IMG/VR virus record: IMGVR_UViG_3300038327_000020
Location: 1-39,812 of that record
DNA: 39,812 nt
Origin: a virus
Strand: one strand, 5' to 3'
Shown here piece after piece: positions 1 to 39,812 of the stretch. The position numbers and the translations under genes are program-made. Under the pieces are notes generated by a model. It saw only the letters and a program-made list of their open reading frames with translations. It was not told the DNA's origin and searched no databases. Position 1 is the first letter of the stretch; the number at the start of each line of letters is the position of its first letter.

Positions 1-238
1 CTGCACCCACCACCCTTTAGACCTATCTCTAAGCATTCCCCAGAGTTTAGCAATCCGTTTAACTGCTCCTGCGCTGAAGGTGTTATCGTCATTCATTTCT
101 TGTGCGCATGACTGCGATGTGCGCCATTACTTTACTTGTAGTGTTAGTCATCACGCATGGAATAAAAGCATGGATAAAAGCACAAGCACTCCCAACCAGC
201 AGAGAGCCAGCAAAGTGCATTGCCTTTCGTAAGTGTCG
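1..238. repeat. Contig-end redundancy (left copy)
   Basis: These 238 bases match positions 39575-39812 except at five positions (128, 152, 155, 163, 176), all transitions. This shows the contig closes into a circle of about 39,574 bp. Because the copies are not identical, this is better read as assembly overlap between two haplotypes of one phage population than as an exact terminal repeat of one molecule. Confidence 0.9.
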
Positions 239-274
239 CAAATACGTTTCATTGTTTTCCTCTAAGTGCTTCAT
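89..274 (-). CDS. DUF6356 family small membrane protein
   Basis: A 61-aa protein whose N-terminal half reads ETYLRHLRKAMHFAG followed by a hydrophobic stretch with IHAFIP. This is the DUF6356 pattern (ETYL, H near the middle, IHA.xP) known mainly from Alphaproteobacteria and some of their phages; the function is unknown. It has one or two membrane-spanning segments at about residues 21-42. Its start overlaps the upstream stop (TAATG) and its stop overlaps the start of the Fe-S carrier gene (ATGA) across the contig join. Four of five differences between the two contig-end copies are synonymous in this frame and the fifth is Ile to Val, so the frame is under protein-level selection. A lysis or membrane role is possible but not shown. 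Confidence 0.75.
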   Translation of the reverse strand: MKHLEENNETYLRHLRKAMHFAGSLLVGSACAFIHAFIPCVMTNTTSKVMAHIAVMRTRNE

Positions 275-492
275 TATTTTTCCTCTGGCCCTAGCACTCG
301 TTGTAACATTTTCTCTAAAGTTTCTAATCTATAGGATAGAACATCTAGGTTATCTATAATCATAGCCATGTCATCCCTGTCACGTTTAAGCATTTCAACA
401 TCACTTGATATACTACTAGCCCACCATACAGCGGTAGTTGTTTGGATTATTAAAAATATAACAGCACTAATTAAGTATGGAGGTATTGTCAT
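274..492 (-). CDS. Small membrane protein with coiled coil, holin or spanin candidate
   Basis: A 72-aa protein with one transmembrane segment at about residues 5-26 (YLISAVIFLIIQTTTAVWWA), then a charged heptad-patterned region at about 30-66 likely to form a coiled coil. This single-TM plus coiled-coil layout occurs in phage inner-membrane lysis proteins (holins, i-spanins). There is no lipobox. The start sits on the upstream stop (TAATG). Its position near the end of the late operon, between a secreted protein and DUF6356, fits a lysis or envelope role. The lysis role is inference. Confidence 0.7.
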   Translation of the reverse strand: MTIPPYLISAVIFLIIQTTTAVWWASSISSDVEMLKRDRDDMAMIIDNLDVLSYRLETLEKMLQRVLGPEEK

Positions 493-857
493 TATGTTTC
501 CTCTGGGAATATAGGTCTAGGGTTTATTGATAAGGCCATACCACTTGGGCTTCTGCCTGACCAGATTATACAAGCCTCCTCCCTAATCTTATTCTTCTTT
601 GTTATAACTACAGTGGAGGTAGTTCTATCTTTATTAACAAAGTATACCAATGTATTAGGCTCATCACCTTCTTTCAGATAGCCCATCATTACAGGAGCCT
701 CTTGAAATTCAATGGCTAACATATCCATAAGGAATTCAAATGAATCTGCGCAGAACAACTGCATCCTTACTTGAATAGGTTTGATACCAGTTGGAGGTTC
801 TTGCGCCATAACAGGAGATACAAGGATCGCTAACGATAATAGAATATATTTAATCAT
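492..857 (-). CDS. Secreted protein of unknown function
   Basis: A 121-aa protein with a clear Sec signal peptide: MIKYILLSLAILVSPVMA then QEPP, with cleavage expected after the AQ-flanking alanine (about residue 18). The mature part has two cysteines (in LFCAD and EACII) that could form a disulfide in the periplasm. I recognise the general type as a small secreted hypothetical of marine phages but cannot name a family. Its start overlaps the end of the large ejection protein gene (ATGA), so it belongs to the late operon. Confidence 0.8.
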   Translation of the reverse strand: MIKYILLSLAILVSPVMAQEPPTGIKPIQVRMQLFCADSFEFLMDMLAIEFQEAPVMMGYLKEGDEPNTLVYFVNKDRTTSTVVITKKNKIREEACIIWSGRSPSGMALSINPRPIFPEET

Positions 858-3790
858 TGCATTGCTCTCCTTCTCCTTTTAGAAAGTTCTTTTCTTTCAT
901 CTCTAATCCTATCCAGTTCTTCTTTCTTCCTGTCCTTCGCCTCTTTTGATGACTTAGCACCATACGCTCCAGAGTTATAATTGGTTATAACCTTTCTTCT
1001 ATCTGTATCTAACTCCCTCTTCAATCTGTCATACTTATAACCAAGTCTCTTTCTTAGTTTAGTGTCAGACACGGGTGTAAGTTTAGCACCAAGGGTAGAG
1101 GCCAAAGCCGCACCCGGAGTAAACACATCTTTAGAGGGGCTGTATTCCCCACTCAATGATCTGGTAAGTTTATCTCCAGAGAATGATGGAAAACCGGGGA
1201 TTGGAAGGTTGGGAAGAAACTGTCTGGTTAAGTATTCAGACCTGTCATCAATAGGTCTTTGCCTGAATGGGTCAACTCCCATTCCCGAATAAATCAAAGA
1301 ACCTGCCGCCCCCAAAGATGGCTGTAATGACTGAGGCAACCCCGGAATCCTTCCAAGACCTGAACCATCAGAACCTTCAAACAAGTTGCCACCCGGCAAC
1401 ATACGCTCTATATCAAAGTACCAGTCATCTTTTGTATCTGGGGAGATGGCATCTGGAAGTTTAATCTTAGTCTTAGGCATCCCCGGTATACCGTACATGG
1501 GGGAATCCTGTAGCCTACGCTGTTGCTTCTCTGAGTCAGCGTCAGACAACACCTCACCTGTTTCATTTAACGCCCCCATCAATAGCCCCCACTTGGCAAA
1601 CTTGATAGGACGCTTGGCCGCAGTCTCAGCCAGTTTAGGAATAACCCCATACATATAGGATACAAAAGGTAGCGGCCCTTCTCTTAAGAAGTCTAATACG
1701 GTGGAGCTTCTACTGTAATCTACAAACCATTCCCTTGCTTTTCTAGCGGCTCTATCCATAGCCTGCTTTTCATTCAGACCTGACCTGATTAACCTTTCTT
1801 TCTCTGTGCGGTATAAACCCATACGAAAGATTTGATCTTCGTAGTTGTACAGTTTAGCGGCTTGATCCCATGTTAAGTTCTTAGCCTTCTGCGCTACTTT
1901 ATTTGAGTAGTTAAGACCAGAGTCAATCATGGCTAAGTTTGTTTTCATCTTTCCTGAAGATGGGGAAAACAAATCTGCCAGCCTAGATTCGTTGCCTATC
2001 TCTGAAGAAAAGAATCCACCAAATACACCGCGTTCTTCCGCTTCACGGTATACCTCGTTCCTCTTTTTGATATCACGGAGTCCCGCAAAGAAATGTTTAG
2101 CAGTGCCGTTTCCATTATCGTAATGAATTACGTTAGACATCACGTTATTAAAATGAACAGCAGGGTTGGCAATAGTTTTAGAACCCTTCCAATATGAGTT
2201 TAACTTTCTGTATTGCTTTACCCACTTGTTGTTCCTGTACTTAGAGATAGCGTTAATCTCTCTGATCTGCTCTAAGTCTGCCTTAGTAGCCTTACTTACA
2301 TAACGTCCCTTGAGCGCACCAAACTGAATATCATCTGGAAGTTTTTCTGTTAGCAATCCAGCGCTCTTTGCCGAGGAAATACCCTCAGTCTCAGCCATCT
2401 CTTTGAAGAACCTAAACCTAGATACATCTTCAGCAAGCATATTACCAGTTCGTAGTATAGCCTTATGAGCGTCAGTAACTTCCTTCATCTGGACTCTTTC
2501 ATCTGGAGTCCAATCTCTACGGACCTTTAATTTTTCTGGGGCGGCATATTCTTTTTCGCCTTTGTACCTAATCTCTGTGGTTTGTCCCACTCTTTCCCAA
2601 CCCGGCAGTTCATCAGGTTTAAATGTTCCATCAAGGAAAGCCTTTCTTTCGTCGCCGGTTAGAGTAACAACCTTACCCCTTAACAAAGCGGCATCCCCAA
2701 TATTATTTATGTTGCTGGGTATGTCAGACTTAGCAACAGCATCTGGAGCGTCATAAGTTCTATGGAGGTATGTTTCCATACCATCTTCAAACGTATCGTT
2801 TCTGATAACTCCCAAGTCTACCAATTCTTTGGCATACTTGTTTACTGTTTCTCTTGACTTGGCGCTTAACTCTTTCATACTGTCTGAAATAGCGGGAAAA
2901 AGTTTTGTGTAGTTTTTGTTGGTCAGCATACCATACAGAACTTTACGCTCTTTCTCATCCAACTGACCAACTTCTTTTAGCAGGGTTTCAAAATCTTCCT
3001 TGATTATTTTTTTGCCGCCCATCATTCTGGATCGCCCTGCAATCCATTCTTCAGTTAAATCTTTATCAGGAACTAAAGCCCTAGCCAAAGCGCCATCTGT
3101 TGCCCTGTTGATCCCTCTGCCTGTAAGCCCTACGGTAGCGCCTGTTAAAGCGCCCATCAATGCGTTCTGCATCTTCTCAGGAGTAGTGGCATCCTGATCC
3201 ATATTATAACCAACACCAGCGCCAGCAAGACCTCCGCCTATCTCTGGGGTTTTAAGCGCAGTCCAAGCCATTTCCCCTACAGGCTCGTATGCTTTCTGAA
3301 CACCCTTAGCAACAGGGCCAGCCGCCGCACCTAAAGCAGTACCAGCAAGGGCCATCTCACCCCTTCCTAATCCACCATCTTCGTCAACGTAACCAAGCGC
3401 ACCAGCGGTAGCGCCGCCTACTGCACCGGGTAACATGAGTTGTGCTATAGTCTTGCCATGCTTAAGTCTGGACACAGGTAGCATCCATCCTACAGGGTCA
3501 GCAATCAAGCCACCAAAGTATCCAGTCTTAGCCGCCCAGCCAACTTCCTCATCTTCCATAAGGGCGTTAAGTTCTCGTTGTTCCTGCGCCAGTTCTTCCT
3601 CATTGATTCCCGCTATCTGCTGTACGCCTCTAGCGGTATCCATGAATCCAATCTTACCGCCAGACCACATAGCGTCAAGCCAACTCTTTTTTTCTTTTTC
3701 AATTTTAGGATCATTGCTGATAAAAGAATTTACAGTAGCATCATTGCTTATAAAAGAATTGATAGGAGGGTCGTTTGAAATAAATGTCAT
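854..3790 (-). CDS. Large internal virion / DNA-ejection protein
   Basis: The longest gene of the window (978 aa). Residues 3-32 hold three 10-residue repeats starting FISND. Residues about 85-225 are rich in Gly/Ala and hydrophobic, as in ejection proteins that cross membranes. The middle is helical and charged, and the C-terminus is strongly basic (RKELSKRRRRAMQ). Size, composition and position at the distal end of the structural genes match the large internal virion protein of T7-like and other podoviruses (T7 gp16 position). I see no lysozyme or transglycosylase motif. The start overlaps the upstream stop (ATGA). The ejection role is inferred from context and composition, not from a recognised domain. 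Confidence 0.75.
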   Translation of the reverse strand: MTFISNDPPINSFISNDATVNSFISNDPKIEKEKKSWLDAMWSGGKIGFMDTARGVQQIAGINEEELAQEQRELNALMEDEEVGWAAKTGYFGGLIADPVGWMLPVSRLKHGKTIAQLMLPGAVGGATAGALGYVDEDGGLGRGEMALAGTALGAAAGPVAKGVQKAYEPVGEMAWTALKTPEIGGGLAGAGVGYNMDQDATTPEKMQNALMGALTGATVGLTGRGINRATDGALARALVPDKDLTEEWIAGRSRMMGGKKIIKEDFETLLKEVGQLDEKERKVLYGMLTNKNYTKLFPAISDSMKELSAKSRETVNKYAKELVDLGVIRNDTFEDGMETYLHRTYDAPDAVAKSDIPSNINNIGDAALLRGKVVTLTGDERKAFLDGTFKPDELPGWERVGQTTEIRYKGEKEYAAPEKLKVRRDWTPDERVQMKEVTDAHKAILRTGNMLAEDVSRFRFFKEMAETEGISSAKSAGLLTEKLPDDIQFGALKGRYVSKATKADLEQIREINAISKYRNNKWVKQYRKLNSYWKGSKTIANPAVHFNNVMSNVIHYDNGNGTAKHFFAGLRDIKKRNEVYREAEERGVFGGFFSSEIGNESRLADLFSPSSGKMKTNLAMIDSGLNYSNKVAQKAKNLTWDQAAKLYNYEDQIFRMGLYRTEKERLIRSGLNEKQAMDRAARKAREWFVDYSRSSTVLDFLREGPLPFVSYMYGVIPKLAETAAKRPIKFAKWGLLMGALNETGEVLSDADSEKQQRRLQDSPMYGIPGMPKTKIKLPDAISPDTKDDWYFDIERMLPGGNLFEGSDGSGLGRIPGLPQSLQPSLGAAGSLIYSGMGVDPFRQRPIDDRSEYLTRQFLPNLPIPGFPSFSGDKLTRSLSGEYSPSKDVFTPGAALASTLGAKLTPVSDTKLRKRLGYKYDRLKRELDTDRRKVITNYNSGAYGAKSSKEAKDRKKEELDRIRDERKELSKRRRRAMQ
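3695..3784 (-). repeat. Three in-frame 30-bp repeats (FISND)
   Basis: The first codons of the 978-aa gene encode FISNDPPINS, FISNDATVNS and FISNDPKIEK, a 10-residue unit in three copies. The DNA copies have diverged (GATCATTGCTGATAAA, CATCATTGCTTATAAA and the first copy), so this is an older duplication, possibly a docking or packing tag on the protein. Confidence 0.85.
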
Positions 3791-5160
3791 GGTTTTCTTT
3801 TCTGCTCTCCTGAACCATCTACATAAAGTGTTCCGCTTGCTAGAGCGTCATACTCTGCCTGAGTAGAAACGGTTACAGGTTTTTCACCCTCGGTAGATGC
3901 GCCACCTGTAGTAGCAACGCCTATACCCGTATCCATTATCGCGGTGAGCGCGGCTTTTTGCTCATCGCTTAGATCAAGGGCATCATTGGCTAGAAGGCCA
4001 GCGGCTTGGTATGCAGTTATCTTTCCTCTATCAGAACCTCTGTTTACATTAATAATATTACCATAAGCCTCTTTAAGTTCCCCTTCATCCATTTCTTTCC
4101 AGATTTCATACTGTTCTGTAGCAACGCCGCCCTTAGTTGTAGAGGTATCTTTAGGGAATACAGTAAGAATATCTTTCATCTGGTCTGCATCGTAACCTAA
4201 TTGTCCACCACGCTTTATTGCCTCCTCTCTATTATTTGGTGGATTGTATGTTCCATCCTCGTTAAAGAACAAAGCCTTCCACTTCTGATGGGTTCTTTCT
4301 TCAGAGTCAAACTTTTCTACAGCATCTAGTTCTGCTATAGCCATTGTAGCCCATGAATCACCCTGAGATTTTCCACCAGTTAGGTTAGCAATACTGTCAA
4401 GCATCATCTTCTTCATGTAAATATTTTTAATAGAACCTAAGTATGCTTGCTTTCTTTTTCTTGGGTCATCAGCAAGTGATCCCCAAGTTTCCCATAGACT
4501 GTCAGTTTTTTCGGGTGGAGGTTCATCATCTGAAGTTTGCTTTTTTTGAGGCAACCCTATTGCGCCACCACCGCCTATTCCCGGCGTCATCACTTCTTCT
4601 TCTTGTAAATCATTTTCTTTTAAAGCATTATATAAAACGCCACCACCTACACCAACGCCAATTGCTTCTGCTGTTAAGGCTCCTGCCTTAGTTGGTCTAC
4701 CAGAATATTTCCATTCCCCTTTCTCCTTCGCAATCCTTTTAATAGATTTCCCAGAGGCATTTCTGCCAAAAACCATTGCCCCCTTTCTAGGCGCTCCGCT
4801 ATAACCGGGTGACCAAAGTTTGTTCTTTAAATATTTTCCAGCAGTCGATACCCCCCTGCCTACCGATTTTGCCGCATCAACAGCCGCAGGGCCAGCCCGT
4901 AAAAATGGTAATGATCTTGCCACTGACCCAACAGCCCCAACAGCAAATGGGCCACCCTCTGCCCCACTTATTAAGGCTTGGTATCTGGGGTCGTCAGCAT
5001 TTAACGCCATTGCTTGCTCAAGCATAGACTGTTCTTTTGCCTTTTCTTCAGCGGCCTTCCTACGACGCCATTCATCCATATCTATACCGCCACCCCTTTC
5101 CATTCGTTGAGTAGCGTTTCTCAACATACCTAATTCTCTTAAATCCATTAAACTAGCCAT
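3787..5160 (-). CDS. Internal virion protein candidate
   Basis: A 457-aa protein starting MASLMDLREL. I chose this ATG because GGAGG lies 8 bases upstream and it overlaps the upstream stop (TAATG). A glycine-rich hydrophobic segment (AIGVGVGGGVLYNAL) occurs near residues 165-185; the N-terminal third is basic and Arg/Gly rich, and the rest is acidic and probably helical. No enzyme motif is visible. It lies between two other probable ejection-apparatus genes, so a minor virion protein that leaves the head with the DNA is the best guess. Confidence 0.7.
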   Translation of the reverse strand: MASLMDLRELGMLRNATQRMERGGGIDMDEWRRRKAAEEKAKEQSMLEQAMALNADDPRYQALISGAEGGPFAVGAVGSVARSLPFLRAGPAAVDAAKSVGRGVSTAGKYLKNKLWSPGYSGAPRKGAMVFGRNASGKSIKRIAKEKGEWKYSGRPTKAGALTAEAIGVGVGGGVLYNALKENDLQEEEVMTPGIGGGGAIGLPQKKQTSDDEPPPEKTDSLWETWGSLADDPRKRKQAYLGSIKNIYMKKMMLDSIANLTGGKSQGDSWATMAIAELDAVEKFDSEERTHQKWKALFFNEDGTYNPPNNREEAIKRGGQLGYDADQMKDILTVFPKDTSTTKGGVATEQYEIWKEMDEGELKEAYGNIINVNRGSDRGKITAYQAAGLLANDALDLSDEQKAALTAIMDTGIGVATTGGASTEGEKPVTVSTQAEYDALASGTLYVDGSGEQKRKP

Positions 5161-5732
5161 TATGAATACCTCCAAAGACTGGGGTAGTCTTCGTCATCTA
5201 GTTTTATAGCAGAAGCGTATGGGGTCAACTGATCCATTCTATTTCCCCCACCTCTTCCACCACTAGAAGGTGCTTGCCTTGCTGGAGTTTCATCGTTCTT
5301 TGGTATTGCAGACTGAAGAGCGGCCATCATAAAAGTTTTATCCATAGACTTGCTGTATCCGGTATAAGTTTGTCTTGCCTCTGGTGTAAGTTTTGGGCCA
5401 GACGCTACCGCCGGTGTACCCTGTGGAGTTCTGTATATAGGAGCCTCATTCGGGGGGGCTACATTTTCAGGAATTGGGTTTTGCACTCCATAGTTAGGCT
5501 GGTATCCAGATTCCATTCCGGGGTGCATACCACTCCCACCCTCCGCAACAGGCATCATCCCCTTCTTGCTCAAATCAGTTTCATTAATTTGGTAAAGTGG
5601 CCCAACACCCGCCTTTGCTTCAGCGGCAGTTATAGGTGTCTCCATCCATTTATCCTTTTTCCATTTCTCAGGATCAAACATATTAAACATATTATTAGCC
5701 TGATAAGAGTATGGAGTATTATATTGAGACAT
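5160..5732 (-). CDS. Proline/glycine-rich structural protein, unknown
   Basis: A 190-aa protein with low-complexity Pro/Gly/Asn-rich segments (PIPENVAPPNEAPIY, SSGGRGGGNRMDQL) and no recognisable domain. The start overlaps the upstream stop (TAATG-type junction) and its own stop overlaps the next gene. Context places it among minor virion proteins. I do not recognise the family. Confidence 0.65.
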   Translation of the reverse strand: MSQYNTPYSYQANNMFNMFDPEKWKKDKWMETPITAAEAKAGVGPLYQINETDLSKKGMMPVAEGGSGMHPGMESGYQPNYGVQNPIPENVAPPNEAPIYRTPQGTPAVASGPKLTPEARQTYTGYSKSMDKTFMMAALQSAIPKNDETPARQAPSSGGRGGGNRMDQLTPYASAIKLDDEDYPSLWRYS

Positions 5733-6802
5733 TATATAGCACCGTAGTAAACGTGTTTAACACCGTCAATAGTGGTGACAGCATGAGGATACATACCCTC
5801 AACCTGCTGTGCCATTACACCTCTACGGGGTCTAGAGTCACCAATGTAGTTATAGTTGTATACGCTTAACCCCTTCCACTTGGTTCCTTCAGGAACAATG
5901 TTTTCTTTGATATGAATATCAGACCCCATAAGAGCCGCAGACCCTAAAGTCCCTATAAGGTTAGCCGCTGTATTGTCTCTGGAGCCGGGTGTAGTTGCTG
6001 TAGTAGTTGACCCATAGTCACCTGTAACCATCGCCATATAGTTCCTAAGAGCGTTCTGACCAGCGTTAGACTCATACTGGTATCTAGCCATGTCTTGATC
6101 TATACCGCGCTGTGACATACCCCTACGTTGCTCTCCTACCGCACCTAGAGAGTCATACATTCCAATCGGGGCATTCATTATAGAGGGGTACACCCCCTGT
6201 CCATACTGCCTCTGCTGTATACCCATCTCAGCCGCTGGCATACGCATACCTTGAGCCTGCTGATAAGCGCCACCGTACATCTCCGCAAGAGGTTTAATAA
6301 GACCGCCCTGTACAGCACCTGTGATAGCCTTGTTAGTTTCTAGGTCTGTTCTGGTGGAGCCTCCGGGCTGGTATCTAACAGATGCCTCTCTAACACCCGG
6401 AAGTATTTTCCCAGTAAGGTTATCTATAACGCCAGTTGTAAGAGCATCTTCCATAGCCTTGTATGGAGTGCCTGTACCTGTGCGTACATTACCCGCCAGA
6501 AGGTCAGAGGTTTGTGTTGGGTCAAATCCTGTCTGTCCAGACAATGAACCTATAAGAGCGTTCTCTGCCGCCGCCTGTTGTGCCGCCGCTCTTGGGCCAG
6601 TGGTATAGCCAATAGTAGCCCTTTGAGCCGCAGTTTCAGTAGGGTCAAAAGAGGCTACTGTAGGGGCTGAATAATACTTAGGAGCGCCAGCACCATACAA
6701 TGATCTTGCATCGGCAAAGCCTTTCTCTAAATAATCTCGTTGCGCTTCCCAAGGTTCTACCTCGGTAGTGCTTACTGTTGTGCCGCCGCCGCCTGAACTC
6801 AT
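5732..6802 (-). CDS. Virion protein with C-terminal S74 self-cleaving chaperone domain
   Basis: A 356-aa protein. Residues 1-290 are Ala/Gly/Gln-rich and helical, beginning with a PWEAQRDYLEKGF segment common in minor virion (DNA-transfer type) proteins of marine phages. Residues about 292-356 match the intramolecular chaperone peptidase S74: GSDIHIKENI, LSVYNYNYIG, RRGVMAQQVE and a final DGVKHVYYGAI. In the endosialidase family the Ser of SD and a Lys five residues later form the cleavage dyad; here these are S294 and K299. S74 domains trimerise tail spikes and then cut themselves off. Here the attached protein does not look like a fibre. RBS GAGGATA precedes the ATG. Confidence 0.8.
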   Translation of the reverse strand: MSSGGGGTTVSTTEVEPWEAQRDYLEKGFADARSLYGAGAPKYYSAPTVASFDPTETAAQRATIGYTTGPRAAAQQAAAENALIGSLSGQTGFDPTQTSDLLAGNVRTGTGTPYKAMEDALTTGVIDNLTGKILPGVREASVRYQPGGSTRTDLETNKAITGAVQGGLIKPLAEMYGGAYQQAQGMRMPAAEMGIQQRQYGQGVYPSIMNAPIGMYDSLGAVGEQRRGMSQRGIDQDMARYQYESNAGQNALRNYMAMVTGDYGSTTTATTPGSRDNTAANLIGTLGSAALMGSDIHIKENIVPEGTKWKGLSVYNYNYIGDSRPRRGVMAQQVEGMYPHAVTTIDGVKHVYYGAI

Positions 6803-6814
6803 ATGCTTATCCTC

Positions 6815-7387
6815 TTATTTTTGAAAAGTAACCTTTGGCCCAGCCGCTACATCAAGACCCGATGGGGGTTGATAGTCCCACAAACTTTTAGGAGCAACAT
6901 TATCCCCATATTTAGCAGACCAAGGTTGATATAAATCTGTACCACCAAAAGCGGGTTGAGACAATAGACCCATAGTAGGGTATGCGTTGTTGGGGTCAGC
7001 GGGCATATATGACTGAGGGTAAAATGGGGTATAGTTTCTTTGCGCTATTGCAGAAGCGTCTAGTGGAGTGTATACTGGCCCTGTGGGGCCAAAGACAGGT
7101 GGCTTGCCGGTATCTCCCTCGTCATCTCCCTCTTCATCATCTGGGCCGCCGCCTCCAGTAACAACTTTTACATCATCCTGATTGTAAGAATATATAAGTT
7201 GGTAATTACCTCCATTCCCTCCCATAAACTCATAAATTTGATACGCGGGAGAAGTGCCTACAAGGATTATTTTTTTACCCGCTATAGAGGTAGATGGCAC
7301 AAAAGGATAAACGCCTCCTGCCATTAAAGCATTGTGGTCATACCTGCAATTACCCCCGCTGGAATTACAGCCTATATTATTTGCCAT
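6815..7387 (-). CDS. Unknown virion-module protein with acidic linker
   Basis: A 190-aa protein with three cysteines near the N-terminus (GCNSSGGNCRYD), a probable beta-rich first half, a Gly/Asp/Glu linker (GGGGPDDEEGDDEGD, about residues 78-93) and a Pro/Tyr-rich second half. The start overlaps the GNAT-like gene stop (TAATG). I do not recognise it. The two-part build with an acidic hinge suggests a structural connector. Confidence 0.6.
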   Translation of the reverse strand: MANNIGCNSSGGNCRYDHNALMAGGVYPFVPSTSIAGKKIILVGTSPAYQIYEFMGGNGGNYQLIYSYNQDDVKVVTGGGGPDDEEGDDEGDTGKPPVFGPTGPVYTPLDASAIAQRNYTPFYPQSYMPADPNNAYPTMGLLSQPAFGGTDLYQPWSAKYGDNVAPKSLWDYQPPSGLDVAAGPKVTFQK

Positions 7388-7806
7388 TAGTGCATCCTCT
7401 CTTTCAAGTCTTTAGTAAAGACTATGTATGAATCTTTCCAGTCAGGTAACATTTTTTTCCACCCCTTTCTACCCCATAATTCCATAGCGGAGCATCCTTG
7501 TTTTATGGCAAATGACTCTATCATATCGTTAAACCTTTCGTGTAGTTCTTTGAAGTTTTTCCCAGATATCGCAATAACACGCAGTATCTTTTTCTGTGGG
7601 TACTTTATTATTTCTGTAACCATAGACATAATAATTTCTTTATCTTCTGTGGCAATCCATAACTGCATATTACCAGTCATTAGATTATCCAAGAAGTCAT
7701 CAGGCTCTAACTCCCCTTCGCTATGCTGTTGAATACTAGCAAGCATGGGGCCAACATTATCCCACAGGTATGGCACATCTTCTGGGCTGATAAGGTGAGC
7801 ATTCAA
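7387..7806 (-). CDS. GNAT-fold-like phage protein (T7 gp13-like position)
   Basis: A 139-aa protein with the general pattern of GNAT-like phage proteins: a helical N-terminus (VPYLWDNVGPMLASI), a strand with LWIATEDKEII, then LRVIAISGK in place of the acetyl-CoA loop, and a C-terminal strand with SYIVFTKDL. Similar GNAT-like proteins of about 140 aa stand beside ejection proteins in T7-like phages (gp13, internal virion protein A). The classical Q/R-x-x-G-x-G/A motif is not clear, so catalysis is uncertain. The start appears to be TTG overlapping the upstream stop (TTGA), with AGGATAG just upstream. Confidence 0.65.
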   Translation of the reverse strand: MNAHLISPEDVPYLWDNVGPMLASIQQHSEGELEPDDFLDNLMTGNMQLWIATEDKEIIMSMVTEIIKYPQKKILRVIAISGKNFKELHERFNDMIESFAIKQGCSAMELWGRKGWKKMLPDWKDSYIVFTKDLKERMH

Positions 7807-8789
7807 AAGTCTATCCTGTATGTTGCCTGTATCTTATCTTCTGAGTATCTTAAATTATACCCATCAGACTGTAATCCTAATTCGTAACCGTTGTCATCTA
7901 TTCGTAGTTTTATCTTTGGCTTTTTTGTTAAGACGACGAAGAGGGTGATTGCGGCTATAGACGATACGGCTAACTCCTTTTCGTACTCTTGATGCCACTT
8001 CTTCTTTTTTCTTTTGTCCCAATTTAGAGTTTGGCAGGAAGACGATCCTCTTCCGTTTCCCGTTCCAACAACTCCCGCATAAGAACAAGCAATGTCGCCA
8101 AATCTTTTTGCCTCCGCACTTTCTCCTCTGAGGTTGTACTCAGATACGACAACTGGTTTTCCAAACCTAAGAGCGTTTTCAATTTGTTGTCTGAACTGTT
8201 GCTCATTAAGATTAAACCCTGTCTGAAGATAAATTATATCTGCATCTTTTATGTACTCTGGTTTTACACCGGGAGTAAGGTGTACCCCTACAGGCTTGTT
8301 AGTCTTCTTCTTTAACTCGGCTATTAACGTAGATACATCTGAAGGTGTATAATACTCGTCACACTCAAGACAGACCACATAATGGCTAACAATGTCATCA
8401 ACCTCAGAAACAACTTTGCTTTGGTAATCAATCTGGTTCTTTAACCCTTTGCTATATACGTCATTACTGTCATCACTTATCATCCATACTACGGCTTGTA
8501 TACCGCTATTACGCAACCTATTAATACGACTGCGCCAAACATTCCTATCAACTCCATCAACTACTCCAAAATCTCTTGCTGTACTTCTAGCCATTATATC
8601 CGCGTAAGTATCCCCTTGAATCCTACTTATAACCCTGTCTCTCCAGTTATCATCTAAGTCATTGGACAGCCAAGAGAGGGTAGAGTACGGGGAAATAAAA
8701 CTTCCTTCAGGTTTGCCAATTAAAAAGGTGGAGCGATAGTCTGCGTTAGAGTTTTTCCCAAGCAGGAGAGCCATCATCAATATAAACAT
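7803..8789 (-). CDS. Putative secreted glycoside-hydrolase-like TIM-barrel protein
   Basis: A 328-aa protein from the ATG with AAGGTG four bases upstream. Residues 1-16 form a short signal peptide (MFILMMALLLGKNSNA). The body alternates strands and helices like a (beta/alpha)8 barrel. Two acidic strand ends resemble the catalytic pair of GH-A clan hydrolases: LECDEY (E142/E145) and PVVVSEYNL (E217). Residues 273-288 are hydrophobic (AVSSIAAITLFVVL) after a Lys-rich patch, and a beta-rich tail follows. It may degrade host surface or cell-wall glycan, in the virion or during lysis. No other endolysin is recognisable in the genome. The fold and function are inference from pattern. Confidence 0.55.
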   Translation of the reverse strand: MFILMMALLLGKNSNADYRSTFLIGKPEGSFISPYSTLSWLSNDLDDNWRDRVISRIQGDTYADIMARSTARDFGVVDGVDRNVWRSRINRLRNSGIQAVVWMISDDSNDVYSKGLKNQIDYQSKVVSEVDDIVSHYVVCLECDEYYTPSDVSTLIAELKKKTNKPVGVHLTPGVKPEYIKDADIIYLQTGFNLNEQQFRQQIENALRFGKPVVVSEYNLRGESAEAKRFGDIACSYAGVVGTGNGRGSSSCQTLNWDKRKKKKWHQEYEKELAVSSIAAITLFVVLTKKPKIKLRIDDNGYELGLQSDGYNLRYSEDKIQATYRIDF

Positions 8790-9030
8790 AAACACCTTGA
8801 CCGCTACCGGGGTTCCAATTAGTCCCATCCGCATATCTTATATCACCATCTCTAGGTTTAACAGGGGCAACATTAGTTTGCTCCAGCCTTAATTGAGCCA
8901 CGTTATAAATAATATCTCCAAGTTTATTTAATTCCCTAATAACAAATTCACCGAGGTATTCAGGGTTTTCTGGGATTGAGCCGGGTTGATAATAAGTTAC
9001 ACTCTTTACAGTTTTTGAAGGTATAGACAT
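8746..9030 (-). CDS. Small conserved tail-module protein
   Basis: A 94-aa protein with a helical core (FVIRELNKLGDIIYNV) and a C-terminal YADGTNWNPGSGQGVYVY segment ending in W.KL. Proteins of this design (a helix, then ADGTxWNPGSGxGxY) are widespread next to tail genes of marine podoviruses; the role is unknown, perhaps a tail-fibre or nozzle accessory. The last 44 bases overlap the start of the glycosidase-like gene in another frame. Its start overlaps the nozzle gene stop. Confidence 0.75.
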   Translation of the reverse strand: MSIPSKTVKSVTYYQPGSIPENPEYLGEFVIRELNKLGDIIYNVAQLRLEQTNVAPVKPRDGDIRYADGTNWNPGSGQGVYVYIDDGSPAWEKL

Positions 9031-10628
9031 TACGAATAAGACCTGCTTCCTCTTCGACCAGCGTTTTGCACTTCAAACGATAACCCCTCTAATCTCCACT
9101 CAGAGTTATTATCTGACTCAATGCGTATGCCGTATAGTTTGCCAGACGCTCTACATGAAACTTTAGATTGAGTGTCAGGGTTAAACGATATTGGCCCTTC
9201 CCAACTTACCGCCTCTTCAGTAGACATTTGAGTTCCAATATAAATATCTACACTATCATTCTTGTCTATTCTCATTTTAGGCCATACGGCTTTAATATGC
9301 TTAACTGTAGACTGATCTGGATTATTTTGCTCATCCATTGTGTATCCAGTACGCTCAATGTAGGAGTTCATATTAACTCCGTCAGCCTGATAACCTACCC
9401 TATCCCTGTATACTTTTGTATTTGTGGGTGAAGCAAATACAAGTACATTTCCAACAACATCCCAACTTGTTACCCAAGTGCCTGACACTGTAGACCATGT
9501 AGGAGTTGCCGCCGCCCAAGTTGTTAGACCGCTCTCATCCTCTATTGTCCCATAAGCAATATGCCCAAGATCAGGCAAGTCTCTAAGAGAGAAGGTATTC
9601 TCATTCCAATTCCATACCAATGCTTTATTTACTTGACCTGATGTATTATCAGCAGAAGGAAAACAGGCTAAGACTTCAGACCTGTTGTAGTCAGTAACAC
9701 AGAATGATTTTTTGTATTGATCGCCGTCAATGTACCCAAATAAATAATCACGCATTTTATGGGGTAAAATACTTTTCAATCTCTGCCCGTCGTTAACGTA
9801 TATATCGCCATTGCCAAATATGAAATGACCGCCATCAAACTCTGTAACACAGTTCTTAGCCAATAATCCAACGGTAGGAGAGATTTGTCTGAATGCAAAT
9901 ATGAAGGGGGTTCCAACATACGTCATTGCATATACAGAATCTTCCTTGTATATCATAAAGGTATCTTGAAGGGGGAGGCCATCAAGGATGGCTCCTTTTG
10001 TGTCCTCTAGGGAATATTCACCAGCGTCAAGCGTAGCATTATTTTCATCCCAAGATACTGGGACAGCATTTACTGGAGCCTCTGTAGACCACTTGACAAC
10101 TCTTGAGTTTGGTACTGATGATTTGGTTATGTTAAGTCCAATTAGAAATGATCTAAATGATCTTAGAGATTTACACTCTGTACTGGCGGGCCAATTAGAT
10201 AAGTCCTGCATCTTATTAGACACAGACGGCACACCAGATGAAAGGGGCCACTCCTGTGGGTCATCCACAAAGTTGGTCATAACAAGTACACCACCAATAA
10301 CCGTATGAGTCCAGTTCTCTGCGGCAGTTGCACTGTAGTCCCCACTCGTTCTAGTTAAGTCAGTCCATGAGGTTCCGTTGTGCGCGTATATTTTAGTTAA
10401 TCCTGCTACTATCCAATACTCTGCCGCTCCCGCTTTTAACTGAGTTATATAGTATGGAGCAATAGGGCAAGTTTCAATAACAGAATCGTAACCCGGAGAC
10501 TTTAAAACAGCTCCATGCTCTAGCCTGACGTTATTACCATCAGACCAAGCGTTAGGCGGTAATTGAAAAGGAGACGTATCCTTTATAATTCCTAGTTGCC
10601 CAGAAGTGTCAACGGGTATTAGAGCCAT
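9030..10628 (-). CDS. Tail nozzle / stabilisation-type beta-propeller protein
   Basis: A 532-aa protein of repeated beta-strand blocks. The N-terminus has FQLPPNAWSDGNNVRLEHG, a motif seen at the start of podovirus tail-hub and stabilisation proteins (P22 gp10 type, PF11134, and similar propeller-like nozzle proteins). Later blocks (GHFIFGNGDIYVNDGQ, VLACFPSAD, KALVWNWNENTF) look like propeller blades. It would cap the portal-adaptor channel and hold fibres. It ends with a Ser/Arg-rich tail (GRRGSRSYS). It lies downstream of the fibre cassette and chaperone. Assignment to the nozzle rather than another hub protein is moderate. Confidence 0.7.
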   Translation of the reverse strand: MALIPVDTSGQLGIIKDTSPFQLPPNAWSDGNNVRLEHGAVLKSPGYDSVIETCPIAPYYITQLKAGAAEYWIVAGLTKIYAHNGTSWTDLTRTSGDYSATAAENWTHTVIGGVLVMTNFVDDPQEWPLSSGVPSVSNKMQDLSNWPASTECKSLRSFRSFLIGLNITKSSVPNSRVVKWSTEAPVNAVPVSWDENNATLDAGEYSLEDTKGAILDGLPLQDTFMIYKEDSVYAMTYVGTPFIFAFRQISPTVGLLAKNCVTEFDGGHFIFGNGDIYVNDGQRLKSILPHKMRDYLFGYIDGDQYKKSFCVTDYNRSEVLACFPSADNTSGQVNKALVWNWNENTFSLRDLPDLGHIAYGTIEDESGLTTWAAATPTWSTVSGTWVTSWDVVGNVLVFASPTNTKVYRDRVGYQADGVNMNSYIERTGYTMDEQNNPDQSTVKHIKAVWPKMRIDKNDSVDIYIGTQMSTEEAVSWEGPISFNPDTQSKVSCRASGKLYGIRIESDNNSEWRLEGLSFEVQNAGRRGSRSYS

Positions 10629-10637
10629 TAAATATAC

Positions 10638-10937
10638 CTATTTATTAGGAGCAGTCGGCCATCCCACTGCGCTTACATCATCAGCGGTTCGCAACCCTGC
10701 CGGGAGATCACGGAGGGCTTTGCGGTATTCTCGCCATGCGGTATCATCTTCAGTGGTTAGCGCTACATCCGCTACCTGAGTCCAGTCGCTTGATGCAAGC
10801 ATTTGGTTTCGGCGACCTCGCAGTTCGGCAATTGCACGATCAAACGCACCCGCGTTCCATGCCGCTTCTTCCGCTTCGCGTCGTTCTACTTCAGCGTCGG
10901 TAAGTTCTACGCGCTGACCATTTACTATTTTGTGCAT
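10638..10937 (-). CDS. Tail assembly chaperone-like protein
   Basis: A 99-aa protein. Its second half (RNQMLASSDWTQVADV then WREYRKALRDLP) is the hallmark of the phage tail assembly chaperone family Phage_tail_APC (PF16778): R-x-x-L-x-x-S-D-W-T and Y-R-x-x-L-R-D. The N-terminal part is a charged helix (DAEVERREAEEAAW). Such proteins help fold or attach tail fibres and are usually encoded just after them, as here. G+C is higher than in the surrounding genes by eye, hinting at exchange as a cassette. Confidence 0.8.
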   Translation of the reverse strand: MHKIVNGQRVELTDAEVERREAEEAAWNAGAFDRAIAELRGRRNQMLASSDWTQVADVALTTEDDTAWREYRKALRDLPAGLRTADDVSAVGWPTAPNK

Positions 10938-11498
10938 TTAACTTACTCCGAAAAGATATATGTTGCCGTCAAAGTTTCCGCTACTTACGTTAAAAGATAT
11001 TTCATCTATAGCCGATATTGTATTGATATATCCCGATACAAAATACTGCCAAGAATATGTAGGATCATCATCATTGGGGTTCACAGCACGACAATAAAAA
11101 TGTTTTACTTTGCTAGTGCTAGATGGCGAAAAAAGGTGAAGTTCATAGCACAAAGAGTCACCAGTCAAAGAGCCAACATTAGTTGCTATAGGTTGATAAC
11201 TTGTTCCATTTGCTTGATCCATGCTTGTGGTATAACCGAGCCACGAAGAAGCGCCATCTTCCCTGTGGTAAGCGCCAAATGCTGTACTGGTTATAGTTTC
11301 GTTAAAGCCCGAGCCTCCAACTGCGTTTGATTGAAACCCAAAAATAGGACCATCAGCGCCTGCGCCGCCAACAGATGGATTTATATCTAATCCATAAAAA
11401 ATATACTCATCATAGGCTGAAGTAATACCGCTAGTAAAGTCAACGCTTGTTGAACTAGATGCCGTTGCTGATGAGATAAGAGTTAATTTTCCGCTCAT
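10938..11498 (-). CDS. Receptor-binding-type tail protein, paralogue 3
   Basis: A 186-aa beta-rich protein. It shares a plan with the two genes upstream: an N-terminal SSATASSSTSVDFTSG block, FGAYHRED, YELHLFSPSSTSKVKHFY, a GYINTI segment, and a final NVSSGNFDGNIYLFGVS. It is the most diverged of three tandem paralogues. The compact all-beta layout in the fibre cassette suggests a tip or decoration domain that contacts host surface. The ATG overlaps the upstream stop (ATGA). Receptor binding is inference. Confidence 0.7.
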   Translation of the reverse strand: MSGKLTLISSATASSSTSVDFTSGITSAYDEYIFYGLDINPSVGGAGADGPIFGFQSNAVGGSGFNETITSTAFGAYHREDGASSWLGYTTSMDQANGTSYQPIATNVGSLTGDSLCYELHLFSPSSTSKVKHFYCRAVNPNDDDPTYSWQYFVSGYINTISAIDEISFNVSSGNFDGNIYLFGVS

Positions 11499-12022
11499 GA
11501 TTCCACCAACCCGTATTGCTTTATGACCGCATCCAGATTTCCGCTAGACATAGAAAAACGAACCGCACTTACGGCGCTTGTCGTGTTGAAGTAGCCAGAG
11601 ATAAACCAATTTCCACTATGATTATCAGAACCATACAAGTTTAGTTTGGAATAGAAATGCTTAACGTAGGTTGTACTGGAGGGATTAAACAGATGTAATT
11701 CACCAGCCGCACATTCATCCGCACCGTTTCCAACTGACCCGCTTAGTGGCTGCGGGGAAGTGGATTGCGCTAGATCGTGTCCAGCCTCGTAACCCAATGC
11801 AGCCCCAGAGTCAGACTCATAGTGGTAAGCGGAAAATGCGGTGGTTGTTTTTGTAACCCCAAAACTGCCTGTCGAGCCTTCCATCTGGAAGTTAGTAGAG
11901 TCCGTAGCAGGATTAACATCAATAAAAACAAACTTAAATATCTTGTAACCAGTCAGATCAGTGAACGAAACATTTGCCGCGCCTGATGCTGTGGAGGTAT
12001 TGAGTAGTTTCCAGTCGCTCAT
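11495..12022 (-). CDS. Receptor-binding-type tail protein, paralogue 2
   Basis: A 175-aa protein starting MSDWKLLNTSTASGA at the ATG that overlaps the upstream stop (ATGA); a longer non-ATG start exists but lacks this coupling. Shared motifs with its neighbours: FSAYHYESDSGAALGY, HDLAQSTS, GNGADECAAGELHLFNPSS, TYVKHFY, GYFNTTSAV and MSSGNLDAVIKQYGL. The close match to paralogue 1 (NGADE, LAQSTS, MSSGN) shows duplication followed by divergence. Probable exposed tail-tip protein. Confidence 0.75.
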   Translation of the reverse strand: MSDWKLLNTSTASGAANVSFTDLTGYKIFKFVFIDVNPATDSTNFQMEGSTGSFGVTKTTTAFSAYHYESDSGAALGYEAGHDLAQSTSPQPLSGSVGNGADECAAGELHLFNPSSTTYVKHFYSKLNLYGSDNHSGNWFISGYFNTTSAVSAVRFSMSSGNLDAVIKQYGLVES

Positions 12023-12603
12023 TTGATACCCCACATTTTTATCGTGCCGCTAGAAATATTGCCTGATGACATCTTGAATTGAATGTTAGTTAGATCGTTT
12101 GAGCCATCGTTGAAATACCCTGCGTGATATTGGTTCATTTCATAATCGCTTGCCTCATAACAACTAAACTCGGATACCCAATTTTTGACATATGTGGTAC
12201 TAGCCGGGTTGTAAAGAAATAACTGACCGCTTGCCGATTCGTCAGCACCATTGCCAATAGTTGAGGTAAGTGGATTAAATGATGTTGACTGCGCTAGATC
12301 ATTGCCACCATCGTACTCAAGCGATGATGCAGAACCGCTTTCAGAGTGGTAAGCGCGAAATGCTGTAGAAGTCACCGTCACCCCATAGGATGAACCGCCA
12401 TCAGTCGATGTTTGAAAGGTCAACTTTTGAACATCCGTAGCCGGAGTCACGTTGTAAAACCCAAAAGTCACCTGCTTGTACGCAGTCGGCAACGTGAACG
12501 ATAGGGATGCGCTACTGCTTGCTGTCGCAGTGGACAACAATACGGCTGATCCTGTGTCTGCACTTGCTCCGTACAAGGCTACTTTGTTTGCACCTAATGG
12601 CAT
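12019..12603 (-). CDS. Receptor-binding-type tail protein, paralogue 1
   Basis: A 194-aa protein with an extra N-terminal segment (MPLGANKVALYGASADTG) not present in the other two copies, then the common body: STATASSSASLSFT, FRAYHSESGSASSLEY, NDLAQSTSFNPL, GNGADESASGQLFLYNPAS, TYVKNW, AGYFNDGS, FKMSSGN and a final KMWGIK. It starts directly after the previous stop. Probable tail-tip or fibre-associated domain; the extra N-terminus may anchor the set. Confidence 0.75.
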   Translation of the reverse strand: MPLGANKVALYGASADTGSAVLLSTATASSSASLSFTLPTAYKQVTFGFYNVTPATDVQKLTFQTSTDGGSSYGVTVTSTAFRAYHSESGSASSLEYDGGNDLAQSTSFNPLTSTIGNGADESASGQLFLYNPASTTYVKNWVSEFSCYEASDYEMNQYHAGYFNDGSNDLTNIQFKMSSGNISSGTIKMWGIK

Positions 12604-12996
12604 CTACTTCATATCCGCGCCAGCCAGAAACCCATACCAAATGGTTCCTGCGTCTACCGTAGTAAACGTAATCACATCAATACCCGCAGTCGTAAGAGTT
12701 GGCGCAGTACCTCCAGCCCAATCTACGCTTGCAGGCCAGTTCACAGTCTGTGATCCACCGTTGGTCAGGATCAAAGTGAACGATCCACACTTACCAGAGG
12801 CCGGGGGGTTACTGAATGTGAAGGTGTTGGCTGACGTATCGACAGTCGCAGTGACTACGTTGCCAAGCGTCAGGTCAATGTCCTGTGTGCCACCACCCGT
12901 TGCGCCGATAGCGTTTACGTCCTCGCTGTAGACCGCTATCTCTGTGTGAGTCGAAGCGGTGCGGGGCGAAAGTTTGTCTGTCTTTAGTTCGCTCAT
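12604..12996 (-). CDS. Small tail-fibre type protein with shared N-terminal tag
   Basis: A 130-aa protein. It starts MSELKTDKLSPRTAS, closely related to the MSSELKTNKVSPATG start of the gene two upstream. The rest is beta-rich (DIDLTLGNVVTATVD, SFTLILTNGGSQTVNWP, VDWAGGTAPTLTTAG, GTIWYGFLAG), a pattern common in small phage tail proteins. It overlaps its upstream neighbour (ATGA). Probably one exchangeable piece of the adhesion apparatus. Confidence 0.75.
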   Translation of the reverse strand: MSELKTDKLSPRTASTHTEIAVYSEDVNAIGATGGGTQDIDLTLGNVVTATVDTSANTFTFSNPPASGKCGSFTLILTNGGSQTVNWPASVDWAGGTAPTLTTAGIDVITFTTVDAGTIWYGFLAGADMK

Positions 12997-13298
12997 TTCG
13001 GGTGAGCCTCCTTTACTGCTTCAATGTGGTCTAGCCACGTTCTGCTTCCGTTCACCGAGTCGTGGTACTGCATGTCCAGTTGATCGCCGATAGAGGCGTA
13101 GGCATTTGCTCTTGCTCTGGCGTAGGCTTTGGAGTCGTATTCGGCTTGCCATTCGGTATGGGCGGTTTCGATTTCGGCTTCGGTGGGTTGGGGTGACGCG
13201 CTATTCCAATCTTTGATGTATGCGCCATCTCCATCGTCTTGGAGGGAAAAGTCTGATCTTGCAAACCCTAGTTGCTGTAAACCTTTTGATGTAACCAT
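12993..13298 (-). CDS. Tail-fibre assembly-type helical protein
   Basis: A 101-aa protein, mainly helical. The C-terminus ARANAYASIGDQLDMQYHD then TWLDHIEAVKEAHPK is a very common ending of small proteins encoded next to tail fibres in marine phages (the DQLDM.YHD motif). The N-terminus starts MVTSKGLQQLGF and has DFSLQDDGDGAYIKDWN. It probably helps assemble or attach a fibre. The strand and frame are secure from this motif. Confidence 0.75.
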   Translation of the reverse strand: MVTSKGLQQLGFARSDFSLQDDGDGAYIKDWNSASPQPTEAEIETAHTEWQAEYDSKAYARARANAYASIGDQLDMQYHDSVNGSRTWLDHIEAVKEAHPK

Positions 13299-13299
13299 G

Positions 13300-13884
13300 C
13301 TAAACCCCGATTAACTTGTAAGCGCCCATAAATGTGTACTCTCCACCACTTCCGGCATAAATAGTCGAATCGCTAGAACTCACATTACTGTGCATAAACA
13401 TTTCTATGTAATCTGCCGCCGCTAAAATTAAAATACCGGATACAGAAATGGAGCCCGCATTTCCCGTTGAAGGCGTTTGCTGAGATCGTATCTTTGTGGT
13501 TCCATTTACCCTAACGTGCAGATTGCCCTCTTGAAAAGCGCCGCTAGAATTCGGATAGAAATTGCAAAAAGCGTAGACAAAATATTTTCCTCCCTCTCCG
13601 GTAGGAACTACATACTTATCATTAGCCAAATCAACTCCAGAGTCAGTATCGAACACTGTGGTAGTAAAAGTGACTTTGGTTAGCGTGTCATCTGCAATAG
13701 TTTGGTTAGTTGTAGTTTTGTTTATATGAAACGCCGGAGTGTTATCACTACCAAACCCTGTCGCAGTTCCTGAGTTGGCTATAGTCGCGCCTGATGGAAT
13801 CGTAATGGTATCTCCGCTATCCCCAATCTGGAGTGCAGTCCCTGTGGCTGGGCTTACCTTGTTTGTTTTTAATTCGGAGCTCAT
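13300..13884 (-). CDS. Tail protein with C1q-like jelly-roll domain
   Basis: A 194-aa protein. Residues 1-45 carry the recurring tag (SELKTNKVSPATG, then IGDSGDTITIPSGATI). Residues 48-194 have the order of strands of a C1q/TNF-like domain: FHINKTTTNQ, TKVTFTTTVFDTDSGV, GGKYFVYAFCNF, VRVNGT, ISVSGILILAAADYIEMFM and a final GGEYTFMGAYKLIGV. C1q domains trimerise and often bind ligands, so this is a plausible receptor-binding tip. The ATG overlaps the upstream stop (ATGA). Confidence 0.75.
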   Translation of the reverse strand: MSSELKTNKVSPATGTALQIGDSGDTITIPSGATIANSGTATGFGSDNTPAFHINKTTTNQTIADDTLTKVTFTTTVFDTDSGVDLANDKYVVPTGEGGKYFVYAFCNFYPNSSGAFQEGNLHVRVNGTTKIRSQQTPSTGNAGSISVSGILILAAADYIEMFMHSNVSSSDSTIYAGSGGEYTFMGAYKLIGV

Positions 13885-14150
13885 GTTATCGCCTCAATCT
13901 CTGCGTCAGTAAGTCCTAACGCTTTTAGTTTTGCGTTGGCAGAGGCTTTATCTGTGGCTTTCTGGGCTTCTTCTGCGGTTGGTTCGTATGGAGGCGCGGG
14001 TGGCCTAGCAACGAATGAGCCGTTGTACTCTCCACCGATATATGCGTTAGCGTCTGCCTCAACCAACTCACCGTCTACCGCGTATTCGGATGATCCATCC
14101 CACTCCACAATGTTAGTGACGAGGGAGTTTTTTACTATTGCGTATGACAT
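13881..14150 (-). CDS. Small tail-fibre accessory protein
   Basis: An 89-aa protein starting MSYAIVKNSLVTNIV at the ATG within a TAATG overlap. The first half has strands with WDGSSEY and GGEYNGSFVARPPAPPYEP; the second half is a helix (TAEEAQKATDKASANAKLKALGLTD ending EAIT; shown here in two parts). The N-terminal beta, Pro-rich hinge and C-terminal helix are typical of proteins encoded with fibres that act in assembly. No specific family is named. Confidence 0.7.
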   Translation of the reverse strand: MSYAIVKNSLVTNIVEWDGSSEYAVDGELVEADANAYIGGEYNGSFVARPPAPPYEPTAEEAQKATDKASANAKLKALGLTDAEIEAIT

Positions 14151-14878
14151 TACTTGTACTCCCAAACTATTATGATCCCGGCAGTTCCGGGCCGACCAAC
14201 TCCATAGGTTGCGCTATAAGCAGAGTTCACCCCTCCAACCCCACCCCCACCGTATCCTGTGGCTACCGCTGTGGCGTAATTTTCATAATTCTGCCAAACG
14301 CCGCCAAATCCAAGAACGGAATCACCGCCTTTGGGAGTCCACCCACCACCACCTATACAACCTTGAATATTGAGGTCACCACCTGTTGCAGTTCCACCCA
14401 AACCACCGTTCCCATAGTTGGCATAAACGCTTAAACCTTGTGCGCCACCGTTTCCGGTAATCGTATTGGTTCCGTCAGCCCACGATGATGCTCCACCCGC
14501 AACCCCTGCCGATCCGGGGCCGGGAGTAGCCGCCGCTCCACCAGTGCCAGCCGCACCTATCGTTATGGTTGAGGTAGAGATGGAAGAGACATCAAGGAAT
14601 TTTTTTGCGTAACCTCCTGCACCACCTGATCCACCACGATCACCACCTGATTGACCACCGCCACCACCGCCAGCACCTTGCACTTCCATAATCACTTTTG
14701 TAATCCCACTTGGGCGAGTCCAAGTTCCACTGGAAGTAAAGGTCTGTACTGAGGCAAGACCTGAATCAAAGCCCGATGATGTTGCAGATGCGTGTAACGT
14801 GACTGCTGTTCCTGATCCACCTAGAGTCAGCGTTGATCCGCTCTCTTTGTCTATTGCATTGACTTCTACTGTACTCAT
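14150..14878 (-). CDS. Glycine-rich tail tip / adhesin protein
   Basis: A 242-aa protein. It starts MSTVEVNAIDKESG, another version of the N-terminal tag, at an ATG overlapping the fibre stop (ATGA). From about residue 55 (FTSSGTWTRPSGITKVIME) it enters a glycine-rich domain with many G-runs (GAGGGGGGQSGG, GGAGGYAKKF, GYGGGGVGG) and ends GIIIVWEYK. This is the glycine-rich receptor-binding layout (polyglycine-II type) found in phage adhesins. It likely forms the distal tip that recognises the host. Confidence 0.8.
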   Translation of the reverse strand: MSTVEVNAIDKESGSTLTLGGSGTAVTLHASATSSGFDSGLASVQTFTSSGTWTRPSGITKVIMEVQGAGGGGGGQSGGDRGGSGGAGGYAKKFLDVSSISTSTITIGAAGTGGAAATPGPGSAGVAGGASSWADGTNTITGNGGAQGLSVYANYGNGGLGGTATGGDLNIQGCIGGGGWTPKGGDSVLGFGGVWQNYENYATAVATGYGGGGVGGVNSAYSATYGVGRPGTAGIIIVWEYK

Positions 14879-16476
14879 ACTATTACCCAAGTTGATCCGC
14901 TAGGAATAGTGACCGTGGCTCCAGAATCGACTGTTATCGGCCCTGCGCTCATGGCGTTTTCACTAGACGTTATTGAATAAGAGGTTGTGACATTCTTTTC
15001 ATTTTCATAAAAGATTTCGTCACCACCCGCACCTGCGGCTCCTCCACCGATACCTCCCCAAGCCGCACCGTAGCCTTCAAAGCCACCTGTCGTGCTGTTG
15101 TATCGAATCATCCCTGCCGCTGGTGAGCCATCGCGTTGTGCGGTAGTACCTGCGGGTAGTTGGCCTGATCCTGTTGCGGAGGTTTTTGCTATGAAACTGC
15201 CACTGCTTGCGGCTGTTACTCTTCCCTGCTGATCCACCGTGATAGCGGAGGCCGTGTAACTTCCCGGCGTAACTGCTGTGTCTGCTATCTTTGCCGCTGT
15301 TACAGCGTCATCAGCGATGGTCGCCGTAGCAATTTGTTTCCATGCTAGGCCGTTAGTAGCCGAGGGGTCAGCGATTACAGCGTAGTCAGTGGTTCCAACA
15401 GGCAGTCTCGTTTCTGAGTCAACCGTGTTATAGACAAGTAGATCACCCTTAGTGGTTAGTTTGTCCGTACCAACAATCGACACCATCTGCCATTCAGAAG
15501 AGGCAGAGGAATATTTCATGTACTGATCATTGGTTGGGGCGGTAGAGGATACTGATTCACCCTGTATGCCTGTTACGGTAACTGCGCCAGCGTTTGTCAT
15601 GGTAGAATCGCCAGACAATGCGGCGGCTGTAAAGCCAGTTCCGTCACCAATAAGAACTTGCGTATCTGCGACTGCTTTATCAGAGGGTACACCGCTTGAG
15701 TTAGCGTCCCTAACCTTTACTGTGTTAGCCGCCATATCTCCTAGTTCAGCGTTGGCTACACCACCATCCTTGATTGTAATGTCACCAGAGGATGCCGCAA
15801 AGTTATCAGAGTTAAAAGAGGCTACACCCTTGTTAGAGGTTGACGCATCTTCTCCTGCAATTGTGAGTGTAGTGCCTGTTGCTGAAGTGTCAATACCCTC
15901 ACCGCCAGTAACGGTAAGGCTTTCTGAATCTAGGTCAACATCAATCGTACCGCTATCAGATATAAGATCAAGGTCTTGGGCTGTAACTTGTGAGTCTACA
16001 TATGCTTTAATAGACTGTTGAGTAGCAAGTTTAACAGCCGAGTCGGATGACATATCATCTTCATCTTTGATTCCTGTTACTGTTGCTCCATCTGCCGCAA
16101 TGTTTACAGAACTGAACTTACCAGTGGATGCTGATGTCGCTCCTATAGGAGTTCCATCAATAGAGCCAGCGTCAATATCTACACTGTTAGATGTTAGGGG
16201 TGATAACGCTAATGTAATCCAAGCGTCATTGGCCTCATTTCTAATCTTTAGTAAGTCATTAGTTGTGTCAAACCAAACTAGCCCTGCTGATATTGATGTT
16301 GCTGGTGCTGATGCACTGGTATGTATTGCATTTACCGCCGCATCTACAGACGGAAAAGAATCCTTTAGTACCTTTTTGATTAAACGGAGATGGTCATCGC
16401 CCTGCGATACATTGTCTGTAGCGCCGGGATTTGTGTCTACCAGTCCGTTAAGAAATGATGCGCTTTCTAGTCCCAT
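14875..16476 (-). CDS. Large tail fibre protein
   Basis: A 533-aa protein. The N-terminus (FLNGLVDTNPGATDNVSQGDDHLRLIKKVL, read as two adjoining motifs) is the common podovirus/siphovirus fibre start with VSQGDDH.RLIK. It is followed by ISAGLVWFDTT..LLKIRN, LATQQSIKAYVDSQV and repeated Thr/Ser/Ala-rich short strands as in trimeric fibre shafts. The end reads VDSGATVTIPSGSTWVIV, a frequent fibre C-terminus. Probably the main side fibre, with the smaller downstream proteins as tips and chaperones. Overlaps the adaptor gene. Confidence 0.85.
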   Translation of the reverse strand: MGLESASFLNGLVDTNPGATDNVSQGDDHLRLIKKVLKDSFPSVDAAVNAIHTSASAPATSISAGLVWFDTTNDLLKIRNEANDAWITLALSPLTSNSVDIDAGSIDGTPIGATSASTGKFSSVNIAADGATVTGIKDEDDMSSDSAVKLATQQSIKAYVDSQVTAQDLDLISDSGTIDVDLDSESLTVTGGEGIDTSATGTTLTIAGEDASTSNKGVASFNSDNFAASSGDITIKDGGVANAELGDMAANTVKVRDANSSGVPSDKAVADTQVLIGDGTGFTAAALSGDSTMTNAGAVTVTGIQGESVSSTAPTNDQYMKYSSASSEWQMVSIVGTDKLTTKGDLLVYNTVDSETRLPVGTTDYAVIADPSATNGLAWKQIATATIADDAVTAAKIADTAVTPGSYTASAITVDQQGRVTAASSGSFIAKTSATGSGQLPAGTTAQRDGSPAAGMIRYNSTTGGFEGYGAAWGGIGGGAAGAGGDEIFYENEKNVTTSYSITSSENAMSAGPITVDSGATVTIPSGSTWVIV

Positions 16477-17105
16477 TAGTGATACCCGCCTGTGTTCATT
16501 ACCCTAAGAACAGAGCCAGAATGCCTATCTTTGTTATCCTGTTCTTGTAGAGTGTTAATAGATTCTTTTAATGCTTGCGCCCATAGTTGAGTTCTAGCAT
16601 CATTCATTAGGAAAGGCTCCGCCTCAAGCAGAGCGCCGTATAGATATACATCTGGAGCATTTGTGATTACCCAATTAGTAGGAGCGCTAACACTTAGGGG
16701 ATCAAAGGTTTTATAGTACAACATACTGGTTGTATACACTACATCAGGCGTTGGCCCAAGACGTATGTTATCTCCTATAATTGTGTAGGTTGCAGGTTTT
16801 CCCTGTTGGCTACCAGCATTTAACCTAACCATCATCTCTGGAGTAAGGTACTGCAACTGAGTTAATGGGGATGTGGTTAAATGAAAATCCCTCATCTGCA
16901 CATATCCTGTAGGTAGCGCTATTGTATTTGTACCAGCCACAGTAGATACAGAAGTGTCTAAGGTTTCCATAGCACGAAGACGGAGGGTTCTGTTAAACCG
17001 AGCCTCGCATAAAGAAATAAACTCTGGAATCCTAGCGGCTAGATCATCCCTGTCTAACCAGTTAGCCACAGCCGTCTCTAGTTCAGTGTAGTTGGCAATA
17101 CTCAT
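16476..17105 (-). CDS. Head-to-tail adaptor (SU10-type)
   Basis: A 209-aa helical protein: ANYTELETAVANWLDRDDL, ARIPEFISLCEARFNRTLR, then a beta insert (IALPTGYVQMRDFHL, QGKPATYTIIGDNIRLGP) and a C-terminal helix (YLYGALLEAEPFLMNDAR). This order (W-DR-D, E-ARFNR-LR, LP-D, GD-I-L-P, Y-ALLEA-P-L) is that of the SU10-like adaptor family, which forms a ring under the portal. It pairs well with the SU10-type capsid protein just upstream. High confidence in the general role. Confidence 0.85.
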   Translation of the reverse strand: MSIANYTELETAVANWLDRDDLAARIPEFISLCEARFNRTLRLRAMETLDTSVSTVAGTNTIALPTGYVQMRDFHLTTSPLTQLQYLTPEMMVRLNAGSQQGKPATYTIIGDNIRLGPTPDVVYTTSMLYYKTFDPLSVSAPTNWVITNAPDVYLYGALLEAEPFLMNDARTQLWAQALKESINTLQEQDNKDRHSGSVLRVMNTGGYH

Positions 17106-17107
17106 AA

Positions 17108-17197
17108 CTATCTACGGGCAATATAGTATATTGCGTTATTTAGGGGTTGAAAGTTTTTCTGAACTGATCCCGGTTGTCCGGGGTTGTATAGCCACAT
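17108..17197 (-). CDS. 29-aa micro-gene in head module
   Basis: A 29-residue frame beginning MWLYNPGQPGSV and ending IYYIARR. It fills the gap between the 99-aa gene and the adaptor gene almost exactly: 2 bases after the upstream stop and 2 before the next ATG. GAGG lies 8 bases before its ATG. The W-x-Y-N-P-G-Q-P-G start is typical of tiny phage open frames in this position. No function is known; it is supported by fit and ribosome site only. Confidence 0.55.
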   Translation of the reverse strand: MWLYNPGQPGSVQKNFQPLNNAIYYIARR

Positions 17198-17199
17198 AG

Positions 17200-17499
17200 T
17201 TATAGCCTCGTTGGTGTGGTGCGTAGGAAAGCGTTATCAGGATCATTGAGATACTTCTTCATCAACTTACTGTCCTTTTCTATTGCGCCATTAGTTTCTT
17301 TCATCCACTTTTCCCATATACCTACAGGGATAGATGCCACTCTCATACCATGCTGTTGCTTACCAAAGGTAAGTTTATCACCATAGTTGTTTAGTAATTC
17401 TTTATTATTGTTTAGGATACCTTCTGCGTCTTGATGGGTTACAAAACTTGTTGTTCCATCAGAGTTTTCTTCTACAGTGGTAGGTCTTAGATGTTTCAT
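17200..17499 (-). CDS. Unknown 99-aa head-module protein
   Basis: A 99-aa protein starting MKHLRPTTVEENSDGTTSF, with a central FGKQQHGMRVASIPVGIWEKWM and a charged C-terminus. I do not recognise a named family; it resembles small conserved genes found right after the capsid gene of marine podoviruses. Its ATG overlaps the stop of the 48-aa gene (ATGA), so translation is coupled. Confidence 0.7.
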   Translation of the reverse strand: MKHLRPTTVEENSDGTTSFVTHQDAEGILNNNKELLNNYGDKLTFGKQQHGMRVASIPVGIWEKWMKETNGAIEKDSKLMKKYLNDPDNAFLRTTPTRL

Positions 17500-17642
17500 A
17501 ATGGTAATGCACCGGGAGTTTTTGACATCTTATCTAATGTTGATACCGCTTTCTTTACAGACGCTTTCTCAGTATAAGGCTTTCCCTTAACCACTTTTTC
17601 TTTCTGTGGTTTCAAACCTTCTTTAAGTAGTGCTTTGCTCAT
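17496..17642 (-). CDS. 48-aa basic protein after capsid gene
   Basis: A 48-residue Lys-rich protein (MSKALLKEGLKPQKEKVVKG to KTPGALPL). It has AGAGGG five bases upstream of the ATG and its stop overlaps the following start (ATGA), so both ends are supported. Charge and size could suit DNA or capsid binding, but no family is recognised. It is the first gene after the terminator-like hairpin that follows the capsid gene. Confidence 0.65.
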   Translation of the reverse strand: MSKALLKEGLKPQKEKVVKGKPYTEKASVKKAVSTLDKMSKTPGALPL

Positions 17643-17670
17643 TTGTCCCTCTATAGGTCATCTAATTCAA

Positions 17671-17697
17671 AATGAATGGCCCCCCCGAAGGAGGGCC
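17671..17697 (-). terminator. Hairpin terminator after capsid gene
   Basis: On the minus strand GGCCCTCC-TTCG-GGGGGGCC forms an 8-bp stem (one G-U pair) closed by a TTCG tetraloop, starting 9 bases after the capsid stop. The following ATTCATTTTGAATT is only moderately T-rich, so termination may be partial, or the hairpin may protect the 3' end of the capsid message. Confidence 0.7.
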
Positions 17698-17705
17698 AAA
17701 CACAT

Positions 17706-18689
17706 TTACGCCGCTTTGACGCCAATAACAGAGCCTGAAGCCTGACCATTCTTACCACGAAGGCCATATTCAGCAATCATCATCTGTTTAACAGAGTCGC
17801 CAGTTTTAGCAAGGGTTTCCGTCTGGAAAGGACGCAGATAATCTACGCTCCAGAAATCGTAATCCAAGACATACAACTGGTTTGACTGACAGAAACGGTT
17901 AGGTACAATTTTAAACGTACCAAAGTCCGTCACGATAACATCGACAGAGTTGACAGCATGGGCTGGGGATGCTTTGTCATGGTTAGTCACGATATCAGCA
18001 ATGACTGAACCAGCCAGAGCAGACAACTTAACCTTCAATGACGAGTCGCACATGATTACGTCAGGCGATCCACCGGCCTTCCAAATCTGCTCGACACAGG
18101 TATTAAGCATAGCCATTGTCAAAACAACTGCCGCGCCACTAGCGGTTTTTGCCGCTGACCCGTCGCCGGGGTTAGCAACAGCGGCGGCTGTTGGGCCGTC
18201 GATGATGTTAGAGTCACCAGCAGTTGCGTCACCAAGCCATGAGTTAAGAGCGGCAGTTTTACGAGCCGTTCCAGATGCGCCAACAGTGGCAACATCATTA
18301 CCCGTCAGCATCAATTCCATGTCGCGTTTTATTTCCTTTGCGCGCTTTGCGAGTTGATAAGCCTGACTTGACTTTCTCCCGGCCCAGTCTACTGCTTCCG
18401 CAGTACCAGAAGTCTGAACTGCTTTCTCAGAAATCTGAGTGTAGTTAGTCAACTTGGTAGGCTCAGAGACTGCCAGCGATGTTGGGTTATCGCCCTCAAT
18501 TTTCTGGTTAGCGGCGGCGGCGGCGAGTTCGTCTTTCTGCCACTCAAAGAGAGTGTTAGAGCAAGAGCCTCGTCCAGCGCCTGAAACAAACGGCGTGTCC
18601 ATTGGACTGATGTTATAAATGATATTACTCAAGTCTTCACGGACTTGTACGCCACCGTAAGTTTCTCGAGTATTAGTAGGGATTGCCAT
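17706..18689 (-). CDS. Major capsid protein (SU10/DUF5309 type)
   Basis: A 327-aa protein with N-terminus ETYGGVQVREDLSNIIYNIS and SPMDTPFVSGAGRG, then NYTQISEKAVQTSGTAEAV and MELMLTGND, and a C-terminal GTFKIVPNRFCQSNQLYVLD. These are signature segments of the SU10-like HK97-fold capsid family (DUF5309, PF17236). It follows the scaffold gene directly and has the best ribosome site of the region (AAGGAGGTAT, 9 bases upstream), and a hairpin follows its stop: both fit very high expression. No fused protease is seen. Confidence 0.93.
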   Translation of the reverse strand: MAIPTNTRETYGGVQVREDLSNIIYNISPMDTPFVSGAGRGSCSNTLFEWQKDELAAAAANQKIEGDNPTSLAVSEPTKLTNYTQISEKAVQTSGTAEAVDWAGRKSSQAYQLAKRAKEIKRDMELMLTGNDVATVGASGTARKTAALNSWLGDATAGDSNIIDGPTAAAVANPGDGSAAKTASGAAVVLTMAMLNTCVEQIWKAGGSPDVIMCDSSLKVKLSALAGSVIADIVTNHDKASPAHAVNSVDVIVTDFGTFKIVPNRFCQSNQLYVLDYDFWSVDYLRPFQTETLAKTGDSVKQMMIAEYGLRGKNGQASGSVIGVKAA

Positions 18690-18707
18690 AGCAATATACC
18701 TCCTTAG

Positions 18708-19745
18708 TTAAAGTTCTACGAAATCTTCAAAGAGAGATACAGAGTCATCAACATGACCGCTCTCTTTTAGACGCTTCATTGAGGCAATACGTTTGGCTTT
18801 TTGGCTATCGGCTTTTTTATTAGTACCTTTGCCAGCCCGGATAACTTTGGGTTTGTTCTTAATCTTTTTGGCTTTAACATCAGAGTTCTGAAGGGCATCA
18901 TACTTTTGAGCCTTCATAAGAACAATCAAAGACCTATGGTCTATTAGTTCCTGTAACTCCTCTTGTTTAAAACCTTGGGATAAAGCATAAGAAGAAAGTT
19001 CTTTTGCTAGTTCACCTCTCTTTTCCGGCTCATTCCATTCAGGCACAGCGGCTACTAGCTTTTTGTGTTCTTCCTGAAGGGCCATCTGTTTGATTTTGGC
19101 AAACTCTTGTTTTTGTTTTTCCGCCTCTACTCCCTGCTGGGCTTGCGCTTGCCTAACACGTTCTTGAGCGTCACGGAACTCTTCCTTCTTTGTTACAAAT
19201 GCAATGGGGTCTTCTTCTCTAAGACTTTCCCAATCAACACTTGCATACTGCTCTAATCCAACCATAGATTGCTGAACAAATTGTCCAATTGCTTCCATGT
19301 ATTGCTGACGCTCCGCCTGTGCCTGCGAAATTTCACTAGCCCACTGCTGTTGCATTTGGGCCATCTGATCTCTTTGGCTTGCAAGTTCTTGCGTTTTACG
19401 AGTATAGTCAGAGTGTCGGGAGTACCCTTGAACAAGTTCGTCAAGGCTTACCTCAAGTTCTTCGCCATCAACTTTGACAGCGTAAACATCAGGTTCCTCT
19501 TCGGACTCGTCTTCCTCTGACTCCTCCTCTTCAGATTCATCTTCTTCAGATTCATCCTCAAGGACTTCCTCTTCCAATGGTTCGTCTTGAGTTTCCTCAG
19601 TAGACTCTTCAACATTTTCGGTAGGGGCGCTCTCCTGTGTCTCTGGTGTGGCCTCTTCAGGCTCCAATAAACCAAGGATTGCTGATTGTGCTTCTACTAT
19701 ACTTCCGGTTTCAACCGGGAGCGGGGCAGTTTGCTTGTCCGCCAT
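18708..19745 (-). CDS. Capsid scaffolding protein
   Basis: A 345-aa very acidic protein. Residues about 40-90 are almost all Glu/Asp/Ser. Then comes the conserved block VKVDGEELEVSLDELVQGYS and HSDYTRKTQELASQRDQ, shared by podovirus scaffolds, followed by long Gln/Glu helices and a basic C-terminus (KIKNKPKVIRAGKGTNKK) likely to bind the capsid protein. It sits between portal genes and the capsid gene as usual. RBS AGGAG lies 8 bases upstream. Confidence 0.9.
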   Translation of the reverse strand: MADKQTAPLPVETGSIVEAQSAILGLLEPEEATPETQESAPTENVEESTEETQDEPLEEEVLEDESEEDESEEEESEEDESEEEPDVYAVKVDGEELEVSLDELVQGYSRHSDYTRKTQELASQRDQMAQMQQQWASEISQAQAERQQYMEAIGQFVQQSMVGLEQYASVDWESLREEDPIAFVTKKEEFRDAQERVRQAQAQQGVEAEKQKQEFAKIKQMALQEEHKKLVAAVPEWNEPEKRGELAKELSSYALSQGFKQEELQELIDHRSLIVLMKAQKYDALQNSDVKAKKIKNKPKVIRAGKGTNKKADSQKAKRIASMKRLKESGHVDDSVSLFEDFVEL

Positions 19746-19757
19746 TTTAAAATCTCC

Positions 19758-20000
19758 TTATATTTGGTATTCCTTGAGTTTCTCGGCCATCTCTCCAGTC
19801 TCAATAATACTGGTTAGATGAAGGCGTAGTCTCTCAAGGAGTCGTAATGAAAGCCAGCATTGCTCCCGGCTTTCGACATCGCTCACACTTGTATTTGCCC
19901 AAGTGTTAAAAATACTTTCCCCTAGTATATCAAATGCTTCCAGATACATCGGGTCTTTGAGGAGGCGCTTGGCTTGTTCCTCTCTTTGCTTGTCAGTCAT
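19758..20000 (-). CDS. Small conserved helical head-module protein
   Basis: An 80-aa helical protein (AKRLLKDPMYLEAFDILGE, then SREQCWLSLRLLERLRLHL). Proteins with the pattern A-LL-DP-EAF-L then RE-W-L-LL-L are common between the portal and scaffold genes of podoviruses. The role is unknown; a link to scaffold or portal assembly is possible. Confidence 0.75.
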   Translation of the reverse strand: MTDKQREEQAKRLLKDPMYLEAFDILGESIFNTWANTSVSDVESREQCWLSLRLLERLRLHLTSIIETGEMAEKLKEYQI

Positions 20001-20002
20001 AA

Positions 20003-20323
20003 TTAAAGGCTATTAAGGTATGCCTCATATCCCTCCGCTGTTCTCATATCAAAACTTGGTGTATCTACTCCGTAACCCGGATCATACCCGTGTAACCTCA
20101 TATCTCCAGAATCGTATTCTATTCTGTAATCCGGGTCTAAAATAGAATCCTTCCACATATTTGCTCCACCATTAGACTGTTGGTTTTGCCAGTCATTATC
20201 TAATGGCCGGTCTGTTGTTGTGTCTGTTGCTGGGGGTGCTTGAGTAGACTGTGGCATACTATGTATATTTTCATACCATCTCATGGAGTCTTCATCGTCT
20301 ATGCCGGGATAAAGTAAACTCAT
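20003..20323 (-). CDS. Unknown 106-aa protein after portal
   Basis: A 106-aa acidic protein (MSLLYPGIDDEDSMRWYENI) with a Pro/Thr/Gln-rich low-complexity middle and a Tyr/Asp/Gly-rich C-terminus (YRIEYDSGDMRLHGYDPGYG). No domain is recognised. The ATG overlaps the portal stop (TAATG). The disordered composition suggests a small linker or assembly factor. Confidence 0.65.
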   Translation of the reverse strand: MSLLYPGIDDEDSMRWYENIHSMPQSTQAPPATDTTTDRPLDNDWQNQQSNGGANMWKDSILDPDYRIEYDSGDMRLHGYDPGYGVDTPSFDMRTAEGYEAYLNSL

Positions 20324-22269
20324 TATCCTATCGCCACTGCTCTGTTTTGCTCTCTTTCAAGAGATAGTTCTTCTGCTTTAAGTTGCGCGTCCACTGCATT
20401 TTTCTCAGCCTCCTGTTGAATCTTAGCCATCTTGACCTGTACGTCAGCGGCTTTGATTTCCAACTCCTTCTGTTTAATTTGCATTTCCATCTGCTCCTGT
20501 TGCGCCTTCATCTGCACTTCAGGATTCGGCTGTTCTGGTTGCGGGGGTGGTGGCTTGGTTAGGTAATCATCTACATTCTGATATCCCATTGCTTTAATTA
20601 AAGCGGCCCCTAAGTTATACATATTATCTACAGTCACAATAGGTAATCCACCGCGCATAGACTCTGACGCAAACTGTAGCATCTGTGAAAGATGTTGCAT
20701 CTGCTCATTCTTTGATCCGTTGCCAAGGGCGACAGATACGGTACAATCCATTTTATCGTTCCACATATCAGGACGCACAGGAACCCACTCGTTCCTTAAC
20801 ATCACCACTCTCTCTTTGTCCTGATACTTAACTAAGAGTTCATAGATGCAGTACATCAGTTCCTTAACACCTGTCTCTGCAAACTGTCTGGCAATTAACT
20901 CTACCCTACTCTGGGCATTAGTCATTACAGCATTCACCGCTGTGGCCGTTGTATGGCTTGTCAGGGCGTCTGCGTTGATGCCCTGTGTATTTTTATTTAC
21001 TCCTGTCCTTGCCTCTCTTACCTCATCGAGATATCCAAGCATCTGGAATGATTCTGGCTGTAGGGGAGGGGTAGCCAAGGGCATGACCGCATTAGGGGAT
21101 TTAACTCGCACCACACCACCCGGCCTCTGGGTTAGCAAATCATCCAGATTCGCTTGACCTTCTAGGACTGCGTATCTACCAAAGTTCTGGTTATAGGCAT
21201 TGTCCATCAGGTTACGCATTAGCGTACTCTTGATTAACTGTAAGTCCATTACAAGGTCAGCAACAGACATACCAAAGAACTTATGAGGGATTTTTATGGG
21301 AGTAATTGAAACGAATGGAACCTTGTCAATCTCTTCATTGGAAAAGATATAATCTCCTACACTACATACTTTACGAAGTTCAGCAATACCGTCATCATCA
21401 TAGTCTGTTTTAATAAATGATTCGTGGAGCCAATATTCTCTTAATGCTTCCTCACCATTCTCATTCATCCCACTGCCCCAAGCAAACGAGTCATCAAACT
21501 CGTAACGCGCCTGACGCTCTGCATTGTAGATTTCTTCGTTGTAACCAGCGCCTAACTCCCCAACATCAAAGTCATCATCTGGGTACATGACTCTTAGGTC
21601 AGAGACAGTCTTCTTTACCCTGTGGCAAACGAATCTAGCATCCTGTATTCCTTTGGCCTCTCTTGAGATAAGGAATTCATCAGGGGGTACATTCTCAATC
21701 TTAATCTTTCCGTTGTAACTAGACCTTTTAATTACAAGGTCATGGTATATTACTTCACCTTCTGTGTACTCTGTATGCTCTAATACTTCTACCTCATCAT
21801 CTGCAATAAGGTATTCAAATTCCATCTCCCCTAAATTTCTGTACTCTTCCCTTTTCTCTTCTGAGTATTCATCCCACCATACCTTTACAATACCATTCTT
21901 CTGTAGGAGTGCATCATGGAACCATGAGTAGAGGATTTCCCAGCCGGGATTATCTTTTGTAAAGACGTAGTTAACGTAGTCAGTAGCCTGTTCTGCGGCG
22001 GCTACGTCCTCTGGGCCATGAGGGGCAAACTTCACCATCTCATCACCAGAGGCAAACACCCTCATCAGAGAGGGTTTAATCCACTCTACTGTGTCTTGTA
22101 CCGTAGAATCAACGTATTGACTACGGCCTTCTATCTCATTACCAAATGGGAGGGCATAGTAATACTTGATAGCCTCCTCTCTCTGTAATGAGATTTCGCC
22201 ATCGTACCCAAGAGAATCATATATCTCCTGCTTGATGCGAGTCATTAGTTCTTGTTCTGTATCAGACAA
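20323..22269 (-). CDS. Portal protein (podovirus, P22-like)
   Basis: A 648-aa protein with signature stretches REEAIKYYYALPFGNEIEG, WIKPSLMRVFASGDEMV, AAEQATDYVNYVF and LYSWFHDALLQKNGIVKVWW, typical of large podovirus portals. A C-terminal coiled tail (after PPPPQPEQPNPEVQMKAQQE) is rich in Gln/Lys/Glu and likely extends into the capsid as a barrel. It forms the dodecamer for packaging and ejection. The start is either TTG at 22269 (overlapping the terminase stop) or ATG at 22245. It directly follows terL, as in most phages. Confidence 0.92.
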   Translation of the reverse strand: MSDTEQELMTRIKQEIYDSLGYDGEISLQREEAIKYYYALPFGNEIEGRSQYVDSTVQDTVEWIKPSLMRVFASGDEMVKFAPHGPEDVAAAEQATDYVNYVFTKDNPGWEILYSWFHDALLQKNGIVKVWWDEYSEEKREEYRNLGEMEFEYLIADDEVEVLEHTEYTEGEVIYHDLVIKRSSYNGKIKIENVPPDEFLISREAKGIQDARFVCHRVKKTVSDLRVMYPDDDFDVGELGAGYNEEIYNAERQARYEFDDSFAWGSGMNENGEEALREYWLHESFIKTDYDDDGIAELRKVCSVGDYIFSNEEIDKVPFVSITPIKIPHKFFGMSVADLVMDLQLIKSTLMRNLMDNAYNQNFGRYAVLEGQANLDDLLTQRPGGVVRVKSPNAVMPLATPPLQPESFQMLGYLDEVREARTGVNKNTQGINADALTSHTTATAVNAVMTNAQSRVELIARQFAETGVKELMYCIYELLVKYQDKERVVMLRNEWVPVRPDMWNDKMDCTVSVALGNGSKNEQMQHLSQMLQFASESMRGGLPIVTVDNMYNLGAALIKAMGYQNVDDYLTKPPPPQPEQPNPEVQMKAQQEQMEMQIKQKELEIKAADVQVKMAKIQQEAEKNAVDAQLKAEELSLEREQNRAVAIG

Positions 22270-23755
22270 TTCCGTAGTTCCTATAGGTTATATCGCTAGT
22301 CCATTCGGGATCAGTTCCCGCTATAGCGTAGCGTTGTGATTGGAAGGCGTATCGTGTGGCGCTCATCAGGTCATCCCTGATAGCAACCACCTTTCCTTCC
22401 TTTCTATGGTACATCCTAAACTCTTCAAACCAGTCTGGGAGGGTGGAGAATACTTTAAAGTTCCCCTTCTCCATTGACTGTAGCATAGCCATTATCCCTT
22501 CCTCTACTGAGTTAGAGCCTTTTTTCTCCCCTAGCCCCGGAGGGTTAGTGAAGTGCTGTAGTAGAAAGTTACACCCATGACCTCTATACTGCTCGGCAAG
22601 ACCGGGGTTTCCCATGCTATCCCTGCGATTTCCGTCATGCGGGTAGGCTATCGGAATAAAATAAGGCCGTTGTCTTATTACCTCGGAGTGTACCGTCGGG
22701 CTTGCTTTAGATGCTCTATAGCAATCGTATATGTAAAAGGTGTCACTTTCATTGTCTATTGCACACCATACCACAGCCGTAGGGTGATCCCAACCAAAGT
22801 CTATGGCCGCAATTCTGGGCCAATGATCCTCTATTTCTACTGGATCAATCATTAAATCTTCTTCGTTTATGGGGAATATAAGGCCAGAACCAATAGACGG
22901 TCTGCCGTATCTCCTCATCTCCCTTTCGTGGGGAGAGTAAGCAGAGAGAATCTGTTCCATTGCATCTTCTGATAGATGCCCTCTCTTCCCCTGCATGGAC
23001 TTCACATTTTCAGATGCGTCATCCCATGTGGCGTTAGTAAGGCTTTGCCCCTTCTTTATGTTGTTCATAAAGGCGGCGACTGTCTCAGTCATCCCCTGCT
23101 CAGGGGTGAAGGTCATGTAGACCATCCCTCTCCTGTCTAGGGTTCGCGTGACGCTCTGTGAGTACAGTTCTCTGGAGGGTTCCTCATCCAACCATACCAC
23201 ATCTACTGATCTACCTTGCCACTTGTCTACACCCATTTCATAGGCTTTAAAGAATAAAGAAGAGTTCTCACCGGAAATATGCCGTATGAGGGCTACGGAC
23301 TTGGCGTTTGGAACACCGGGCTTGCGTTCAGTTTTTATAATACATTCTCTGGGAACAGCGCCGGAGCCAAAGGCTTCTGGATCGTCGGGAGAACCCAATA
23401 ACTCTGCTTGTACAATGTCTCTGGTGGTTTCGTTTGACACACCACCAGCCCATGCTGTAATGGGTCTGTTAAACCTTCTACCCCTCCACCATTTTGGATA
23501 CAGCCCTGTAAGGTGGTAGGACATCTCTGCGGCTCCACAATAAGATTTACCTATTCTGTTGGCCGCCATTAACAGGCGTTGGTTTGCGCCTACACCTGTT
23601 TCGTGGAATTCCTTTTGGTATGGGTACGGATCGTAGAAGTCGATCTTGTTAAAGCGTTCACGCTTTCTTAGTTCTTTTGCTATCTCTACCGCCTTTTCCA
23701 TATCCACTGGCATAGGCGGCTCTTGCTTGCTTCTCAGCGGATGCTCTACTTGCAT
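22262..23755 (-). CDS. terL: Terminase large subunit
   Basis: A 497-aa packaging motor. The ATPase has AANRIGKS (Walker A variant, residues 64-71) and VVWLDEEP (Walker B with catalytic Glu, 186-193). The nuclease domain begins IAAIDFGWDHPTAVVW (D319, D323) and has YPHDGNRRDS further on. This arrangement is that of podovirus (T7 gp19-like, Terminase_6) enzymes that cut concatemers into genome lengths. Start codons at 23755, 23713 and 23701 are possible; each overlaps the hidden 55-aa gene. Confidence 0.95.
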   Translation of the reverse strand: MQVEHPLRSKQEPPMPVDMEKAVEIAKELRKRERFNKIDFYDPYPYQKEFHETGVGANQRLLMAANRIGKSYCGAAEMSYHLTGLYPKWWRGRRFNRPITAWAGGVSNETTRDIVQAELLGSPDDPEAFGSGAVPRECIIKTERKPGVPNAKSVALIRHISGENSSLFFKAYEMGVDKWQGRSVDVVWLDEEPSRELYSQSVTRTLDRRGMVYMTFTPEQGMTETVAAFMNNIKKGQSLTNATWDDASENVKSMQGKRGHLSEDAMEQILSAYSPHEREMRRYGRPSIGSGLIFPINEEDLMIDPVEIEDHWPRIAAIDFGWDHPTAVVWCAIDNESDTFYIYDCYRASKASPTVHSEVIRQRPYFIPIAYPHDGNRRDSMGNPGLAEQYRGHGCNFLLQHFTNPPGLGEKKGSNSVEEGIMAMLQSMEKGNFKVFSTLPDWFEEFRMYHRKEGKVVAIRDDLMSATRYAFQSQRYAIAGTDPEWTSDITYRNYGIV

Positions 23756-23825
23756 AGCATTTTCCAGATTTTCCCCATTTATAACCCTTCTTTCCGTTGG
23801 GTAGTTTACATGATTGTATTGGCAT
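23658..23825 (-). CDS. 55-aa basic protein overlapping terminase start
   Basis: A 55-residue protein in a different frame from terL: MPIQSCKLPNGKKGYKWGKSG, KCYASRASAEKQARAAYASG, then GKGGRDSKRTKKA. The KGYKWGKSGKCY core is a motif of tiny phage proteins found near terminase genes, so I accept it as real. Its ATG overlaps the stop of the HTH-SAP gene (TAATG) and it runs up to 98 bases into terL. Cys 6 and Cys 23 and the basic composition suggest a small nucleic-acid-binding protein; the function is unknown. Confidence 0.75.
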   Translation of the reverse strand: MPIQSCKLPNGKKGYKWGKSGKCYASRASAEKQARAAYASGYGKGGRDSKRTKKA

Positions 23826-25084
23826 TAATATGATCTACCAGATTGCATAAGCCTCATCCTTTCTGCCCAAGAAAGATTTCTTTCTGGTGCATTTTTAGAT
23901 TTGTCATGTATATCTTTTAAAGCCATTCCTATCCCAACCGTTTCCGCAGGGACTTGTTTTAACGAATCAAAAAGATACTGACCTATATTAGCCTGTATAC
24001 CCCCCAAAGTATTTGTAGGAAATGATTGTCCTATATAATTATCTACTGTAGAGCCAATGCTTTTAGCGTAGTCCATCAAGCCTTGTGGCAAATATTTATT
24101 AGCGGTGCTTGATATATTTTGTTGGCCTGTATCCACCATTGCTTGAGCGCGATCAGGGGCCATCAACCATAAAGGCAAAGTTGCCATTCCTAGCAAACTA
24201 GGTACAAAACCACGAGATTTAAGGAGTTGTCGAGATGGTATTCCATCCAAAATTCTTTGGTCAACTTTTGCCCCTAGACTTCTGTTCATATTTGTATCTT
24301 GAAGGCCAGTATTGCCTGCGGTTGTAAGGCCAGAAGCAACTCTTTGTCCAGATTTGTCAACAGCGTTTAATGCTATATGATGCCCGAATTCTGGCATATT
24401 TCTTGCATCTCCACCCTTTCTAAGGTATTCAGATGCTTGCCTCTCAATTGTCTTACGCATTTCTGCTCTGGATTCTGGAGAAAAATCTCCCGCAATTGCT
24501 TTGTTATAAATAGTAGGATTTTCACCCTGCTCTTTTAACTGCTTTAGTTGCTTGTAATTTATCCAACTTGAGGGGTCGTCAGCCTGATTTATTTTATAAT
24601 AAGCAGACCTTTCTCTAGCAATTCTAATTGCGTTTGTTGCCCTTTCCCGCGCTAATTTATTTATCTCTGTTTCGTCGGTAATTATTACAGGATTTTTGCT
24701 TTGTAATATTTTTTTCTCTTCTCGTCTTGCGGCTCTTGCCACCTTTTTTATCTCGTTCCTATTGGCTCTTCCTCTTGGAGTTTGGTTGTATTTTTTTGCC
24801 GTCTGCTTTCCCTTTTCACTTCTACGATATTTGGCGAGTCTTAGCCTGTCACGCAATTCTTTGTCAGAGCCAGATGTAGGTTTGCCTAAATCCTTTAGTT
24901 CTTGAATCACCTCTTTTATTGGTTTCCCGCGAGGGAAAGAATAAACATCTTTTGTAGGCGGGCCTCCATATGTTCCTACTGTTGTAATACCTACGTTAAG
25001 TCGCTTGGCTATTTCCGCATTAGTCAAGCCTTCTACTTGTTTTAGTCGGCGTATCTCCTTTTGTTTTTCAACTGGGATTGCCAT
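23825..25084 (-). CDS. HTH-SAP protein with GHH putative nuclease motif
   Basis: A 419-aa protein of unusual build. Residues 9-40 form a resolvase-type helix-turn-helix (GLTNAEIAKRLNVGITTVG). Residues 54-86 match a SAP DNA-binding module (PIKEVIQELKDLGKPTSGSD, KELRDRLRLAKY). Residues 88-125 are Arg/Lys-rich (EKGKQTAKKYNQTPRGRANR). Residues 232-270 hold FGHHIALN, NTGLQDTNMNRSLG, which resembles a metal-binding His-His...Asn nuclease core. The last third is hydrophobic to neutral (SLLGMATLPLWLMAP). It lies between terS and terL, where HNH nucleases that aid packaging are known. Nuclease activity is inference. Confidence 0.6.
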   Translation of the reverse strand: MAIPVEKQKEIRRLKQVEGLTNAEIAKRLNVGITTVGTYGGPPTKDVYSFPRGKPIKEVIQELKDLGKPTSGSDKELRDRLRLAKYRRSEKGKQTAKKYNQTPRGRANRNEIKKVARAARREEKKILQSKNPVIITDETEINKLARERATNAIRIARERSAYYKINQADDPSSWINYKQLKQLKEQGENPTIYNKAIAGDFSPESRAEMRKTIERQASEYLRKGGDARNMPEFGHHIALNAVDKSGQRVASGLTTAGNTGLQDTNMNRSLGAKVDQRILDGIPSRQLLKSRGFVPSLLGMATLPLWLMAPDRAQAMVDTGQQNISSTANKYLPQGLMDYAKSIGSTVDNYIGQSFPTNTLGGIQANIGQYLFDSLKQVPAETVGIGMALKDIHDKSKNAPERNLSWAERMRLMQSGRSY

Positions 25085-25085
25085 C

Positions 25086-25460
25086 TCAATTCAAAGGGCC
25101 AACAAGAGACTCCAATTCTCTCTGTAATTCTTCCGTTGATTTCTCTTCAACGTGTGAGACTTCCTGTTGAATCTTCTCAGTGGGTTTAAGACCAGCCCTG
25201 TCCAGTATATCCTTCACAGCTCCAAGTCGCACAGATTCGCTCTCAGCGCCTTCTGAAAGAGATTTCAGTTGCAATAAGGCTCCCGGCACACAGTCTTGAA
25301 TCATCTTGCGTGTACGGGATTCTATCTCTTTAGAGAACTGGTTCTTTAACTCATACCCTCTTTGCTTCGGATGGGAATACCCTGCAATCTGTGCGGCTTT
25401 AGCGGCACTCCCATGCAGACAGTATTGCTCTATAAATGTTTCTTGTTTCTCAGTCTTCAT
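25086..25460 (-). CDS. terS: Terminase small subunit
   Basis: A 124-aa protein with the classic N-terminal HTH: KQETFIEQYCLHGSAAKAAQ then IAGYSHPKQRGYELK, followed by a helical dimerisation part (GALLQLKSLSEGAESESVRL and VKDILDRAGLKP) and an acidic tail. K-Q-x-F-x-x-Y and A-A-x-x-A-G-Y-S are diagnostic of small terminases, which bind the packaging site and hand DNA to TerL. It overlaps the upstream gene by 11 bases. Confidence 0.9.
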   Translation of the reverse strand: MKTEKQETFIEQYCLHGSAAKAAQIAGYSHPKQRGYELKNQFSKEIESRTRKMIQDCVPGALLQLKSLSEGAESESVRLGAVKDILDRAGLKPTEKIQQEVSHVEEKSTEELQRELESLVGPLN

Positions 25461-27021
25461 TGTCGTAGTACAGTAACCCTCCGGCTCCTAGTGGTGCGGC
25501 CCTTCTTGCGGCAAACCTTCCGTAATCCCCCGCTTTCATAGGTGCTTTATACCCAGACATTTCCTCTGCTACTTTTCTTTGTGCATTAGTTAGTTTAGCA
25601 GGTAAGGATTGTCTAATTCTGGGTGTGGTACTTTTCTCCCCTTTAGGCTTGGGTTCTGTTTTAGCGCTCTTCAAATAAGCCTTAGCCTCTGCAACCTTAC
25701 TTCTGGGGTGTCTAACACCTTTCTTTCTTACTTTGGCAAACTTGTCTACCCCCCAAGGTGGGAGAACTGTAACAAGCCTGTCATAACCGGGAGGTACAAT
25801 GCCCATCATATCATGCTCATCACTTGTGAATATGGTGTATTTCCTGTCTGGGCTTACTTTGATAATAGCGTTTGTGCCACCTTCTACAAATCCTGACCCA
25901 CGATAACCAGATACCTGTATCCATACTCCGTCATCCGTGGTTTTTATTACATTATATTTCTTGCCATCTGCTGTTTTAGCGGCGGATTTTAAGGCACTTT
26001 CTAGTGCGGATACAGATGAGAAGTTGCCATCATTAGCGGTCAGGACGGCATCTAAAAGTTTTCCTTGTTCTGAAGTTATAACGTCAAGGTCGTGTACGCC
26101 TGTAGATTTTGGCCCCCGATTTTTCTTTACGGCCATGAGGGTTTTTTCGTCTAAGGGGCTTTTCCTTATTGTACTTTTCCAAGTATTGCTTATAATATCG
26201 TAAGCCTCTTCCATTGTTTTATCTGAGGCTTGTTTACCTATTTTCGTCCCTTTCTCTCTGATAGACTTAAACTGGTCTGGGGTGAAATTTTCTATCCTAT
26301 GGTATACGGCATCTTTCCATTTATCAATCAGCGGGATATTAGCCTTACCCTGTTTCCCTATAAGAAGATTATATCCAATCTGGCCAGATACAACTTTTCC
26401 TAATTCCGCATATTTTTCCATATCGGCATCAGATAGTTTACCATCGCTAGATTTATAAAGATTCTCTAACTTCTTCATCTCATCCATAGAGTCTGCTATA
26501 ATCTTTTGAGCCCCTGTGGTTAAACCAGCCACATTAAAATTTGTACTTGCTTGGGGGCTAATGTATTGCTTTATGGTGTTTGCCGCCAATTTTCCAACAC
26601 CAGTTGCCACAGCCCCCGCTTTTGCCAAACCACCGGCGTAGTAATGCTCTAGGTGGTTTGGCGCTCCCCCCGCTATTTTTCCCGGCTCTGGCTTTAGCAA
26701 ATCATACACTGATTTAGCAACAGGTTTGGCCGCACCCTTTAAAATTCCTATAGTTGGAGCAACAACGTCAACAGGGGCTAGCATACTGCTATCTGGTCGA
26801 TCTCCCCCAAGAAAAAATAGAGCCTCTGGTGAAGTTCTCCTACTCATACCCTCATGGTATTCTGGCCCATAAACTCTTTTTGATTCGGCCTCGTATGCCT
26901 CTATCTCTCTACGCTTACGCTCTTCAGCCATCCTCTCCAATTCTGACACACCAGTAGGCAGTCCAGTATCAGGAGATATTCCCTCTCCGTGATATTGCTG
27001 TAGTTGTTCTAGTAGTCCCAT
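25450..27021 (-). CDS. Unknown 523-aa protein, first gene of the late operon
   Basis: A 523-aa protein with no family I recognise. The N-terminus is helical and charged (ERMAEERKRREIEAYEAESK). A hydrophobic Gly/Ala segment (GGLAKAGAVATGVGKLAANT) lies near residues 127-146. The middle has SPLDEKTLMAVKKNRGPKST and GVHDLDVITSEQGKLLDAVL; the later part looks beta-rich (YNVIKTTDDGVWIQVSGYRG, TIFTSDEHDMMGIVPPGYDR). It ends APLGAGGLLYYDNED. It stands first after the divergent control region. Minor virion protein or late-operon effector are both possible. Confidence 0.65.
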   Translation of the reverse strand: MGLLEQLQQYHGEGISPDTGLPTGVSELERMAEERKRREIEAYEAESKRVYGPEYHEGMSRRTSPEALFFLGGDRPDSSMLAPVDVVAPTIGILKGAAKPVAKSVYDLLKPEPGKIAGGAPNHLEHYYAGGLAKAGAVATGVGKLAANTIKQYISPQASTNFNVAGLTTGAQKIIADSMDEMKKLENLYKSSDGKLSDADMEKYAELGKVVSGQIGYNLLIGKQGKANIPLIDKWKDAVYHRIENFTPDQFKSIREKGTKIGKQASDKTMEEAYDIISNTWKSTIRKSPLDEKTLMAVKKNRGPKSTGVHDLDVITSEQGKLLDAVLTANDGNFSSVSALESALKSAAKTADGKKYNVIKTTDDGVWIQVSGYRGSGFVEGGTNAIIKVSPDRKYTIFTSDEHDMMGIVPPGYDRLVTVLPPWGVDKFAKVRKKGVRHPRSKVAEAKAYLKSAKTEPKPKGEKSTTPRIRQSLPAKLTNAQRKVAEEMSGYKAPMKAGDYGRFAARRAAPLGAGGLLYYDNED

Positions 27022-27118
27022 ATTAGTGAATTCTTATGAAGGGTAAAATGTCCTGATGGTGAGTGGATACAACATATATTAAACTACAAGAAAAAAAAGG
27101 GGGTCGGGGGGGTAAATA

Positions 27119-27129
27119 CGAATCATTCG
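27119..27129. promoter_or_regulatory. Short palindrome CGAATCATTCG
   Basis: A perfect 11-bp palindrome centred on C27124. Its CGAATCATT core recurs at 27180-27188 inside the Fur-like site, 61 bp away (about six helical turns). It may be a second, weaker site for the same regulator. Confidence 0.4.
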
Positions 27130-27152
27130 CGTTTGCATTTGGCTCTGCCGAC

Positions 27153-27208
27153 ATACGGAGGCCATACGGAGGCTGAATGCGAATCATTATCATTCACAAT
27201 ACGGAGGC
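27153..27208. repeat. Three ATACGGAGGC direct repeats
   Basis: ATACGGAGGC occurs at 27153-27162, 27164-27173 and 27199-27208. The first two are 11 bp apart, about one helical turn; the third lies after the Fur-like palindrome. Such phased repeats suggest binding sites for a regulator or replication initiator. Confidence 0.75.
27174..27196. promoter_or_regulatory. Fur-box-like 23-bp palindrome
   Basis: TGAATG-CG-AAT-C-ATT-AT-CATTCA is symmetric about C27185 with 9 of 11 base pairs matched. Against the 7-1-7 Fur consensus (TGATAATnATTATCA) positions 27178-27192 match 12 of 14 defined bases, with the right half perfect. A host Fur-family protein could bind here. Binding and regulated gene are inference. 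Confidence 0.5.
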
Positions 27209-27413
27209 TTAGCACATCCGTTACCCCATGTCTAATAGAATCTATTTATACCGACATAAATAAAACTTGGTTGCCTTTGGGGAGAGAGTGTGCGTGGGGA
27301 TGAGATGTCATAAACTCCCCTTATGCCCCTATCAGTAATCGCAGTGCTAAATAGTATACTTTGCCTGTCTTTTCCTGTACCCTGAACGTCCCTTCGGGGG
27401 TCAAAGAAAACCA

Positions 27414-27650
27414 ATGACAACAAAGGAACACAATCAAATGAAAGAAGAAGAATACAAAGCACTCGCAATTGATCTGATTGATCTAGCGGTAAAGCATAAA
27501 TTGTACTGGCTAGCAGAATCAGGATTCACGAATGCTAAAGATTGCAACCCTCAGCAGGATTTAGACGGTTGGAATGGTGGCGGTTTTTGGGAATTTGTTT
27601 ATACCTCAATAGCCAGCAATATTGATTCTTATAACCTTGAACTTAAATAG
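27414..27650 (+). CDS. Unknown 78-aa early protein
   Basis: First plus-strand gene. It encodes a small acidic protein (LAIDLIDLAVKHKLYWLAES, then WNGGGFWEFVYTSIASNIDS). Two starts are possible: ATG 27414, or ATG 27438 (MKEEEYKAL), which has AAGGA about 10 bases upstream and is the better choice. No family is recognised. First position after the control region suggests early expression, perhaps a host-directed protein. Confidence 0.6.
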   Translation: MTTKEHNQMKEEEYKALAIDLIDLAVKHKLYWLAESGFTNAKDCNPQQDLDGWNGGGFWEFVYTSIASNIDSYNLELK

Positions 27651-27661
27651 GAAACACTAAA

Positions 27662-28102
27662 ATGCCAACAACAGGAATCAAGACTATGAAAAGATCACAA
27701 GTGTATTTCAACCTTCACAAGCGTTGTTTCAGCGTTCAGCAAGGCGGTAAAGTGTACGCCCATGCTGATGGTGTAATGCTGGAGAATGTGCGGTTTAACA
27801 TTGCCAAAGCCGGGCAACGCAAGGTTCGGGAAACAGGGCGCAAGAATGTGCACGCTAGGGTTTCAGGCTATACCGGCGATTATGACAGCGTCATTATGGG
27901 GGACGAATTGATTTCATATATCAGAGAAAACACTGAATTCCTAAAAAGCGCTTGGCATACCGCGACATATAACCCCTATAAGAACGATACATTTGTGGAT
28001 GCCGTCACTGGTGAAGCGCTACATGATGCCAAAAAGGTTCTCATGTTTACCCGTGAGGGCGCAGGGCCGGTGATCCTTTACAAGCGCACCCTATCCGATT
28101 AG
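27662..28102 (+). CDS. Conserved phage hypothetical protein (146 aa)
   Basis: A 146-aa basic protein: MKRSQVYFNLHKRCFSVQQG, KVYAHADGVMLENVRFNIAK, then RKNVHARVSGYTGDY. Proteins with this Y-F-N-L-H-K-x-C-x-S-V-x-x-G opening and a K-N-V-H-A motif occur in many marine phages; the function is unknown. AGGA precedes the ATG by about 9 bases. Start could be the first ATG or MKRSQV at 27686. A terminator follows. Confidence 0.75.
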   Translation: MPTTGIKTMKRSQVYFNLHKRCFSVQQGGKVYAHADGVMLENVRFNIAKAGQRKVRETGRKNVHARVSGYTGDYDSVIMGDELISYIRENTEFLKSAWHTATYNPYKNDTFVDAVTGEALHDAKKVLMFTREGAGPVILYKRTLSD

Positions 28103-28124
28103 ACTAGCCATCAATCATCCTGAT

Positions 28125-28147
28125 AGCCCCGCTTATGTGGGGCTTTT
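28125..28147 (+). terminator. Rho-independent terminator
   Basis: AGCCCC-GCTTATGT-GGGGCT followed by TTTT: a 6-bp GC stem with an 8-base loop, 22 bases after the 146-aa gene stop. It separates the first two plus-strand genes from the next group. Confidence 0.75.
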
Positions 28148-28174
28148 GGGTGCAACCACAACAAGGAAAGCAAA

Positions 28175-28486
28175 ATGAAACACCCTTACACGTTGAAAAA
28201 CTTGCTAGATAATCGGGCCGATATCATGGAATATGACGGTATCGGATGGATAGTTGACGAATTGCGACATTTTGAGGATTCCGCACAGATCAAAATTACC
28301 GATTGCCGTGGAAAAACTGAATATCACGAATTCTTTCAGAAAGACCTAAACCGCGCATTTCGTCAGATAATTGAGGATAGAATGGAATTCAAACTGATAG
28401 ACCAACATTTTCAAGAAGTTATGGAAGAGACTATTTTCGGATGGGATTGGGTCATCCGCTACGCGACTAACCACGGCTACGCATAA
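28175..28486 (+). CDS. Unknown 103-aa early protein
   Basis: A 103-aa acidic protein starting MKHPYTLKNLLDNRADIMEY with AAGGAAAG upstream, a central KITDCRGKTEYHEFF and a helical end (LIDQHFQEVMEETIFGWDW). No family is recognised. It sits after a terminator, so it needs read-through or a nearby promoter that I cannot identify. Confidence 0.65.
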   Translation: MKHPYTLKNLLDNRADIMEYDGIGWIVDELRHFEDSAQIKITDCRGKTEYHEFFQKDLNRAFRQIIEDRMEFKLIDQHFQEVMEETIFGWDWVIRYATNHGYA

Positions 28487-28497
28487 GGAAACAAGAA

Positions 28498-28674
28498 ATG
28501 ACAACAATAATTGTAAGAAGAACTAGCAACTACGGTAAAACCGCTATTTATCCAGTTTGCATAATTGCGGAGAAATTCGCCAAAATTGCTGGCACTAAAA
28601 CCCTCACCGATGAAACCATAAAAACCATCAAAGAGATGGGGATTCAAATCGAATTAGAACGGGAGAGAATTTAA
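28498..28674 (+). CDS. Unknown 58-aa basic protein
   Basis: A 58-aa protein (MTTIIVRRTSNYGKTAIYPV ending IQIELERERI). AAGGAAACAAGAA lies upstream. The middle reads CIIAEKFAKIAGTKTLTDET, resembling small phage proteins of the YP-C-x-A-x-x-F-A-x-I-A-x-T-x-T-L pattern, which supports the frame. Its stop overlaps the next start (TAATG). Function unknown. Confidence 0.7.
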   Translation: MTTIIVRRTSNYGKTAIYPVCIIAEKFAKIAGTKTLTDETIKTIKEMGIQIELERERI

Positions 28675-28823
28675 TGGAAATCGACTACATTTACATTGAC
28701 GAAAACGGCTTGACGGTTACACGCTTAAAGCCGCAAAAGACCGTTGAAGAATACCGCGCCCATAGTGGCGGATTATTCGAAGACGATACGCTAGAATCTA
28801 TTGAAGACTTAACCGGGGAATAA
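28674..28823 (+). CDS. Unknown 49-aa acidic protein
   Basis: A 49-residue acidic protein (MEIDYIYIDENGLTVTRLKP, ending ESIEDLTGE). It is coupled to the previous gene by TAATG and ends two bases before the GP88-like gene start. No family is recognised; small size and acidity fit a host-modulating early protein, which is speculation. Confidence 0.6.
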   Translation: MEIDYIYIDENGLTVTRLKPQKTVEEYRAHSGGLFEDDTLESIEDLTGE

Positions 28824-28824
28824 A

Positions 28825-29415
28825 ATGCTAGAACAAATCAAGATCAGCAAAATGAGCGGTAAACTGCACAACATGGGAGCAATCAATACCGATACCACTA
28901 CCAATGAGTTTTGTATCCGCCAGAAAGAGACTGATACCATCTGTGGGCAATGCTACTCACATAAGATGCTATCTACCTTTAGAAAGTCTTGTGTACCGGC
29001 ATTCCAGCATAACTCTAGGCTATTGTCTGAACTGATAGATTGGGATTTGTTGCCAATCATAAATCAGGCATATTTCAGATTTAATGGCCACGGGGAATTA
29101 ATCAATACCGCACACTTTCAGAACATCGTGAATATTGCCCGGAAAAACCCTCATTGCAGTTTCGCACTATGGACAAAACGCGCCTCGATTGTACGCCAAT
29201 TTGACGGGGAGATACCTGATAACCTGATTCTGGTATTCTCTAATCCTAGGATTGATAAGGTTATTGATACGCCTAGGGGTTTTCATAAGGTTTTCAATAA
29301 CGTATCGAAAGATAGCACCATCAATCAAAACTGTACTGGTCGCAAGTGTATGGATTGCCTGATCTGCTACCGTAAGAATTCTGGAACCAATGTTATAGTT
29401 GAGGCCGTAAAGTAA
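28825..29415 (+). CDS. GP88-like cysteine-rich protein
   Basis: A 196-aa protein with nine cysteines. Cys 30, 40, 43 and 56 lie in EFCIRQKETDTICGQCYSHK and the next segment. YFRFNGHGELINTAHFQNIV (83-102) corresponds to the FRW-SGD block of the GP88 family (PF17338), and ALWTKR matches its PTRE-like strand. The end has C170-x4-C-x2-C-x2-C181. This cysteine pattern suggests a bound metal or iron-sulfur cluster. The biochemical function of GP88 proteins is not established. A strong terminator follows. It is the only cysteine-cluster protein of the plus block besides the nucleases and the reductase. Confidence 0.65.
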   Translation: MLEQIKISKMSGKLHNMGAINTDTTTNEFCIRQKETDTICGQCYSHKMLSTFRKSCVPAFQHNSRLLSELIDWDLLPIINQAYFRFNGHGELINTAHFQNIVNIARKNPHCSFALWTKRASIVRQFDGEIPDNLILVFSNPRIDKVIDTPRGFHKVFNNVSKDSTINQNCTGRKCMDCLICYRKNSGTNVIVEAVK

Positions 29416-29442
29416 CTAAACCATAAACTGGTCTTACCATTG

Positions 29443-29470
29443 AACCGCCTGTAATGGGCGGTTTTTCTTT
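29443..29470 (+). terminator. Strong rho-independent terminator
   Basis: AACCGCC-TGTAATG-GGCGGTT forms a 7-bp stem followed by TTTTTCTTTT, 28 bases after the GP88-like gene. This is the clearest intrinsic terminator of the window and closes the first plus-strand group. Confidence 0.9.
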
Positions 29471-29531
29471 TGCGTCCACGATAACGCTAGAATACGCCCT
29501 GCAAGGCTCTCAGTCGCCCTGTACGGCCTGA

Positions 29532-29702
29532 TTACGACCTACTACTACCATCCCCTAGGGTTTGCTCTACCTCACGCCTGACGGCCTTAGAATCACGTTC
29601 ATAGGCTACCTTACTTTTTATGGGGTAAGATTTATTCTGGCGACCTGCAAATTTGGCAACCATGTTCCGACGTTTGGCTCTTGTTGTTTTATCGCTACTC
29701 AT
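29532..29702 (-). CDS. 56-aa basic protein on the opposite strand
   Basis: A minus-strand frame within the plus block: MSSDKTTRAKRRNMVAKFAG, RQNKSYPIKSKVAYERDSKA, VRREVEQTLGDGSSRS. It is Lys/Arg-rich and could bind nucleic acid. Arguments for: a protein-like composition and a -10-like TATAAA ending about 7 bases before the ATG. Against: no ribosome site and orientation opposite to neighbours. I chose the internal ATG because the upstream extension has non-protein-like sequence. Confidence 0.45.
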   Translation of the reverse strand: MSSDKTTRAKRRNMVAKFAGRQNKSYPIKSKVAYERDSKAVRREVEQTLGDGSSRS

Positions 29703-30128
29703 TGTGGTATTTATACAACAGTTAGAATTTAGGCATACTGCTAGGCAACCCCTATGTGATAGGTAAACCCTATCTAGGACGGTAGCCTGTAGATTGATTA
29801 TTATCAGGGACTCATTAAACACCGTATGAGTGAAACGGGTGATCCCTTTCGGGAGTAACATCACTTAAACCTGTTTTATTACAGCACCCCGCGAATGTTG
29901 CGGGATACGGCTACAGCGCCGGGTTGCCAGTTAGCGCCATCAATCTAATTCCCTATTCGTCAGATGGTGGCAGGAACGGGGCCACATAATTTTAAGAGTC
30001 CAACACTCAGAACACATTATACAGTAAAAAGTTATTTTTATCTACTCTAATTACGATCCAAGCATAAGTAATTGATTCCAAAGGTGAATTAAAGTAATTC
30101 GTAAAGATATGCTAATTGAAAAAAAGAC
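29703..30128. other. AT-rich intergenic control region
   Basis: I see no convincing gene here. The left part holds a hairpin CCCGC-GAATGTT-GCGGG (about 29888-29905). The right part (29990-30128) is strongly AT-rich with a palindrome and leads to a sigma-70 promoter. An AT-rich, gene-free stretch in the middle of the early block is one candidate for a replication origin; there is no DnaA-box cluster to support this. Confidence 0.5.
30086..30100. promoter_or_regulatory. Operator-like palindrome GAATTA-AAG-TAATTC
   Basis: A perfect 6-3-6 inverted repeat 28 bp upstream of the -35 box of the next promoter. The location fits an activator or repressor site. Confidence 0.45.
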
Positions 30129-30157
30129 TTGCACTTTGGGGCTACCTGATTTATAAT
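30129..30157 (+). promoter_or_regulatory. Sigma-70 promoter
   Basis: TTGCAC at 30129-30134, a 17-base spacer, and TATAAT at 30152-30157: five of six and six of six consensus bases. The expected start near 30164 gives a leader of about 25 bases with AAGGA before the ATG at 30189. It would drive the second plus-strand group using host RNA polymerase. Confidence 0.85.
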
Positions 30158-30188
30158 GCAATTATCAACTGAAAAAAGGAATAGAAAA

Positions 30189-30311
30189 ATGTGGCACTCT
30201 CAAGACGTACTAGACTACTTTGATTCACACCTTATGGTGACACTTTCTCAACTGTCATCCATGTCAGGATGGTCTATACCTGACCTAAAATCACTCTTAA
30301 TGGGGGCTTAA
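30189..30311 (+). CDS. 40-aa HTH-like small protein
   Basis: A 40-residue protein: MWHSQDVLDYFDSHLMVTLS then QLSSMSGWSIPDLKSLLMGA. The TLSQLSSMSGWSIPDLKSLL part looks like a helix-turn-helix, and tiny phage proteins of this type (L-D-Y-F, T-L-x-x-L-S-x-x-S-G-x-S-x-x-x-L-K-x-x-L-M) are common in marine phages. First gene behind a strong promoter, with AAGGA upstream. Possible DNA-binding regulator; not shown. Confidence 0.7.
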   Translation: MWHSQDVLDYFDSHLMVTLSQLSSMSGWSIPDLKSLLMGA

Positions 30312-30312
30312 A

Positions 30313-30579
30313 ATGATTTACAAATCACTTGAGAAAATTGAGAAGGGCGAAGGTGGATACCTTTTCTACACTCAGAATCTTTTCACTGGACACGGTGCTG
30401 TTTTTGCTGTAAACTTCAGTGAAGTGGGTGATTCAGACCCATTCAAAGATGCTCGGGATTGGGCTGATGGTAAACTGGTGCAGGATGCTTTCCGCTACCT
30501 GTATCCAAATGAAAGAGAAATGCTGATTACTGGTATGTTACCAGAAGATTGGAAAAACATGGGCGATTTAGGGGAATAA
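30313..30579 (+). CDS. Unknown 88-aa protein
   Basis: An 88-aa acidic protein (MIYKSLEKIEKGEGGYLFYT, VFAVNFSEVGDSDPFKDARD, ending MLPEDWKNMGDLGE). It starts one base after the previous stop. The aromatic and acidic makeup resembles small early phage proteins, with no family named. Confidence 0.7.
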   Translation: MIYKSLEKIEKGEGGYLFYTQNLFTGHGAVFAVNFSEVGDSDPFKDARDWADGKLVQDAFRYLYPNEREMLITGMLPEDWKNMGDLGE

Positions 30580-30580
30580 A

Positions 30581-30748
30581 ATGAGCGTAAATCTAGACGG
30601 GTATAACACCCCGAGAAAGTCAACCTTGAAATCTGATCTTGAGAAAAGGGTTGACACACTGGAAGAAGGTGTGCGACAATTGGTGGCAGTGGTATTACTG
30701 ATGAATCAAACGATGGAACAACTAGAGGAAAAAGAAAATGCTAACTAA
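30581..30748 (+). CDS. 55-aa coiled-coil protein
   Basis: A 55-aa protein with a basic start (MSVNLDGYNTPRKSTLKSDL) and a heptad-rich helix (EKRVDTLEEGVRQLVAVVLL, then MNQTMEQLEEKENAN). A central VAVVLLM patch could sit in a coiled coil or membrane. It overlaps the next gene by 11 bases. No known family. Confidence 0.65.
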   Translation: MSVNLDGYNTPRKSTLKSDLEKRVDTLEEGVRQLVAVVLLMNQTMEQLEEKENAN

Positions 30749-30911
30749 AGAGAATTATGACGATGTAAAATGGGACTTAATGAACTTTTCCACCAAGAAT
30801 ATGTGGAGATATCTCCCAGAATCCACCATCGACAAAGTGTGCGACTTGCTTGAGAAAGAGATACCCTTTGATTCGCTGGTAGATTACGCCGGTGACAACT
30901 TCGGAGAATAA
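30738..30911 (+). CDS. Unknown 57-aa protein
   Basis: A 57-aa acidic helical protein (MLTKENYDDVKWDLMNFSTK, MWRYLPESTIDKVCDLLEKE, ending DYAGDNFGE). Start is in the overlap with the preceding gene, with AGAGGAAAAAGAAA upstream. No family recognised. Confidence 0.65.
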   Translation: MLTKENYDDVKWDLMNFSTKNMWRYLPESTIDKVCDLLEKEIPFDSLVDYAGDNFGE

Positions 30912-30912
30912 A

Positions 30913-31218
30913 ATGTTAGACCCTGTAGAAAGAGACTTTAACGCCTTTTCCAAATCCCAATCCTATGCTGAGGATTTTGATGGGGCCGTGAATGAGAGGA
31001 TACAGCAGGAGGTAGACAAGTTTTTCGATGATCTGGTGGTGGACGATGTTGAAGCGTACATGGATAGCGACAATGAGTTAATCATTGAGTTAAACTGTAA
31101 CGGATTCAAGATCACACCTAAAGCCCTTGATAAACTTGTCACTCTTGGGGTATTTATCTTGCAGGAGAATGATGACTTGATGGCAGAAGAAGAAGATAAA
31201 CGCAGACAATGGGACTAG
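30913..31218 (+). CDS. Unknown 101-aa acidic protein
   Basis: A 101-aa strongly acidic protein (MLDPVERDFNAFSKSQSYAE, VDKFFDDLVVDDVEAYMDSD, NELIIELNCNGFKITPKALD). I use ATG 30913, one base after the upstream stop with CGGAGAAT before it; a longer non-ATG start is less likely. An alpha-beta fold with a C-terminal charged helix is suggested. DNA mimicry could be considered because of the charge, but this is speculation. Confidence 0.65.
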   Translation: MLDPVERDFNAFSKSQSYAEDFDGAVNERIQQEVDKFFDDLVVDDVEAYMDSDNELIIELNCNGFKITPKALDKLVTLGVFILQENDDLMAEEEDKRRQWD

Positions 31219-31314
31219 CGGGTTGATTACAGGTGATGCTGGCATCTGCGAGTCTGGGAGGGGCGCTAGTTCCTTTGCTCCGTTTCACCCTGACCAGACA
31301 ACCAGCAACTAATT

Positions 31315-31716
31315 ATGATTGAGAAGAGAGCAATACAAATACTGAGGAATATCCCCAAAAGAATGATTGCCACGGTGCGTAATCAGGGGGATGCTGAAAG
31401 TGACACGATGATGAAGAGCGCGGTAAAGTGTATGAACATCTTATCGCGCTCATATCGTACATCAAATAAAATTATGGTAGAAGCGTGGAAATTATACTTG
31501 CAGGCACAGAACTTATCTGGTAAAATACCTCAGAAGTTCCTAGATAATCACAGCAAATCCCCCTCTAGGGTGGAAAGTACGAATGTAACTAGGATCAGAG
31601 GGATGGACTGGAGCAAGTTCTACAACACTACGCACAAATCATTCGATCAATACTACCGACACGGTGGCAACTGGAGATACGGCAAAAGAATATGGAAATC
31701 ACAGAAAAAGAACTAA
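31315..31716 (+). CDS. Unknown 133-aa basic protein
   Basis: A 133-aa basic protein (IQILRNIPKRMIATVRNQGD, KCMNILSRSYRTSNKIMVEA, and a Tyr/Trp/Arg-rich end KSFDQYYRHGGNWRYGKRIW). It lies just before the helicase and overlaps it by 25 bases, which suggests a role in DNA replication, for example a helicase loader or DNA-binding partner. No domain is recognised. The 96 bases before it hold no clear site. Confidence 0.65.
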   Translation: MIEKRAIQILRNIPKRMIATVRNQGDAESDTMMKSAVKCMNILSRSYRTSNKIMVEAWKLYLQAQNLSGKIPQKFLDNHSKSPSRVESTNVTRIRGMDWSKFYNTTHKSFDQYYRHGGNWRYGKRIWKSQKKN

Positions 31717-32681
31717 AGCAGTACGACAGCGTTGGATCAGTAGAGCGTAAGGTCAGACCGTCTAGTGATTTTACCAGTGAAGTGTTTGATTTCTTCTACA
31801 ATGATGAGCAATTAAATGGTGTTAAACTACCCTTCCACCAGTTTGATAATAAGTTCAGACTGCGCGGTGAGGAACTTACCATCCTAGCAGGGATAAACGG
31901 GGCGGGGAAATCTTTATTCGCCTCTCAGTGCCTACTGTCTGCTATGGATCAGGGCCACAAATGTCTATCTGTCTCTTTAGAGATGACTCCACGTTCTCAG
32001 ATTTCACGTATGTGGCGACAGGCATCACTACAGAACAAGCCAGACCTTGACGCGGGTCTAGAGTTCACACGCTGGGCTAAAGATAAACTGTGGTTCTATG
32101 ACCAACACGGTACAGTGAACCCTCGCGTTCTGTTATCTGTTATGCGGTACGCATACGACAAACTTGGTATTGATGTTATCCTAGTAGATTCTCTGATGAC
32201 CATGAACGTAAACAGCGATGATTGGAATGGACAGAAGAACGTGGTGCAGGGTTTGGCTAATACGGCCAGACAGTTAGGCGTACACGTTATCTTAGTGGCT
32301 CACGCTAGGAAGGGGCAGTCTGTAAAGGATAGGCTGGACAAGTGGAGCGTCGCGGGGTCTGCTGACATCACCAACAGGGCAGACAACGTGATTATATTGG
32401 GCAGAGTCCACGATGACCCGGAGATAGACGCATACCTAAGTCTTTGTAAAGCAAGGCATTTTGACGGGGCTGAGATGGATTTAGATTTGAAACTTGACAT
32501 GGCCTCAATGAATTATTACCATGACGGGCAACTGCCCAAGGCAATACTCAAGACCCCGCCCAAGGGTGGGGTTATGGGGGAGTTAGACAGAGTAGCACTA
32601 ACAGAGGGAATAGATGAGAGCATCATCCGCAAAGTCCAAGGGCAGAAGACTCCAGCAGTGGGTCAGATCGCTCTTAATTAA
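31692..32681 (+). CDS. DnaB-type replicative helicase
   Basis: A 329-aa RecA-fold hexameric helicase. Walker A is AGINGAGKS (66-74), Walker B VILVDSLM with D166, motif H3 VHVILVAHARKGQ (H204) and H4 near VAGSADITNRADNVIILG. This is the C-terminal helicase half of DnaB or T7 gp4/Twinkle; there is no primase or zinc domain. It would unwind the fork, with primase and polymerase presumably from the host. Last residues overlap the following nuclease gene by 68 bases. Confidence 0.88.
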   Translation: MEITEKELKQYDSVGSVERKVRPSSDFTSEVFDFFYNDEQLNGVKLPFHQFDNKFRLRGEELTILAGINGAGKSLFASQCLLSAMDQGHKCLSVSLEMTPRSQISRMWRQASLQNKPDLDAGLEFTRWAKDKLWFYDQHGTVNPRVLLSVMRYAYDKLGIDVILVDSLMTMNVNSDDWNGQKNVVQGLANTARQLGVHVILVAHARKGQSVKDRLDKWSVAGSADITNRADNVIILGRVHDDPEIDAYLSLCKARHFDGAEMDLDLKLDMASMNYYHDGQLPKAILKTPPKGGVMGELDRVALTEGIDESIIRKVQGQKTPAVGQIALN

Positions 32682-32961
32682 AACATTTGATCTGGAAGAA
32701 GATGACGTACACTCCCGTAGTATGGGGGCTGGGGGTGAGGATATTATGCTCAGTCCCAAGGCTAGGGTTATCTTTCCCTACAGTGTGGAGTGCAAGAATC
32801 AGGAAAGACTTAATTTGTGGGAGGCTTGGAAACAGGCAGAAGCAAACGCAGGGGGCTACGAACCCTTGTTAATCATTAAACGCAATAGGCAAAAACCTTT
32901 GGTAGTCGTAGATGCTGAACACTTTATAGGAGTTTTAAATGACGAGAATGACAGTATTTGA
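32614..32961 (+). CDS. Hjc-like PD-(D/E)XK nuclease
   Basis: A 115-aa protein with KSKGRRLQQWVRSLL, DDVHSRSMGAGGEDIMLS (D43) and the core strand YSVECKNQERLNLWEAWKQA (E59-x-K61). This arrangement is that of small PD-(D/E)XK nucleases such as Holliday-junction resolvase-like proteins of phages. It probably resolves or trims branched DNA made by the annealing protein downstream. Start overlaps the helicase gene. Confidence 0.8.
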   Translation: MRASSAKSKGRRLQQWVRSLLIKTFDLEEDDVHSRSMGAGGEDIMLSPKARVIFPYSVECKNQERLNLWEAWKQAEANAGGYEPLLIIKRNRQKPLVVVDAEHFIGVLNDENDSI

Positions 32962-33157
32962 CCGGGGATTTATGGATGAGTTCTTTTCCCCAATCAAATA
33001 CAAATACCATGACCACCGTGATCTTTATCCAGAGGGAGCGGGAACCAAAGATAAACCATTTATCATTCACCGACAGAAAGTTATTGACAAGGTGTATCAT
33101 GGGTGGTATGATGATGATGGTGGATATCACGAAATTTTAATAAAAGACGAGGAATAA
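32939..33157 (+). CDS. Unknown 72-aa protein
   Basis: A 72-aa protein (MTRMTVFDRGFMDEFFSPIK, then KDKPFIIHRQKVIDKVYHGW and an acidic end). AGGAG is placed 6 bases before the ATG and the gene overlaps the nuclease gene by 23 bases, so expression is well supported. No family recognised. Confidence 0.7.
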   Translation: MTRMTVFDRGFMDEFFSPIKYKYHDHRDLYPEGAGTKDKPFIIHRQKVIDKVYHGWYDDDGGYHEILIKDEE

Positions 33158-33158
33158 T

Positions 33159-33614
33159 ATGAAATATGTAGAGATAGCGTTGAAGAAACCCTTTGCCAAT
33201 CACAAGTGGCGTAAAGGTTACAAGGGTGGTAAGGACTTAGTGTATATTGATGCGCGGGATGTAATGAACCGTCTAGATGAGGTGCTAGGAGTAGGTGGAT
33301 GGCAAGCGCATTACGATAGTGTAGGTGGCCGTATGATCTGCAAGTTGGCTTGCAAGATTGAAGGTCAATGGGTTACTAAGTCTGACGGCGCTGGTGATAC
33401 TGACATTGAAGGCGACAAAGGGGGCATTAGTGATGCCCTGAAGAGAGCCGCAGTCCTTTGGGGAATTGGACGCTATCTCTACTACCCTTCCGCCTTTGAT
33501 TCAAACCGTCAACCAGCAGAGTGGGCTACGCCAGAGGGCTATGATAAACTGATGGCAGAACGTCACAAGAAAGACATAGAACAGTGGAAAAAGGATTACG
33601 AGGCATCTTTATGA
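33159..33614 (+). CDS. Rad52/22-type single-strand annealing protein
   Basis: A 151-aa protein with the Rad52 family core: YIDARDVMNRLDEVLGVGGW, then WVTKSDGAGDTDIEGDKGGI and SDALKRAAVLWGIGRYLYY. The G-x-x-S-D-A-L-K-R-A-x-x-x-W-G-I-G-R-Y-L-Y motif is diagnostic. It anneals single strands and drives phage recombination, probably with the SSB-like protein and the RecB-like exonuclease downstream. Its stop overlaps the reductase start (ATGA). Confidence 0.93.
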   Translation: MKYVEIALKKPFANHKWRKGYKGGKDLVYIDARDVMNRLDEVLGVGGWQAHYDSVGGRMICKLACKIEGQWVTKSDGAGDTDIEGDKGGISDALKRAAVLWGIGRYLYYPSAFDSNRQPAEWATPEGYDKLMAERHKKDIEQWKKDYEASL

Positions 33615-35257
33615 AATTTAGAACTGAACTAGGCGAAACTATTTTTAAGCAGAAGTACGCAAGCAACCCTTATGAATCTTGGGAGGACAAAGCGCACACC
33701 GTAGTCAACAATGTATGCGGGACATACGATGGCAAGAAGAATAACCTGATGTCCAAGTCTGACCAAGATCAATTGGTTCAGTACATATCTGACTTTAAGT
33801 TTATGCCCGGTGGCCGATACCTGTGGTACGCAGGGAGAGAGGCTAGGTTCTACAACAACTGTTACCTTCTAAGGCTTGAGGAGGACTCAAGAGAGGAGTG
33901 GGCTGGTGTGACGCAGAGAGCCATGTCCTGCCTGATGACGGGTGGGGGCATTGGGGTTGATGTCTCCATCGCAAGGCCGTCAGGCAGACAACTAAGGCGC
34001 ACAGGTGGGGTTGCCTCCGGCCCCATCCCCCTTCTGCACACCTTGAATGAGGTCGGCAGAAATGTCATGCAGGGTGGCAGTCGGAGGTCTGCCCTGTATG
34101 GCTGTATGAACTGGCAACATGAGGATTCTTCTAATCTACTGGAGGCTAAGAACTGGCACAATATGAAAGCAGGGGATACTACCCTGTCTGCTCTTAAACA
34201 GGCAGACTTTAACTTCCCTGCCCCATTAGATATGATGAACGTCAGCCTGAACTATGACGATGCGTGGCTCAACACTCCAGCGCGGGGTTCTGATCCCATC
34301 TTTATTAAGAATGTACGTCAGGCTATGATGACAGGTGAGCCGGGATTTAGTTTTAACTTTGGTGAGAAAGAAAATGAAACACTACGCAATGCGTGTACAG
34401 AAATTACGAGTGAGGATGACAGTGACGTATGTAATCTTGGTTCTGTCAATCTTGCAAACATTGATTCTATTGAGGAATTCGGTGAGGTCGTTGGGCTTGC
34501 GAGTAAGTTCCTTGTATGTGGGCTTATCAGGGCGCAACTACCTTATGAAAAGGTGGAAGAAGTAAGGCAGAAGAACAGTCGTATCGGACTTGGGCTTATG
34601 GGTATGCACGAATGGTTACTCAAGCGTGGCTATAAGTACGAGATGGTAGATGAACTTAAACAATGGATGAAAACTTATGAACGAGAAAGCAAACGATCCG
34701 CTGACGCTCATTGCGACAGACTTTTTCTCAACCGTCCTAAAGGCTACAGAGCAATCGCTCCAACAGGGACAATTAGCATTCTCGCCGGAACAACCTCTGG
34801 CGTGGAGCCAATCTACGCCGTGGCATACCGCAGACGCTACCTTGCAGATGGAACGAGGTGGAAACATCAGTTTGTCGTTGACGGTACGGCCCAAGAACTC
34901 ATCGACTCAGGAATAAAACCAGATAAGATTGAGTCTGCTGTAGACTTAGCCTTTGATCCTGAACGTAGGGTGAAGTTTCAGTATGAACTACAGAAGAATG
35001 TAGACCATGCTATTAGTTCCACGTTAAACCTTCCCGCTTGGGGAACAGAGTCAAACAATGAAGATACTGTGGTGGACTTTCAGAAGATCATTGCTAACTA
35101 CGCCCCCGGATTGAGGGGTCTGACGGTGTATCCTGATGGCGCTAGGGGTGGTCAGCCTATAACCTCAGTACCTTATGAGGAGGCTCACAGTAAGCGTGGT
35201 GTGGTCTATGAGGACAACAGTGAAGAGCAATGCTTGAGTGGTGTATGCGGGATTTAA
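33611..35257 (+). CDS. nrdJ: Class II (B12-dependent) ribonucleotide reductase
   Basis: A 548-aa enzyme making deoxyribonucleotides from ribonucleotides. Key segments: MPGGRYLWYAG, NNCYLL (C84, redox pair), GIGVDVS, the active-site NACTE (N260, C262, E264), DVCNLGSVNLA (C274, redox pair) and PTGTISILAGTTSGVEP (384-400). The C-terminus carries the C541-x4-C546 shuttle (CLSGVCGI). No small-subunit gene is nearby, consistent with the single-chain adenosylcobalamin class, which is common in marine phages. The active-site string is NACTE in place of the usual NPCGE, but N, C and E are kept. ATG overlaps the Rad52 stop. Confidence 0.93.
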   Translation: MKFRTELGETIFKQKYASNPYESWEDKAHTVVNNVCGTYDGKKNNLMSKSDQDQLVQYISDFKFMPGGRYLWYAGREARFYNNCYLLRLEEDSREEWAGVTQRAMSCLMTGGGIGVDVSIARPSGRQLRRTGGVASGPIPLLHTLNEVGRNVMQGGSRRSALYGCMNWQHEDSSNLLEAKNWHNMKAGDTTLSALKQADFNFPAPLDMMNVSLNYDDAWLNTPARGSDPIFIKNVRQAMMTGEPGFSFNFGEKENETLRNACTEITSEDDSDVCNLGSVNLANIDSIEEFGEVVGLASKFLVCGLIRAQLPYEKVEEVRQKNSRIGLGLMGMHEWLLKRGYKYEMVDELKQWMKTYERESKRSADAHCDRLFLNRPKGYRAIAPTGTISILAGTTSGVEPIYAVAYRRRYLADGTRWKHQFVVDGTAQELIDSGIKPDKIESAVDLAFDPERRVKFQYELQKNVDHAISSTLNLPAWGTESNNEDTVVDFQKIIANYAPGLRGLTVYPDGARGGQPITSVPYEEAHSKRGVVYEDNSEEQCLSGVCGI

Positions 35258-35547
35258 GCAAGAACAAGAGGATCAAGAGCAAGCCTTACCTTAAGTGGGT
35301 GTCCACCCTTCCCTGTAGCGAGTGTAAGGCTACTGACGGGACTGTAGTGGCGCACCACCTTAAAGGTAGGTACTCTCCCCTTTCTGGAGGAGCAGGGTAT
35401 AAGGCGAGTGACTGGCTCACGATGCCCCTTTGTTTCAAGTGTCATACGCAGATACATTCTGGGGATGCAGAGTTGATGAACTGGCAACCATATTTTATTT
35501 TGAGAACGCTTGACAAAGCGTTTAAGGATGGTATAATAGAGATATGA
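35230..35547 (+). CDS. HNH protein of the Ref / RecA-dependent nuclease type
   Basis: A 105-aa protein: YLKWVSTLPCSECKATDGTV, VAHHLKGRYSPLSGG, then KASDWLTMPLCFKCHTQIHS. C29/C32 and C68/C71 form a zinc site and H42-H43 with H76 the catalytic core. This layout (PC-x-x-C, AHH, G-x-K-x-S-D, PLC-x-x-C-H-x-x-x-H) is that of the RecA-dependent nuclease Ref family and DUF968 relatives. It may cut D-loops in recombination. Start could be 35230 or MRDLSK at 35245. It overlaps the reductase gene end by 28 bases. Confidence 0.8.
   Translation: MLEWCMRDLSKNKRIKSKPYLKWVSTLPCSECKATDGTVVAHHLKGRYSPLSGGAGYKASDWLTMPLCFKCHTQIHSGDAELMNWQPYFILRTLDKAFKDGIIEI
35510..35537 (+). promoter_or_regulatory. Perfect sigma-70 promoter inside a coding region
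   Basis: TTGACA at 35510-35515, a 16-base spacer and TATAAT at 35532-35537: both boxes perfect. It lies in the last codons of the HNH gene. The expected start (about 7 bases after the -10) falls at the ATG at 35544, so a leaderless message is implied. Confidence 0.7.
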
Positions 35548-35873
35548 ATATAGAAGGTGAAGTCGAGGGATACCTCACAGAGATAGAACAAGTTGCTCCG
35601 CAGTATGCAAAGGCCAAGGCCGAAACGTACCAGTTAACGGAGTACAAAAGAACTCAACGCTCAGTGTTATACAGTAGGGCCGTCGGCAAGACTGTAGCAG
35701 ACAAGGAGAATTGGGTTTCGATGCAACCGGAAGTTACCACTACAATAGATGGTATCGCGGTTGCTATCGAAAACGAAGAGTGTCTACGTTGGAGGCTCAA
35801 GGTCGCAGAGTTGAAGGTTGAAGTGTGGCGTACTGAGCAAGCAAATAGACGATTGGAACACAAAATCTTATAG
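35544..35873 (+). CDS. Helical recombination-module protein, unknown
   Basis: A 109-aa helical protein (MNIEGEVEGYLTEIEQVAPQ, YAKAKAETYQLTEYKRTQRS, ending VWRTEQANRRLEHKIL). Small helical proteins with this Y-A-K-A-x-A pattern and W-R-x-x-x-A end accompany SSB and annealing proteins in several phages. The role is unknown. It overlaps the HNH stop (ATGA) and has its own consensus promoter. Confidence 0.75.
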   Translation: MNIEGEVEGYLTEIEQVAPQYAKAKAETYQLTEYKRTQRSVLYSRAVGKTVADKENWVSMQPEVTTTIDGIAVAIENEECLRWRLKVAELKVEVWRTEQANRRLEHKIL

Positions 35874-35882
35874 GAGATTTAT

Positions 35883-36122
35883 ATGAGTGACTACGAAGTA
35901 AAAGAGGGCGATATTGCCCTGTTCGTGAACGATAAAGAGGGGAATGACAATCGCCCCGATTTAACTGGGTACGCTATGATTGGCGGTGAGAAAAAGGATG
36001 TGTCTGTCTGGGCTAAAGACTCAGGCAAACTCCGATTTTCTGGCAAGGTGCAAGAGCCGTATAACTCTGGCAACTCTGACAGGAAAACTTCTCAGACTTC
36101 TACTGAAATTCCTCCGTTTTGA
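35883..36122 (+). CDS. SSB-like protein (small OB-fold)
   Basis: A 79-aa protein: EGDIALFVNDKEGNDNRPDL, TGYAMIGGEKKDVSVWAKDS, GKLRFSGKVQEPY, then a disordered tail ending TEIPPF. The G-x-x-A-L-F-x-N-D-K...P-D-x-T-G...W pattern belongs to small phage SSB-like proteins, and the acidic-hydrophobic tip resembles the D-x-I-P-F end of SSB used to bind partners. It sits beside the RecB-like exonuclease. AGGAG lies upstream. Confidence 0.7.
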   Translation: MSDYEVKEGDIALFVNDKEGNDNRPDLTGYAMIGGEKKDVSVWAKDSGKLRFSGKVQEPYNSGNSDRKTSQTSTEIPPF

Positions 36123-36886
36123 AACTTAACTACCACGATGGGGATACTGTCGAGATGTTATTCGACAGTAAACTCCACTCATACAAGGTGGGGGATGAGG
36201 TAATTCCAAGCGCCACAAAGGTACTGGATATTATTTCTAAACCCGCTCTTGTTCCTTGGGCTTTAAAGGTTGGGGCTAACTGGTTGGAGAAGAACTTCTT
36301 CTTTGACGAGGACTCTTCATCCAAGAAGACTAAGGTTTACAAATCACGCATGGCTATTGAGCCTCTTATCAAAGGCATGAAGTCTGCCTATCGTAGCAAG
36401 TCTTACGATGCTATTAACATAGGCAACATCACACACAATTGGGTAGAGGAGGCCATCAACTGGAAGTTGGAAGGTGGCGAGATACCCAAGATGCCTAAGC
36501 AGGAGGAGGCTGTAAACTCTATCGAGGCATTTAAAGATTGGGTTAGTCAGAACGTGGTTGAGTGGAAATCCTCAGAGGAAAAACTATTTAACAGGAAATA
36601 TAGATATGCGGGAACAGTTGATGCTAGGGCTATTATTAATGGAGAGTACTGTGTTATTGATTGGAAGACTAGTAAAGCAGTTTATCCAGAGTATCATTTA
36701 CAGGTTGCGGCTTATGCAAAGGCGGTGGAAGACATTCATGGAATTCCAGTGGATGCTACCTACATTCTCAGATGCGACAAAGCGACGGGAAAGTTTGAAG
36801 CAGTCAGATCAACAGCCATCGAAGAAAACTTTCAAGCCTTTCTAGCGGCGCTTACATTGCACAGAAGGATGAAAGAACTTAGATGA
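36119..36886 (+). CDS. RecB/Cas4-like PD-(D/E)XK exonuclease
   Basis: A 255-aa nuclease. It has the N-terminal His (GNITHNW, H106), YRYAGTVDARAIING (D168), YCVIDWKTSK (D181, K183) and the QVAAYAKA helix (Q195, Y199): the full RecB-family set. It likely degrades duplex ends to give single strands for the Rad52-type protein. The start seems to be TTG, overlapping the SSB-like stop (TTGA); ATG at 36155 is an alternative that would lose 12 residues. Confidence 0.88.
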   Translation: MKLNYHDGDTVEMLFDSKLHSYKVGDEVIPSATKVLDIISKPALVPWALKVGANWLEKNFFFDEDSSSKKTKVYKSRMAIEPLIKGMKSAYRSKSYDAINIGNITHNWVEEAINWKLEGGEIPKMPKQEEAVNSIEAFKDWVSQNVVEWKSSEEKLFNRKYRYAGTVDARAIINGEYCVIDWKTSKAVYPEYHLQVAAYAKAVEDIHGIPVDATYILRCDKATGKFEAVRSTAIEENFQAFLAALTLHRRMKELR

Positions 36887-37125
36887 GTATACCAGCGATG
36901 ATTGTGTTCCATTTCGATTCAGCATTAGAGTTGATGACTGACGGGTTGGAACACGAGTTGTTTGACAAGGATGAGATGGATGCATTGCTGGAGGGGTGCG
37001 CTCAACAGTCTGAGTATGCAACACATGAGTATATGTGGAGGGCTTTTAGAAGAACACTCAGTCAGGATGCTGGGGGTAATGTTGTTGGGTTCTCACCAGA
37101 ACTGAGAGGCCCGGATGTCCATTGA
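36883..37125 (+). CDS. Unknown 80-aa protein
   Basis: An 80-aa acidic helical protein (MIVFHFDSALELMTDGLEHE, KDEMDALLEGCAQQSEYATH). Start overlaps the exonuclease stop (ATGA) and it overlaps the next gene by 11 bases. No family recognised; position suggests recombination or nuclease partner. Confidence 0.65.
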   Translation: MSIPAMIVFHFDSALELMTDGLEHELFDKDEMDALLEGCAQQSEYATHEYMWRAFRRTLSQDAGGNVVGFSPELRGPDVH

Positions 37126-37324
37126 GTGGGGCAAGGGATCAGCGTTTAACTTAGCAAGGTTTGAGGGTTTAAGATTAGAGAGAAGCAGGAATCATAATGG
37201 GTGGAGTTTCCTTGTCAGCGATGATGACCTAACCTACCTTCATGTAGACAACAGACACTTTAAAACTAAAGAGGAACTAGACGAATGTATTATGGAGTGG
37301 ATAGATGAACGTAAAAAGATGTAG
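37115..37324 (+). CDS. Unknown 69-aa protein
   Basis: A 69-aa protein (MSIEWGKGSAFNLARFEGLR, then WSFLVSDDDLTYLHVDNRHF and a helical acidic end). The HNH gene starts inside its last 20 bases. No family recognised. Confidence 0.65.
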   Translation: MSIEWGKGSAFNLARFEGLRLERSRNHNGWSFLVSDDDLTYLHVDNRHFKTKEELDECIMEWIDERKKM

Positions 37325-38087
37325 TGGTTACATGGGGCATTGGAAATGTTTGGATGACTATCCTGACCACATGGTTCCTGTGGGTGAGTTTGGCTCCCAT
37401 AAATCCAACGAGGTTGGTCTTCAGGATAAATGCCGCAGGTGCAAGACTTACTACAACCGAATCAGACCCCGTCACCCTGAAACTAACCAACTGAAAATGG
37501 ATTGGATTACCAGTAGAACCAAAGAGTATCACGGTGGGATGTCAAAGGATCGAAGAAATGACGAACACTGGAAAGAGTGCAAAGATAAGGCTAAATTAGA
37601 TAGCCAATCTATTGATTGGGTTATTAACAAAAAAATAAAATTTAAAACTAAAGAACTAACATACGATAACGTAATACAATACGTAGAAACAAAATCTAAA
37701 GGACGAAAACGTGATGCAAAAGTTGTCTCATATATTAGGAGCGTATATGACTCATGCTCTGTTGTTGGTTGCAATTACCAATACTACGAGGTTGCTCACA
37801 TTCATGCGTTAAAGCATGGCGCGGATGACCTTCCTGAAAACTGTCTGGCCCTATGCCCTAATCATCACAAAGATTTAGACAATGGTCGAATGATTAACCT
37901 ACAGCAATTAGATGTTGGCGGTTATATTTATTTTGGGGAGGAAGATGATAGGAAAGGAATAAAACTTAAACACAAAGTTGACTCTAAGAATTTAGATCAA
38001 TGCAACATTGAGTTGGAGAACTGGAAAAATGCAATCAATAAAATTCAATCAGGAAATGATAGACCAAGCATTGCAATGGGCAAATGA
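37305..38087 (+). CDS. HNH endonuclease with N-terminal zinc finger
   Basis: A 260-aa protein. The N-terminus has a zinc-finger-like set (C6, C15, then LQDKCRRCKTYYNR with C43/C46). The HNH core is at about 151-195: SCSVVGC, YYEVAHIHALKHG (H165, H167), NCLALCPNHHKDLDNGRM (N179, C184, H187). This resembles HNH proteins of free-standing homing type that spread between phages. The linker region (37,620-37,710) is more A-rich than neighbouring genes, which suggests arrival by transfer. GGAG lies 8 bases before the ATG. Confidence 0.82.
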   Translation: MNVKRCSGYMGHWKCLDDYPDHMVPVGEFGSHKSNEVGLQDKCRRCKTYYNRIRPRHPETNQLKMDWITSRTKEYHGGMSKDRRNDEHWKECKDKAKLDSQSIDWVINKKIKFKTKELTYDNVIQYVETKSKGRKRDAKVVSYIRSVYDSCSVVGCNYQYYEVAHIHALKHGADDLPENCLALCPNHHKDLDNGRMINLQQLDVGGYIYFGEEDDRKGIKLKHKVDSKNLDQCNIELENWKNAINKIQSGNDRPSIAMGK

Positions 38088-38529
38088 TCTTGGCGGCATT
38101 AAGAATTCTATTACAAAAGGTGCGGGTAATCTTGCCGGAAGATTAGGTGAGATTGCCCTAGCCAATCACCTCTCAGCAGACGTACAAGATCACCGGGAGT
38201 ACGATATTATCCACAAGGGTAAACGTATAGAGGTTAAAACTAAACGCCGTACAGTCGCTCCCAGAGCGTTATACGAGGTATCCGTAGCCAAGACCAGCAA
38301 GCATCAACATCCTGACTTTTATGCCTTTATAAGCATGGAGTTTGACAGGAAATACAAAGGCTCTTACTACGGTCTAAAGAACATTTGGTTATGTGGATAC
38401 ATGGATGCAGATAAGTATTGGCTCAAATCCAAACCAATGGTCAAAGGAGATAGGGATAACTCAAACGGATTTATAACTTTAGTTGATATGCACAACTTGA
38501 GGATAGACCAACTTGCTAAATCCATCTAA
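38029..38529 (+). CDS. PD-(D/E)XK nuclease
   Basis: A 166-aa protein with AGRLGEIALANHL (E41), REYDIIHKGKRIEVKTKRRT (D59, E68-x-K70) and a strand HPDFYAFISMEFD. The E...D...E-V-K set defines a PD-(D/E)XK nuclease, of a type widely found in T4-like and marine phages without known function. It overlaps the HNH gene by 59 bases. I use the first ATG rather than upstream TTG. Confidence 0.8.
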   Translation: MQSIKFNQEMIDQALQWANDLGGIKNSITKGAGNLAGRLGEIALANHLSADVQDHREYDIIHKGKRIEVKTKRRTVAPRALYEVSVAKTSKHQHPDFYAFISMEFDRKYKGSYYGLKNIWLCGYMDADKYWLKSKPMVKGDRDNSNGFITLVDMHNLRIDQLAKSI

Positions 38530-38758
38530 GGAACAGGAGGAGGAGTGGGCTTATCAGAGGAGGCTACACTTTGCTAGGTACTGCTGGCTGAACCAGCGCA
38601 AGAAATTGAATGTACGGGGGGAGGTGCTTACTTGGGCACAGATATTTGAGAAGAGAGAGGGGATATCACTTCACAAGTATGCACGGGATCGCATGGATGA
38701 ACGTGAACAACAGCGCCAGCAGGAAAAGCGTGAAGCCCATAGTAAACAGGAGGAGTAG
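38513..38758 (+). CDS. Unknown 81-aa charged protein, last plus-strand gene
   Basis: An 81-aa protein rich in Arg/Glu/Gln (QEEEWAYQRRLHFARYCWLN, RKKLNVRGEVLTWAQIFEKR, ending EKREAHSKQEE). The start seems to be TTG, as no ATG occurs early. LTWAQIFEKREG looks like a conserved core of small phage proteins. Its last 131 bases lie opposite the end of the minus-strand gene 38628-38996, so both strands appear coding. Confidence 0.6.
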   Translation: MLNPSKEQEEEWAYQRRLHFARYCWLNQRKKLNVRGEVLTWAQIFEKREGISLHKYARDRMDEREQQRQQEKREAHSKQEE

Positions 38759-38996
38759 AATCCCCAGTAAAATCATCTGGGTCTTTAGTGTTTGCTATCA
38801 CTATAGTATCATCGTCCCGACTTATTAACCAGCCAACAGTAAAAAGGGTGGGGCAAGAAATTTCCTGCTCCCACCCCGCTGTCGCTATGATGTCACGCCA
38901 TTCGACAATGACTAACTCTTTTTCTTTTTCTCCAGTGGCCCCGGTAGTATCCAACCGATTATCATTGGTGCTACGAATATCAGTAGTAATGCCCAT
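38628..38996 (-). CDS. Small conserved phage protein (VEW...GWL type)
   Basis: A 122-aa protein from ATG 38996, with GGAG 8 bases upstream; TTG 38954 is a second option. The core ELVIVEWRDIIATAGWEQE, FTVGWLISRDDDTIVIANTK and HAFPAGAVVHVHP matches small phage proteins with the plan V-E-W-x-D...G-W...T-x-G-W-L...I-x-I-A-N...P-x-G-A-V. Its last 21 residues after HVHP look unlike that family and lie antisense to the plus-strand gene, as if a stop had been lost. Last gene of the late operon. An intrinsic-terminator hairpin lies inside it. Confidence 0.7.
   Translation of the reverse strand: MGITTDIRSTNDNRLDTTGATGEKEKELVIVEWRDIIATAGWEQEISCPTLFTVGWLISRDDDTIVIANTKDPDDFTGDSTPPVYYGLHAFPAGAVVHVHPCDPVHTCEVISPLSSQISVPK
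38763..38786 (+). terminator. Weak terminator after plus block
   Basis: CCCAG-TAAAATCAT-CTGGG then TCTTT, 4 bases after the last plus-strand stop. The stem is only 5 bp, so this is tentative. Confidence 0.35.
38841..38877 (-). terminator. Terminator-like hairpin for the late operon
   Basis: On the minus strand a GGGTGGGAGCA / TGCCCCACCC stem (about 10 bp, one bulge) with a GGAAATTTCT loop is followed by TTTTT. It has the form of an intrinsic terminator but lies in the coding region of the last gene, so either late transcription is partly ended here or the hairpin is incidental. Confidence 0.55.
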
Positions 38997-39349
38997 CCTC
39001 CTATCTCCACTAATGACTGCATTATTGTCCATATATTATCAGGTGCGCAATCCATACTATGCTCCGTAGTAGTTGTTGACGAAATCTCCGTCACCACATC
39101 TGTTACAAAGGCAGTTGTCATGGCTCCCGCTATCGGCGCAATCGCACCCCCACTGAACACAGTCCCCGCAGTTGCACCCACTGCCGCTCCTGTCGCTACT
39201 ATCCCCGCTTTCTTTATTGTCCCGCATCCTACAAGGCAGGCGCTTGTGGCGAGGGTGATCCCCAGATTGCGGCAACGACTACGATAACTACTACCGATAT
39301 CGTTATACCCCACTTTACTTTTGGGTTTAACTCTTTGAATTTTTCCCAC
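38912..39349 (-). CDS. Putative lipoprotein with C-terminal membrane segment
   Basis: The frame contains a signal peptide with a lipobox, ITLATSACLVGC then GTIKKAG (Cys 42 counted from the GTG at 39349), followed by Gly/Ala-rich GIVATGAAVGATAGTVFSGG, a Thr-rich stretch, and a second hydrophobic segment GWALLLIFVAPMIIGWILPG before a Lys-rich end. The true start is unclear: GTG 39349 shares a ribosome site with the 40-aa gene (ATGTG), GTG 39313 is internal. A lipoprotein nested in another frame recalls Rz/Rz1 spanins, but the size and second membrane segment do not fit a normal o-spanin. Cell envelope role likely. Confidence 0.6.
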   Translation of the reverse strand: MGKIQRVKPKSKVGYNDIGSSYRSRCRNLGITLATSACLVGCGTIKKAGIVATGAAVGATAGTVFSGGAIAPIAGAMTTAFVTDVVTEISSTTTTEHSMDCAPDNIWTIMQSLVEIGGWALLLIFVAPMIIGWILPGPLEKKKKS

Positions 39350-39351
39350 AT
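39229..39351 (-). CDS. 40-aa single-pass membrane protein
   Basis: A 40-residue protein: MWEKFKELNPKVKWG, a hydrophobic ITISVVVIVVVAAIW and a short GSPSPQAPAL tail. AGGAG lies 7 bases upstream of its ATG, the best start in this stretch. Tiny proteins of this type (K-x-L-N-P-K-V-K followed by a Val/Ile-rich helix) are common in marine phages. Nearly all of it overlaps the N-terminus of the lipoprotein frame. Perhaps a holin-like or lysis accessory protein; no evidence beyond layout. Confidence 0.65.
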   Translation of the reverse strand: MWEKFKELNPKVKWGITISVVVIVVVAAIWGSPSPQAPAL

Positions 39352-39363
39352 ATTTATCTCCTC

Positions 39364-39666
39364 TTATATAGCGATGCTATCTCCGCATCCACATTTCATT
39401 ACATTTTTACTTGGATTAACTACAAATCTTTTAGAGAACCCCTTATCCTCATAGTCAAGACTACCGTCTTGTAAGTATTTCTGAGATGTCTCGTCTGCGA
39501 ATCTGGTATTGTCTCCAATGCTCAACTCTGTAGTACCTGTCGAGGTCATCTTCTCTAAGGTAATCATAAGGCCACTGCACCCACCACCCTTTAGACCTAT
39601 CTCTAAGCATTCCCCAGAGTTTAGCAATCCGTTTAACTGCTCCTGCGCTGAAGGTGTTATCGTCAT
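39364..39666 (-). CDS. A-type iron-sulfur cluster carrier (IscA/HesB/ErpA-like)
   Basis: A 100-aa protein with the HesB/IscA fold pattern. ITPSAQEQLNGLL starts it, LKGGGCSGLMITLE holds ligand Cys 30, and KCGCGDSIAI at the end holds Cys 92 and 94. These three cysteines bind the Fe-S cluster or iron in IscA, SufA and ErpA (about 107-120 aa), and all are kept, so the protein is probably active. It would deliver clusters to host or phage apo-proteins. Its start overlaps the DUF6356 stop (ATGA) across the contig join and a membrane-protein gene follows, so it is a late gene. It looks intact, an auxiliary metabolic gene of likely host origin. Confidence 0.88.
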   Translation of the reverse strand: MTITPSAQEQLNGLLNSGECLEIGLKGGGCSGLMITLEKMTSTGTTELSIGDNTRFADETSQKYLQDGSLDYEDKGFSKRFVVNPSKNVMKCGCGDSIAI

Positions 39667-39812
39667 TCATTTCTTGTGCGCATGACTGCGATGTGCGCCA
39701 TCACTTTACTTGTAGTGTTAGTCATTACACATGGAACAAAAGCATGGATGAAAGCACAAGCACTCCCAACCAGCAGAGAGCCAGCAAAGTGCATTGCCTT
39801 TCGTAAGTGTCG
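39575..39812. repeat. Contig-end redundancy (right copy)
   Basis: Second copy of positions 1-238, differing at 39702, 39726, 39729, 39737 and 39750, all transitions. The first 127 bases and the last 62 are identical. Confidence 0.9.
39663..39812 (-). CDS. DUF6356 protein, partial second haplotype copy
   Basis: The C-terminal 49 codons of the gene at 89-274 reappear here and run off the contig end. Compared with the first copy there are four synonymous codon changes and one Ile to Val change (AFVP in place of AFIP). It is the same gene on the circular genome, not a second gene. Confidence 0.85.
   Translation of the reverse strand, partial: RHLRKAMHFAGSLLVGSACAFIHAFVPCVMTNTTSKVMAHIAVMRTRNE

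Follow-up and report, generated by a model that had tools for sequence, protein, structure and literature searches.

The window analysed here is the entire virus record IMGVR_UViG_3300038327_000020 (39,812 nt), which derives from a phage described as marine. The sequence at positions 1-238 recurs with 98% identity at 39575-39812, and this 238-bp repeat common to both ends indicates that the genome closes at about 39.57 kb, being either closed or terminally redundant. As the two copies are only 98% alike, the ends of the record probably join slightly different strains or genomes. A leftward operon comprises the portal, terminase, capsid and tail genes, many of which are linked by short overlaps, and converges tail-to-tail with the early operon. 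The portal protein is of the LUZ24/HTVC106P kind. The leftward operon is termed late on the basis of its gene order; scans for promoters and terminators yielded matches near chance level and hence no evidence on timing. Near the end of this operon a gene for an A-type Fe-S carrier of 100 amino acids occupies positions 39364-39666 on the minus strand. A preliminary description of this DNA had given the correct coordinates, albeit no strand, and had rightly placed the gene at the end of the late operon with the virion genes. Only the minus strand is open over this interval, the plus strand reading being interrupted by stops. Owing to the end repeat, the first 30 codons of the carrier gene occur a second time as a truncated copy at positions 3-92 (minus strand).

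The carrier gene is embedded in a compact cassette. It is preceded by a gene for a DUF6356 small membrane protein (61 amino acids; 89-274, minus strand; PF19883, E 1.3e-15, 57.7 bits versus a cut-off of 24.4), a second, partial copy of which is present at the opposite end of the contig (39663-39812). When the sequence is read through the closed contig ends, the stop of the DUF6356 gene overlaps the carrier start by 4 nt, which bears out the coupling of the two genes claimed earlier. Two small open reading frames for a 72-amino acid TM/coil protein and a 121-amino acid protein with a putative signal peptide lie further upstream in the same operon (274-857, minus strand). Within the carrier gene itself, an overlapping open reading frame of 69 codons (MNDDNTFS...LTRR) extends in the +2 frame over positions 39461-39670 (minus strand), starting 4 nt before the carrier start, on the DUF6356 stop. 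This frame had escaped the preliminary description.

Downstream of the carrier, a spanin-like lipoprotein is encoded at 38912-39349 (minus strand), featuring the lipobox LVGC, a glycine-zipper stretch, a C-terminal transmembrane segment and a basic tail. It belongs to phrog_13877, the function of which is unannotated, and matches no spanin family in Pfam or PHROGs. In relatives, the lipobox cysteine is invariant and the C-terminal hydrophobic segment conserved. With a lipobox and a C-terminal transmembrane segment as in u-spanins the product may be a spanin, and it is from this combination, rather than from a family match, that the locus takes its label as a lysis region. The start of the lipoprotein gene is overlapped by a further open reading frame for a 40-amino acid protein with a single transmembrane segment (39229-39351, minus strand), which is kept in relatives. 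Together with the lipoprotein gene it forms a second overlapping pair in the carrier cassette, and this pair resembles a spanin arrangement.

Does the carrier gene encode a genuine Fe-S protein? The product matches the Pfam family Fe-S_biosyn (PF01521) with 27.3 bits versus a cut-off of 26.3, residues 1-96 covering profile positions 3-110 of 110. The NCBIfam model TIGR00049 is found with E 3e-13 but at 49.9 bits, below its own cut-off of 58.8, and all NCBIfam subfamily cut-offs are missed (ErpA 41.9 versus 117, SufA 39.8 versus 136 and IscA 38.0 versus 150.6 bits). Solved structures of ErpA, IscA and SufA, including those of the ErpA-type protein HI1723 and of E. coli IscA and SufA, match the carrier at E 2e-7 to 6e-3, and the profile of phrog_17776, a PHROG without functional annotation, does so at E 3.9e-12. 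Identity amounts to 32% with IscA, 30% with ErpA and 23% with SufA from E. coli, with short deletions. In a small tree that contains only few bacterial members, the viral clades separate from IscA/SufA and from ErpA of E. coli. Given these broad family matches and the missed subfamily cut-offs, the protein is an A-type carrier in the broad sense that cannot be assigned to IscA, SufA or ErpA. Furthermore, a Pfam score that barely passes and NCBIfam cut-offs that are not reached point to a diverged protein with two shortened loops, the activity of which may differ. A search of bacterial genomes for the donor returned only two contigs from metagenome-assembled genomes, both of which are probably phage.

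The three cluster-binding cysteines noticed before are indeed all present: Cys30 resides in the motif GGGCSG and Cys92 and Cys94 in the motif CGCG, and they align with the cluster-binding residues Cys35, Cys99 and Cys101 of IscA. Scans of viral sequences provided 79 carrier loci that fall into two main clades, with most members 67-100% and 35-40% identical to the query. Cys30, Cys92 and Cys94 are invariant in all 78 translated copies from these two clades, while Cys20 varies, and the invariance of all three ligands shows that the gene has not decayed. A third carrier clade, which surfaced via the spanin-like gene, likewise retains CGCG. In several relatives (L203, L206, L207, L219, L220 and L242) two or three distinct carrier paralogues share a single late operon; one kind of paralogue ends in CGGC. 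Heterodimers as in ISCA1/ISCA2 are conceivable for such sets. The preservation of the ligand cysteines over deep divergence, together with the gain of paralogues, argues for real Fe-S work. Taken together, the sequence comparisons strongly support the view that the gene encodes a genuine, divergent, shortened and phage-adapted A-type carrier.

The genomic slot of the carrier is well defined. A spanin-like gene follows in 69 of the 73 loci with enough downstream sequence, in 68 of these within 125 nt, and DUF6356 lies upstream in 58 of 78. Viewed from the other side, the carrier adjoins the spanin-like gene in 22 of 59 loci, and in loci lacking the carrier DUF6356 is frequently the direct neighbour of the spanin-like gene. 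The carrier is missing from near-complete relatives that share the virion genes and have portals 79-93% identical, whereas one with a portal of 79% identity possesses it. The existence of close relatives with the same virion genes but without a carrier identifies the latter as optional cargo in a fixed slot. The DUF6356 proteins themselves differ between these settings: a motif CAxxHAxxPC in the transmembrane segment is frequent in MKHL-type copies beside a carrier and never occurs in copies abutting the spanin-like gene. Since the copies with this motif cluster by phylogeny, the observation is a hint only. A C-terminal CxC in DUF6356 of carrier-less loci was discarded, as judged from the sequence it is a read-through of the ribosome-binding site and the start of the next gene.

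The supply of clusters to host enzymes late in infection appears to be the best-supported role for the carrier. The protein would be made late in infection, would accept clusters on Cys30, Cys92 and Cys94 from host IscU or SufBCD and would pass them on to host apo-enzymes, that is to Fe-S proteins of respiration and central metabolism. Synthesis of the host's own carriers would be failing meanwhile, and the phage protein could prolong the energy supply until lysis. According to this proposal the carrier gene is optional cargo in a fixed slot flanked by DUF6356 and the spanin-like gene, and the same DNA would specify, in the +2 frame, a second small protein kept by selection. We assign a probability of about 0.5 to this explanation as a whole.

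An alternative that we consider unlikely, yet worth some attention, is that the carrier serves a phage Fe-S protein instead of host enzymes. The prime candidate is the early gene product of the GP88 family (28825-29415, plus strand; PF17338), in which eight cysteines in two groups of four (Cys30/40/43/56 and Cys170/175/178/181) are invariant across 17 homologues, making it a candidate metal or Fe-S protein and possibly a two-cluster or two-zinc protein. Likewise, the 343-residue product of g7803 (7803-8834, minus strand), for which no family match was obtained, retains Cys155, Cys158, Cys250 and Cys267 in all relatives. These cysteines of GP88 and g7803 are, however, unchanged in phages without a carrier. 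Moreover, GP88 is encoded in the opposite, probably early operon, and Pfam detected it in only one of 24 carrier-bearing records, many of which are fragments. Its predicted fold has no significant match in the PDB, so that zinc is equally possible. No obvious dedicated Fe-S client was found in the window. Two further candidates were dismissed: a PD-(D/E)XK protein has only two cysteines and lacks the set of a Cas4-type Fe-S nuclease, and the ribonucleotide reductase scores best against B12-type models and not as a class I di-iron enzyme that would consume iron. In three other phages, the spanin-like gene is closely followed by the counterpart of g7803.

The second component of the favoured explanation, the +2 frame, was analysed across the clades. 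In relatives it spans 69-73 codons, and its initial ATG lies at the DUF6356 stop, preceding the carrier start by 4 or 10 nt. Counted from the carrier start, 27 of 28 clade I-type sequences have 67-69 codons without a stop in this frame; the exception is L198, an outlier that moreover has neither DUF6356 nor the spanin-like gene beside it. In clade III it is open for 69-71 codons. When synonymous codons of the window's copy were shuffled, the open length was attained in 0.3% of trials. To account for common descent, the changes were mapped onto a tree. Carrier-silent changes to T that make a +2 stop occurred in none of about 450 opportunities, compared with 35 of 875 elsewhere in the overlap, while the same two contexts hardly differ in the portal control (5.6% versus 6.1%). 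With expected counts derived from dinucleotide-specific rates of the portal gene, silent changes creating a +2 stop number 0 observed versus 16.4 expected in clade I (P 8e-8) and 6 versus 29 in clade II (P 3e-7). Downstream of the overlap stops are not depleted in clade II; in clade I this region offers few opportunities and also shows few changes, and it is thus a weak control. In clade II, carrier-silent changes are in addition conservative with respect to the +2 protein (mean BLOSUM62 about 0.5 versus 0.03, P<=2e-4), a tendency that is marginal in clade I (P about 0.05) and is found neither downstream of the overlap nor in the portal gene.

These patterns have to be weighed against the notion that codon or dinucleotide bias accounts for the open frame and that the carrier is the sole product. 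In clade I, the overlap shows no reduction in overall synonymous diversity relative to the remainder of the carrier gene, and the borderline value for conservative changes in the same clade also fits this notion. We nevertheless regard it as decidedly improbable, because the stop depletion persists in both clades against dinucleotide-matched rates, because in clade II it vanishes downstream of the overlap and is accompanied by protein-level conservatism, and because the corresponding frame is not open in iscA, erpA and sufA of E. coli. In a few members of clade II the +2 frame is broken early. The deduced product is small, basic and rich in Trp and Arg; it has no relative in Pfam or PHROGs, and its predicted structure is of low confidence (mean pLDDT 59) and was set aside. 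In our judgement the +2 frame very probably constitutes a hitherto unannotated overlapping gene preserved by selection, and its product would be translated.

Could the cassette act on the membrane? The carrier might withdraw clusters or bind iron and, jointly with DUF6356 and the +2 product, sway membrane energetics or the timing of lysis. Its constant location, with DUF6356 on one side and the spanin-like gene on the other, fits this scenario, as does one relative in which DUF6356 precedes carriers at two places, and so do two Cys residues and one His in the transmembrane segment of DUF6356 that occur only in carrier-linked copies of the MKHL type. This residue correlation, however, tracks phylogeny and fails in several carrier-linked copies, and both DUF6356 and the spanin-like gene also exist without the carrier, which leaves the scenario with a slim chance. 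We give still less credence to a related and more specific version, in which DUF6356, the carrier and the +2 protein would form a late membrane-linked module that makes lysis responsive to the Fe-S state of the dying cell; an overlapping gene devoid of any function in such a module is much more probable, and indeed very likely.

It is also conceivable, if very improbable, that the slot is a neutral landing site where selection acts mainly on the +2 protein and the carrier frame is a passenger. The start codons are compatible with such an arrangement: in most of clade I the +2 frame receives an ATG at the DUF6356 stop while the carrier starts with TTG 10 nt downstream, and 21 of 25 representatives of clade I use TTG as the carrier start codon. 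On the other hand, the carrier frame has kept its fold motifs and all ligand cysteines over three diverged clades. Finally, a role in the sense of the Ferrojan-horse idea, in which the carrier would provide a virion or tail protein with iron or clusters and which had been proposed for this gene, is barely credible, since co-direction with the virion genes at the end of their operon is countered by the retention of these genes in near relatives lacking the carrier and by the equal conservation of the cysteines of g7803, g9030, portal and terminase with or without it, no late protein having a cysteine set exclusive to carrier-bearing phages. Sustaining host respiration up to lysis, the other role suggested at that time, appears more likely than a virion-related one.

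Nested lysis genes are known from phages, an example being Rz1 inside Rz. The locus described here is similar in that a gene in the neighbourhood of lysis genes specifies a second protein in another, shifted frame, and it deviates from the Rz1/Rz nesting in that the other frame encodes a metabolic carrier and the +2 protein has no Pfam or PHROG relative. Overprinted viral genes form a general class (reviewed in PMC8227390). The carrier shares with the bacterial A-type carriers IscA, SufA and ErpA (PF01521; Vinella et al., 2009, PMC2682760) the full-length domain match, the three ligand cysteines, the G-rich loop and the C-terminal CGCG. Unlike IscA (107 amino acids) and ErpA (114 amino acids), it comprises only 100 residues, with loop deletions, and, unlike the bacterial carriers in general, it is encoded in a late operon with no isc or suf genes nearby and is overlapped by the +2 frame.

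Phage-encoded A-type carriers are known already. According to the available portions of the respective papers, genes for A-type carriers and IscU occur in marine viral genomes, several of which are T4-like and contain other Fe-S genes (Nishimura et al., 2017, PMC5332604), erpA/iscU in HMO-2011-type phages (PMC9038755), sufA in relatives of an OM43 phage (PMC10580990) and IscA-type genes beneath the Ross Ice Shelf (PMC10721903). The same portions already put forward that phage-borne carriers supplement the Fe-S supply of the host (PMC5332604, PMC9038755, PMC10580990, PMC10721903), and they report neither the slot at the lysis end nor an overlapping frame. The new element is the overlapping gene. 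Furthermore, a loosely annotated 'auxiliary metabolic gene' is given a positional rule, i.e. that of an optional carrier from three diverged clades at the lysis end of the late operon. As the carrier gene holds a second conserved frame, phenotypes caused by deleting such phage carriers could stem from the hidden protein, and the effects of the carrier and of the +2 protein could be told apart by mutations that are silent in one of the two frames.

Yet another frame deserves mention. The +1 frame, too, is free of stops in L007, L199 and the majority of clade I loci, over the final third of the carrier gene and for about 35 nt past its end. It passes the carrier stop and terminates in a conserved (H/Q)(R/K)CNNFxxFRR* with synonymous changes; the window's own subclade lacks it.
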